Shown: positions 1 through 64,000 of the stretch, in pieces
How the letters are laid out: the number at the start of each line of letters is the position of its first letter
Position numbering within the stretch: position 1 is the stretch's first letter
NCBI RefSeq assembly: GCF_964204865.1
Contig: NC_135263.1
Coordinates: 18,831,426-18,895,425, forward strand
Direction: 5' to 3'
From: Styela clava
Taxonomy: Eukaryota > Chordata > Ascidiacea > Stolidobranchia > Styelidae
Length of the DNA: 64,000 nucleotides
Translations under genes and position numbers: made by a program
Notes under the pieces: generated by a model
Databases searched by the model: none
What the model saw: only the letters and a program-made list of their open reading frames with translations
Told to the model about the DNA's origin: nothing

Positions 1-3000
1 TGGTGCTATTGTCAAAGAACAACCAAGTCCGTCTAAGTTGGGACTCCGAACCCAGCTAAAAAAAATGGATAGCGCGGCGTCAGGTCTGCAGTCAGTTCGT
101 CACTGCTGTCACACGACCAACGCTTGAAAATAGAGTGTTTTACTAAAATAAAGGCACAAGACGTCTCTCTAAATGAGTAGTTACTTGAAGCGAGCTCAAG
201 GTACGAAGTTTAGATGAAAAGCGCGACCCATCTCATCGACTTGGTCCTGTCTGCACAAGACAATCATAGGACGTCATCCCATATTGGCACCGTATTGACG
301 TTTATAGATACGACATTGAAATTTCGTGATTTTAACAAACATGAATCCCGACATCGGGGTTAGGAAAAAGGCTATTCCTAGTTGGAATAGTTTACAAATA
401 ACACAAAAATGTTCTGCCATTAAATACAAGTATCTGCCAATAGTTTAGTGCACGCTAAAATTGTTCTGCGGGCCGCACGGAATGTGTCGACGGGCCGCGG
501 TTTAGACCAACCTGATCTATAATATATATATATATCATTCACATATGAGGAATGTGGTTAGTGGTTACACTGGCGTAACAATAAGAAAACAAATATTAAA
601 TACCTCGGAGACCAATACTACACAAACAGATACCTTTCCGACGGCCAGAGGTTGTGAACCGCTGCTCAAAACTATCTCTTCCTTCTCCTAGATATTCACT
701 TTGGGGCACCAGGGCAGCACAGTGACTAGCCGACAATATCGTTTAACTTTGCAATAAACAGTATTCAAGTTCGAACAAGCGCAGCGCTAATTCTGATGAG
801 TCTAGTTACTTGTTTTTGATCGTTTATACATATTTCATGATAAATGGCCGTTGCCTATCAACATTTGACGAACTGACATACCGTAATAAGGCAGCTCTAT
901 CGCAGTTTTTAGCGACTAATTTTTGTTTACTGCAACAAAACAAAAACTCCTAAAAAGACAAAATAATTATCGAGTTATTGTACAAAAAAGACATAGATCG
1001 TTTTGTTACAATTGTTGCTGTTGTGGTGGGAAAATCGCTTTTCTCCACAACAAATAAAAATAATAACTCGTCGACCCATAATTGTTATAAATTAAACGTA
1101 GCTACTGAGTCTGGCCAAGTTGGCGCTATTGTGAATTTACGGGACTGAAGATTCATTTTAAAAAGGAATCATGAAGCTGGTGGAGTAGATTTATGTGTTA
1201 GAAAATTATATCACCTTTAAAACAAGATCGAATTCGTGTATTTAATGGGAGTCTGTTTACAATGAAACCACAGCATAAATGTGTAGAAAAGATACAAAAC
1301 TATATTGTAAAATGCGTATTGGACGTTGTATAATGTTATAAAGGATAACCTGAAAATAAATATTGACATTAAAAAAGTTTTTGCTTAAAAAAATACTCAC
1401 ACTGTTTTCGCCACTTTGCTTTCACAGAAAAATAATTGAGCATGTGGTTTTAGAAAAAGGTCAGTATGCATAATCTTCGTAATCAATTTCACTTACAATG
1501 AACTCCTAAATTCACGGAATAAATCGTGACTGATAATTCACAGTTCAAAAACTTCCGGTGCAAAGGGCATTCAAAAGAATGATGTCGTAATAGAACATAC
1601 TTGTCCAATACTTTATAAACTGAAAATATGGTCAAATCATATCTCGTGATGTATCAGAATTTCTGTGGAGTAGCAAATTAAATCATTCTAGTGCGTACAT
1701 TTACTTACCAATGCAAACGATAATACATCAATATTGGCCATTTCCTGAATTGGGTTTTCGACAGAATTCTGGTATCACGCAAGGGCATGAAAAAAGCTTC
1801 GGCGTTGACTGTACCTGGTACATTTAGACTTGCTTATGAACGATATGAATGTATAGGTTTATTTGGAACCAATACAGTTGCTTTTACGTGTCGCTCATAC
1901 ACTAATTTAGAGTTAGATAGTGCATGGTGTTCGTTTACGTGAGGAAAGAGTACTTTTCTTGTACATATTGGTTATACAGAGGGTCACTCTGGGAAGTGTA
2001 TCAAGGATTCTGGATCTCATCCAAACTTGGCAAAGCAACGCTAGGCTAGTTTTTATACTTGATAAATAAATTCCATTCGAGGATCATTTATGATTTGATA
2101 TTAGAATAGAACAAAAGCGAAATGCTAGTAAATGGACACGACATTTGCGCATCGGGTAAGGATTTAGTCGAGGGTGGACAAGCGTGGTGAAATGTAGTAT
2201 TCCTATATATTTACGTAATGAAAAATTGAATAATAATTTTCGTTAATGTACCTATGACTCAAATGAGACATAAACAGTAATTTTGTCGCCTAATTTTCAT
2301 TTAAATTTGATCTTTGTTTATAGGTTGTATTCGAAGAAGAGTGAATCACTATTATGCGCAATTTTTTTTTTCTTATCGAATTTTCCTAATCTTCAGTGAT
2401 TCATACAACAAATACGATGAGGTTGCACGTTTAGCCAGTTATTATCTTTGCAATAGATAGCCTTGGGCAATCGTGACGCGATCTTTACATTATAACCGCA
2501 ATTATCGAACCATTTTCGAAAACATGAATAACCTTTGAAATACTGCTTATAAAGAGCAATTTACGAAAACAACCGAAGAGGGCGGTTTAGATATCCAAGT
2601 TCGAATTCCTCACGTTCGAACTTAAATTAGATGTGATTGGGCATGTCTGACAGAATAATCGCATGTAATAGAAATGATCGGTAATTAAAATACACTGCAA
2701 AGTCATGTAATTATCTGAATTTGATTAGTACAAAAATTAGTCATTATGAGTGGTAAATATTTATTTATCTGATCTGGTTTCACGAGTAGTCTGTTCAAAG
2801 CAGCAAATCTGTTGTAAAATGGGTTAAGTGATCAGGTGTGTTGTTTTTTATTGCTCGGCACGAATATGTTACGGCAAGTTTTTCATGTTAATTCTAGAAG
2901 TGAAAAGCACTTCGCATCGTAAAGGCGTGCACGCTACCCGAAATCATAGGAAATGTTTAGCACTTAGAATGAGCTGAGATGGATATATAACTTTAAGAAC

Positions 3001-3160
3001 GAGAGCCTAGTGTTTACATTTTATAACATACTAATTTAGAATATATATATGTGTGAGAAATATTGAAAGAAATTTCCGAGAAAGTATTAAATTTTCTCTT
3101 CTAAATTCACTTGCAATTCAGAACTCTATGAGAAATCCCTTATCAGTTCAGCATCTAATC
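1..3160. other. Intergenic/5' flank, no gene recognised
   Basis: No convincing coding exon is visible on either strand in the first 3.1 kb. A GC-rich patch at about 467-515 (GCGGGCCGC and GGGCCGCGG, then CCAACCTG) looks like the right end of an hAT-type non-autonomous element of the kind seen elsewhere in the window, but no matching left end was found. A TATATAAC sequence near 2984 lies about 175 bases before the start codon of the Link/F5-8C gene. It could be a core promoter element, but that is only position-based inference. Confidence 0.5.
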
Positions 3161-5764
3161 ATGAAAACAAATATTGTGTTAGTGTTGCTGCTGTGTGCTT
3201 CAGCTAGCTTGGCTGCCAAAGGTAAGTTAACTCAATTGTTTCACGCAATAGTAATCACTTAAAAAATTATATTTATATTTAGAAAATTATATCTGAATCC
3301 TCAGCTTTCTCTGTGTCTCAAATACACCACGGGGACGATAATCCAGGTCAATTTTAGTATAAAAATAGGCACATTGTTACAGAAAAACAAGCCATATATA
3401 CATATTTTTCATTCACAAGGAAGCCGAGTATGAGCATTGCTAACAAATGTCGACTGATATTACTGTGATAAGTTTTACACAACGTGTTTTCCGATACATA
3501 ATCAATATATCAGATGAAAGCTGAATTACCAATTAATCAAGTGTGTGGCAGAATTATATTATTAGATTTCTTAAATTCATTCTCAATTTGGTCATTTAAA
3601 TTTGAACAACTGCCAACCCATCGTAATACGACTTAATAAACTGACAGTAACGTTGGCACACATCATGCCGTCTAAAACTTCAAATGTTTTTAGTGTTCCA
3701 TGTCACAAGTGCAAAGGGAACGTATAAGATGTCTTACTGGGAAGCACATCAAGCTTGTGGGATAATGGGTGCTCATCTTGCTACACAAGCAGAATTAGAA
3801 GAGCTGAGGCAAACGTAAGTTAGTTTCAAAAAATAGCGTGATGTTAGCAATATGCTAAAATTAAATTTTGATTCAACTCGAATTAATTGCTCGAGATGTT
3901 TGACGTTGGTATTATATCTTATATGTTTGCGTACCACTATTTAAACGATCTTCAAAATTAAGAAAACTTATTAAAGATACAAAATTGCCCGTGTTGAATT
4001 ATATATATTTGAGATAAACCGTTGGCATGGTATATTCCAGTAATTTCTCTTTGTGCGCGTGTGGATGGACTTTAGACAAGACGGCATGGTTTCCAATGAC
4101 TACAGCGGTTGATGGTTGTGGTGACGCTCCTGGCTTACATCAATGCTATTGGCAGGATCATTGGGATGCTTGGTGTTATAAAGGTAATAAATGTAGCATC
4201 AAGTTTGTTTGCATCATTCATCATTTCGTCTCTCATATTACCTTTCCTTTTACCAATTTATTTTCGTGTAAACTTAGTTATGTAACATACTGAATTGTAA
4301 ACTTGTTTTATATATTCAATATATATTTCTCTTATAAATCGATTTTCACATAACTTTGGCTTGTGATCCTTACTTTCCCCGATAAAAACTCGCATGTTTT
4401 TATATAATACGGCATCACGCAATGTTTCTCTGGGGCCTCTCTGAATTTTCAACTTTATTATGAAGTATTATAAGTTAAAATAATAAATTTTAGGCGACTC
4501 TATTGGAGACTGCACTACAGCTCTCGGAATTGAAAGCGGCAAAATTGACCCTTCTCAAATCTACGCAACTTCGGAATACAAGCACACGTTTCTGATATTT
4601 TTCTCAAACATTTGGAGTGCGCAAGTCGCTCGACTTCACAATAAGGACATGGTAAATGCATGGATACCCGCACACCATCATCGTCGTGACCAACACATGG
4701 AGGTATGGTGACTTTATACGTTTATTAGTTATGGTGATACAGGTGAAAATTTGTGACAAATTTTGCGAACCATAAAGTTTGCTTCTTTTTCAAAAGCTTA
4801 ATTTAGTTGGGTCAAGTAACATAAAAATGAAGCTGTTTTTGTGGCTCGTTTTTCACTAATTTCTGGGCACCCCATTTTCATAAAAATATAAATTGATAAT
4901 GTGCTATGATATGGTCGAACTATTGCGTTGAAAGTGATGATTATTACTATTACTACTATTTGCTAGAAATAATTTTTCAGAAGAGTACGTCAAAGAGTAA
5001 GAAACTTCTATTTAAAATGTTATTTTCATTAATTTAAAACCTCAAAATATTTAATTACAGTAGCCATCCGTAGCTTTCTATATTTTTACGACTTTATTCC
5101 ATTATATTCTGTATCAGGTCGATTTGGAAAAGCCAACAGCGGTAACTGGAATATTAACACAAGGCGCAAGTCGTTATAATGTGAAAATGTGGGTTACAAA
5201 ATATTTAATCAAATTTAGCAAAGATGGTCACAATTACAAAACTGTACAAGAAGGAGGAATAGATAAGGTACATTTTAAATTATCAAATTTAATTATACAT
5301 ATTTGAAATTTCTAAATATGTTTCCACAGTTTCGCTTGAGTTATTCATATCAGTACTTAAATATACAAGCATACATCTGTTGACCTTCCCAAGACATATC
5401 TAACATAAAAGTGATGTCGGACACCTTTCTTCTAAGTTCAGTAAAAAACTAAATGCCGACGAGAACAATCTTATTACAAGCATAAGAAAAGTCGATAAAA
5501 ATCGCATTTTTTCAGAAATTCGACGGTAACGTGGATAACGATGGCTTAAAGCGCAACATGTTCCCAGAACCAGTTCTTGCTCGATATATTCAAATACAGC
5601 CACTGGAGTATCATAACCGCATTGCTCTCAGAATAGAACTTCTCGGTTGCGATCTAGAAGTATACGAAGCGGCACAAGCAATGAGTCGTGACATAGTTGT
5701 GACAAATGTTGGAGGAGAGGAAAAGCCACCAAGTGCTGACGTATTCCTCACTGGAGAAAAATAA
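3161..5764 (+). CDS. Secreted Link-domain plus F5/8 type C (discoidin) domain protein
   Basis: Six exons: 3161-3221, 3694-3814, 4041-4183, 4494-4702, 5118-5267 and 5516-5764, all with GT-AG borders; they sum to 933 nt, 310 aa. Residues 1-19 form a signal peptide ([18 protein letters not shown]). Residues about 21-108 form a Link (Xlink) domain: [40 protein letters not shown] and DAWCYKG align with the TSG-6/aggrecan pattern, including spaced cysteines and a tryptophan. Residues about 113-270 match an F5/8C discoidin domain, starting [17 protein letters not shown] and ending [12 protein letters not shown] short polar tail follows, with no membrane anchor. Inferred role: extracellular glycan binding (hyaluronan by the Link fold, a carbohydrate or lipid headgroup by the discoidin fold). 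I do not recognise this exact architecture as a named protein. The start codon is chosen because it gives the signal peptide; an upstream in-frame start at 3053 would not. Confidence 0.85.
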
Positions 5765-5873
5765 TACTCATAATGCTGATCAGCATTAGCTCCTGCTAAT
5801 ATATATGCCAGATGCCAAAAAAAAACAGACAAAAACTTACTCTCTTAAAAGGGTATGAATGTCATTTGGAAAA

Positions 5874-6039
5874 TCATTGTTCAGTTGTCTATAAAAATGA
5901 ATTGAACACTTTTTATCATTTTTAACATTCAAGAATTTCTCACTCGTTTTGAAAAATCATTGTTCAGTTGTCTATAAAAATGGACTAAACGCTTTTTATC
6001 ATCTTTAACATTCAAGAATTCCTCACTCGTTTCGATATA
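5874..6039. repeat. 83-bp tandem duplication downstream of the Link/F5-8C gene
   Basis: Two head-to-tail copies with an 83-bp period begin at 5874 and 5957 (shared start TCATTGTTCAGTTGTCTATA). They differ by scattered substitutions. They lie about 110 bases past the stop codon, so probably in the 3' UTR or just beyond it. Confidence 0.75.
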
Positions 6040-6330
6040 TATAACTTCTTTTGGAAATATATTCGAACTAGTGCTCACATTGTATAATAGTTCATTTATA
6101 TTAAAAGCTGGTTTATGTATAATCTCTAGTCTGGTATGACGTATCTATTATTTTGACGTTTGTAGAAGTAAATAAGATCAATACATATAGAAATATTGCA
6201 AAAGAGATTCAATATGCACTTATATACAGAGTGTATTGAATGCAGCACTAACAAATATAAACATCTGGCATTTGAAATGAATATGAAAGACGATGCAACA
6301 GACCGAACAACTTCAGCATCTCATTTAAGG

Positions 6331-6440
6331 CCGGTGTCCATTACATCTCAATTCTTGGACCCACATTGTTTTCGTATTATCCATCACCGATCCTCTGGTT
6401 ATTCTCATTTGCAAATTGCTTGTTTATGCTGATGATGCCA
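6331..6440 (+). pseudogene. Decayed non-LTR retrotransposon reverse transcriptase fragment
   Basis: Across shifted frames the sequence shows a block like the RT palm pattern GV-x-x-x-SILGPTLF, followed by KLLVYADDAILH. The second block contains the YADD catalytic motif of LINE reverse transcriptases. The two blocks lie in different frames, and a stop follows shortly after the YADD block. Sequence to about 6540 (LNGW and later KNM) may continue the thumb region. The fragment is a broken relic, with no LINE ends visible. Confidence 0.6.
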
Positions 6441-7153
6441 TTCTTCATTAGTGTAATAATGCAAAGTCTGACAATCAACTGAATGGATGGATATTCGGAA
6501 GCATCAATGCCAACCAAGAAAAAAATATGCTGATCAATTTGTGTAGTAACTCTGATTCAGTCAGAGTTTCAATGTTGCAAGAAACCTGAGAAAATCAACT
6601 GAATTTCGTTAATTTTCGTTTGGTTAAGCCTTTCGTTATTTTTGTTGATGAAAAATCATTGATGAAAATAAAAAAAATGCCGTGGTTGATAGTTATAGTT
6701 ATGAAACAATGCTTGAATCGCCTGCGTTACTTCGATTTGGTGATTGTATAATTAACTCATGTGTAAATGTTGTTGATGAACGGGATGGCGATATTTAGCA
6801 GTACTAATTTTAGGGAAGTATTTCACTTTCTTTATTTTTCTAAGAGGTCGTACGATTCTTCATAGAAGATCGCCTACAGCAGTTTATTTAACTAAATAAT
6901 TTAACTAAATTGAAGAAACAATACAAGCATTCAGCAACACACTGCTTAGAGTTAAAAAAAAAATGATTTTGTAATATATTTCAATTTCGTTGATTATTTG
7001 CGTAATTCATTGAAAATCAATGTCAATCAGTTTGACAAAATATGGAATTGCAACTTTGGGAGTTTATGCGTGAACGCAAAGTATGAATTAGAAAAAGAAA
7101 AATATTGTGTTGTTGATGAATCTTCCAATGCGCTTAATTTTTAAGATTGCGAA

Positions 7154-7297
7154 TAGGGCTAAGCATTTCGAATCGAATGGTTTTTTTTTGCATTCAGTCG
7201 CATTCAATTACCCATCTTTCAAGTGTTCGAGATTCAATTTGAAAAAATATTCGATTCGATTCTGAAACCACTAGGTATTCAAAAATGCCCAGCTCTA
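7154..7297. mobile_element. 144-bp MITE with 8-bp target duplication (TAGGGCTGGGC family)
   Basis: The element starts TAGGGCTAAGCATTTCGAAT and ends with the inverted TAGAGCTGGGCATTT. It is flanked by perfect 8-bp direct repeats ATTGCGAA at 7146-7153 and 7298-7305. An 8-bp duplication fits the hAT superfamily. A longer copy of the same family sits at 16284-16678. No coding capacity. Confidence 0.8.
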
Positions 7298-8246
7298 ATT
7301 GCGAACAAATGTTTATGGAATTATGATAAATCTGCGAGGCAATTTGGAAGAGGATTCGTATAATGGCGCGTCCATGCAATAGTTTCACATGAGCCTAGTT
7401 CAACACATGTATATGGGTCACAGTGAAGATCATTATCTGAAAACAATTACATGGACGATGTTTGAAATCGATTTTACACTGCGCGTTCATGCGGAAAATT
7501 ATTAGAAGATTAGATTAACTTGAATCTGTGCGCATTTGATTCTCCTATTGCAAAATCTCCAATGTTGCCTAGAAAAAAACTAGTACGACAATGATTAATT
7601 ATCAATGTCCCTATCTCATCAAGACTATTCAATATCCATCCAGCGATATAAAGTCCTGGATTTTACGAGCATTTCTATCGATTTGTACATTTTCTATCAA
7701 TAAAAACATATGTAGAAATGTATTTTGCTCGTTGTGTGGACAAGTATAGCGAAGATTTGTGCTCGAGAAGGGAAGAATTGGTTCGAAATGTTTTTACATG
7801 AACTGATAAAAGGAGACTCTTTCGGGACTCATAGAACATATAGCCCATTTCGTTATATGTCCCGATTGCAATTTACTTGCTCGCAGTTGGTGATTGCAAT
7901 AGGGTTGGCAACGTGCCGCACACCAGAGCTTCCGACGCATACCGCCAACTTATATACATATACAGTCAACCAATTATAGGCCTACATATACTGTCAAAGT
8001 CACATGCGTATACAAACAACTCAATATACAAATACAGCCACAATAATTTTACAGTAGACTTAATCAAATACTATGATATAATCATTCAGGGGAAGGGTCC
8101 ACGTGTTTATTGGGTATTACATTAAATTGCTGGCGCTCGTGGTACATAAAAATGTAGGCCTAGAATAGGTTTAAATCTATAAAGCCCTAATGCCTCACAA
8201 CAGCTGACTGAAATGCCTTCATATGTATATAGAGTTGACTAGAGAT

Positions 8247-10030
8247 CAGGGCTTCCCAAACTTTTGAGCTCGCGGCCCCTTTTGATATATATACTGAAAT
8301 TTTTCGCGGCCCTCGTTTTAAATAAATATTGCTAAACAGTTCGAAATATGCATTTTTGATATTTAATTGACACAGCTAATTCCCAGCTTTTAGTAGGCCT
8401 GGCCTACTTAATAACAAAAACAAGCACATATTTAGGCTACTCAGATTAAGGTTACTCAATTATTCAATGTAATGGGTGCGAATGCTTTTTGCTGCATAGC
8501 AGGTCCAGCCGTGGCGCAATGTTTGGGTATGCAGGCCTAACTGATGAATTACAATGTCTGGCCACCGACGGTCTAGTCCTTATCCGGAATTGTTCACACT
8601 CTTATTGATCAAACTTACACCGATTTGTGTGCTCCAAATTATCAGGGAAAAAACTCATGGTGCACCTACGAAAAAATATACTGCTTCAAAATGAAGCACA
8701 ATTTAGTCATCGTTAATATGTACTTCATGCCTTTTGAAGCAAATCAAGGTTAACTTTTCTTTCTTATCTCTGCCTAGGTTTTCTTTAAAACGCTAAAAAA
8801 TCACTCATGTTCGATAAACTCGGTTCAGCAAATGAATAAACTGCAGCCTACGAAATTGCTGCATGTATGGTTTACTTCTTCTGTTGCGTAACAATAGACC
8901 CCAACGTTACAGAAAGTGAACAATATAGAACGGTAAAATGAATTTGATTCATATAACAATCATTTGCAGTAATGAGAAACAATAAAACATTTAGAACAAA
9001 CAAAATATATGATATGTTTCGAGGCGCACTTAGCTAATCGCCTTCGGAAATCGCTAGTTTAGTGATTAAAGCCGACATTGTTATGCAAGCACGCGAAAAT
9101 CGGGTCTTACAATCAGAATATGCATTGGTATGCGCGATGATTCTACCGTTTTTCCCCGAAAATATGACTAAGCTTGAATTTCAAAAATGTTTTAAATATG
9201 AGCGCTCCCCTCAAAAAAGACTTCGTCGATAGTGCAATTTTTTAATTAACTAGTCCAGTGGAAGTGCATCGTTTCAATTTTGCTAGGGCGTCGCAAACTT
9301 TGTGATGGTATTATGATAAATAAGTTTAATTCTGAAAATTCTTTTTTTTGTAGATAAAGATTATTTTACCTTTATTTTTCAAGAAGCATTGTGCACTCCC
9401 ATCCTCTTTGCGATTTTGTATTTTTATAAAGCAGGCTTTTCTACCATGGCCTGCTAAATATGATTTCACTGAATGTGGTTAGGTTTTATTTGTTCGTTTT
9501 TATGAAACTCATTGCAATAAAGGTCTTTTATTGAAAGGTATCAACACGTATTTTCACGGAAAGTCGCAACTTGAGAATATTTTTGGAGGGCGTCACAATA
9601 CAATGAAGTTCGAGAATCACCGAGTCCTAATCGATAGCAAGAAATCTTTTTGACTTTTTAAATGGTTAATAATCTATATATATAGGATATAGCAGTTATT
9701 TTAAATGAAAACGTGCTATTAAATAAGTAAATAGAAGTCGATATTCTTATTTTGTATATTAATAAATCTCGTTATTCTCTACATCCTCCCAAAATAGGCC
9801 CTAGTGTTATTTTCGAAAGAACATTGAAGACACTGTCTTATTTTTGGGGGAACACGGTATGAAGATATATTAACTCGGAATCGTGAAATTTTTGTTTTAC
9901 ACACATTCTAATAATTGTGTTTCGAATGAAGAGACTGAAAAAGTACAATAGATATAGTACTTCGTGTAAATTTGGTGTTTACTTTTTGGCCCCTAAAATT
10001 CGTTTCGAGGCCCCTTCCAGAGAAGCCCTG
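8247..10030. mobile_element. hAT-like non-autonomous element (1.8 kb) with nested insertions
   Basis: The left end is CAGGGCTTCCCAAACTTTTG followed by GCGGCCCC; the right end reads GAGGCCCC and then GAAGCCCTG, an imperfect terminal inverted repeat typical of hAT elements (CAGGG start). Flanking 8-mers (CTAGAGAT and TAACATAT) do not match, so the target duplication has decayed or the ends are slightly misplaced. No transposase ORF is visible. A mariner-like relic lies inside at 9144-9859. Confidence 0.6.
9144..9859. repeat. Nested relic with ACCGTGTTTCCCCGAAAAT-type termini
   Basis: The left end is TACCGTTTTTCCCCGAAAAT and the right end TTTTTGGGGGAACACGGTA, inverted copies of the termini of the element at 10052-10416. 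Both ends begin at TA. It lies inside the hAT-like element at 8247-10030 and is diverged. Confidence 0.55.
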
Positions 10031-10051
10031 TAACATATGACATTGGTTAAT

Positions 10052-10416
10052 TACTGTGTTTCCGCGAAAATAAGACTGGATCTTATGTCAATTTTCTTCC
10101 GAAAAATACACTAGGGCTTATTTTCGGGGGATGTCTTATATTTTCATTTATCAAAAACAAATTTACAAAGTAGACAATTACGAGATTTTTAAACCTACAA
10201 AATATGAGATCCGATATTAATTTACTATATATATTCGAAATAACTGCAATACATATATTCTTTATCATGATACATTTCTTGCTACCCTATTAGATAAAAA
10301 CAAATGCGTTATTGACTAGGTCCTATTTTAAGGGGAGGGCTTATACTAAAATCATTTTTAAAATTCAGGCTAGGTCTTATTTTCAGCACAGGTTTTATTT
10401 TCGGGGAAACACGGTA
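10052..10416. mobile_element. Mariner/Tc1-like MITE with TA target sites
   Basis: The ends are TACTGTGTTTCCGCGAAAAT and, inverted on the right, TACCGTGTTTCCCCGAAAAT. Subterminal AAATAAGAC and GTCTTATTTTC repeats recur internally. Both ends abut TA, as expected for the Tc1/mariner (IS630) target site. No transposase is encoded. Related copies are at 9144-9859 and 51277-51342. Confidence 0.7.
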
Positions 10417-10555
10417 CGTACATTACTTGAATTGCTGTATAAATATATTGAGTATCTATATACGCATATGGCATTGGATGTACATCACTTGAATTGCCGT
10501 ATATGTATGATTTGGCTGTATATATATTCAGATGACATTGACGTTTGTATGTATG

Positions 10556-13500
10556 GACAGCACTTCGTTGATGGTGAGTGATAATGTGCCGTCATCAATT
10601 CCTTCTAATATTCATAAGCTCCCTCATTTCAATGGAAAGCAGATGACAAACTACTGATATTGGTAGGCTTTGGCCGGTATGTTAGTCGTTGGCTTCGGCC
10701 TACTCGCAGACTTGTGTAAGGAATTAATCATCATTTGCCATAAGGCTGTAAGGTATTGTTTCCCTAGTTAGCAGGTAATTTATTAGTAAGTGTGAAAAGT
10801 TGAATAGATAACTAAAGTTTAACGCCAGTGGTCATGCAAAAAATAACCAGAATTCAATTGAATTCGCCATCTACTGATGTAGGAATACGCTCGCCACCCC
10901 ACCTCTGATCACCCTGGTAGTTTCACAGGTTCCAATCCCATGCGGGGATAGTTATGTGCCATTATATTTGAAAAATAAAGCACATCAAAAATGTATTTTC
11001 AAAAAACAATTGGTTTTATCTGCAGATAGCAGTTTTATATTGAGGTTGACCATTTCAATGCTAAATTTTCCTTAGTCAAAAGGCACACTTCATTCGCAAA
11101 GTTTTGTGAATGCGCACAGTACACCAATTTGTCTAATGTTTTGATTCCATTTGCTTATAAATGCATATTACGTGTTTCACATGAATCCATCGTGCTCAGA
11201 TTCGACTGTTTTCAATGTCTGAAGGCTCTAACTGCTTAATTTTATCGGTACACGTGTGAATTTTCCAGTGTGGCATGCATTGGTCAGTTGGAGTCACTAA
11301 CATCAAGATATCTATGAGCAAGGATAAGGTAATCTAGAAGTAATATTTCATAATTTAGAGTAAAAAATGTATCTGCCTCCACAGCCCTTTTAAGTGGAAG
11401 ATATGATGCCTTGAGGGGTAATTTCTTTCAAATATTTTTCAGCATTATGGTTCTTCTAGTGAAAATGGGTTTAGGCGGCTTCTTTTAAAGTGTGGTAGGT
11501 CTAGTCTGAAGACACATTAAATGTTTATACTAACTGCAAAGTGATATTGCAACGCATACAAATTAACAGAAATTGTTGAAATAGTCCTGCCTTTTGCCTT
11601 CTTTCAAAATCCACCTTTTTCTAACTATTCTTTTCCTCTCAGGGGATGGCGAAAATTCAAATATTGATGGGACATAATCAGCTGAAAATGGGTTATCTTT
11701 CCTTTTTCCTGAAAGAAATTACACACTAATCATCAATTGACAGTACAGTACTAAGTTTGTGTATCAATGAATTGATGTCGCTAAGAGCTTCTGGTTATTT
11801 TCTTCATGAACACTGCTGCTATTTTTACGCCTATTAATAGAGTAATAGATTACCTGCTAACTAACGAAACATTCAGACAACCCCTTCTGACCATTGATGA
11901 AGATTTCTTTCAATTTAAAACGCAAATATGCCTACCAATTACAGTAGAATATAGGATAGGATTTATCTGGGGTGGAGGATTGCATGTGCAACATCGTACG
12001 ATTACCATTCTATGTCGGGATTAGTTAGCCAGTTATTGGACACGTTTAGTGGCCATAACGATCGTTTCAAAATTTTGTTGTTATTGGACACGTTTAGTGG
12101 CCATAACGATCGTTTCAATATTATGTTGTTGTTGTTCTTGTTCTTTGGCACGTTTTTAAAAAATCGCTTTTCTTTTCGAATACTGGACCAATTGCTTTGA
12201 AATTTTCAGTGGTTAAAGATTAATTTCTTCGCTAGAAGGCTATTACTTTTATTTATTTCAAAATTTTGCGTGAATTCTATGAAATTTGATATTCCGTCTA
12301 AAATTTTGCGGTATTATTTTTTATCCATGGGAACACGGATTTTAGTCAGTGTCATGACTGGTTGTACGTTTTGATTCTGCAAAATTCTTGCTACTGGAAA
12401 TTCAGAACTTTTTTGAGGGTACCGGTAGCGTCAAAGGTACCGGTAAAGACTGATTCGCTCTGGTCTAACGTGCCCATATATTTGTGCGTAGCTCTCTTGT
12501 TGGACACGTTTAGTGGCCATAACGATCGTTTCAATATTATGTTGTTGTTGTTCTTGTTCTTTGACACGTTTTTAAAAAATCGCTTTTCTCTTCGAATACT
12601 GGACCAATTGCTTTGAAATTTTCAGTGGTTAAAGATTAATTTCTTCGCTAGAAGGCTATTACTTTTATTTATTTCAAAATTTTGCGTGAATTCTATGAAA
12701 TTTGATATTTCGTCTAAAATTTTGCTGTATTATTTTTTATCCATGGGAACACGGATTTTAGTCAGTGTCATGACTGGCTGTACGTTTTGATTCTGCAAAA
12801 TTCTTGCTACTGGAAATTCAGAACTTTTTTTAGGGTACCGGTAGCGTCAAAGGTACCGGTAAAGACTGATTCGCTCTGGTCTAACGTGTCCATATATTTG
12901 TGCGTAGCTCTCTTGTTTGTTTTCAGAAGCATGGACTTGAAGGGATGTCGTAACCGACCAGCGGTTGTGTGAACCACCCTCAGTGGGAGGAGAGCTGCAA
13001 TCCCCTCGCACATAACTATTCCTGCATGGGATTGGAACCTGTGAAACTACCAGGGTGATAAGAGATGCGGTGGCGAGCGTATTCCTAGATGGTGAATTCA
13101 ATTGAATTCTAGTTATTTTTTGCATGAGAACTGGCGTTAAACTTTAGTTATCTATTCAACTTTTCACACTTACTAATAGATTACCTGCTAACTAGAGTAA
13201 CAATCATTGAGGTTATATATACACCTCAATGGAAACAATACCTTGCGGCAATTGGTGATTGGCTCCTTACACAACAGCACAAGTCAAGTCTGCAAGTAGA
13301 CAAGCAAGTAGGCCTACCAATAGCAATAACAGTAGTTTATTATCTGCTTTCAATAAAAATGAGGGCGCTTATGAATATTTAAAGAAATTGATAACGGCAC
13401 ATTATCACTCACGATCAAGGAAGTGCTGTCTGCAAACAGTGAAACACAAGCGAGACGACTTCTGGTCTTGATACCAAGCAGTCCTGCCAATAGATGATAT

Positions 13501-13730
13501 CCACATTGCGCGACGTTCCGGATCTTTTGAAAACAGTTGAATATAACTGAAGTTCCATTTCGTTGTCTATACTAAACGCACAGTCAACGACACAAGACGA
13601 AATAACCATTTTTCAACAGTCAAGCAAAACGGAAACGTATAATCCGACTTGCAACTGACAGGTGTCAGCTGGACGTTTTTGTTTTTTTGCCGTGCAGAAA
13701 ACAAAGTCACGTGACCCTTGCAAGTCCTCT
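10556..13730. mobile_element. THAP-domain DNA transposon, copy 1 (left end truncated)
   Basis: This copy begins inside the THAP exon (GGACAGCACTTCGTTGATGG, encoding the HF part of the zinc finger) and has lost its left terminal repeat. The right end carries the arm with an inverted THAP exon and the terminal CACGTGACCCTTGCAAGTCC. Order: left arm about 10556-10965, internal segment about 10966-12035, a 416-bp tandem duplication 12084-12916, right arm about 12917-13730. The right arm is the reverse complement of the left. The inverted THAP reading at 13640-13400 shows KDPERRAMW, then C and HF, in shifted frames. No transposase catalytic ORF was recognised. Confidence 0.75.
12084..12916. repeat. 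416-bp tandem duplication inside THAP element copy 1
   Basis: The unit starting TTGGACACGTTTAGTGGCC occurs at 12084 and again at 12500, with near-identical sequence through 12916. A further 48-bp partial copy of its first bases starts at 12036. The copies share two TACCGGTA-containing sites spaced 17 bases apart. High identity implies a recent duplication. Confidence 0.85.
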
Positions 13731-14072
13731 CTATTCTATAGCACAACATACACCCAACTGGCAACTTCATTGCCATTTAATTTATACTCTTTTTTTATTA
13801 TTTTCTTTTTCTCTTTTTCATAGCCTTTTCCATAATTTTCTTTCTTCGTCATTCTGACTCTTTCTCTTCCATTTACTGCCTGCCTGGCCAAACGATATAC
13901 TCGTCACTGGGGGGTGAGTGTGTATCAAGGTGCACTTCTGCGAACCCTCCTATAGAGGACTTGCACGGGTCACGTGACCTTGTTACTGGACGGCAATAAA
14001 ACAAAAACGTCCATTTGGCTCCTGTCAGTTGCAAGTCGGATTATACGTTTCCGTTCTGTTTGGCTGTGGAAA

Positions 14073-14257
14073 ATGGTTATTTCGTATTGTTCCGCTGGCT
14101 GTACGTATAGTATAGACAACGAAATGAATCTGCAGCTATATTCCACTGTTTTAAAAAAATCCGGAACGTCGCGCAACGTGGATATCATCTGCTTGGTGTC
14201 AAGTCCAGAAGCCATCTTACTCGTGTTTCACTGTTTGCGGACAGCACTTCGTTGATG
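14073..14257 (+). pseudogene. Broken THAP zinc-finger exon in transposon arm
   Basis: The exon starts MVISYCSAGC (the C-x3-C half of the THAP C2CH finger). After a frame change it ends CFTVCGQHFVDG (the C and HF half), directly followed by a splice donor GTGAGT at 14258. The mirror copy at 13640-13400 shows the intervening KDPERR and W residues, also across a shift. The frame breaks mean this copy cannot encode an intact finger. Confidence 0.65.
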
Positions 14258-16283
14258 GTGAGTCATGATGTGCCGTTATCAATTTTTTTAAATATTCATA
14301 AGCTCCCTCATTTCAATGGAAAGCAGATGACAAACTACTGTTATTGGTAGGCTTAGGCCTAGGCTACTTGCAGACTTGACTCGTGTAAGGTATTAATCAA
14401 TAATTGCCATAAGGTATTGTTTCCCTAGTTAGCAGGTAATCTATTAGTAAGTGTGAAAATTTGAATAGATAACTAAAGTTTAATGCCAGTGCTAATGCAA
14501 AAAATAACCAGAATTCAATTGAATTCTCTATCTGAGAATACGCTCGCCACCGCATCTCTGATCACCCTGGGAGTTTCACAGGTTCCAATCGCATGCGGGG
14601 ATAGTTATGTGCGAGGGGACGAGGAGATTGCAGCTCTTCTCCCACTAAGGGTGGTTCACACGACCGCTGGTCGATTACGACATCCCCCACCATCAAGTCC
14701 ATGCTTCTAAAACAAATAACTGGCTAACTAATCCCGACATAGAATGGTAATCGTACGATGTTGCACCTTGCAATCTGTCCCCAACCACAGATAAATTCTA
14801 TCCTAAAAACTACCCACATGGGTAGGCATAGTTGCGTTTTAAATTGAAAGAAATCTTCATTAATGGTCAGAAGGTGTTGTCTGATTGTTTTGGTAGTTAG
14901 CAGGTAATTTATTACTGATCTGATACACAAACTTGGCACTGTCAAATGATGATTAGTGTTTAATTTATTTTCAGGAAAAAGGGAAAAATTATCAGCTGCT
15001 TACATGTCCCATCGATATTTGAATTTTTGCCATCCCCAGAGAATTTCGAAGAAAGGAAAAAGGCAGGACCATTTCAACAAATTCTGTTAACTTGTATGCG
15101 TTGCAATATTAATTTGCAGTTGTTAGCATAAACATTTAATGTGTCTTTCGACTAGACCTACCACACTTTAAAAAAAGCCGTCTACACCCCTTTTCACTAG
15201 AACCATAATACTGTAAAATATTTGATAGAAATTACCCCCGAGGCATCACATCTTTCATTTGAAAGGGCTGTGGAGGCAGATACATTTTTTACTCTAAATT
15301 ATGGAATGTTACTTCCAGGTTATCTTATCCTTGCTTATAGATATCTTGAGGTTAGTGACTCCAACTGACCCATGCATGCCACACTGAAAATTCTCTTGTG
15401 TACCCATAAAATAAGGCTGTTGGAGCCTTCAGACCTTGAAAACAGACGAATCTGAGCACGATGGATTCATGTGAAACACGTAATATGCATTTAGAGGCAA
15501 AAATATCCCATCCTGAGCAGCACCGATCCACAACCTCCTGCCTATGGAATCAAAACATTAGACAAATTGGTGTACTGTGCGCATTCACAAATTTTTGCGA
15601 ATCAAGTGTGCCTTTTGACTAAAGAAAATTTAGCATTGAAATGATCAATCTCAATATCAACCTAGTATCTGCAGATAAAACCAATTGTTTTTTAAAAATA
15701 CATTTTTGATGTGCTTTATTTTTCAAATATAATTACTGTAAAGTGTGTGATACATTTGGTACATGAATACTATTTGCAAATTAGCTTGGGTTACACCCCT
15801 CTCAAATAAAAGTTTAGACTCTTAAGTCGTATCTCATAATATTGTTTAAACAAAAGGTTGGGGCTAGCTGGCTACCCATCAGAATTTCCTTTCAGATCAC
15901 AAAGTCGCAATATTACGCCTCGCTTAAGTTTCATTGGCAACTGTATCTGGTTGTAGTATCGGTGTCCAACGTTAGACTGAAACCTTCACGACCAGACCCA
16001 CCGAAACAATTTTTTTTCTTGATAGGGTCGTCTTGAAGTTGATTTCGTTAAAGCACAATGGACACTTTATCTCCACCAATCCACAGTAATGACAAATTAC
16101 TTTGTCATTACGATAAGCATCAATAAATGAATACTGAGGATGTATTATCAAGTCACGCAAGCTGAGGTCTTGTTGCAACTTATACTTTGCCATCCATCTA
16201 TTCCATGGTCGCACCCATATCTGTAAGATAATGGATACAGATAAGAGTTTTCATAAAATCTAACGATCAAGGAGTGTGAAATT

Positions 16284-16678
16284 TAGGGCTGGGCATTTTC
16301 GAATACCTTGTGATTTCAGAATCGAATCGAATAATTTTTTTGAATCGAATCTCGAATACTTGAAAATATAAAATTGTAAGCGACTTTATCATAGTAATTG
16401 GTCCTCTCAACAAATGAATTACTGAAGACATAGAATAAATCACTCAGATAGATTACTGAGCGTTCACACAGAATAACAAACACGTTTTATCAATAACTCA
16501 CTACAGAAAACAGTCATATGTTAGAATTCCGTTGAAAAAATATGACTTCAATGAAAAAAAAATTGGGGAATTCACCTCGACCATTAGCGGAAAGATAAAA
16601 ACAAGATGGCGGCGATTCGAAATTCCAGTCTGAACCGATTCGAATAATTTACTATTCGATTCGAAATGCCTAGCCCGG
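16284..16678. mobile_element. 395-bp MITE with 8-bp target duplication (TAGGGCTGGGC family)
   Basis: The left end is TAGGGCTGGGCATTTTCGAA; the right end is the inverted GGCTAGGCATTTCGAATCG. Perfect 8-bp direct repeats GTGAAATT flank it at 16276-16283 and 16679-16686. It is inserted within THAP element copy 2 and so is younger than that element. It belongs to the same family as 7154-7297. Confidence 0.8.
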
Positions 16679-17149
16679 GTGAAATTTATGTCCATATCCC
16701 ACCACAGCCACTAGTCGAAAATGAATTTGTTTCCGGGTTGCATATCTTTTTTACCAATGACAATAAAAAGACATTTTGAATCAATTGTACAAGCACCATT
16801 AGGATAGGATTTATCTGGGGAGGGAGGGGAGCCAGTTATTTGTTTTCAGAAGCATGGACTTGGATGGTGGGGAATGGTCGTAACCGATCAGCGGTCATGT
16901 GAACCACCCTCGGGGGAGTGGAGCTGCAATCCTCTAGCACATAACTATCCCCGCATGGGATTGAAACCTGTGAAACTACCAGGGTGATCAGAGATGCGGT
17001 GGCGAGCGTATTCCTAGATGGCAAATTAAATTAAATTCTGGTTATTTTTTGCATGACCAGTGGTGTTAAACTTTAGTTATCTATTCAACCTTTCACACTT
17101 AGTAATAGATTACCTGCTAATCAGGAAACAATACCTTACAGCAATTGAT

Positions 17150-17400
17150 TATTAATTCCTTACTGTCTTACACAAGTCATGTCTGCAACTACAAGTAGGC
17201 CCACGCCTAGGCCTACTAATAACAGTAGTTGATTATTAGATTAATTCCTTACTGTCTTACACAAGTCAAGTCTGCAACTAGGCCTACTAATAACAGTAGT
17301 TGATTATTTGATTATTAATTCCTTACTGTCTTACACAAGTCAAGTCTGCAACTGCACGTAGGCCCACACCTAGGCCTACTGATAACAGTAGTTTGTCATC
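17150..17400. repeat. Tandem repeats in the right arm of THAP element copy 2
   Basis: The block TTACTGTCTTACACAAGTCA, followed by a GGCCTACTAATAACAGTAGT-like stretch, occurs about three times with small length differences. It is absent from the left arm, so it arose after the arms formed. Confidence 0.65.
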
Positions 17401-18307
17401 TGCTTTCGATTGAAATGAGGGAGCTTGTGAATATTTAAAGAAATTGATAACGGCACACTATCACCACATTATCACTCACCATCAACGAAGTGCTGTCCGC
17501 AAACAGTGAAACACAAGTAAGATGGCTTCTGGACTTGACACCAAGCAGTTCTGCCAATAGGCAATATATGATATCCACATTGCGCGACGTTCAGGATTAT
17601 TTGAAATCAGTGGAATATTACTGAAGATCCATTTCGTCCATGTCTATACTATACGTACAGCCAACAGAACAACGAAATAACCATTTTCAACAACCAAACA
17701 AAACGCAAACGTATAATCCGACTTGCAACTGACAGGAGCCAAAATGGACGTTTTTGTTTTATTGCCGTCCAGTAACAATGTCACGTGACCCGTGCAAGTC
17801 CTCTATATGTGGCGGAAAAATTTTTGTCGAGGCCAGGTGTTCTGTCAACTCTATCTTTTATATGTTTCAGAAAAAAAATTTCACCTGAAAGACTCCCCAG
17901 CAACAAGTAAGTATAAAAAGGTAAGTATCGGTGGGTCGAGGCCCACTATTTGAAAAAAAAAAAGAATACAGCAAAAGGGACGGACAATTACATAAACCAG
18001 AACGAATCAAAAAAATGTTTCATAATTAGATCTTAACTAACTCATGTATTTTGCAAATGGATCAACTGCAACGATTCATTGAGGAAATTATCCGTTACTT
18101 TATAACCACTACTCCCTTCCCAGTATACCAATCTTGCGTAGCTTGTAATTCGCAGCAAATATGAAGGTCCGCTTAGGCATTCTGTGTATTACTGTGATAT
18201 GTTGAGTTTTCTCCCTGTTGTGTTGAGGGTTTCGACATGAACTATGTTATTCAGTTCTACTTGGACGTGGATTACACGAGTGCAATATTTTATTACGCGT
18301 GGAATTC

Positions 18308-18640
18308 TTCTGGGTGTAATAAAAAATGTTTGCTAGTTTTGCGCCAGATTCACACTGACCATTTGCACTGATAACGACGTGTGGCTCTGCGCGGCAAATT
18401 CTGGTTACGTTTCTGAAAACGCCAAATGTAGAAATTGGAGAGTCACCGTAAAGTTCACTGTTCAGTTACCATTCTGGGTGTAATGAAAAATGTTTGCTAG
18501 TTTTGCGCCAGATTCACACTGACCATTTGCACTGATAACGACGTGTGGCTCTGCGCGGCAAATTCTGGTTACCGGTACGTTTCTGAAAACGCCAAATGTA
18601 GAAATTGGAGAGTCACCGTAAAGTTCACTGTTCAGTTACC
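18308..18640. repeat. 164-bp tandem duplication with an internal 6-bp difference
   Basis: Copies start at 18308 and 18472 (TTCTGGGTGTAAT). They are almost identical except that the second carries an extra CCGGTA, which creates a TTACCGGTACG site. This is a recent duplication with no recognised coding content. Confidence 0.85.
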
Positions 18641-18648
18641 GAGTGGAA

Positions 18649-19028
18649 GTGGTGACTCCTCTTCGGCCCATGGGCCGGGGCCACGGCCCATCAAATTGGG
18701 CCTCGGCCCATCAGGCTATGGGCCGCGGCCCATCAAGTTGTGTAAAGAAACTATTCACTTGGCTAACACAGACAGTCCCCAAACTCATAATAGAACTATA
18801 ATGTGAAAAATCTGAACAAAATTTTGCCCTAACCCTAACCTGGTACACATACTACAGGAGTTTATTTTTTGGTTCGAATATTGACAATTTTGTAAGAATT
18901 GAAAATTTTGATAAGATAATTGAATTTTTCCTGACGGGGCCGCGGCCCATAGCTTGATGGGCCATGGCCCATGTGGCCCAATTGGATGGGCCGTGGCCCC
19001 GGCCCATGGGTCGTAGAGGAGTCACCAC
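18649..19028. repeat. GC-rich inverted-repeat element made of GGGCC/CGGCCCAT palindromes
   Basis: Arms of about 90 bp start GTGGTGACTCCTCT and are inverted relative to each other, around an AT-rich core of roughly 190 bp. Each arm is built from repeated palindromic units such as CCATGGGCC and GGGCCGCGGCCC. The composition contrasts sharply with the AT-rich surroundings. It resembles a foldback MITE, but no target duplication could be identified. Confidence 0.7.
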
Positions 19029-20781
19029 CCCTGTAGCAGTTACCGGTACCGGTAGGCATTGGCGCATGTTCTATTCCATCAATCCCAGTACTACTGTATC
19101 GACACTAGTGTACGGCTGTACGGTGCCAGAATTTGCTACTGTAGGGACGGTACCGGTAAAATCATGTCCAAATGAGAAAAACAATTCAACCACATTTTGC
19201 ATTTGGTTTTGTGTGCGTCATATGCAATACTGATAAATGTCACTAAAAGACGACAATTAGACTATTATCTAAAACTACTAGTAATATGGCAAGTTTATCG
19301 TTTTGTATCAATTTCACATGGCTACCATCTGTTTTGCTTTGATTTCTTCTGTTGTGCACTAAATAACGGCACATGTTCAGTTGTTAGCCATGTTTCTCAC
19401 CGTCTTACAATTTTAACTAAATAATAGGACCCATGTCATGTCTATTGATTATGATTTGAAACACAGATTTTCTGTAAGGTATGCATTTCAGGGCTTTCAG
19501 GTACGGTACCGTTAATGCATCGACCATCCTGCAGTCCTGTTGTATCGAGGCTACCCAAATGGCTCATGTGCAGATTCTCAATAAACATTTTGACACATTT
19601 TAGTAGGCCTATAATCATATTCAATACCGGTACAATTAAATCACCTGATGACACCACTAAACACTTGAAAAGTAGTATTTTTTTCGAAATTTGTCTGTAA
19701 AATTGTCAACGAAACAAATAGCTGACAAATGTCAAAAATTGAATTTAAAACACACACTTCTTCAGTCTTTTGACTGCAGAGAGACTGAACTCGAAAGGTG
19801 GTTGAATGAAAATGGCATTTTATTCAAGTTTAAATTTTACTCTTTTAGATGCATAGATCAGAAGAATTTGTGCTAAAGAGTTGAGTGATGTGGACGCCTC
19901 TGCAAAAAAAGTTTTTTTAGTCTTCATCATATTTACATTTAAAACGTATAAGCATTGGTTCATGAATCCAAATTAATCGCAATATTCGTCAGCCTTCACA
20001 TGACCAAAATTGCAGTATTTTTTTCTAAAAACTCGAATGCTACAGTAAATTTTTTTTTCTTTTGTAAATTGGATTTTTGATTGCGCTTGCTTTTACTGTC
20101 TTTAGCACCGTTGCACCGTTCTGATTTGCCGGTATGGAGACCAAGACTAGCTCGTGAACGACGGGTTTGCAATAATTTTCATAGATATCTATCAATGAGG
20201 GGGCTATTTTTGGAATCAGAGAACTGTGCCATACTGTACTTCCACGCACTTTCAGTAGGACACACTTTCCAAATTCTTAGAATGTCCCTCTGTTTGGTTC
20301 GATAAAACAAACACTCCATGTGTCTCACAAACGTGGGGCGTCTGGCTGGCACCGCAGATGCATCATATCGCGCCATGCTTGACTTGATAATAATCTAAAT
20401 TAATCATGGCCGTTGAGTGAGTTTTTACTAAAAACTCTCAAATGCCACGGTAAAAAACTTTTTTGGGGGAAATTGGATTATTTTTTAACTGCCAAATTCA
20501 ACGATTTAGTTTTTTGCGCAACTTCATTTTACAGTATTCTTGCAGATTTGAGGAAAAACAATGTCCAGACTTCCTGTGTTTGGTCATCGGCAAATTGAGA
20601 TGCCCTGAAATGAGCCAATGTCTGTCGATCTGGAAAGTGTACCGTACTGACTTTGGGGTGGTGATATTGTGATACCAATGTTACAGGATGATTAATGTTC
20701 TTTACTTACTCTCATACAGAATTATCCTAGTTCAAAAAAGCTTTTTAACTGGAAGACCTGGTGAATTAACTGTTTGCTAAG

Positions 20782-23700
20782 ATGGAGTTATCAGGAATTC
20801 GGTTTCCTCCTGGCTCCAAATCAATTTCTGCTGATATGAACCCTTCTGAGATTTTGAAGTCGTTGAAACGATGTTGTAAGTTTTTCTCTCAGTTGGAACA
20901 GGATCAAGATGAAGAAAAGAAGATCTATTTACCTTTTTGTCGATACATATCAGAGAGTGATCTCGTTCATGAAATAACTGATGCTAATGCAAGGATTCAT
21001 TTAGGTTGTATTTTTGCTGATATTTTTCGCTTGCATGCCCCAGAAAATCCATTTCCAGGAGACAAATTGAAAGATATTTTTTTGTTTTTAAATGAACAAT
21101 TGAGTCACTTACGAGATGTTAAATCTACCTTGTTTTCTAAAGCATACCATATATTGGAAAATGTGGCAACTGTGAAATCCTATAACAGTTGCTTGGAACT
21201 TGACAATGAATCAGCGGATGAAGTGTTTTGTGGACTTTTCAAAATTTTCTTTAGCATAGTTAATTCCTCACATGATGACCAACTGAAAGCACACATGCTT
21301 GATATAATGACTTGCATAGTTTCTGAAAGTGGATCTGTATCACAAAGATTGTTCGACAATGTTTTTGAGTGTCTTTTGGAGAAAACTAAAAAAATGAATC
21401 CCTCAGCATATGAACTTGCTCGTGAACTACTGAGGAAGACTGCTCACAATGTTGAAGGAGTGATCATGCTATTCTTTCAAAATATCCTATTAGGTGATCA
21501 CCAGGATTCAAATCGTTTATCTAGGAGTTGGCCGCAACTAATAACAGAGTTGTATAAAATTGCTCCTACTCTTCTTGTCAACACAATTCCTCAGATTGAG
21601 ATGAAACTCAGAACCGATAATGTTCCTGAAAGACTTCAAGTTGTTCGATTACTAAGCAGAATGTTTTCAGAAAAGGACTCGAGCCTTTCTTCGCAGCATA
21701 CTGCACTCTGGAACAGTTTCCTCTTAAGATTCAATGACATAGATCCACAAATCAGAGCAGTGTGTGTTAACTTTTGCTCAGATATGGTAATTAATCACGG
21801 TACTGATGATGCAAAGGGGAGAGAGGTTTTATCTAAATTGGTGGAATTATTGAAACTAAGAAGGCATGACACGGAAGAAGGTGTAAGAATTGCAGTTGTC
21901 ACTACGATCCGAGGAATCGCTATGAATGATCTTAGATTAGTAACTGATGAATTGCTGGATTTCCTCAGAGAAAGATTGCTTGACAAAAAACACAAAGTTC
22001 GTGAAACTGCGATCAGAGCTGTTGCCGATATCTACAAAAAGTTTTCTGCCAGTACGAAATCACCTTTGATATATCAAAGGAAGTTGGGAATTTTCAGAAG
22101 TCAGCTTCTTCGTGTGTATTACACCCAAAATCTGGATGATTGCATATTGTTAGAACGCATTTTAGTGAGCAGTCTTGTGCAATATAGTTTGCCTGACGAA
22201 GAGAGAATGAAACAACTATTTCAGTTGTACTGTACGGCAGACAATCATGCTGTCAAAGCGCTTGTGGAAATGTTCAAAAAGCAGAAAATCTTGAAAGAAG
22301 CACTAAAAGACATTTTAAATTCTCTTTCTTTAAAGGATAGTGAACAAAGGAACAAGAAATTGTGGCCAAAAATATTAACATTATCTTCCCATTTGCAGTC
22401 ACCAATGCAGGCTCGTGAACATATAAAGAAATTTGTAGCAATTGTTCTCGATGATGCTAAGATTCGACAGTGGTTGGAGTATATTACTGCAGAGCAATAT
22501 ACTTGTCAAAAGGTCGCGCTTGCTGTCCGAGATATTTTAAAAAAACTTGACACAGATGGTGTTACAAAGGTGGTACGCGGGACTGTGCAGCAGCTACTCG
22601 AAAGAGTTGTTCTTGTGACAGTTCTAATTGATGCACCCTCAATGCTGACATTGACAAAACTTGCTCGAGATTTGCTAGATGGAATTTCTGACATTGAGAA
22701 CTTTGAAAGTTATTCAGTAAAAGAAAGAGGAGTAGATCTGCTTCATGTATTAGCGAAGCATGATCCAAACTTATTTGCGGACAGTGAATGCTTGGAGATT
22801 TTTCTGTCAATGCTGAGAGGAAAAGATGAGTTTGCTGTTGAGAAAGCACTGCTTGTTCTTTTGAATACTTGCCCTATCATTGAAGAAAAATTTACCACAA
22901 TAAGAACTATCTTGCTGCCTGAACTCAAAGCAATTGCTAAAACAGGCACACCAAAACAAGCAAAATATGCTGTTCGCTGCATTAATTTAATGACATCTGT
23001 ACGAGAAGCTCCTCTTATGCAGGTATTTCAACAATGCAAAGAGATGGCGAGTGAAGATACTGCACACGGCCTGAATTTACGAACATTGCTAACAACTTTA
23101 GGGTGTATTGCAGAATGTTTGCCAAAACAAGCTGGGAAAGAACTGAAAGGCTTCATTGCTACAGTAGTTGTGAAGAAGATCATCATGAAAACTAAAGCAA
23201 AATCAAGTAGAAAGAAAAAAGAATTGAAATGGCTGGAAAAATCTGAGATTAGTGATGAAACTGCAACTAAACTTGTAGCAATGAAATGCATGGTACGGTG
23301 GTTGTGTGGATTAAATTCAAATGAATTAGATTGCTGTGGCTCAACATTGAGACTTCTACAACATATGATGCACAATGATGGGGATCTCATGAAATGCGGA
23401 CAAATATCCAAACCTGATATGGCGCATTTGAGGCTGAAGGCAGCGTTTTGTGTCTTACGAATTGCTAGATGTGATGGCTATAAAGATTTGATTTCACCTT
23501 CTGTGTTTTTAGAACTTGCCATTCTTCTAATGGATGATCTGCGTGAAGTACGCCAACAGTTTTTGGCTAAACTTCATCAAGCATTGTTCAAGTTCCAAAT
23601 ACATATATCTTTTATGTCATTATTTTGTGTGATTTCTCAAGAAAAAGTGAAGGAACACAGAGATCATGGTACAGCATTGTATATTCAGCTGGTGAAAAGA

Positions 23701-24852
23701 TATCGGGATGTCAGCAGACGGAGTTCAATGACTTCTAACTACATGCACTATGTTATGCCTGAATATGTTCTGTCATTCACTATACATTTGCTCGCCAATG
23801 ATCCCGACATTCCACTGAAAGAGGAAATCCCTAAACCCATTCTTTCCAGACTTAAAGAATCTCTCAATTTCATGTTAGAACCACTGCTAACCAGAGACAA
23901 CCCAGAAAGTTTCGGTTTCATAAAGCGTTTGGCTGAATTGGTCAAACGTACAAAATTTCAGGATGATTCTGACAATACTTTTCGAAACAAAACAATGTAT
24001 CGAGTATGTGATCTTGTCTTGCAGTCTGTTTTGATAAAATCGGCACAATATGCTATTGGTATCGTTGAACCTCCAGATGATGCAATGAAAAAATTTCTAC
24101 CGGCTCGATTGTACACAAAGCTAACGTCTTCTGAAAATCCAACCAATTACCTTCCAGAAGCATTTCAGATTGAGGCCAAGCTTGTTCCAACACGTAAAGC
24201 AACATCTGGTGAAAGTAAAAGTAAATCGAATGCAGCTAAAAAATCAGCAAAAGTACCTCTTAAAATTGTTGCTGTTACTAAAGTTGCTGTAACTAGCCCA
24301 ACAAAAAATAGGAATGCGGTACAACATTCATCAAGTTCAACAAGTAAATCTTTGACGACGTCTTCCAGTGATTCACAAAGAAGAGGGTCAAAGAGAAAAG
24401 TAAAACATCAAGATGAGGATTATTTAAGTTCAGATGAAGAAAGCCTTGCAACAAAAAAGACTAAGTTGATGCAAGCCAGAAAAACACCTAAAAAAGATCA
24501 AAAATCTACTAAGTCGAAGGAAAACCAGCCTATCGTAGAGCCGTCACTGGAGGTTTCGTCTCCATCTCAAAAAACACTTTCTACACCATCAGAGGATTCA
24601 TCGATGTTATCATCTCCAAATTCATCGGTGACAGACTCCCCTAGGCCAAAACGAGCATCTGCTGGTAGTAAGATGTTTGATTACCTGAGATCCACTAAGC
24701 GTACACCAACAAAAGTACAAAAAAGTTCAGAAACAAAGAAATTAACTGTAAATGGCATTGCCGACTCCAAATCCAAAAAGAATTTAGTTGTTGTATTGTC
24801 AGAAGAAACATCGGATGCCAGGAGGCCCTCGAGAAATCGTAAAATTAAATAA
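20782..24852 (+). CDS. PDS5: PDS5 sister chromatid cohesion factor
   Basis: A 1356-aa HEAT-repeat protein homologous to PDS5A/B, which binds cohesin in the nucleus and controls its loading, release and acetylation together with WAPL and sororin-like factors. Recognisable family blocks are LHAPENPFPGDKLKDIF at residues 84-100, VRLLSRMFSEKDS, LWNSFLLRFNDI, the stretch ERLLDKKHKVRETAIRAVAD, and STLRLL near residue 853. Residues from about 1145 to the end are a Lys/Ser/Thr-rich low-complexity tail with basic clusters (RRGSKRKVKH, KKTK) typical of PDS5 C termini. The length is close to vertebrate PDS5A (about 1337 aa). The ATG at 20782 gives a start consistent with the family. The ORF is uninterrupted over 4,071 bp, although PDS5 genes usually have many introns; whether this reflects intron loss or an old retrocopy is unresolved. 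DIS3L2 follows 1.2 kb downstream on the same strand. Confidence 0.93.
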   Translation: MELSGIRFPPGSKSISADMNPSEILKSLKRCCKFFSQLEQDQDEEKKIYLPFCRYISESDLVHEITDANARIHLGCIFADIFRLHAPENPFPGDKLKDIFLFLNEQLSHLRDVKSTLFSKAYHILENVATVKSYNSCLELDNESADEVFCGLFKIFFSIVNSSHDDQLKAHMLDIMTCIVSESGSVSQRLFDNVFECLLEKTKKMNPSAYELARELLRKTAHNVEGVIMLFFQNILLGDHQDSNRLSRSWPQLITELYKIAPTLLVNTIPQIEMKLRTDNVPERLQVVRLLSRMFSEKDSSLSSQHTALWNSFLLRFNDIDPQIRAVCVNFCSDMVINHGTDDAKGREVLSKLVELLKLRRHDTEEGVRIAVVTTIRGIAMNDLRLVTDELLDFLRERLLDKKHKVRETAIRAVADIYKKFSASTKSPLIYQRKLGIFRSQLLRVYYTQNLDDCILLERILVSSLVQYSLPDEERMKQLFQLYCTADNHAVKALVEMFKKQKILKEALKDILNSLSLKDSEQRNKKLWPKILTLSSHLQSPMQAREHIKKFVAIVLDDAKIRQWLEYITAEQYTCQKVALAVRDILKKLDTDGVTKVVRGTVQQLLERVVLVTVLIDAPSMLTLTKLARDLLDGISDIENFESYSVKERGVDLLHVLAKHDPNLFADSECLEIFLSMLRGKDEFAVEKALLVLLNTCPIIEEKFTTIRTILLPELKAIAKTGTPKQAKYAVRCINLMTSVREAPLMQVFQQCKEMASEDTAHGLNLRTLLTTLGCIAECLPKQAGKELKGFIATVVVKKIIMKTKAKSSRKKKELKWLEKSEISDETATKLVAMKCMVRWLCGLNSNELDCCGSTLRLLQHMMHNDGDLMKCGQISKPDMAHLRLKAAFCVLRIARCDGYKDLISPSVFLELAILLMDDLREVRQQFLAKLHQALFKFQIHISFMSLFCVISQEKVKEHRDHGTALYIQLVKRYRDVSRRSSMTSNYMHYVMPEYVLSFTIHLLANDPDIPLKEEIPKPILSRLKESLNFMLEPLLTRDNPESFGFIKRLAELVKRTKFQDDSDNTFRNKTMYRVCDLVLQSVLIKSAQYAIGIVEPPDDAMKKFLPARLYTKLTSSENPTNYLPEAFQIEAKLVPTRKATSGESKSKSNAAKKSAKVPLKIVAVTKVAVTSPTKNRNAVQHSSSSTSKSLTTSSSDSQRRGSKRKVKHQDEDYLSSDEESLATKKTKLMQARKTPKKDQKSTKSKENQPIVEPSLEVSSPSQKTLSTPSEDSSMLSSPNSSVTDSPRPKRASAGSKMFDYLRSTKRTPTKVQKSSETKKLTVNGIADSKSKKNLVVVLSEETSDARRPSRNRKIK

Positions 24853-26033
24853 ACATGTGGGAATATTTTTAATCAATTTGAATAGTACATAACTTTTGAC
24901 TCACATTTTTATAATAATCAACACTAAAGCAGTTGTTTCATGCCATATTTTAATAAATACAATTATGACAATGTTTAAATAACAAAGCATGATTTGATAA
25001 ATTTATCAGTTTTCGTTATGTTATGGTTTCTAGATCTTTTTTACAAGTGTTTTAGAAGGTTTCAACCTGCGTCAAAGTTACAGAACTGTTAATTTATTCC
25101 ACTGGTTGTTAGAGACGGGCATGATAAATTGATTATTTGATTTCAATCTGTTAACAAGATTTTCAGCAATTGCCCATATTGTTTAATAACACTTATAGTT
25201 TTCTTAAGTCAGCAGCAATTTGTTTTAATTTTCTGGATTTCTTTGTTGTAATTTTTCTAGTGCTTTCCATTTAAATATTGTCATTATGATGGAATTGAAT
25301 TTCATTCAATCAAAGTAGCCGCAGTTTGGCTGATTTTATTGTTTAAGTTTTAATTATTTTGTGTGTTTTTAAAATAATTCTTCGTTTTGTTTAAAAAAGG
25401 AATTTAATTATTATTGGGATACAATTAGCAGACATTCATTGGTGAATATTAACAGTGCACTACATCAATATTAATTTGGTGACTCTATTTGTCTGTTCAT
25501 GTTCAGATTTTAAACAAAATACGTATTGGATTGAGTATAGCTCTTGTAATTCAGGTTTAAATTAGGCTTTTGTGGTACATGTTACTTTTTAACCAAAATA
25601 TTTCAACTTTATTTAGTGACATGGCCTGTATTATTTGACATCCATATTCTAAGGACTCCCATCTGAGGCTTTATTAATTAAATGTTTGCTTATGTTCTTT
25701 TTGTACAAGATCATTAATTCGGGTTTTAATTGTTCATAAAATTTTTATTTGTTTGTATTTCAATGTCCAAATGTATTTTGTGAATTTGATTAAAACGGTT
25801 ACAGTTGGAAAACTATTTTGTGCTGAGAATTTCTGCTGATCAAATTGTTATGTTTTTTTGTTTATTTTATATAGATAGGATTGAATAATATAGGGTAGAC
25901 TTATTTAAGTTACGGAGGATATCAGGGAATTTGGAACAGATTTAAACAATTTCGAAAATTTCAATTCATGCTTTTTCCAAAGCTTGTTCAGCGTTTACCT
26001 CTGGTTAATCAACGATTGATATTGACTGTAATA
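24853..26033. other. Intergenic region between PDS5 and DIS3L2
   Basis: 1.18 kb of AT-rich sequence, no gene seen. It contains the PDS5 3' UTR with an AATAAA at 24952-24957 and presumably the DIS3L2 promoter. An upstream in-frame ATG at 25968 precedes the chosen DIS3L2 start. Confidence 0.55.
24952..24957 (+). promoter_or_regulatory. Candidate PDS5 polyadenylation signal AATAAA
   Basis: This AATAAA lies 100 bases after the PDS5 stop codon in an AT-rich context. Position and motif fit a cleavage/polyadenylation signal; the cleavage site itself is not shown by the sequence. Confidence 0.5.
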
Positions 26034-29000
26034 ATGAGTGATGCAAGTAAAAAACAAAACAACACGAAGAGACGCCCACAATCTGGTTATAGAAATAGAA
26101 AAAACTCCAATAAAGATGAAGCACAAGGAAGGCAAAGCCACGCACAACAATCAAGAAACATGCACACAACCCCTAAATCTAATATTTGGCCCAGCAACAA
26201 TCATAGATGTGTATTGTTTTTCCACCAGGATGAAGCTTTGTCATTAACTGACATCAAAACAATCTTGCAGCCTTTGGGCGGACAGATTATCGCAATGCGG
26301 CGCAAAATTTTGTCAAATAATGTTATGTCAACTGTTGAAATGTCAACTGCCGAGCAAGCAGAAAATATTTGGAAAAATCTGAAAGAAAATAAACCGAAAG
26401 GAGTTAACACTGTTGTTCCTGATATGATGCACAAAGTAATTGAAAGGTATGAACCTTACTGGGATGAAGATCGAATAAATAATGGCTTGGAAGATGGTTC
26501 CCTTATTTCTGGTTCATTAAAAATGAATCCAAGACAATATTTTACGTCCTACATTAGTGATGGAAAAAACCCAGACATTTTACTTGATTCTGTTGTTGCC
26601 CGCAATCGGGCTTTATCAGGTGATGTTGTTGCGGTTAAACTTCGTTCTCCGGATAAATGGTTGAATGTCAAGGGTGATAAAGGCGTTGAAGTGGTTTCAG
26701 AGTTCATGAGTAATCTGTCAGTATCTAGTGATAAACCCGTTCAAAATAAAAACAGTGGAAAAAAGACAAAGACCGGGGATGTGGTGGGAATTTTGGAAAA
26801 AAGACACGGTCGTGTTTGTGTCGGATTTTTGAAAGATATTAGGAATGATAAAGTATTATTCACTCCAGTAGATCATTGTGTTCCACGTATTTTAATTCCT
26901 ATTGACCAATGTCCACCTGAATTTCTCAAGCGGGGCGGCGATTTTGCTGATAAACTTTTTATGGCTTCAATAGTGAAATGGGATGACAATGACATGTTTG
27001 CACAAGGTGAATTATCAAAATATATTGGAGATCGAGGAGAAATTGAACCGGAAACAACTCGTATTTTACTTGAACATGGTGTGGATCATTCAGCATTTCC
27101 ACAAACTGTGAATGATTCGTTACCGGTGGATTTACCTTGGAAAGTGCCACAGCAAGAATATTCAAATAGAAGAGACTTAACAAAAGAATGTATATTCACC
27201 ATTGATCCTGCCACTGCCAAGGATTTAGATGATGCATTGCATTGCAAAAAGATTGGTGACGATTTGTATGAAGTTGGTGTTCACATTGCTGATGTTAGTC
27301 ATTTTGTAAAGCCCAGAACAGAGGTTGATGAAATTGCAGCCAAACGATGTACGAGCGTATACTTGGTGCAAAGAGTTATACCTATGTTGCCTACTCTCTT
27401 ATGTGAAGAGTTGTGCAGTTTGAATCCAGGAAAAGATCGATTAACTTTCTCAGTAATATGGAAAATGACAAGTGATGGGAAAATTGTTGACGAATGGTTC
27501 GGGAAGACTGTAATTCATTCTTGCATTAAAATGAGTTATGAGCATGCGCAGTCCTTCATTGAAAATCCAGAGAAGGAATTTGATGAAAAGGAATTTCCTG
27601 AGATAAGTGCAAGCTATAATTTGAAAGAGATAAGAACCAAGGTCCTTGATTTACATAAAATAAGTCAGTCGCTCCGAAGTCAAAGATTTGATGATGGTGC
27701 CCTAAGGCTTGATCAGATTAAACTTTCTTATACTCTTGATAAGGAAACTGGAATGCCAAATTCATGTTTTACATATGAATACAAAGCCAGTAATGCGCTC
27801 ATTGAAGAGTTCATGCTTCTTGCCAATATGGCTGTTGCAACAAAGCTACGAAATTCTCTCCCGGATCATGCATTTTTGAGGTGTCATCCTGAACCCAAAG
27901 ATGATATGTTAAAAAACATTGCAACATATTGTAGTGAAAATGGATGGAAACTCGATGTGTCTTCTTCAAAAGCCCTTGCGGATTCACTGAGAGCTGCAGC
28001 TGAAAGTGACGAATTGGCAGATCATTGTATCTTAGGACTCCAAATGCTTGCTATCAAACCACAAGAATTAGCAATTTATTTTTGCACTGGCTGTGTCGAT
28101 GACGAGGAAAAATTTCGACATTATGCTTTGAATGTACCGCTGTATACCCACTTTACATCACCTATCAGAAGGTAAAACTTTAAAATTTGGTTTATTATTT
28201 CTCTGTAACTTTTCTCTAATTTTTATACTTATCATTCACTTAGATATGCTGATGTCATTGTTCATCGACAACTTTCTGCAGCACTTGGTGATACCGGAGA
28301 TATAGAGCTTGCAAGTATGTCTTCCCAGGATCTCCAGGCAAGTGCCAATGTAACAATTTGGATATGCAAATGCAAATATTCTATTTATGGCTATCGGTGT
28401 CTGCGCAAACTTGCTATAAATGAATACAAGAAAATTAGTAGTTAATGAGTAGATATTTAAATCCTTGTCGTATCTTCTATGCTAAATGCAAAATCTTGAC
28501 AAAACACGCTCTTGCGTCAGTGGAATTAGCAACTATTCAAATTTATGAAAGTTGGAATTTAACGTTAAAAATTGATTCTCCAGAAAATCATTTGTTTATT
28601 TACTGAATAACAGAAAAATGTTGGCTAGAGCATGTAATTTGGTTGTCAAGATTTTTTTTAGGTTGTTAATTATAATTTAAATACTGAATTTAATTTGTAT
28701 TTGTAATGAATTACTCTTTATGCTGCAGAAACAAGCTGATGCTTGCAATGTCCGCAAAAGTGAGGCCAAGAGAGTGCAAGACTTGAGTACTCAATTGTTC
28801 TTCTACGCTCTTGTGAAAGGTATTGGATCACTTGAAGCTGAGGCTGTTGTAATGTATGTTTATGATCACTCTTTCGATGTGCTTTCGATCAAATATGGAC
28901 AAGTGCATCGAATTTATTTGGACGCCATGCCTATCGTTGGATCGAAATTAATAAAACTTAACACTGAGATCGAGTTACTGTGGCCATGTGTTAAATCAGA

Positions 29001-29181
29001 GCAATACAAACTAACAAATGATGAAAAGGCACTTAAAAAGAAAGGGAAGCTGAAATTGCCGAAGTATAATGAGACAATCACACAAAAAATTAAAGTATTT
29101 TCAACTGTAGATATTGTGCTTGAACCTAACACAAGAACTTGCCAAGTTTGTGCTTTTCTCAGACGGCCAACAGACGCCTGA
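26034..29181 (+). CDS. DIS3L2: DIS3-like 3'-5' exoribonuclease 2
   Basis: RNase II/RNB-family exonuclease that degrades 3'-uridylated RNAs in the cytoplasm independently of the exosome. Exons: 26034-28171, 28244-28337 and 28729-29181, 2685 nt, 894 aa (human about 885). After a basic N-terminal tail come two cold-shock domains (about residues 55-300) and the RNB domain with the catalytic signature DPATAKDLDDA, whose acidic residues are D391, D397, D399 and D400. The conserved FTSPIRR motif spans the exon 1/2 junction. A C-terminal S1-like region (residues about 770-890) follows. There is no N-terminal PIN domain, which separates it from DIS3. The start at 26034 (MSDASKK) is preferred over in-frame 25968 by family length. 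Exon 2 ends DLQ and joins KQAD exactly as in human, which requires a GC donor (GCAAGT at 28338). The first exon, at 2.1 kb, is unusually long. Confidence 0.93.
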
Positions 29182-30082
29182 ATCAATTATCATTTTTTGT
29201 GCAAATCATTGGTTATAATTAGTATGATAAAGCATAATATGATCCTTTAGATAGTGAAAAGCAAAGTGCATTTTATCATCAGAATCATTTGGCTGATTAT
29301 TTGATTTAAAATATTGACTTTCAAATGAATTTTAGAAGTTTTTTCATTTATAATATGAATATTAAACTGACTGAAATCCCTCAATGGCATGCTCATTTCC
29401 AGTTTTTATATTGGTATCTCAGATAGCAGAAGGGATCGAAGCACACTCCTTGTTTTTAATAGCCTATTCAACTATATTCAATTTCATCTCATTGTGGCCG
29501 TAAGGGAATGTGATATATAACTAACTATTTGAAAAAACAATGAATTTGCTGCAATTTTTATAGTAGTTTAACGAATTATGTTAGATTATTCTAAGTTCAA
29601 TGGCATTTTATTCTTCCAAACCCCAGTTATGGGAACAATCCATGTTGTATTAGATGATCCAAATCATTTCATGGACTTTACTCGCTATGGAATAATCTAA
29701 ATCGTATTCTGATAAACGATATTACAATGCAATGTACATGTACCATTTTATCTCCAGTTCTTGATCTTATTTTATATGGCAGGGGTGGCCAACCTGATTT
29801 CAACCACGATCGACTAAAATCTTCAAGATAGCTTGCGTTGGGTAGTAAGGTCATACACAAAAACGAATGAATACTGAATACCCAGACACGTACCATACAT
29901 ACGCTCTGTGGGCTCTTCATTTTTAATGAAATTGCCCCCAAAATATCTATTTTTTATGTTCCATTTATTTTGATTATGTAATTGTACCTGGAGTAAATGT
30001 CTCATCATTTATTCAAATCATATAATTCTGATCTAAGTTCAGCATGTGCAATATCAAGAAGTATTTCCTTAGAGATCTAGAG

Positions 30083-30628
30083 CCGGGGTCGGCAACCTTC
30101 TGTCGCTCGCAGGCCAAAATTAAGGGTTGCAATTGCAAGACTTGGTGGGCCGCACGTATTTTTGGAAGGTTAAATACTGACGAATAGCAACTTTTTCACA
30201 CGGAGCAGAAGTTGAAATTGAGAAGAAGACCATGACCACTCGTGAACTCAACTTCGTCTTACTAAAAGAAAAAAATTTACAAATGACATTTAATGTGACA
30301 CTTTTTTGTTGCATCACACTCAATAGCTTTTCGACATCAGGTGGTATGATGGATGAAGCCAAGAGTAAATAAAACGTTTTCTAAATGGGCATCACTAATC
30401 CGAGTTCCCCGTTCTTTGTAATGTCCATTTTTGGGAATGATTGTTCCCACACATATGTACTTCGAAACATCAATGTGAATTTTGTTCGCATGGTTTGTCA
30501 AATTTGAATAAAGTTTTCTTCAATATGATACTTTTGATATATATAAATCGGCGCTTTGTGGCTATAATTCAGTGGGGCATTGCGGGCCAGGTTGTTTTAC
30601 TTCGCGGGCCGTATGTTGCCGACCCTTG
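30083..30628. mobile_element. hAT-like MITE (GGGTCGGCAACCT family), copy 1
   Basis: The left end is CCGGGGTCGGCAACCTTCTG and the right end reads GCGGGCCGTATGTTGCCGAC then CCTTG, inverted termini of the widespread GGTCGGCAA type. Flanks ATCTAGAG (30075-30082) and ATCTAGCT (30629-30636) agree at 6 of 8 positions, a probable decayed 8-bp target duplication. No coding content. Confidence 0.7.
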
Positions 30629-31037
30629 ATCTAGCTAGAGGTTCTCATCAGCCATCTACAATAATGGCAGCTAGAAACTCCCAGTAGTCCCCATGGTCCA
30701 GTGTGAACATGTATCGCAGAGATTCGGAGCCAGTATTCACATGCCAGATCTAGAGACTGAATAATACCTACAGAATAAAGTTGTCCGAAAAGCATTTTTA
30801 TTCAAGCTGAACCAAGTCTCGACAGTGATGAGCTTATTTTACAAACACTATAACACTGGGAGGGGACGAATTATTCCTACACTGCTTTATCCAACCATTA
30901 CAATTGACTTTCAAAACCAGTTTCTGTGTAGCGATTTTTCTTAAAATTCACTTCAGAGTGGATGGGGAGACTTCTTGCTGATAATCATTTGGTCTACAAT
31001 TCTGGGTAAAACTAAATTATAATCATGCCCTCTGCAC

Positions 31038-31450
31038 CAAGGGTCGGCAACCTTTTGTCGCTCGTGGGCTAAAATTAAAGGTTGCAAGTCATTGGCGGGC
31101 CGCACATATCTTTAGAAAGTTAAAAATCGAATGGATGACAGATGAATCACATTTGATCACACAGATCAAAAGTTAAATTTTAAGCAGCGCGTGAAGACTG
31201 ACCATTTGAATATTTTTTGCGCCATTAAACCATTTGCACTTAGCAACAACTTTTCTGCGTTTTGTTGCCATTTGTCTAAATTATAATAAAAATATAGGCT
31301 CATTAAACGAGTAATTGTGAATTATATTCTTGTCACATTAGAATAGAATTTAGTCTACACGATAATCGACAAAACATCTATAATTTCTTCTAATTCAGCT
31401 ATAATGCAGTGAAGCGTCGCGGGCCGGATGCCATAGGTTGCTGACCCCCA
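31038..31450. mobile_element. hAT-like MITE (GGGTCGGCAACCT family), copy 2
   Basis: The left end is CAAGGGTCGGCAACCTTTTG and the right end GCGGGCCGGATGCCATAGGT, then TGCTGACCCCCA. Flanks CTCTGCAC and CTCTACAC agree at 7 of 8 positions, supporting an 8-bp duplication. It is about 0.4 kb from copy 1 in the same orientation, but the two differ internally. Confidence 0.7.
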
Positions 31451-31949
31451 CTCTACACAAATATAACACTTTCAACTACAACGTTTCGGGTATCCGCACT
31501 TCATTTCCTAGCTTAAGATGGCCTTATCCTACATAAATCTGATACTATCTCTGATACCACAAGTAACTCAATAGAATTCAGAAATTTTTTATCAGTCATG
31601 ATTAATGGTAAAATAACATAAGTTGTCGCAAGAATGTGAGTTGAATTTGGCAATAAAATCAGACAGTCATCAAATTTATGAAAGAAAGTTAGTAATCATA
31701 CTCATTGCTCAGTGATAAATTAATATATACTGTTAGAAAATCTAAAAATGTCTTCCAATTATATTTCTACCATATTGCATAGAATAAATTAAAAAAAAGA
31801 ACCAAATGACAGCATTTACAACTTGATTGTTGGTCAGCTGAATGAGGCAGATATTATAATTATATAAAAATAAATTGAAATGACACTAATGCTGCACAAA
31901 TTTAACATGAATTACAAAAAAACATGAACACAATTTTTATATGTACGTT

Positions 31950-34900
31950 TTATAGTTTTGATTTTGTTCCCTCCAGAATATCTCTGCCTTTCAATAAATA
32001 GGGCCGCAACTGATTGTAGAAACCCTCATTTACCTGAAACAAGACAAGTTTTAATTAGCAATATTGACAAAAGAGGTGTGAAAAAAGTTATGCAAAATAT
32101 TCTAAAAAGCTTCGTGAACAAGATCATACAAATAGAATTTGAAGAGGTCATGTTTTACCTGAACTTACAAATTCACGAACCATGCCATGTATTATCTACA
32201 TATGCAGTGTTGGACTAAATTTGAACTATGAATCCCACTGCACAACAAAAAAATCAACGCCCCACTTGAGACTAAACTCACAATTCTTAGTCATGTTTGC
32301 AGCATTCCCCACGGATTTGTTTTAATGGCTGACAGAAACCAAACCATAGAAATATTAGGTATACCATAAAGGAAAATAATATTTCAAGATCCAACAAAAT
32401 TTATTTGCTGTAAATACAGAAACCAAACCATAGAAATATTAAGTATACCATAAAGGAAAATAATATTTCAAGATCCAACAAAATTTATTTGCTGTAAATC
32501 TTAAAATGGAAAGAACAATGGAATATAATGCTGTGGTAAGCGCAGACCCATATAACCTTTGAATGCTATTTACACACAACTACTCTATATATTATTACCT
32601 CAGTTTTGTTCCTTGGTGCTCGCTTAGCATTCTCATATAATCTTTCATAAGCATTTCCATCATAAGTGCCGATACATGTCATTAATGTTTTGTCTGTGAA
32701 ATCGAATGCGTCCACAAGGCCAAGAGCATACTTACGAATTCGAGACAGTGATGACAATTCTGCTTCTGTTGCCAATCTTGCTTGCTTGGCACTCAGGTAT
32801 TTATCCTGCGATAAAAAATAACATCATGAATTTACAGAAAACAAATTTATTAATCTGCTGTTTTGAAATAACCTCTACAGACTGTGACAGAGAGAGAACG
32901 AGAGATATTTATTATTTCCTCAACCAGGAAACAAGCAATGGTACAGTAAAATATATAAAAATATGCAAGTCAATTCGGTATAGACTGGAGGGAGCGATAA
33001 GGTCATCATAGTCAGTTCCCCCCCAATTCACATCAGTCAATCGACCAGGCTTGGACCTGTGCATGCCCGATATATGTACCAACCCAAACAGCCACGGCAA
33101 TGATATCTCACAGTGAAATTAATGGTCGGCCAATTTGATAGGGAACCTAAATATATTCAAATCTTCTATGTGGAGTTCGAAAGTTTTGTTCTACTTTATT
33201 TTATCCACACGTTGAATCATATAAACTTTGAAAATTTGGTATAGGTCACCTGAAAGTATTAGTGCTCTAGCAAGCTTGCTTCTCCCCATAACACTAGTAA
33301 TCAATGAACCAGACACATAATTTTGAATAATGTGAGGGTGAATGAAGTTGATTGTGGCTCACTGTCAACCATACCCAGCCATATGGAATATTAACTGGTT
33401 AGCCGTCATATACCATACATGATTAATGGCATTAAACCCTGAATTAAGCTGCCATATTAACTCTTTCTAAAATAAATATGGAAATCTTGCCATTTCATCC
33501 AAGTTAGTATGGTAGTTATAGACCAGGGCTACTCAACTATTTTTACCAAAAATTCCTTGAACGCACACTTCGTTGGCTGACTAATGATTATTGGCTAATC
33601 AAGATTGCGCTATTCGCATTGTTTATTATGACGTTACAGTTCGTTCCATATATATAGTCAGGTGCAAATTATAAAATAAATTTTAAAAGTATAAAAGTCA
33701 TTTAAAAAGAGAAAACCTCATTTTAGGCCCTGCTATAGACTACTCATTAAAAATACTATACACTTGAGACAGACCCTCAATAAATCTGCCATATTCTCAT
33801 TGATGGTATGAAGCCCAAACAATGAACACAATTCTCCCATTTTTCCTTTTGTATCCGCAGAAGCATTCATGTTCTGAATAACTTGCAGAAAACTGGAAAA
33901 GATGTAGTACTCCAAATGTGCCTGTCGACAAAAAAAATAGCATTTGAAACGCTGTGAATATTTCAAAATTATTTTTTCCTAAAAAGTCTACTCCATGAAA
34001 ATGAAGTTTGAACAATCATCCTCCATATGGATCTGATTGACAAACTCCGCCAATTCAAAAACAATATAAGTGATGTTTACCTCGTCTTTAATAATCATGT
34101 TTTATGGATATTTACATCACTTTCAGCAGTAATTGTTTTTGAATATTGAAATGTATTCAGTAATTTTATATCTTGAAACAGGACTATGAAAAACTTATAA
34201 TTACCCTTGCCACGTTGACAAGTTCAACAGATGTTATATTCCATACATCTTGGTAAGACTTCCCTGATTTAGTCAAACTGTCAATTTTTTCTTTAGCTTG
34301 TCTAATCAGAAAACTTGATCTAAAACACAAGAGAGTTTTTGATTTAAATCAAAAGTGGTGAGAGGCGATTGCAAGAGCATTACCCCAACATTTAGCATGG
34401 TTCTTCTCAGAAATAAAAAGCCGAACTTTGGTTCCAAATTATGATATCTTCATTTACGTTACATTATTTTTTTTCAAGTTGTGAAGACATAATAGACCAA
34501 TGAAGCTCTTTCAACCTTTGTTTGAAAAACACAGGATCAGACAACTTATGGTCATGGAGGACCACAGTTCTCATTTACTACGGAATATCAATTAACCAGT
34601 GAGTATATATCTCTCATTCATTTACGGAATATTAACTAACCCTGTCAGTATATATCTCTCAATAAAACTTGGCACAAAATATTTTAGTATGAAGAAAATA
34701 GATTAAACGAAAAATAATGTAAATTGGTTGACTGCCAAGAGAAATCGACCTCATGAAAAAATGAATGGCAGTTTAGAAATCAGCTGCCTAAGTTAAGAAA
34801 AAATGAGCATTCATATTGGTTCAGTATCATAACCATTGGAAAATGAAAAAAAAATACTACCTATGCTTTAAACACTGAAGAAGTGTATCATGATTTGTTA

Positions 34901-37900
34901 GATCTCGTTCAGAAGTTGCATGACACCGATCCGACATTCTTTCATTGAGGTATGATGGGATACCAACTATCTTTCTGCCATTGATTACTCCAGACATACA
35001 TTTCATCAGATATCTATAATCACAATATGATAGAAATGACTTGTAATCAACTGTATCTCAAGATTTTTTATACAACTGAAACTAAACTCAAAAATATCCA
35101 ATTTTTTTAATCAAAAAAAAATTTTGTGGTATATATTCAATTTCCATAAATATTATCAAAGTTTTTCTATACAACTGAAACTGTATTCAAAAATGTCCAA
35201 TTTTTAATCAAAAAATAAATTCTGTGTTATATATTCAAGTATGATAAGTTTATTCCTGCTGCAGTATCCTTGCTGCATTATATGCATACGAATCCACTTG
35301 TGCAATGGCATTGAGGAAGTATTGGGAGTTAGTCCCGCATATTTTCTACTGATAAATGTAAGAAATATTTTTTGAAATTGTCAAACCTGGCACACTGTAG
35401 AAACATAACTGTGTTTTCTCCCTCATACGTTACAGATGCCAATTGTTGCAAGTAGATATTCGGAAAACCACTTGCCTGTAAAAGAGAAGTAGTTATTTCA
35501 ATGACTGTTAACAATTGATGACTTCATCTACATATATAACAAAATCTGGTACAAATAACTCAAAATATAAGCTTTTGCGAGTTGAAATGCTATTGTCAAA
35601 ATAAAAAATTAAAAAGTTATTGAATTTTTTTTAGACAGTTTCTGAATGAAAACAAGGACATTCATAACACCCAAAGTAACAAATTTTGAGTACCAATATA
35701 TATGCATAAGTAGAAGTATCAAATTGAAAAAGAATAACAGAAAAACAAGATGTCAATTACCATCATCATGAATGAATAATTTTACCTGCAAATATCCATG
35801 ACCGCCACAAGCCCGTCTGCAAATATCTGTACCAGCCAAACATTTCTCAGTTAAATAGGCTTTCATCCCAGCAGTAAGAGCATGAAGCTAAAATATATTC
35901 AATATTCATAAACTAATTATTATTCTGATAAGTAAAAATAACATGATCTCAACAACATGATTTCAACAAAATAGCGGGTATATTTGTCAGCTTCCGATCA
36001 TGGTCTAACTTTTTCAAACAATACAAGATATGACTGTAAATATAAAGATCATAAGAATTTAGTCTACCATCACAAAATGACCACATGCTGTTGCAGTTGA
36101 TGTAATATGCAGTTAAACTTAATGTGCACATAACACAACACAAAGTTTATCACAGCAAAAAACTAGTTCCATTTATTTGAAAAATGACCCCCCCCCAAAA
36201 AAAAAAAAACACATCACTTTTATTTTCATAGGTAATTAATCCACTGATAAATTTCTATTACAACTATTTTGAAATTTCGCATAATTAAGTATCGATTACC
36301 GCATCATTCATAAACAAAAACAACTAATTCAATTGTTACGGTAGCAACTAACTTCAGGAAGATTGGAAAATTCTCCATTCTTCACTTCAGCATTAATTAT
36401 CTTATACAACTCGTGGGTTTGTCTGCTTGAGAAATGAAAAGCATAACTTGCAGCCAGAAGTGGAAAGAGTTTGTGCTGTTGAGCAACATAGTCAAGAATT
36501 GATACTTCGTCCCCGCTGAAAAGTGAATTCAAAAATATATATGTAGAAAGTGAATTTGAAACTTTTGAGTACTTATATAGTTATACTAGGTCTTATTAGA
36601 TGTTTACCCAGTCCTGCATCAGGCTACAAATCAAAAATAAGTAGTTAAGATTTAAAATCATCTATTGCTCAGAATCATGATTCATAGATATCATCCAACA
36701 TATATCTAAAATACTTATCTATAAAGTGAAAAGGAATTGCTGCAAACAATACCGACCCAGATTGAATGGAACCCTGTCTTCTTACAATACTGTATCGTGT
36801 TGCAATAGTACATGCTTGCTGCAGAGGGAAAACCGCCTGAGAGTCGACAAGATTCACACGAATTAACATCATTCCACCATATAAAACCCTTGGATCACTT
36901 TTAAGCATGAAATTGCCTTCCGCATCAACCTGAAGTATTAATTACAATATGACAAGGCTCTTTAAACTGAGGGTCTCGATCCCCTGGTGTGTTGTCAAAA
37001 AGCTAAATGGCGGTGCGGTAAACTCTCTTTCAACACTAATCTATGTTGAAACAAAATTTCGATCACAATTGAAAGATTTGGAACCAGATTCAAGAACAGC
37101 CAAGATTCAATCTTTCGGGAAAGAATATGCAAGCCCATTGGTTTCATTAAAGATATTGCCAATTTTATTATATATATTTTTAATAATTTTTCTATTATTA
37201 AATTTCACTTTATTTTTATTTTAGGTTGTGAGGGTCGCAAAATAATTTGGCTGTGCCAAGTGGGCCGTGAAGAAAAAAAGTTTGAAAAACACTGCTCTAT
37301 AATATACTTTCAATGTATAAACTACACTTTTGAACTTCTATGGAAGAGCATTTTCCATGTTTTGGAATTATATCAGTTTCTTTACCCATAACCACCATCT
37401 ATAGTAATTATATTGACCATGTTTATGAAAATTTTGAAAATAAATCAAACTTATTTTTAGAGAATTTGAACAAAAAAATATCTGGAAAAAGCAAATCTAC
37501 ACCAACGGCAACACAAGAACTATTACACATAAACGTCAATCCAGTACAAGAAACTAGTCAATCATTTTGAGCACATTTGACTAAATACCTCAGCAACTCC
37601 AGAAAGCATATTCTCTTTTGGTATCCTAACATTGTCCAATATAAGGAAACCATTATCATTAGATTCAAATGCAAACTTTGCTCCTATGTCACCAACTTTA
37701 ACACCTGTGAAAATATTCAACGCATTAAGAATATAGAAACAGAAACAGCAACATTAGATCATGTTGCGATATACTCCATGCTTATCAGAAAAAATACCTG
37801 GAAGCGGAAGATGCGTACTCAAGTCACGAATCTGAACAATGAATGGCATCATTCCATAACTTTCTCCCTTAATGATCAATTGAGCCATTACAACTGCATG

Positions 37901-40384
37901 ATTTGCGGCTTTTCCCACTGGAAAAAAATACGGGAATACCTAATTGAGTATTATTTCATAAAAATTGCCATTTTAGGTACCGGTATTTGAAATGATGGTC
38001 ATTCAAAAAGTCATATTTTCTTCAACTTCCTGACACTACAATTAGTAACAAAATTCAATGATTTCACAATGTATTTTACAAATATCCCGTTGAATGGGGC
38101 ATATACATGATAAAAGGACATACCTACCGGTATGTGTTTGTTTCAAAAATTTAAAAAAGATTTGCTTTCACTGCGGCTGCCTTTGATGAAATCTAATAAC
38201 GGTGTATATCTAGTATTTAATAACCTTGAAATGGAAGGAACAATAAAATGAGTTGAGAAACTTCAATGACAAGAAATCTATCAATTTTTCATACATGTTA
38301 ATAAATACTTACGATCACCAGGCCACCATTTCATTGATGATAGTTTGGGAGTATTGACGACAAATTCTTGGGATTCCGGAATAAATGTAGCAGTCGTCTC
38401 CAATCCTCGCAAATTTGTTCCTTTAACGTTTGACCAGATAGTTTTAGAGGTTGACATTTACTAGTCCTCATTCATGCCTTCATATTATAGTGTAGTATGT
38501 GTACCAGGTTGGGCTATAATTTTATTCCAATTTTCCTTATTTTATTTCTGTTACAAGTTCGAGGACTAGCTGTGGTATTTGTACCTGAAATTATAGCCTA
38601 ACCCTGGGCTGGGCAATTATTATTGCTATCGGGCCACATTGAATATTCAAAATGCGGTGGCGGGCCGGACTAAGCAAAGTCAATTGCGTGTTTTTAATGT
38701 ATTTTATTACACATTTAAAAAAAAAGTACTATATATATTGTACTTCGTTAGAATTTTTATTTAAAGCACAGTTATTAAAACTAGTTTAAAACATAAATAG
38801 CTGCCTTCGGTGGTCAAACATGGTGATTCATTTATCTTTGCTGTCATCGGAGCATTTTTAATGTAAACAGGGGGTCGGGGAAAATTTTAGTATTTTATAA
38901 TGCCGCTCTAAAAGCTAAATTCAGGTTGCTTGCAGATGCACTCCTTTCTTTATCTTTTAGCGTCTAGTCGCCGAATAACTAGTTTTCATCAATGGTTTCA
39001 CAGTTGCGTATTCAAGACATATATATGTTGAGGGAAATTTGTGATTCGAGGAAAATAATCTCCGACTTAAAGAAGATGTTTACGGTCTAAATAATACCTC
39101 ACGCTGACGAAAACAATCGGCAATTTGATTACCGATTATTTGATTTGATTATTCTAAATATTTCTTTTGTTCACAATCAAAGTATATTTTATATGTAAAT
39201 AAAAAAGAAAATGTTAAAATCTAGAAACCTGCTTGTGGGCCGACTGAAACATTGCGGGCCGCACCTTGCCCAGGCCTGGCCTAACCCTAACTTGGTACAC
39301 ATTCTACTTCCCGGTGTCCACCACCTTGGTTCATGTACTACAGGAGTATCAAATCTTTTATAGGAGAAAATCACATACAAAAATTGGAATTGATCAAAAC
39401 ATATCAAGATTATACATGTGCAACAAACAGCAAAATTCTCACCATGACCAAGCTCTGTTTGAGCATAAGTGCCAATAATATTGAAATTGACTGCCAATGG
39501 AACCCATTTCTCGACTTGTTCTTGATTTCCCAAATTCATAATAGTTGGTACAAATACGCCACTATGAATCGGAAGGCCAATTTCTTTACCAGTTGCTCTA
39601 AACATGAATTTTTTTGATTGATTAAAATGAAGTAAAATACTACAGATTCAAATAAATCTTCAAAAAATTTCCTATTCTCTTTTGAGAACCTTAATTTACA
39701 GCAAAAACATCGCACAGAATGTCATTTCTAAAAACCAGAAAATACTACTTTCGAATGATTATAATTGGAGAAATAGAATTTAAAAACAGGTAGGTGTAAA
39801 ACCAATAGAAGCACTTCACAACAACATTTCTAAATATACATATCTACTGACATGAAAAGAATTCTTTGAGTTGTTGTATCATTGAAATCAACGTCTAATT
39901 TTCTCACGCGTAACGCTCTTCGTATTCCACGAGAATACTTCTCTTCCTCAGTTTTGTAGAATTGATCCATATCAGAAAGAATCGCATCATTCTGTATCAT
40001 GTCGGCTATAAAACACACAAAAAATGATTTGAACAATTTCTCATCAGAGTAAATCAATAATACTCAAACTACATGTGAGTGAACAATTTAAAAACCATAA
40101 TCGATAAAAACGTAATCGATGAATATAGCATTACAACTATAAACAATATCAGAATAAGTACTTAGAAATTCACTAATGCTAGTATGGAACATGATTTATC
40201 AACTAGGAACGAAAAATACGATACACAAAAAAGAACTAGTTATAAAATAATCCTAACTAATTTTTCTTCGAAGAGTTGTGTTATTTGATCCACCATCAAT
40301 GACATTTGTTATTTCTTCAACCTTAATATCCATTCTTCTACGCTCCTCCATGATCAATTTAGTTTCATCCGAAGTGTCCGCCAT
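31950..40384 (-). CDS. ACOX1: Peroxisomal acyl-coenzyme A oxidase (ACOX1 type)
   Basis: FAD enzyme catalysing the first, H2O2-producing step of peroxisomal beta-oxidation (acyl-CoA to trans-2-enoyl-CoA). Fifteen exons, transcription order: 40258-40384, 39852-40005, 39443-39597, 38313-38420, 37798-37917, 37589-37704, 36757-36929, 36353-36515, 35786-35887, 35387-35475, 34861-35013, 34205-34319, 33775-33921, 32599-32805, 31950-32033. They total 2013 nt, 670 aa (human 660), all GT-AG. Visible blocks: [12 protein letters not shown] (flavin/substrate region), [27 protein letters not shown], and [12 protein letters not shown] with the catalytic glutamate at E424. The C terminus is SKL, the classical PTS1 peroxisomal import signal. 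Mobile elements sit in the introns (38604-39278 and 36952-37293). The frame is intact, so this looks functional. ACOX2 is the main alternative, but the alignment pattern and SKL favour ACOX1. Confidence 0.93.
32332..32499. repeat. 84-bp tandem duplication in the last ACOX1 intron
   Basis: The block ACAGAAACCAAACCATAGAA occurs at 32332 and 32416 with nearly identical downstream sequence ending TTTATTTGCTGTAAAT. The whole duplication lies in the intron 32034-32598 and does not affect the coding frame. Confidence 0.8.
36952..37293. mobile_element. Diverged hAT-like MITE in an ACOX1 intron
   Basis: The left end resembles CTCTTTAAACTGAGGGTCTC; the right end reads AGTTTGAAAAACACTG preceded by GGGCCGTG and GGGTCGC, the usual hAT-type termini (CAGTG-TTTCAAACT-GGTCGC). 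Exact ends and target duplication are not clear. It lies wholly in the intron between exons 6 and 7. Confidence 0.45.
38604..39278. mobile_element. hAT-like element, 675 bp, with perfect 8-bp target duplication
   Basis: The left end is CTGGGCTGGGCAATTATTAT, then GCGGGCCGG; the right end reads GCGGGCCGCACCTTGCCCAG, then GCCTG. Perfect 8-bp direct repeats GCCTAACC flank it at 38596-38603 and 39279-39286. It is inserted in the ACOX1 intron between exons 3 and 4, within a region carrying CCTAACCCTAAC. No transposase. Confidence 0.85.
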
Positions 40385-41206
40385 TTTATTTTATGAAATA
40401 TTAACCTCCTATATCTATAAACAAAAAATGGATAACCGATTGATGAACAGAATAGGCCTACCAAAATTTTAGGAACAAAATTGGTGCACTAAATTTTACA
40501 TTTTCAAATATAATAACAAGATGCTTAAAGTACACAGTATTTGAAGGTTGCTGTTAAATATACTGTAACAGATTTCTACAAAGCCACACCAAAAGAAAAC
40601 TTCAACATACCGGTACATATTTTAATTAATTCGCTCAAAGTGATATACTTATAGCAAAATTAAGTATTACCTAATCATCATCCATCACAACTTTCCTATT
40701 ACAGCATTAAATGAGGTGACAAATTTCTGGACCATTTTTTATCTAACTATACCATAACATTCACAATTCATCATTAATTAATAAAAGTATACACTAAATG
40801 ATATTTTTGAGCTTAACAGCATTAAAACCTAAATACACCACTACTGTGTGAGTGTCATATTGAACTGCTTGTTCTTTTTGCAGGAAAATATCATGATGAT
40901 AATTCCAATCAAGTTAATGTTTGACATACCCATATTTAACAATTAGTAAACATACAAACAATTTATTAAGGTCACCTGTGGATGTCCAAATTATGTGGGC
41001 AATGCCACAAAAGTTAAACCAAAAAAAGTCAAAGCACGTTTATCACTTAATGGTTTATGCCTTGACTAAAAACTAATTATGCACAATATATTGACCCAAT
41101 CTAATTTCTTGGATTGTGAACCACAAGTGAACCAAGATGGGTTGCGTAAAAACAAACATAGTTTATGACGAGAACAGTAAATGTTTAACTCGATCAACCA
41201 CATCAG
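40385..41206. other. Intergenic region, ACOX1 upstream / COA3 downstream
   Basis: 0.8 kb of AT-rich sequence holding the ACOX1 promoter side and the COA3 3' end. No core promoter motif or gene is recognised. Confidence 0.5.
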
Positions 41207-41491
41207 TTAATGCTGCAGCTTGTCCTGTATTTCTGTATCAATTTCATCACAAAGACGATCTTTAGACATTTGACGCCATGTGTATGCATAAATAGAAAGT
41301 ACAGCTGCCCCTATAGTAAATCCGATGATGTTTTTTCTCAATGGATGTACTTTATTGAATTTTAAGTTTTGATGCTTATTATAGTCAGATATTAGTTGAC
41401 GTTGTTCTGGTCTCAAATTGTCCTCCCATAATTTCACATGCTTCATTTTTTCGTATTTTTTTCCCTCTGTTGCATTTTCTTCGATGACCAT
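41207..41491 (-). CDS. COA3: Cytochrome c oxidase assembly factor 3 (CCDC56)
   Basis: A 94-aa mitochondrial inner-membrane protein that stabilises newly made COX1 and couples its translation to cytochrome c oxidase assembly. A charged N-terminal half (residues 1-52) precedes one transmembrane helix within residues 54-72 (NIIGFTIGAAVLSIYAYTW), then the family tail MSKDRLCDEIDTE. LRPEQRQ matches the LTPEQ motif of human COA3, and RKNIIGFTIGA matches RNIVTGLGIGA. The single coding exon and length agree with the family (about 100 aa). CNTD1 lies 1.04 kb upstream on the same strand, and the two genes are also neighbours in human. Confidence 0.88.
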   Translation of the reverse strand: MVIEENATEGKKYEKMKHVKLWEDNLRPEQRQLISDYNKHQNLKFNKVHPLRKNIIGFTIGAAVLSIYAYTWRQMSKDRLCDEIDTEIQDKLQH

Positions 41492-42532
41492 ATTAAGATA
41501 ATATTGCTACAATCACCATTAATGACTGCTGAAAATCCTGAAATATATGAAGGAAATGAAAGCAATAAATATATGAAACATATATGAGGCACTAACACAT
41601 GCAAATGTAAAATGAACTGTGCTTATACTGATTGATAATGAACTGCTATAGGAATAAATTGAAGGAATGAAAATTGGAATAAACTTAAAATTCTGTTAAT
41701 ATGCATTCATAAAAAGGAATGTTTCTCACATGTTTTATGCAACCATATTTTATAATTTAGTTTGACTCAAGCCTATTTAAATAAATGTACATTAGCTTCT
41801 AGCCTGCTCGAATCACTTCTAATAGTAACAACTATAATTTGCAACACCCATCACAAACCAAAATCGAAGAAATTTTACAAAATCTATCACTCAAAACAAT
41901 ATCTTTTGTTTAATAGCAAAGCAATTTTCCACAATGACAGCAAGAACCTACTACAAGGGTTCATTTTATTAAGCCAAATCTAAATCGCATGAATAACTAA
42001 AAACGAATGAATAACTTAAAATAAGGTTTGACATTTTTTTCAAAGTTTGACAAGTTGTGTAACTGTGTAAATCAGGCCTGGTTTGAACTGTACAATAGGT
42101 TTGGTGATGTTCAGAGTGCAATGAATAAACTGAATATTGACAGTGAGAGTTTGCAAGCCCTTGAAAAGTAACAACAGCCAATGAATGTATTTGCATAAGG
42201 AATAGGTAAAGTAGAATACAAAATTATGGACAGTGTCTTATAAACAAACAGTGTATTAATGAAAGAAAATAGGACAAGTGAAACAAGGTAAATATTACTA
42301 ATATTAGAAAAAAAATAACTCGCTTTAGATTGACACTGCTTCGGATATTTAACAACTGATAGTGGAGAGCAGTGAATTTTCAAAATGACAGGAAACACTT
42401 CATTAACTGTTCTCTGTTAATAAGTGAAATGTACACATGCTCTGGAATTAAATGGGATGTTGTTAAAAATTTAATATCCAATTCACAAATTCAATAACAT
42501 ACATTTTTACCTAGCAATAATCAACAATACAA
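41492..42532. other. Intergenic region between CNTD1 and COA3
   Basis: 1.04 kb, AT-rich, no gene recognised. It must contain the COA3 5' region and the CNTD1 3' UTR, unless the two are co-transcribed. Confidence 0.5.
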
Positions 42533-43675
42533 TCAAGATGCAAGTGTTACATCCAGAATAATGCATGTAAAACGAGTGAGATCAGATTCTTGTACATGAA
42601 TCATTTTACCTAAAAGAGTGATGATATTGTCACTAATAGATTTGTTTTTGATATACACTGAAGCAGCAATAATACCAGCTGATATGAATTGTAAGTCATT
42701 TTGGTTTTCTATAAAGCGTTGTGCTTCAGATAAACTCTTCATGTTGGGAAGTCCAAGCTCAGTCACTAAGATCTCACTAACACGTCCAATTATTCTTGGT
42801 CGCAAATAATAGAAAAGATCTAATATCCTAATGCAAATTGGATAAAACAGTTTGACATTGAAACTTTGGTCAGTTCTATTCAAAATTTCAAGCATGACTG
42901 TTATATAAGGGTGAGGTGAAGGAAGAAACTTAATCCTGAAATTAATGGCTTTCAAAATTCTCAATTCTGACTTTAGAAGTACAGATTTGCTAAAATGATG
43001 TCCCTGCTTTTGCAGAAAGTCCAAGGCTTTGTTCAATGTAACGATTTCATAGTGAGCTGTAGCTTTGCTAGCTATTACAACGCAAGTGACTGCTCGTAAT
43101 TTCATCTGACTTTTTATGTGCTCTAAAGTTTTTTTCCATTCACTATTAGCTTTTTTTCTTCCCAAATTCATCCAATCCAAGTGTGTATTTTTATCTTTTG
43201 AACTAAAGACATCTCCAGGTGCAAATTGCTGGCTATGATGATCAATTTCAGACGACGTATTAAAACTCGAATCACTTTGATAATTACTAAATGCAATTTT
43301 GTCAAAAATCAGTTTGCGAAGTTGCATAACCAATGCTGACATGAATACATTGAAAAGCTCAAGAGCTATATATTTGGCCTCATCTTGCAAACCCCAGTAT
43401 TCAGAAAGCATGAAAATGTATTCAGCTGGCTTTCCCCAAGCATATAGTCCAAGTTGTGTTGGAATTTCTTGCACTTTAATATGTTTTCCAACATTATCTT
43501 TTCTTTCTTGATTGATCGCTCCGAGACTACTCACCCAAACCTGCAGTTCTTCGAGAGTGGAACAAGATGACCCAAAATAGAAATCTGAGAAACATGTGCT
43601 ATGTTTAACATTCCTGGTCAAAACTGGTTGAATGAATGCCTTGTGATGATTCTTGAAGTGGATAGTTCGCTTCAT
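42533..43675 (-). CDS. CNTD1: Cyclin N-terminal domain-containing protein 1
   Basis: A 380-aa cyclin-like protein in one exon. Family blocks: EYIFMLSEYWGLQDEAKYIALELFN (human FVFLLSEQW-region), TCVVIASKATAHYEIVTLNKALDFLQ, the cyclin-box signature LLKSELRILKAINFRI, and ISAGIIAASVYIKNKS near the C terminus. In mammals CNTD1 promotes crossover maturation in meiosis, working with HEI10-type ligases and MLH1-MLH3 (worm COSA-1 is the counterpart). The middle (residues about 125-175) is a longer polar insert than in human (about 330 aa). Its neighbour downstream on the same strand is COA3. The start at 43675 is the first ATG of the frame and precedes the conserved part comfortably. Confidence 0.85.
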   Translation of the reverse strand: MKRTIHFKNHHKAFIQPVLTRNVKHSTCFSDFYFGSSCSTLEELQVWVSSLGAINQERKDNVGKHIKVQEIPTQLGLYAWGKPAEYIFMLSEYWGLQDEAKYIALELFNVFMSALVMQLRKLIFDKIAFSNYQSDSSFNTSSEIDHHSQQFAPGDVFSSKDKNTHLDWMNLGRKKANSEWKKTLEHIKSQMKLRAVTCVVIASKATAHYEIVTLNKALDFLQKQGHHFSKSVLLKSELRILKAINFRIKFLPSPHPYITVMLEILNRTDQSFNVKLFYPICIRILDLFYYLRPRIIGRVSEILVTELGLPNMKSLSEAQRFIENQNDLQFISAGIIAASVYIKNKSISDNIITLLGKMIHVQESDLTRFTCIILDVTLAS

Positions 43676-46600
43676 TTCTAATATTAAAACAAGCTATTCT
43701 GTATTAAAAATAATCAAGAAAATCACAATTAAATCAGCGGATGAAATATTTTTTTAACTGGTATCAGAATATAGAATTTGAAGAATTAAGGAATATGAAC
43801 TGGTTTTGCATTGTTGATCAGTTTTCAAAGTTTAGTCAAAATCGTAATATGTTCCTAATTCTATAGATACTAAATCAGTAAAATCATGTCTACTGTATCT
43901 AAGGCCATTTATTAGAATATCATAATGATAATGACTAAGAAACTCTGAAACTGTGCAGTAGGCCTAGATTGTTTTGAATTCTGGACATATTTTGCCTCGT
44001 TTCTTGGGATAGTATTAGCAGAATAATGCAAACATTCCGTCACATACATTTGCATTACAGGTACATACCTTGCTTATCGATAAAGTATTCTTCAACAAAA
44101 TAACGTATACCTATAATCTCTAGAATGCAAGAAAAATAGCATTAACAAATGTCTGCTATATCTGTATATACAGATATAGCATTTGTTATATACAAATGTC
44201 TGAATGTGAAAGTTCTTTCTTTTATGATAATGCTAGTTGCTTCAGTGCTTCAGTACTTGAAGACAGCAAGAGCATTTATTTAATAATAATATCAACTCAA
44301 CGATTGCAAAAACTTCTTTGACCTCTGTTGACATTCAGCTATTTCACTTCTTTTACGATTAATTAAATAACTAAATTAGGTAGGCCATAGCATAGGGTAC
44401 CAGTAGCCAGTCTGCGGACGATTTCATTCAAATCATTCGCTACCTATAAAACAAAAACCAATATTTCTAACCCGTTATTTTTTTCACCGTAGGTGCGCAT
44501 TGGCATTTATTCTACACGCTAAACCTCGGATTAACTTTCCACGACCAGGGGTTAAAGGTAGTAGTATATATTTACGGTTAAAGCTATACAGACACCAAAG
44601 TACGACACTCGGAAGACGTATTAGTGACCGAATGACCAGTGTGCGACCACGGATTTCAGGCCTTGAACATCGTTTCTGCTGCATCTACTAGAGACAGCAT
44701 ACGCAGCTTTGAGTGAAAAAATTGGGCTTCTAATTGCTTTTCTAACCGTCACATATTTCAAGAACACGGTCATTTCGAACAAAACTCGTCAAATTATATA
44801 CAAAGCACCGCATCACAGCAATCAAACAGACCGTAAATATATACTACTAGGTTGAACAGACAAAAACACGGTGGTCGCAAATTGGTCGACAAAGACATTA
44901 TCGGCGTATGTGAAATGCGCACCCCCCTATTCCCCTCCTTTAAATGCAGAAACTCGAAAATTCAAAGATGGTTGAAAGAAACACAACTCTATCTCCTTGC
45001 CAAGTTTCATCTTTTTATCTCCTATATTTGAATGGATTTTAAGTTTTTTTAATGGGACAATGGCTGAATGGGTAGTTGGCGACATGTAAAAATGAACCAA
45101 CCGTTTTTCTTCTTCGGTCGGGTTTTCGGTCATAACTTTTTTGTTTGTGGCCGCATTTTAGTGTAATTTCCATTAACGCGTGAGAAATATCGTCGCGGTT
45201 CGTTAATCTTTTCGGCAATAATTAGATCGATGAAGTTGATGGGAGACGGACTAAAAGTAGGCACTTGCAAATTAGGCACTTTTTTAGGCGCTTATTTAGG
45301 CACTTTAGAAAAAAAGTAAAAAGGGCGTAATACCTTTTAAATGCATAATCAATTAGTTAAAAATGGCCAAATTAAATGTTGAAAACGCAAATTGCAACGG
45401 GCAAACTCAATAACAATATTTAAAACGTAGTATTAAAGGTAGTCGCACGCGCTTGGTCACCACATATGCTAGGCACATATTTAGGCACTTCGAAAAATAA
45501 ATAAAATGGCATATTCACTAATAAAAGACAGAGAAATAAACATATTACCCACACTGATTAGCCTGAGTAAATATCTAAGAGATGCAACAAAACTCGGTTC
45601 ATACAATGACTAAATTAGCTTGACGTGATGGCGACATCATTGATAGGGATAAAATAGGCTATAGTTGCAATCAAAGTGTCACTTTGGTTGCATCATTATT
45701 ACCTTAACAAGTCATCAATGCAATGTCCCAATCGCATTTCAAATAACCCCCTCCGTAGAGGTCATCCGTGATTTCCAAACATGGGGTCATTACTCTTAAC
45801 GGGGTAATTTGGCCATTTTCAGATATTCGCTGATTTAACATTTTTTTGTAATCCCGTTTTTCACTTGCCCGCACTTTTTTAACAAAAACAAATTCGAACC
45901 CTACAGTGCGGTGGCAAAAGTATTCCTAACGCTTAGTTAGTACGATCCTATGCTCATTGGTACGATGCGTTGTTTTTGCATACTCTTCACCACTTGCGAT
46001 CACCAAAATTTTTCACTAATAACCTACGTAACTTTATTTTTTCGTGGTCATAGCTTCATTCTTTCTCTTCACTCAGTAAGATTGTAGTGAGGATTCTTTC
46101 ACTTCTGTGTGTGTTACAGCGTTTGGCATAAACCTTTCTCTAGATTGTGCCAATTTTCTCGATCTTTCCGACAGGTGGGCAAGGTTTTTGTTCCAGGGGC
46201 TAAAGATTTTGCATCCTTAGACTGGCGGGCCATGTAAGTGAAAAGTTACATTTTATGAACAACATTTACAGTGTTTTACAAGCAAAAGTAGAAAACAATA
46301 AGCCTCGTGTTAAAATTATATTCCTAGAGTTTCGATATTATTCCTCCTGTTGAACAAAATATTCAATTCATGACCGATACTAACATTTAAAATGCCTTGC
46401 CGCAATATTTTAATTCTGTTCAACGCAACTCACGGTTGCGTCGACTTACGAATAAATAACAGACTTGTTACTCTAAAATACCACGGCAATCTGCGGACAA
46501 AAATGAGAGGTAAACTACCCGATTATAAAGAATTTTTGATTCGTATTTACGCAATTACGAAAAAATAAAACGCCTTTCTACTCGAAGCAATATGTAGACA

Positions 46601-47740
46601 CGTGTGGTAAACTGTCCGATTAAAATTAATTTTCGATTTGTATTCTTGCGAAGTCGTTATCGTTCTTAAAAATGCCAGGATCCGCGATGGAATTCAAAAG
46701 AATACTAATTTGATGAAATATAGGTAACATTGGTACGCTTTTATCCAGGACTGGATTAACCTTAAGCAAATAAGCACGTGCTTAGGGCACGGAGGAAAAG
46801 GGGTACCACAGAAATCGCCATAGTCGAATTTATTATGTTGCCTTATTGCTAAATAAAATGATTCAACTCCGACATCAATATTGACCCTGTTGAAATGAAT
46901 TTTTTCATTCTCAAGTTTCACAATTAAACCTCTATAAATGTTCGCATGAGGACTATTTCCAAAAAATATCATGTTAATTAATCATAACTTGGCCCTCAAT
47001 TAGCAGTGAGTACCGAAACTTACTTATTCAATTTCAGATAACATGAAACACTAGTTAAACATTATTTCTTTTTATATACAGGGCACCAAAGCTTAAGTGC
47101 TTAGGGCATGTATCGTTTTTATTTGTTGCGGTGCTACTGAATCGAAATGTATAGCGTTCTCCGCTAAATGACAATTTTACTGACTTTGGTCTTGCTTGCG
47201 ATTGAAACACTTTCATTCAGGTTTGATAATCTTACTGCAAATCATTTTTTTAACAGTCTGGGAAGAGGTTTTATGCGAGGTAACTAACAGGAAATGAACA
47301 AATTAAGAAAAGCCCGTAAAATTTAATGGCCAGGTTGAGATAACAGTTATTCCGTTGTTTATTTTATCGTATGTGAATTCCTTCGTGCACTAAGAAGAGC
47401 TATTACTTTATATTAGTTTAGAATATATTCGATATTTCATATTCAAAATAAAAATTCAAAATGTATTCTAAATTGTGAATAATTCGAAATTGGCCATCCT
47501 TGCTATCCACCTTTTGATATTTAAAATGAGCTGATATAAATTCCCAAACCCTATCAAATAACAAACATATGCATAACCAGCAATGGAAAGTGTGTGCGAG
47601 TCTTGACAAGTCTTAAAATTGTAATGCTCAAAAATATAACAAGAAATGTAAGAAGTAGATTATTACAAGGTCAAAATTTGGCACAATGCTCCAGCAATCA
47701 ATCTGCAGGTATATGAGAAGTCACTGGCAACAAACAAGCC
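43676..47740. other. Intergenic region between UBFD1 3' end and CNTD1 5' end
   Basis: 4 kb without a recognised gene. Contents seen: a palindrome at 44154-44181, a stretch of repeated TAGGCACTT motifs at about 45258-45490, a single-ended hAT-like piece near 46170-46235 (GTGGGCAAGG then GGCGGGCCAT), and two direct copies of CTTAGGGCA-containing sequence near 46780 and 47100 that may be ends of an old DNA element. Confidence 0.5.
44154..44181. repeat. Perfect 28-bp palindrome
   Basis: Arms TGCTATATCTGTAT meet their exact inverse. After a 4-base interruption on one side the pairing resumes (AACAAAT opposite ATTTGTT), giving a hairpin of about 60 bases in all. It may be the core of a small foldback element. 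Confidence 0.8.
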
Positions 47741-50700
47741 TCAAAACATTTGCCATTTTCCCAAAATTGCATCTTTTATTGCATCAACATATTGTGATGG
47801 AACCCAATAGATCCAATACCTGAAATTGAAAAGATGAGATCAAGACAAAATTTTAAAATGTAGCAATAAACAAAAGTTACAAGATCAAATGTATCATGAA
47901 CTTGCTCTTAATGAGATCTCGGCTCAAAGCAACCAGGGAGAAATTTTGCTTTGTGTTTGCTGTAGTATAACAAATATTATTCAGTCCTTTATTATTATTA
48001 TAATACTTCCCTATACACACATTATAAACTAACCTAATGACTCACCCATAACACTAGCTAAAAATCCTATAAGAATTGAATAAATAACGAAAACAAAGTT
48101 TTTAAGCAATGCAAGTGGGAATAAAGTACCGTAATCCAAATAGGCATAGGGAGGAATGTGCCGAAAAAGAATGGGAATCACTGGCTTGAAACGTTACAGG
48201 TTTCAGAATAGCATCTGGGTTGCAATTGCAATGAATGCTATAAGAGCATCCATTGTGAATTTTTGTGATTGAGAACCTTATTTTCAGGGACAATTGAAGC
48301 CATGGTACCGTATCGAATAAACAAATTGCCAGTTTATATTGAATAAATAGAATGGCACTGTGGGATTAGTTTGTCATGTGCGAGGACGCCATAAAAAATT
48401 GATCACCTTGTGGTGGTTCCGTACTCGCGTTAGTCGTGATGATTTCCATACCGGTAGTCTACTGTGACAGATGGCTACCCGTACTACTTCGTTTTGGCCT
48501 TTGTCTCTATATATTTGAGCATTGCTCTCTTATCAATAAATGGCCAAGATAAACAGTTCGGATGACGTAATCTCACTCGGCGACGTGCTCTGGTGTTCAT
48601 GAACCACGGTATATTTGACGAGAACTTTTTGGGTTAGCTACCGAATTCTTTGAGTAGTGAGTCGTTCGACGACCGACGTATTACAGTATGGGGTTTACAA
48701 TTAGCAAATGGCCACAACTGCGTCTTAATTAGCTTTATGTGGTTTATTTTATTCACAAGAGATTTTAGATTAACAATGCAATTATTATTGTACAGCCGCT
48801 TTGCGGTTTTGGTTTGCATCCGCCTCTAGGAATATTAAAAGAACACTCTGCAGTTATGCAGACCCACCCCAAATTAGGATGTCATGGTCTTCACAGTGAC
48901 TATCTTAATATAAGTAAGATAGATAGGTGGTCTGGAATACAAACTGAAGAACATTCTACTTGAAGTTGTGGCTTGCACATATGCCATCCATAAAATACAA
49001 CAAAAGCGAACTTCCGTCACCTGCTTTGCACAGTTGGTCCCAATTGAAGTGCGAGCATGTGATAACCAGGGTGATCATCAATTGATTCAGAAACAACATC
49101 TTTGATTGAATTAAGTGGAAGTTTTTCTGTGCGATCTTTCGTCCCAAGCCAAAGTTGATCTGCTTCAAGTTTGAAAGTTAGTCGTACCTGAAGATAAAAT
49201 TCATACCGTACTTATTAACAAATGTACCACAAATATTTTAGATCATTGGCCTTCTCATTCTGAGTTGACAATTTGGTGATAGCATGGAAATACACAACAC
49301 TTACGCTAGAACAAATTTCATTATCATACTGCATGAATGTAGTGTTATTTTCATAACACGAAGTCTTTTCCGTTGAATCCCAGAAAGTTGTTTGCACGTC
49401 TTTTGAGTTTTTATTTCATCAACAATTCCAATAACAATTTTTAAAATGACTTAGCTTAAGTTTTTCATTGTGTCACAAGTCACAACAAGAGATTATTGAA
49501 TAGACTCTCACTCAATCCCTCTCCCACTAGGCAGTGTTAAACGAAAAGTTCAAATCGGGGACTGTCGAATAACAAAAATCTTTTTTTGAATATGGCAAAT
49601 AGTGAAATGAAGTTTGCTTTCAATTTTTAGTTCACACCTTCAAATAAGGGAGCACCACTCTATGAATTAATAATAAAAGTGACCTGGATCCAATACTTCT
49701 GATACTTATAATACAGATGTCCAATTTTCACTAAGAACTAATTTCAATCTTACAAAAATGAAAAACAACCTTGTTGCTGAATTTGTTCACCATTCCTTTT
49801 AAAGGTGTGCTTGGAAGAGGCTCTTTCCCATTCGAATACCCAGGCATTACATCATCTGGAACTCCTTTTTCAATTACCTTGTCATAAAAAAGTCTAGGAT
49901 TGAAATAATTAATAGAGATGGGCCGGGATTCGGATCTTGACTCGGATTCGAATCCAGGCATTTTTTGGACCCGGATTCGATTTCGAGTCCGTCATTTTTA
50001 CCGAGTCTATAATCAATTCTGTTTTTACTAATTTGCGCCTATGTTTGTACTTTTACCCCTATAAATCTCACTACATACCTTAGCTAGTTGAAATTCAAGG
50101 TTAGATATGTAACAATATCACTTGTGTGTATTATGAACACTCCTAATAAAAACGACGACAGATATCCAGATAATATAACGCAAGTTAAAAACTATTGATA
50201 GCTTATAACAATAATGCGCCAGTAGTCTTCAAGCTATCTATCCTTTTTGGTATACGTGTGGTACCCAATAAAATATGTGTTAGTGCAATATTTTTGAGTT
50301 TTCGAATCGCGTAAATAAATATGAAAGATGCGCAGGATCAACCCAAGAGGGAATCTCATCAATACCTCTTTTAAATCGAGTTTATTACGTGCAATCCTTT
50401 CTCTAAAAAGGGAGCAATGGAAAGCATGGATCGATTTAGAACGTTTACATGAACTACTAAATTGCAAGCATTGTATTGACGACAGGTGGCATCTCTCTAC
50501 CATTTGCGTACGCGACATAGTAAATTTAAGGCTAGAAATATCTGGAATTATGGGAAAGCATTGTAGTCAAAAGCTTTTTATTTTTCATATTGACATGTAA
50601 GAATTTCTAAATAGCCGCCCAAAATTGACGCAAAGTGGTGGGCTGGAAATCCAGTTCACAGCCAAAACGCACATTGACCCACGTTCGCGTTTGTATTATG

Positions 50701-52630
50701 GCCGCCAAAAAAGAAGAAAAATATATTTTTAAATTGATTCAACATCTACGGAACCATTAGGGAAAAAATATGAGCTCTGACGTATGTTTGTGAGCGCGCG
50801 ATGCTGTAGTATGGTCAAAAGCGTGTTTTTCTACTTTTATACTGTGACGTCACGGACTCTGGAGGATTCGATTCCAGTCCTTGACCTATTACTCGGATTC
50901 GTCGAATCTCTATAATGCCGGACTTGTTCCATCTCAAATAATTAATATTACACCCAATTACGCGTTTACAAGTGTTATTCGAAACATCTGATTTCAAATG
51001 GTTTAGAGCAGCGGTTCCCAAATTATGGGTCGCGACCCACTGGTGGGTCGCAAAAGGAATCTTAGTGGGTCATGAAAAGATGTAGAAAACTTTGATTAAT
51101 TATACTAGTTATTAGGATCAGTGGCGACTCGAATACGTAAATCTTCAAAAAAACATAAAAAATTAAATTGAATTTATTCTAATCTGTAAAAGTTTTCTTT
51201 TTACGATCTTCTCAAAAAAACAAAAATTTGCTACACAAAGAATGCATATCAGTTTTGTACACTGTATAGCACTTCTTACCGTTTTTCCTCGAAAATTAGA
51301 CAGGATTTCAATATATTTTTTTATTTTCGAGGAAACACCGTAGTTTTGCGATGATTAGCCATTGCTGTGTTCTGTGTTATTAAGTCATAAAAAGTTAAAT
51401 GGGTCGCAATAAGCTGTGGGAATAAATAGTGGGTCCCAACTTCAAACAGTTTGGGAACCACTGGTTTAGAGATATTGTCAAAAGAGGCCAGTCAAGTAAG
51501 TCTTGCCTCAGTTGCCTTCCAAAATTTTGCATTTTCTGATCCAATGTGTCACACTTTTTGGGTACTACTGCAGTGTGTGTACCAATTACCAGGTAAGGGT
51601 TAGGCCATAATTTCATTCCGATTTTCCTTATTTTAGGTATATTACGAGTTCGGGGACTGTCTGTGTTAGCTTACACCCTGCTCACGGGATTCAGTCCCTT
51701 TACACAACGTGATGCGAACAAGTTACCTCCATATTGGTACACACACTTCTGGAGCACCCACTTTTTAACTAGTAACAGGTGGGGATTCTCTTTATTATAC
51801 ATTGTCTCTTGTTTGGCTTACCTATTGCCAACTACAGATAACATAACGCACCTTTGCATGAGGCTTCTGCTTAGACAAGGGTTCTTTCTTGTTTTCCGCT
51901 TTCTCATCTTCTGAAGCTGATGCACCGGCATTGACAGTATTTATCGATATTACATCTTGCAGTTTTGAGCCAACAAGCATCATCTTTGAACCTTTTGTTA
52001 CACCCAGTTCTCTTAATGTCTTTTCATCTTTGGCAAGACCTTAAATATTTGTAATTATTTATTTTAAAATATTTCATTTCATTGATTACAAAATTACAAT
52101 CATTCTACACTAAATATTACTTATATCACCAACCATATTAGTGAAGGACATGACAGTATAAAATAGAACCTCCCAATAAAATAGAACCAAACTGAAAAAA
52201 GTATTACAATCGATGCAATTAAAATAATGATGTATAGAAGAAATATCCAATCACAAGTGGGTTAGAACTAACCTTTGAACATGAGTTTTTGCATCGCTGG
52301 AGCAACATTAGTTAAAGTCTGAATATGATTCTTTAGAGATAATACAGTTTTATCAAGTTCCCATTTTACATCATGTTTGTTTTTATTGAAAATCACTTTG
52401 AAAGTTACTGATTCAGATGAATTAGATTCGTCTTTTTTGTTTGCAGTCAATACACTTTCAACTTGATCAGTTAACTCGTCACTAGGTGGTTTATTGTCCT
52501 TATGGCCCTCGTCGGGTTTATCATGACAAAATAGTTCTTCTTTAGTCTTTACAGGTGCTTGTTCAATTGACTGCTCTAAACTGACATTTTCATTCACGCC
52601 GCTATCAATTCCATATGTATCATTTTCCAT
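47741..52630 (-). CDS. UBFD1: Ubiquitin family domain-containing protein 1
   Basis: Five exons in transcription order: 52273-52630, 51852-52039, 49770-49877, 49021-49187 and 47741-47819, total 900 nt, 299 aa (human 309), all GT-AG. An acidic, disordered N terminus (residues 1-75) precedes a ubiquitin-like domain: VIFNKNKHDVKWELDKTV aligns with human IIWNKTKHDVKFPLDSTG, then APAMQKLMFKGLAKDEKTLR. The C-terminal UBFD1 domain includes VIEKGVPDDVMP, LEADQLWLGTKDRTEKLP and YWIYWVPSQYVDAI, ending KWQMF. The cellular role is poorly defined; the human protein has been linked to NF-kB signalling and polyubiquitin binding. Intron 2 (49878-51851) has been inflated by two mobile elements. LINS1 ends only 234 bp upstream on the same strand. 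Confidence 0.92.
49915..50935. mobile_element. 1021-bp inverted-repeat element with a 12-bp flanking direct repeat
   Basis: Both ends read GAGATGG inward, followed by diverged copies of ATTCGGAT and ATTCGAATC-type sequence (left GGGATTCGGATC, right inverted GAGATTCGACGAATCCGAG). The element is bracketed by AAATAATTAATA at 49903-49914 and 50936-50947. It lies in intron 2 of UBFD1. The 12-bp direct repeat is longer than the common 8-9 bp duplications, so the superfamily is unknown. No transposase is visible. Confidence 0.7.
51009..51463. mobile_element. hAT MITE, 455 bp, perfect 8-bp target duplication
   Basis: The left end is CAGCGGTTCCCAAATTATGG then GTCGCGACCC; the right end is the inverted CAGTGGTTCCCAAACTG. 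Perfect 8-bp repeats GTTTAGAG flank it at 51001-51008 and 51464-51471. It belongs to the widespread CAGYGGTTCCCAAA hAT type. It sits in UBFD1 intron 2 and contains a small nested relic at 51277-51342. Confidence 0.88.
51277..51342. repeat. Mini relic of the ACCGTGTTTCCCCGAAAAT family
   Basis: TACCGTTTTTCCTCGAAAAT on the left and its inverse ATTTTCGAGGAAACACCGTA on the right enclose only about 30 bases. The TA-bounded termini match those of 10052-10416. It is nested in the hAT MITE 51009-51463. Confidence 0.6.
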
Positions 52631-52864
52631 TTTAACATAAAGGACTTAAGCAAAATGCAAACAATAAAAACATGCATTAAAAAAGACAATCAGTGATTTA
52701 AACTAGCAATTGCTCATACCAGCCAGTAATGATGCAAGCTGAAACAACCAATTTATAATGATGTAATAATACGACAAAAAAAATGTTCCATTTTTCCAAA
52801 CATGGATGGTAGCCCATATATAGTTTTTTTCTTTCTTACTGAAAAGTTAAAACCAAATAATACT

Positions 52865-54901
52865 TCATCGAGATTCAACTTTGCTTTCAAATATTGATTC
52901 AATAGTATTTAAACGTTTCAGAAGCGGGGTGGGACAATAAGGGAATAAATTTGATTCAGCCAAGTTTTTGATTGAAGTTTTCAATTTGATCAATGTAGAA
53001 ATGGAACAATCACAAGTCCTCATCCCATTGCTGGTGCTGCTTTTTGGTGTCTTGTCATCTTTATTATTGCAAGCTTTGATGAAATCCTTCCATGAAGACT
53101 CTAAAATCCTCAAATATCGAATAAAGTATTGGAGAAACTTTGTTTCATTGGATAGCAACCAATCCAAAAGGATAGAAGAGTCATAGGACAATGCATCCAT
53201 CACTTCAAGAAATAGTTCAAATGGATTGAATATGAAGCTTTCCTTCATAATTGATGATGCGATTCTGGTAATAAATAAAGCATTTCTGAATTACTCATGT
53301 TTTATTTTGAAGCATAAGATTGACAGATACAGGCACAATTTACATTGAAGTTATGATGAATAAGCACATACGGTAATTCTTGAGAAACACACTACATATC
53401 TATCCTAACTACTGCAAGATTATGTACCTACAATCGATTAAAACCATGTAAGTAATGCAAGAAATGAATCAGTCTAGTCTTGATAAACACATTCTAGTTG
53501 TAATTGTCAATAATACTAAATTATTTAATTTCTTGGAGTCTAAGGGAATAGGATGGTCGAATGTGTAGGCATTGATTTCTCGACTTCCAACAAATAGTTA
53601 AATTAATTCATAGAGACACAGGCATTAAAAAAGACTAAATTTGTTTATTACGGTAATTAACAAAAGTATGCTAAAGTATCAAGACTCCATAAAAATTAAA
53701 TATCAGTTGAACAAACTAACCTTTGTTGGCAAATGCAATATAATTCAAGTTGGAGCAAGAGAAAATCTACGAGACCTTCATCATCTTCCATGAAGCACAC
53801 TATAATAATTTGTGTCGAAATAGTTGCGCTTGATGCATCTTTATGAGTAATCAACAGCTGCAGTTTACGGAGATTAACCAGTATCACGTCATCACAATTC
53901 GAATCGTCACTTTTGCAGACCCAAGTGACACAGTTTAAAACCAAGTTGACAATCGCAGGTGAAAACCGAGCACCTCCCAGGAGATCACCTTTGAAATTTC
54001 GCAAAGTAATATCTTCCACATTGATGTAACGAATTTCTTCAAGAATAAATTTTGAGGCCGAAGTTGGTACCAAATCATAGTTATCATGTATGTTATAAAA
54101 TGGCAATAATTCTCTGAGAAAATTCCAGAACAATCCACGTGCTCTAAACGATTTCACAGTTTTGGAAAAACCATCAAATAAGTTAATATTTTGTAGTAAT
54201 TTAAATCTCACAATTTCACTTTCTTTCACAGATAACAATGACTTGAAAATTTTCAAAGTCAATATTTTAATGTCAGTTTCACTGTTGAATAAATGAATTG
54301 ACAAAAAGTCATTCCTCAAAACACCATTAGTACCACATAGGAATTCATGGAAATGTTCACAAAAATAATCTTGACTTATTAAAACCAAATGGTACATCAA
54401 ATATAAGTAAATTTTTAAATTCGGTATATCTTGGTTCATACAACACTGTAGTTTATGTAAATAAGACTGGGAACAAGAAAACTTGTAGGAAACTAATATG
54501 AAAATGGACAATACTTCAGTTAGCGCGAATAACAAGGTATTGGATGGATGAACACGAATCAAAACTGAAATAAGACAATCGAAAAAGTTTAAACTGTTGA
54601 ATATATCTGGAAATTTTTGTCTCAAATATAGCATATCATTTGGTGTGTGTAATATGATTTCTAAGGTTGTTTTCAAGACAGACGCATTCATTAGTAAGAA
54701 TGACACAGCAGAATGATCCAGAGAAAAACTATCGCTAAATTTCATCATACTTTGCATTATGTCATGTATTTCATTGAGACATTGTGCAAAAAACAATCCG
54801 CCTGATGTATAATTTTTATCTTCAATCCTAACAATTTCTTCCAACAGCTTGTCATGGAAATTCCCCAGTTCAATTTCATTTTTATATTTCAACTCTGACA
54901 T
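52865..54901 (-). CDS. LINS1: Lines homolog 1 (LINS1)
   Basis: Two exons, 53721-54901 and 52865-53264, joined through a GT-AG intron that completes an AGA codon; 1581 nt, 526 aa. The C-terminal exon carries the LINES C-terminal pattern: SSILLDWLLSNETKFLQYFIRYLRILESSWKDF, matching the human LINS1 block around DWLISPETCFLLY. The N-terminal half is all-helical and weakly conserved, as is usual in this family. Drosophila lines acts in segmentation downstream of Wg and Hh signals, and human LINS1 mutations cause cognitive disability; the molecular function is unclear. At 526 aa it is shorter than human LINS1 (about 757 aa), so either the family core is compact here or 5' exons were missed. Confidence 0.8.
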
Positions 54902-55479
54902 GATCTATAACATGTACAGTCCCAATTCAACATTCGAGGATCAATACAAGAATGTAAGGTATTGATTTATTTTTAAATTTATCATATTTAACTATATATT
55001 TCAGATAAATAGTACTGAAAAATATGACGCAATGAGCAGTGTAAACCGGTGAAAAGGGATTTCGTGCAGTTTCGTACTTAACATACTTGTGGGCGTCCTC
55101 GTACTCCACATGTCAATCCTAACCCCCACCTGACAACGTCATCCAAAAATTACGTCACTACGACGTCATGGGGCTTGTCAAAGTATAACTACGATTGCCC
55201 GAAATGAATTCGCGCCGATGATGAAGAACTGACTAATGACAGCGATCTCTCTCATATAGGGATCGTTGAGACGAACAAAACGAGAGAAAAAGAAATAGAG
55301 TCTGGTATAGTTTATTATACTGTAGTGGTTCCCAGCCTTTTTTATGCCACGGCACACTATTGAGCACTTTAAACCTACCACAAAACATGAACATTTTCTA
55401 CTCACAAAGCCAATTTGCTATAAAATAATAATAAACAAAGAAGATCAGATAAGGGGAATTGTATTCATGTAAATATAGA
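54902..55479. other. LINS1 upstream region
   Basis: No gene is seen. It includes an hAT-like single end at about 55322 (GTAGTGGTTCCCAGCC, then GCCACGGCACAC) with no matching right end, and three ACGTCA or TGACGT-type sites near 55137-55168. Confidence 0.45.
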
Positions 55480-56443
55480 CCGTGAGACGAGGCCCTGAAA
55501 AACGCCTATAAAATGAGTTTCGTAACGCACATAAGGAAACTACCTGGAAATAATTCTGAAATGTTCATTAGAAATTTAGTAACAAATAATGCCTTGCTCC
55601 CACTTCCGAAAGTTGCACGTTTTACGGAAAGAACGCTTTTTCTACAAGAAATATGTGCTACGATCTGTCCTATATTCTCTACATTTCTGGCAATGAACAA
55701 TGACTTCTGCGTGACGTAACAATTGAATTGAATCAGCTGTTAGCGGGCGGATGAATCTTAGTTATTACTGCTCGATCTTGCGTTGAGTTGGGTAGCCTTT
55801 CCATAAACTGTTTAGTTATTACTTCGATTAATCGATTTTGATCGGTAAGTATGTTGATAGGTATTTGTCTGTCTGTCTGTTAGACGCACGCGATATCTCA
55901 CGAAACCGAGATTTAATCTGCTCCAGATTTTGCATGTGCATTCATCATATCTCGGACCATAAGCCTATCGATTTTGGGCGAATTATGTTGTGTAATTAGC
56001 AAGTTATTGATTAATTAGTGATGGGACACAAGGTGTCACTATGGAGTTAGAGCGCTGTTTTGGGAATCCCCTAACTTTCGATCGATAAGTCTTCGGTCTC
56101 TGACCGATATTCTCGTTATTATTATTAGTTAAGTTATGCTAAGACGTTGTTAAAAAGTAAGTAAGTTATTAAACACTTGTAGATCCTTACCACGGATATG
56201 GGCCGTGAGACGAAGCATTGAAAACGCCCAGAAAATGAGTTTCGTAGCGCACATCTGGTAACTAAATAAATTCTTTAGTTTTGTATGAAAATGAACATAC
56301 TGAACGCATTACAGCTTGTTCCACAATCCTGATGCGAAATTGAATAAAAAATTCCCCAAAAATTCAATAACCATAGGTTTACAACAACGTAGCATAAGAA
56401 CTATGCAATTCAAGAGCCATGCAGCACACTAACACAAATGTAT

Positions 56444-56731
56444 TTCTGTAACGTCTTGCCTGACCAAAATCAGACTTCCTCAGTCAATCATAGTTTATTA
56501 GGTAGATTACGAAAAATATGGCATATCTACCCAACAACAAAAAATACTTTAATTGTGTGACAGGGGTCGCGAGGGACCTCGAAAGGTTTTCTGTAACGTC
56601 TTGCCTGACCAAAATCAGACTTCCTCAGTCAATCATAATTTATTAGGTAGATTACGAAAAATATGGCATATCTACCCAACAACAAAAAATACTTTAATTG
56701 TGTGACAGGGGTCGCGAGGAACCTCGAAAGG
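56444..56731. repeat. 144-bp tandem duplication
   Basis: The unit beginning TTTCTGTAACGTCTTGCCTG occurs at 56444 and 56588 and is nearly identical over the full 144 bases, including ACAGGGGTCGCGAGG. It is recent and internal to the 55480-58402 element. Confidence 0.9.
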
Positions 56732-57263
56732 TCTTCAAGCAGGGACATCAACAACGCTGATTCAGATTAGCGAATAAATTTTATGTAATAACCAACCACA
56801 AGCAGTTTACAACAATGACAGCATAAGAAGTTGCATTCATTTTACAGAAGCTGTCAAACGTATTTATTTTTAAGCAATGAAGTCACAAATTAACATCGAG
56901 AGCACAAAAACACAAATAAATCAGTTATTTCTCACTTAGAAATTTACTGGAGAAGTCAAGAAAATTAAATGAATGTACATACCATAGTGAACAGAAATAT
57001 TACAATTAGTCTTTTTTTAGTTAATGTGGTTATATATTCGAACAAAGGCAATATTCTTTTTAGAAACAGGTTAACGACACTAACAGATGTCCGAAAAAAA
57101 ATAATATTTATTAAATCAACTTCAATATTTAATTCACTTTCTTCTGAATTGTTTCCGAAACCCACTATCTCGAAGTCGACTTTTCCTCTATAAGTGTACT
57201 ATTGTTTTTGCAGTCAATACAAACAAAAATCTGTGCTATTTTGGTTGCTTTTGGCACACGTGC

Positions 57264-57623
57264 CTAAATTATTTTGACTATTTTTTTCTTACACTTGCAG
57301 TTTGCCAACTCAAGAACTGATTTGGGGGGTGGAAGTAGATCCATCAATTTAACCCGCAAAACACCCTTATCAAGAACACATCTATGGCCGATAGATGGTA
57401 GAATAATTGGTCTTGGTTCAAGGCAACAATGATGAAGTCCTGCCTGATAATTTGCCATTAGCTTGCTTGTTTCTTGTCCCACATGCTTCTTCAGTGAATC
57501 ATTGTTGGGTGGGAGAGTACTATAATACATATGTTTGCCAGTGTTAAAAAGACATGCCTTGGTATCATTTACATTCTTCATATCTAGCCAATTTAAGCTG
57601 CTTGCAAATGTTTTGGTTCTCAT
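57264..57623 (-). pseudogene. C-terminal fragment of a PIN-like/CXC-motif repetitive protein
   Basis: The fragment contains FASSLNWLDMKNVNDTKACL, a PPNNDSLKKHV stretch, MANYQAGL and a C-terminal CKCKKK. These correspond in order to the positions SVN, PPSEDAI, ANYQ and CRCAK of the larger relic at 60827-64000. A remaining cysteine pattern (C, C, C separated by short spacers) continues in another frame towards 57215. No upstream catalytic part is recognised. It lies inside the inverted-repeat element 55480-58402. The family identity rests on my recognition of similar repetitive proteins in other invertebrates and is not established by domain search. Confidence 0.6.
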
Positions 57624-58402
57624 ATACCTTTATGCTTCAAGACTTCTTGTTATATCCATTTTGCGCTGATAGCAGCAGGGATTAGAGCCTAGAGGTTGGA
57701 TTGGTGGAACATTGTCGTTTTATTTTGTAGTACAGTATCTAAAATGAGGAAGAAAATCATATTTGGAACAGCATGAGTGTAAAAATACCACTAAATACTG
57801 ACTAACACTTTTAATACATAATGCATTTTTTAATGCATTATATTTATGTAGGCTACTCAATGAGCGTATATGGGCCATTCCAAGCAAAAGTTGAATTCCA
57901 TCAATTTTTTTAAAAGTGTAGTGAAAGTAATTTTTTTGCATTTTTTATATCAAACAACGTTGGAATTTTTTTAGACTGCATTCATTCCACCGAAAAAGTT
58001 AAAATTTCACCAAGGTTTTTGAAGGTTTATAAAAAATGGCCTGAGATGTAGAAATTTTGATATATTTGAGATATTTTGTGATGATTCGTGACACAAAGTG
58101 TTTGATTGTGTGATACAGTTATTTCATATGAAATAGATCCATCCATCTACAGCTGACCAATTTAATTGTTACGTCATGTAGAAGTCTGCGTTCATTGGCC
58201 CATGATACCGATGAAGAAGACAAAATCATATTTATTGTAGTAAAAGCGTTTTTTCCGTAAAACGAGCAACTTTTGGAAGTGGGAACAAGGCAATATTTGT
58301 TACTAAATTTCTAAGGAACATTTTAAAATCATTTTCAGGTAGTTACTTTATGCGCGCTACGAAACTGAAAGATAAACGCCCCCGTCTCGCGGCCTAATAC
58401 AA

Positions 58403-60826
58403 CATTTCCTGTATTTAGTAACAGGTATAGATTAAGAATGGCGAATGTCAGTAAGACTATTATGCCTGGTGCTTCACTACTACTGCTGTAATTTGTGGAC
58501 GAATGTGAGGTAGACATTCTCCTAACTCTCTAAGAGAGGACCCCCCCCCCCAATAATTTCGTCTATAATTAAACACATGTTGTTTCCGCTTTACGAAAAA
58601 GTGCGATAGTCGAGCGCGCACAATTGGTTATTTAAGATTTACCGATATTATAACTGTTATCTTACAATAATTGTACACGAGAGCGCCTTCAGAGCACCTT
58701 GCTTATTGCAAAAGATGCGCGGCTGCACCGGTAAGACGTGATCTCGAAACGCATTTATGATCACGCGCTTCGATTTTGCTCGCCCTTCCGCGTTCCACGT
58801 TATGCCCTTATTAGTATCGCAGGTATTCTCACCGTTGCACAATCTAATTATTTTTTGTTACAATTTGATTTTTCCATTGCCAAAATCATTCAATAGTGTT
58901 ATTGTCAGCACTTGCGACAGAAATAAAAAAGGCTAACAAAATGTATTTCTTTTAAACAATTGAATATTATTATCGATAAAAACACTAAAATGGTTTATGG
59001 TATAAACCGCTGGACGTATCTTTTCACGTTATGAATTTCGTGCAAGGCCCTAGCATAATATATTGATGGCAATGATCATAACATTTACTTTGACGAAATG
59101 CTTATTCGACTTTTCAGACTGCAGAAACTATTCGAAAAAGGTAACCGTTTTTGTTTTCAAGATATGGAATAATCGTCAATTCTACCACGGATATTTACGA
59201 ATAACTGAATAGTTACTAATTTTGAAACGTGGCAGAGGTGTTTTTTAAAATATCAAATTTACAAGAAATCTAGTGAAGTTGCCCTAGCCAAAATAGCATA
59301 TATGAATCCTGAGACCATTTAAGCAAAGTATTTCAAGTTGATGAATATATATATATATATATATATATGAACATATGTATCTAATACGGTAGTTAAGTAG
59401 ACATACCGTGCTAAAAAAGCGATAGTTATGTAGACGGAAAATTGGGTAGACATTTTCCTGTCCGCTCAATAATTCCACGTTCCATAATTAAAACGTTTTG
59501 CGTTTTTTTTTTATCTGAAATCTCTTTTTCTCTGATAAAACAGTATCAAAAATAATATGTTCTTTCAATATTTTTAAAATATCTGCATATTTTCGCCAAC
59601 TTTAAGGGGACAGTAGTTCTGCTGGTTTATAATCAACGGGTATAATTTTCGTACATCAAGTGGACATTTTGTTTATGAAAAAATCTTTTAATTTCTCTGT
59701 ATATGTCTTTACGATTTTTGCAGAGTAAGTTTGATAATTTTGATACAATACCCAGGCAGAATATGAAAGTCGTCCGTTCTGTTTTTGCAATACAAGCTCA
59801 ATAAACTGAATGAGACCTCAATTCACAACCGTACTAAAGAGGCTTTGTTTCGCAATAGTGAAACTGTCGGGTTGAGATCAGTCGCCAAGAACTTTACCAC
59901 GTTTGCCGTTTCGTTCGCAAGTAGCCTGGACGCCGTGAGGGGATTGGGATCTTCATGAGTGCGTGATTGCAGGAATTTAGATAAAAAGAAACAGTTGTGT
60001 TAGTTAGGCCATGGGCCGAAATCTGTAAAGCGCTTAAAAAATCGAGTTCGTGGTGACTCTTGAGGGGGGACCTAAATTTTGGTGGGTTAGAAAGCTAAAA
60101 GCTCAATTAACTAAACATAAAAAGTTGACATCTCTAAAGTGGAGCATTACTTCACAATTAACGATGACGTCACGTGCCCTCACAACCCATATCTACTATA
60201 TAATATTCTACTTAAACCTAGGATTTGCACGTTGAATACCGAAACCTTTGACGGATTTGTAAAAAATTAGGGGGTAAGTTTTTGTATCAGATGACGTCAC
60301 AATTTGCTCTTTGGTCAAATGTGACGTCATAACTGCTTTTCAACATTTATTTTTCTGTTATTGTGCGGAGACTAAGTAATCTGCAATGACCATCCCTGCT
60401 GTTTCCTATCGATACACACAGAAACGGATATTTCAAAACTAGTTTTTTATGGCATATTCTTCCGTAAAAGTAACAAAAATAATGTGAAAGTAAAATTAAA
60501 TTAAACTTTCAAAAACACTATGTTATGAAAAGAACACAAAATGAGTACAGAGAGAGCAAGAGCGCGTTTGGCCAAAAATACTAAAAAAACAAAAGTATTT
60601 CTCATGTCCTAATAATTATGTAATCAGCGTCACCTGCTATAAAATCTACTATGACAATTGTAAGAATTGCAAAAAAAAAGCAATTAAAATATTAAAAATG
60701 AACAAGCACGCGGCTAATATGGTGCATATATCACTATTGAATATGTTTAAATAAAAATAATTCGTTCTAACTCGTATAATGTATATATATCACTATTTTA
60801 GTTGTTTGGGCTGGACTTCATGAAAG
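58403..60826. other. AT-rich region between accessory elements
   Basis: No gene is seen. It holds a C-run near 58542-58552, an (AT)n microsatellite at about 59346-59368, a sequence at 60006-60060 resembling the GGGCCG...AACGC terminus of the neighbouring element, and three TGACGTCA palindromes at 60165, 60292 and 60322. Confidence 0.5.
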
Positions 60827-61588
60827 TTAAAACCATATTTCGATATTAATATAATCGTCTTCCTCACGCATGACATCCGCGTTGCTACAATCGTTGCAAC
60901 TGCACAAACTGGAGCATGAGAACCCTGACTTCACACAAGGGCATTTGGTGTTCTTGCAAATTCAATTTGGCGCATCTGCATTTAGAGTGGTTTAGCACTG
61001 AGTTTGGGGCAATTTGTTTTGAAATCCATTTAATACTTATAATTCCATCATTTACAATCCATCCGTGGCCATCAGGATTTGGAGCAGATATAAAATTTTG
61101 TAGTGCTCTCCTGTGTATGACACACTGGTAGTTTGCACGCGCTGAATGGAGTACGATAGCATCCTCAGATGGGGGCATACAGGGTTCGTCTAGCGATTTC
61201 TTTTGAAATATTTCAAAACGTACTTTGTTAACAGACATCTCACCAGAGTAACCATAAAGAGTGCAAACAAACTTTGAAAGTTGAATATAAATATTTTCAG
61301 GAATGTACCACTGATCCCCTAACTTTGAAAAAGCCTATCTAAAAGCCTATATCGCATACCCTTCACTTTTCCCTTTCCACCGAAAGCGGTAACGGTGTCA
61401 CATCCGCTAAATACATGTAGACTCGGAATAGCTTTACAAATGACATTTCCGAAGTGGTTAACCATCGTTCTGATTGATAACATCCTGGACTGCGAACCAC
61501 TTCCAGTTAAAAAATACGAATTACATCCAATATCGGTAGAATGTGCCAATGACAATATCAATACATCGGTATCAGAACTATTAATAAT

Positions 61589-61791
61589 GGTTCCATTACA
61601 TTTGAACCCACGTACATTTGAACCCATGACAATTGCACCTGTATGCTATTGCACCTATGGATTTTTTTTTGTTTCACGGATAGTTAAACCCATACTAACC
61701 CTAACCCATGGGTTTTAGCACCCGCATATAGATTAAACCCGTGTATATACGCATGGGTTCAAATGTACATGGGTTCAAATGTACGGTCACC
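61589..61791. mobile_element. 203-bp MITE with 9-bp target duplication, copy 1
   Basis: The ends are GGTTCCATTACATTTGAACC and the inverted GGTGACCGTACATTTGAACC, with terminal repeats of about 40 bp built from repeated ACATTTGAACCCA units. Perfect 9-bp direct repeats ATTAATAAT flank it at 61580-61588 and 61792-61800. A 9-bp duplication fits the Mutator (MULE) superfamily. It interrupts the VIIIN-SSDTDV stretch of the host relic. Confidence 0.92.
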
Positions 61792-62166
61792 ATTAATAAT
61801 AATTACGTCGTTAAATCCCGATGAACATTGCTTTGCGTGTAATAAAAGCTTGGTATCTGCTTCTTCGTGATCGTTGACCAAAGAAGGCTCGCCCGGTACG
61901 CAAAGCTGAAATTGATGCAGTGACACTCAGAATCGTGGCCGATAAAAATTTTCATATTTCCCGCAGGACGAGGAGGTTGATAATTCGGAGCAAACAAAAT
62001 TAAACATTCCACGAGAGCCTCCTTATTCATGCCGGAAAACAAAAACTTTTTAAACTGTTTCGGCGTTTTTTGTTTTAATTCTATTATTTTGATGATTTCG
62101 CTTTCATTCGATGATCGGGGACACCTTTCAAAATTTTTTATGCTAGTATCTGGATAGGTGTCACAC

Positions 62167-62369
62167 GGTTCCATTACATTTGAACCCACGTACATTTGAA
62201 CCCATGACAATTGCACCTGTATGCTATTGCACCTTTGGAATTTTTTTTGTTTCACGGATAGTTAAACCCATACTAACCCTAACCCATGGGTTTTAGCACC
62301 CGCATATAGATTGAACCCGTGGATATACCCATGGGTTCAAATGTACATGGGTTCAAATGTACGGTCACC
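62167..62369. mobile_element. 203-bp MITE with 9-bp target duplication, copy 2
   Basis: Same length, same termini and same orientation as the copy at 61589, with near-identical interior including CTAACCCTAACCCATGGG. Perfect 9-bp direct repeats GTGTCACAC flank it at 62158-62166 and 62370-62378. It splits the VCDT codons of the host relic; the two halves rejoin in frame after removal of the element and one duplicate. Confidence 0.92.
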
Positions 62370-64000
62370 GTGTCACACACAAAGTCAACCCTGTTACAAT
62401 TGTAAGACTTTGCCATATTAATTATTCTGACGAAAATCAAATTCAAGAGTGTTCCAAAAGTTTCCGGAATATTATTCAACGATTGCAGTAAAGCCATACC
62501 ATCTATTACGAGAGCTGCATTCAATGGATATGATTTGACTAATACTTCTGGTACACTATTTTCCAATTCGTGCAAGAGCCTAGCTTTATTAGTTCTCACC
62601 GGCGTTCCGTTTGTTGATCCAATAGATGCGGGGATAGCAGTAAATGGATATTCTAGCATTTCTTGGAGTTCTATATTTTTCGTTTTCCCAATAAGTAGAA
62701 GCCTATAGAAATTATCTTCTGATTTTTTAGAGAAGTGTGGTACTTTTTCGTTAATTTTGGCGCTACCCAAAGCAAATGTTCTTGATTTTCATTGGAGTAA
62801 ATATACTTACAGTTGAATTAGCAAGAATTCGGTTTCGGCAAAATAAATCTGCGTTGCTTTTTCCCAGTCTACATGCGTCTTCCATACCCATTTTAATAGC
62901 ATTTGATGCCACGGACCCCGAAGAAAAGTTCTAAACCCAACGGGTCGGTCATGAAGGTCACCGTATCGACTATTGATTGCACGTTTTTTTGTTCTCTGAT
63001 TGAATTAGCAGAATCAAGGTCTTTGCATTGTCGTCTAGTAGCATCTTTTCCAGTCATTTCTCTGCATGCCATAGAAATAAGAGCGCGTTGCCTGTTACAG
63101 TCCTTCGCGACCCCTTATCGATTGCTATGAATCTCTGTCGTTATTTCCCGTGTTTATTTCAATTTTTCATATAATTCCGTTATACACTTTTGTGTTGTGT
63201 CTTCATTGATTCTTGCATGATAAAAATAAATTATCTGAATCTGCATTGATGGTGTGATAGGAGCCATCTATTTACAGCATATTTGTTTAAAGATAGCCCA
63301 CGAATTCCGCCTCGGGTTTTAAAATCTCTGTTCAAAGTTTGCTCAATTATTTGATCGCAGGCAATTTGGCTGAAACCATATTGAGCATGATGCTGTACAG
63401 AAAAAATACCCTGCTTTAAATACTGATATATTTAAAGATGACTTGATGACTAATTTTTCATTTCGGACAAATAGACTGAGACATATCTCGCATAATTGAT
63501 ATGATCATACGCAAAAAAACATGGTAGCATTTTATAAAGTGTAGCAAGATGGAGATGTCATAAGCCGTCTCTAGTATCACGAATAAATTGCAGCAGAAGT
63601 TCAACCATATCGATATAAGATATATATATCGATATAACTCCATAAACTGAATGTTTTATTCAACTTGCTCTGATGCTCTATAAAATACTGGTAATCCGCC
63701 AGTAGACTTCTCACTTCCTCGCTTTCACATATTTGTTTGAATAATTGAGGGTCTGTATAAGCATTATTCAGCTTTGATGCCAAATCAAAAACCTTGGCTT
63801 TGCTTTGCAAAGATTGGTTTTTAATGAATACGTTCCACCGCATCCTATGCAACGCTTCAAACACGAGTTTGTGGGCTCGAATACTTCTATTGTAATGGCG
63901 ACCTTGCATAATGCTATTAATGGAACCTGGAGCAACAACACGGGATTCTATTAATATATCGGATAGACCAAAGCTTTCGTATCGTTTTCCAATTACTGAA

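Follow-up and report, generated by a model that had tools for sequence, protein, structure and literature searches.

A decayed, 5΄-truncated copy of a dispersed DNA transposon in the genome of Styela clava, most likely of the AcademX lineage

In this work, we have analysed a window of 64,000 nucleotides (the whole stretch G000:C18:18831426-18895425) from the 376.6-Mb genome of the ascidian Styela clava. Frames of the window gave the Pfam names PDS5, Dis3-like ribonuclease, cyclin domain, acyl-CoA oxidase and LINES; the PDS5 homologue (20770-24852) is a single open frame of 1,360 aa, and since its PDS5 domain is covered nearly whole in one frame, this part has no intron. The subject of this report is a decayed coding region on the minus strand, for which a first-pass annotation had proposed a series of ordered conserved blocks. 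These blocks are indeed present in order, scattered over all three minus frames: VIDGMALLQ, HEEADT, SSDTDV with SGCDTVTAFGGKGK in the same piece, PPSEDA and ANYQ, and a cysteine tail (Table 1). Their order is not due to chance, since L012, the longest relative found in the genome, has the same blocks in a single frame of 1,185 aa (ORF2) and a second protein family, 42% identical, retains them. Our results show that the feature forms the 3΄ portion of a DNA transposon with dispersed copies.

The boundary that had been drawn at position 60827 has to be moved, as the element continues to its 3΄ inverted end at 60005-60021 and, on the other side, for 687 bases past the right edge of the window. 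The copy thus spans from 60005 to a point beyond the window that corresponds to 64687; homology ends there, at position 2250 of the L012 element, and the 5΄ end of the copy is missing. Over 4,050 aligned bases (gaps excluded) its identity with L012 is 93.7%; with a dS of 0.206 to L012, the window copy is the older one. Three large insertions (two 203-bp MITEs and one stretch of 158 bp) interrupt its frame, as do several smaller indels and internal stops. Without its 5΄ end and with its frame broken, partly by the two inserted MITEs, this copy is unable to transpose now.

Table 1. Features of the transposon copy in the window (positions are those of the window)
Feature	Position	Strand	Basis
3΄ terminal inverted repeat, TAGGCCATGGGCCGAAA read on the + strand	60005..60021	-	no mismatch; shuffles would give 0.02 matches
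3΄ non-coding part of the transposon	60022..60829	-	blastn alignment with the L012 element as far as element position 6374
C-terminal CXC (Tesmin/TSO1-like) cysteine tail	60830..60961	-	Pfam TCR; LIN54 chain 5fd3; L012 1134-1169
Coding piece KLGDQWY...PPSEDA...ANYQ...CRC, between nuclease core and CXC tail	60888..61334	-	tblastn, L012 ORF2 997-1149, 82%
Nuclease-core piece: SSDTDV (FEN1 D179/D181-like), SGCDT...GGKGK (FEN1 D233-like)	61322..61588	-	FEN1 alignment of the L012 counterpart
203-bp MITE in the coding region; 9-bp duplications 61580-61588 / 61792-61800 (ATTAATAAT)	61589..61791	+	Flanks
Coding piece with HEEADT (FEN1 E160-like Glu)	61795..61926	-	FEN1 alignment
Coding piece beginning TYPDTSIKNFERC, after the FEN1 D86-like Asp; overlaps the 61795..61926 piece in a different frame	61810..62157	-	
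Second MITE copy; 9-bp duplications 62158-62166 / 62370-62378 (GTGTCACAC)	62167..62369	+	Flanks
Coding piece: VIDGMALLQ (FEN1 D34-like), VDFVCD (FEN1 D86-like)	62370..62788	-	L012 666-807, 93%
Coding pieces between the transposase and nuclease regions (RQRALISMACREM..., SSGSVASNAIKM...)	62766..63090	-	
158-bp stretch, not in L012; insertion into the coding region of the window copy	63091..63248	.	
Part of the presumed DDE transposase region (SVIGKRYE..LIES..GRHYNRS..HKLVFEAL ... GFSQIACD..EQTLNRD)	63249..64000	-	Homology continues to the 64687 equivalent

The two MITE copies of the window have the ends GGTTCC...GGTCACC and are 98% identical. The same MITE is present at no fewer than 30 further loci with 95–99% identity, and perfect 9-bp duplications were found in 17 of the 22 copies read (20 fetched plus the two in the window). 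An introner was considered for 61589-61791 and rejected, as no frame-keeping splice pair was seen by eye. The 158-bp stretch reads CAA on either side, and most of its length has no other genomic match among the matches listed.

Copies of the element were found at a minimum of ten loci on seven contigs of the same genome (C2, C5, C6, C8, C9, C10 and C18), of which at least nine lie beyond the window (two each on C5 and C18 and one each on C2, C6, C8, C9 and C10); these counts are lower bounds, 40 of 2,616 candidates having been scored. The broken frame and this dispersal, as opposed to single-copy syntenic loci, bear out the earlier reading of a decayed member of a repeated family. In L012 the repeated unit is 6,374 bp long with sharp ends, and both ends read TAGGCCATGGGCCGAAA inwards, forming 17-bp inverted repeats that start with TAGGCC. 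Ten loci were fetched, including that of the window, and three of them (L012, L013 and L017) showed both exact ends; these three carry the same terminal inverted repeat at both ends, and all are flanked by identical 3-bp duplications (AAT, AAT and CAA, respectively). Three such matches would be expected at random about once in 262,000, a somewhat generous figure that assumes equal base use, with the boundary placed with the flanks in view. The remaining loci showed the 5΄ end only (L014), the 3΄ end only (L016, L018 and the window copy) or no exact end (L015, L019 and L020), and the 3΄ end of the window copy is common to five other loci (L012, L013, L016, L017 and L018). Terminal inverted repeats, a fixed-length target-site duplication and a dispersed multicopy distribution define a cut-and-paste DNA transposon, and this is what the element is: 6.4 kb when complete, with TAGGCC inverted ends and 3-bp target duplications. 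The proposal of a mobile-element enzyme, and with it the flanking inverted repeats to be looked for, thus proved correct. One locus, L019 (C18:18988000-18997999), lies about 100 kb from the window copy, shares its 5΄ truncation point and is 97–98% identical to it in parts, which suggests that a copy already truncated was duplicated locally.

Intact homologues, which the first-pass annotation had proposed to collect, exist in two families. In the family of the window copy (family A) the whole frame is kept by L012 only, among the ten loci read, with all the blocks of the window copy in one frame; upstream of it lie two shorter frames (164 and 229 aa) with cysteine/histidine motifs visible by eye, for which Pfam gave nothing convincing. 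A protein search of the genome gave at least 51 matches (39 of 234 candidates scored). Among them is the second family (B), at 38–46% identity, which has uninterrupted frames of 1,427–1,431 aa on C6, C10 and C13 and whose 3΄ side ends ...GGCCTA. The blocks WDNNDF.EET..G.GTTHNTNGI, GYLPVIDA, VFDQAIY.KAQ.IRW, LRLGEFHT and EALHR, together with the acids of the nuclease core, are invariant across one A and three B proteins. Within families, dN/dS lies between 0.42 and 0.77 in 14 of 15 comparisons, the remaining value of 1.28 being based on six changes; the comparisons share reference copies, several rest on few changes, and dS between the families is saturated. More distant relatives of the transposase region, 30% identical, occur at G000:C16:18542436-18543641 and C14:14824571-14825578, pointing to further families in the same genome.

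The invariant WDNND, FDQ, LGEFHT and EALHR blocks, together with a weak match to Pfam DUF6589 on L012 241-490 (E=1.2e-4, 21.4 bits, below the cut-off of 27), suggest that the N-terminal half is a DDE-type transposase. DUF6589, which we take to be the Academ transposase, was absent from the Pfam scan of the second-family frames (L045 and L047), and a paper search found no literature on it; the DDE residues of L012 and the B proteins are likewise assigned by assumption. At the other end of the protein, the tail piece of the window copy matched Pfam TCR (E=7.6e-4, 20.2 bits, cut-off 23.5) and MSL2-CXC (E=8.4e-4, below the curated cut-off), while six other pieces of the window copy scanned with Pfam gave no family. 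In L012 the TCR/CXC match covers 1134-1169 (E=2e-3, below the cut-off), and in the second family it has an E of about 0.02 with no DUF6589 beside it. A profile built from the four proteins found LIN54 (5fd3) in the PDB at E=0.014, its only match at E up to 10. The CXC tail of the first-pass annotation is therefore kept in part: as the TCR scores (20.2, 18.7, 15.6 and 15.7 bits) are all below 23.5, we call it CXC-like and not a Tesmin/TSO1 CXC member by the Pfam test. By analogy with LIN54, such a tail should bind DNA, perhaps the ends of the element.

Acidic residues placed like those of a PIN/FEN active site had also been proposed, and for FEN1 this placement was borne out. With the FEN1 catalytic residues numbered as we presume them to be, D34, D86, E160, D179, D181 and D233 align with D763, D806, E909, D934, D936 and D992 of L012, so that six of the seven FEN1 catalytic acids fall on acids invariant between the two families; the seventh, E158, falls on H907, adjoining the invariant E908. 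Six of the 13 conserved acid columns of FEN1 coincide with invariant acids, a number reached in none of 200 column shuffles (largest 5, mean 1.2), in an alignment made with the full-length hhalign setting (mact 0.01), which was picked after the default setting aligned only 38 columns around GCD, and with the caveats that the aligner rewards acid–acid matches and that the shuffled alignments were shorter (190 versus 263 columns). The overall profile scores did not stand out. Against FEN1 alone hhalign gave 18.4, where an unrelated cyclin piece scored 18.9 and 100 shuffles went up to 23.5; against seven FEN1 sequences it gave 17.4, with 150 column shuffles giving a mean of 14.5, a 95th percentile of 18.9 and a maximum of 28.1, and a reversed control 16.7. 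Pfam XPG_I had six matches across the genome, at five places that we read as FEN1, XPG, GEN1, EXO1 and an Asteroid-like gene, and none in the transposon copies; with two block HMMs made from host FEN-class genes, the transposon proteins were outside the 12 best among 251 frames and 4,000 shuffles. Of what marks a PIN/FEN superfamily member, then, the ordered catalytic acids are found, and no known member gives a significant profile match; a PIN/FEN identity is plausible but short of proof. AcademX elements encode an XPG-type nuclease. Leaning also on the nuclease published for this lineage, we consider a FEN/PIN core probable.

The search for relatives was extended beyond this genome. In IMG/VR no relative was confirmed from the window piece, from L012 ORF2, from an alignment (A1) or from two back-translated patterns, the 9, 3 and 41 pattern-matching stretches of three scans all failing tblastn, and the phage records gave none. 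The single contig-search match (L001) was rejected: it comprises 22 residues surrounding one 8-residue pattern, and we take its frame for a MarR-like regulator. A FEN1 peptide search of IMG/VR confirmed none, the four stretches with a FEN1 pattern being read as chance. With two single pieces the PDB sequence search gave only matches at E 0.7–1.8, judged irrelevant, and with L012 ORF2 it gave none; an NCBIfam scan gave no match.

As to the kind of transposon, target duplications of 3 or 4 bp are reported for AcademX and of 9 or 10 bp for AcademH, tied to the encoded nuclease or helicase, respectively (PMC10045372), and a bivalve survey gives 100 curated Academ elements with a mean of 5,565 bp (PMC10294476). 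Because the duplication length, the presumed nuclease and the element length agree with the published description, against which the element was set by description, we conclude that the window holds a decayed, 5΄-truncated cut-and-paste transposon whose most likely place is in the AcademX lineage of the Academ superfamily. The first-pass annotation's best candidate for an undescribed system thus gives way to a known kind of transposon, and nothing found supports either an undescribed system or a role in genome defence.

A host gene family, coding for a nuclease used in genome defence and amplified by segmental duplication, would also have open frames in two families and dN/dS values mostly below 1; moreover, L019 and the window copy, so close together and with a common truncated start, indicate that some local duplication occurred. 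However, the copies have sharp ends with inverted repeats, their 3-bp duplications lie in flanks that are unrelated, and a whole frame survives at a single one of the ten A-family loci read. On the inverted ends and target duplications we reject this explanation, and the chance that it is right appears very remote.

The two other readings accept a transposon and differ in what it encodes or where it belongs. DUF6589 and XPG_I give weak evidence or none, and Academ was compared by description only, as would be the case if the element belonged to another or unnamed superfamily of DNA transposons, also with 3-bp duplications and a nuclease-like core; but 3-bp duplications with a nuclease are what has been described for AcademX (PMC10045372), and the length is near the bivalve Academ mean (PMC10294476), so that another superfamily seems improbable. 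Similarly, the acidic blocks might form not a FEN/PIN centre but a second domain of the transposase, with a metal-binding or structural role; the lack of a significant profile score to FEN1, XPG_I or the block HMMs is consistent with this. The order and identity of six of seven catalytic acids, and the nuclease published for AcademX (PMC10045372), argue against such a domain, and we hold it to be unlikely.

How might the AcademX-like element move? Along the long protein, a presumed DDE transposase would be followed by a FEN/XPG-like nuclease core and then by the CXC-like tail. In the likely cycle, the tail and the transposase would bind the transposon ends, which the DDE centre would cut and join to the target, while the other strand would be cut, or flaps at the ends trimmed, by the FEN-like core. 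A single polypeptide uniting a DDE transposase with a FEN/PIN nuclease and a DNA-binding, CXC-like tail, in which the FEN-like centre, and not the DDE centre, cuts the non-transferred strand or trims flaps at the transposon ends, is a tentative proposal that we consider rather doubtful as a whole. If true, excision by two nucleases would be unlike that of hairpin or single-centre DDE transposases. The presence in one genome of two families with uninterrupted frames could serve to test why a nuclease accompanies the transposase. Furthermore, repeat proteins so far unannotated gain a name and a likely mechanism as transposon proteins, and should be masked and not tallied as expansions of host gene families.

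Among known proteins, the tail resembles LIN54 and the Tesmin/TSO1 CXC proteins in its cysteine pattern, which aligns weakly with one LIN54 CXC repeat (5fd3), but differs in having one repeat only and in scoring below the Pfam cut-off. With FEN1, XPG, EXO1 and GEN1 the element protein shares the co-aligned catalytic acids and a GCD..(S/A)F.GKGK motif that resembles GCDY...GIGPKRA, whereas it has no significant profile match to them, and its D806–E909 spacing of 103 residues exceeds the 74 between D86 and E160 of FEN1. AcademH would belong to the same superfamily if the Academ assignment holds, but is described with 9–10 bp duplications and a helicase (PMC10045372); the element has 3 bp, and Pfam found no helicase family in the scanned frames of L012, L045 and L047. 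That duplication length would also cover the 9 bp of the MITE, and nothing else links the two. The closest likeness is to AcademX: the element has target duplications of 3 bp, within the 3–4 bp given in PMC10045372, probably a nuclease core, and a length of 6.4 kb, near the 5.6-kb Academ mean that PMC10294476 gives for bivalves.
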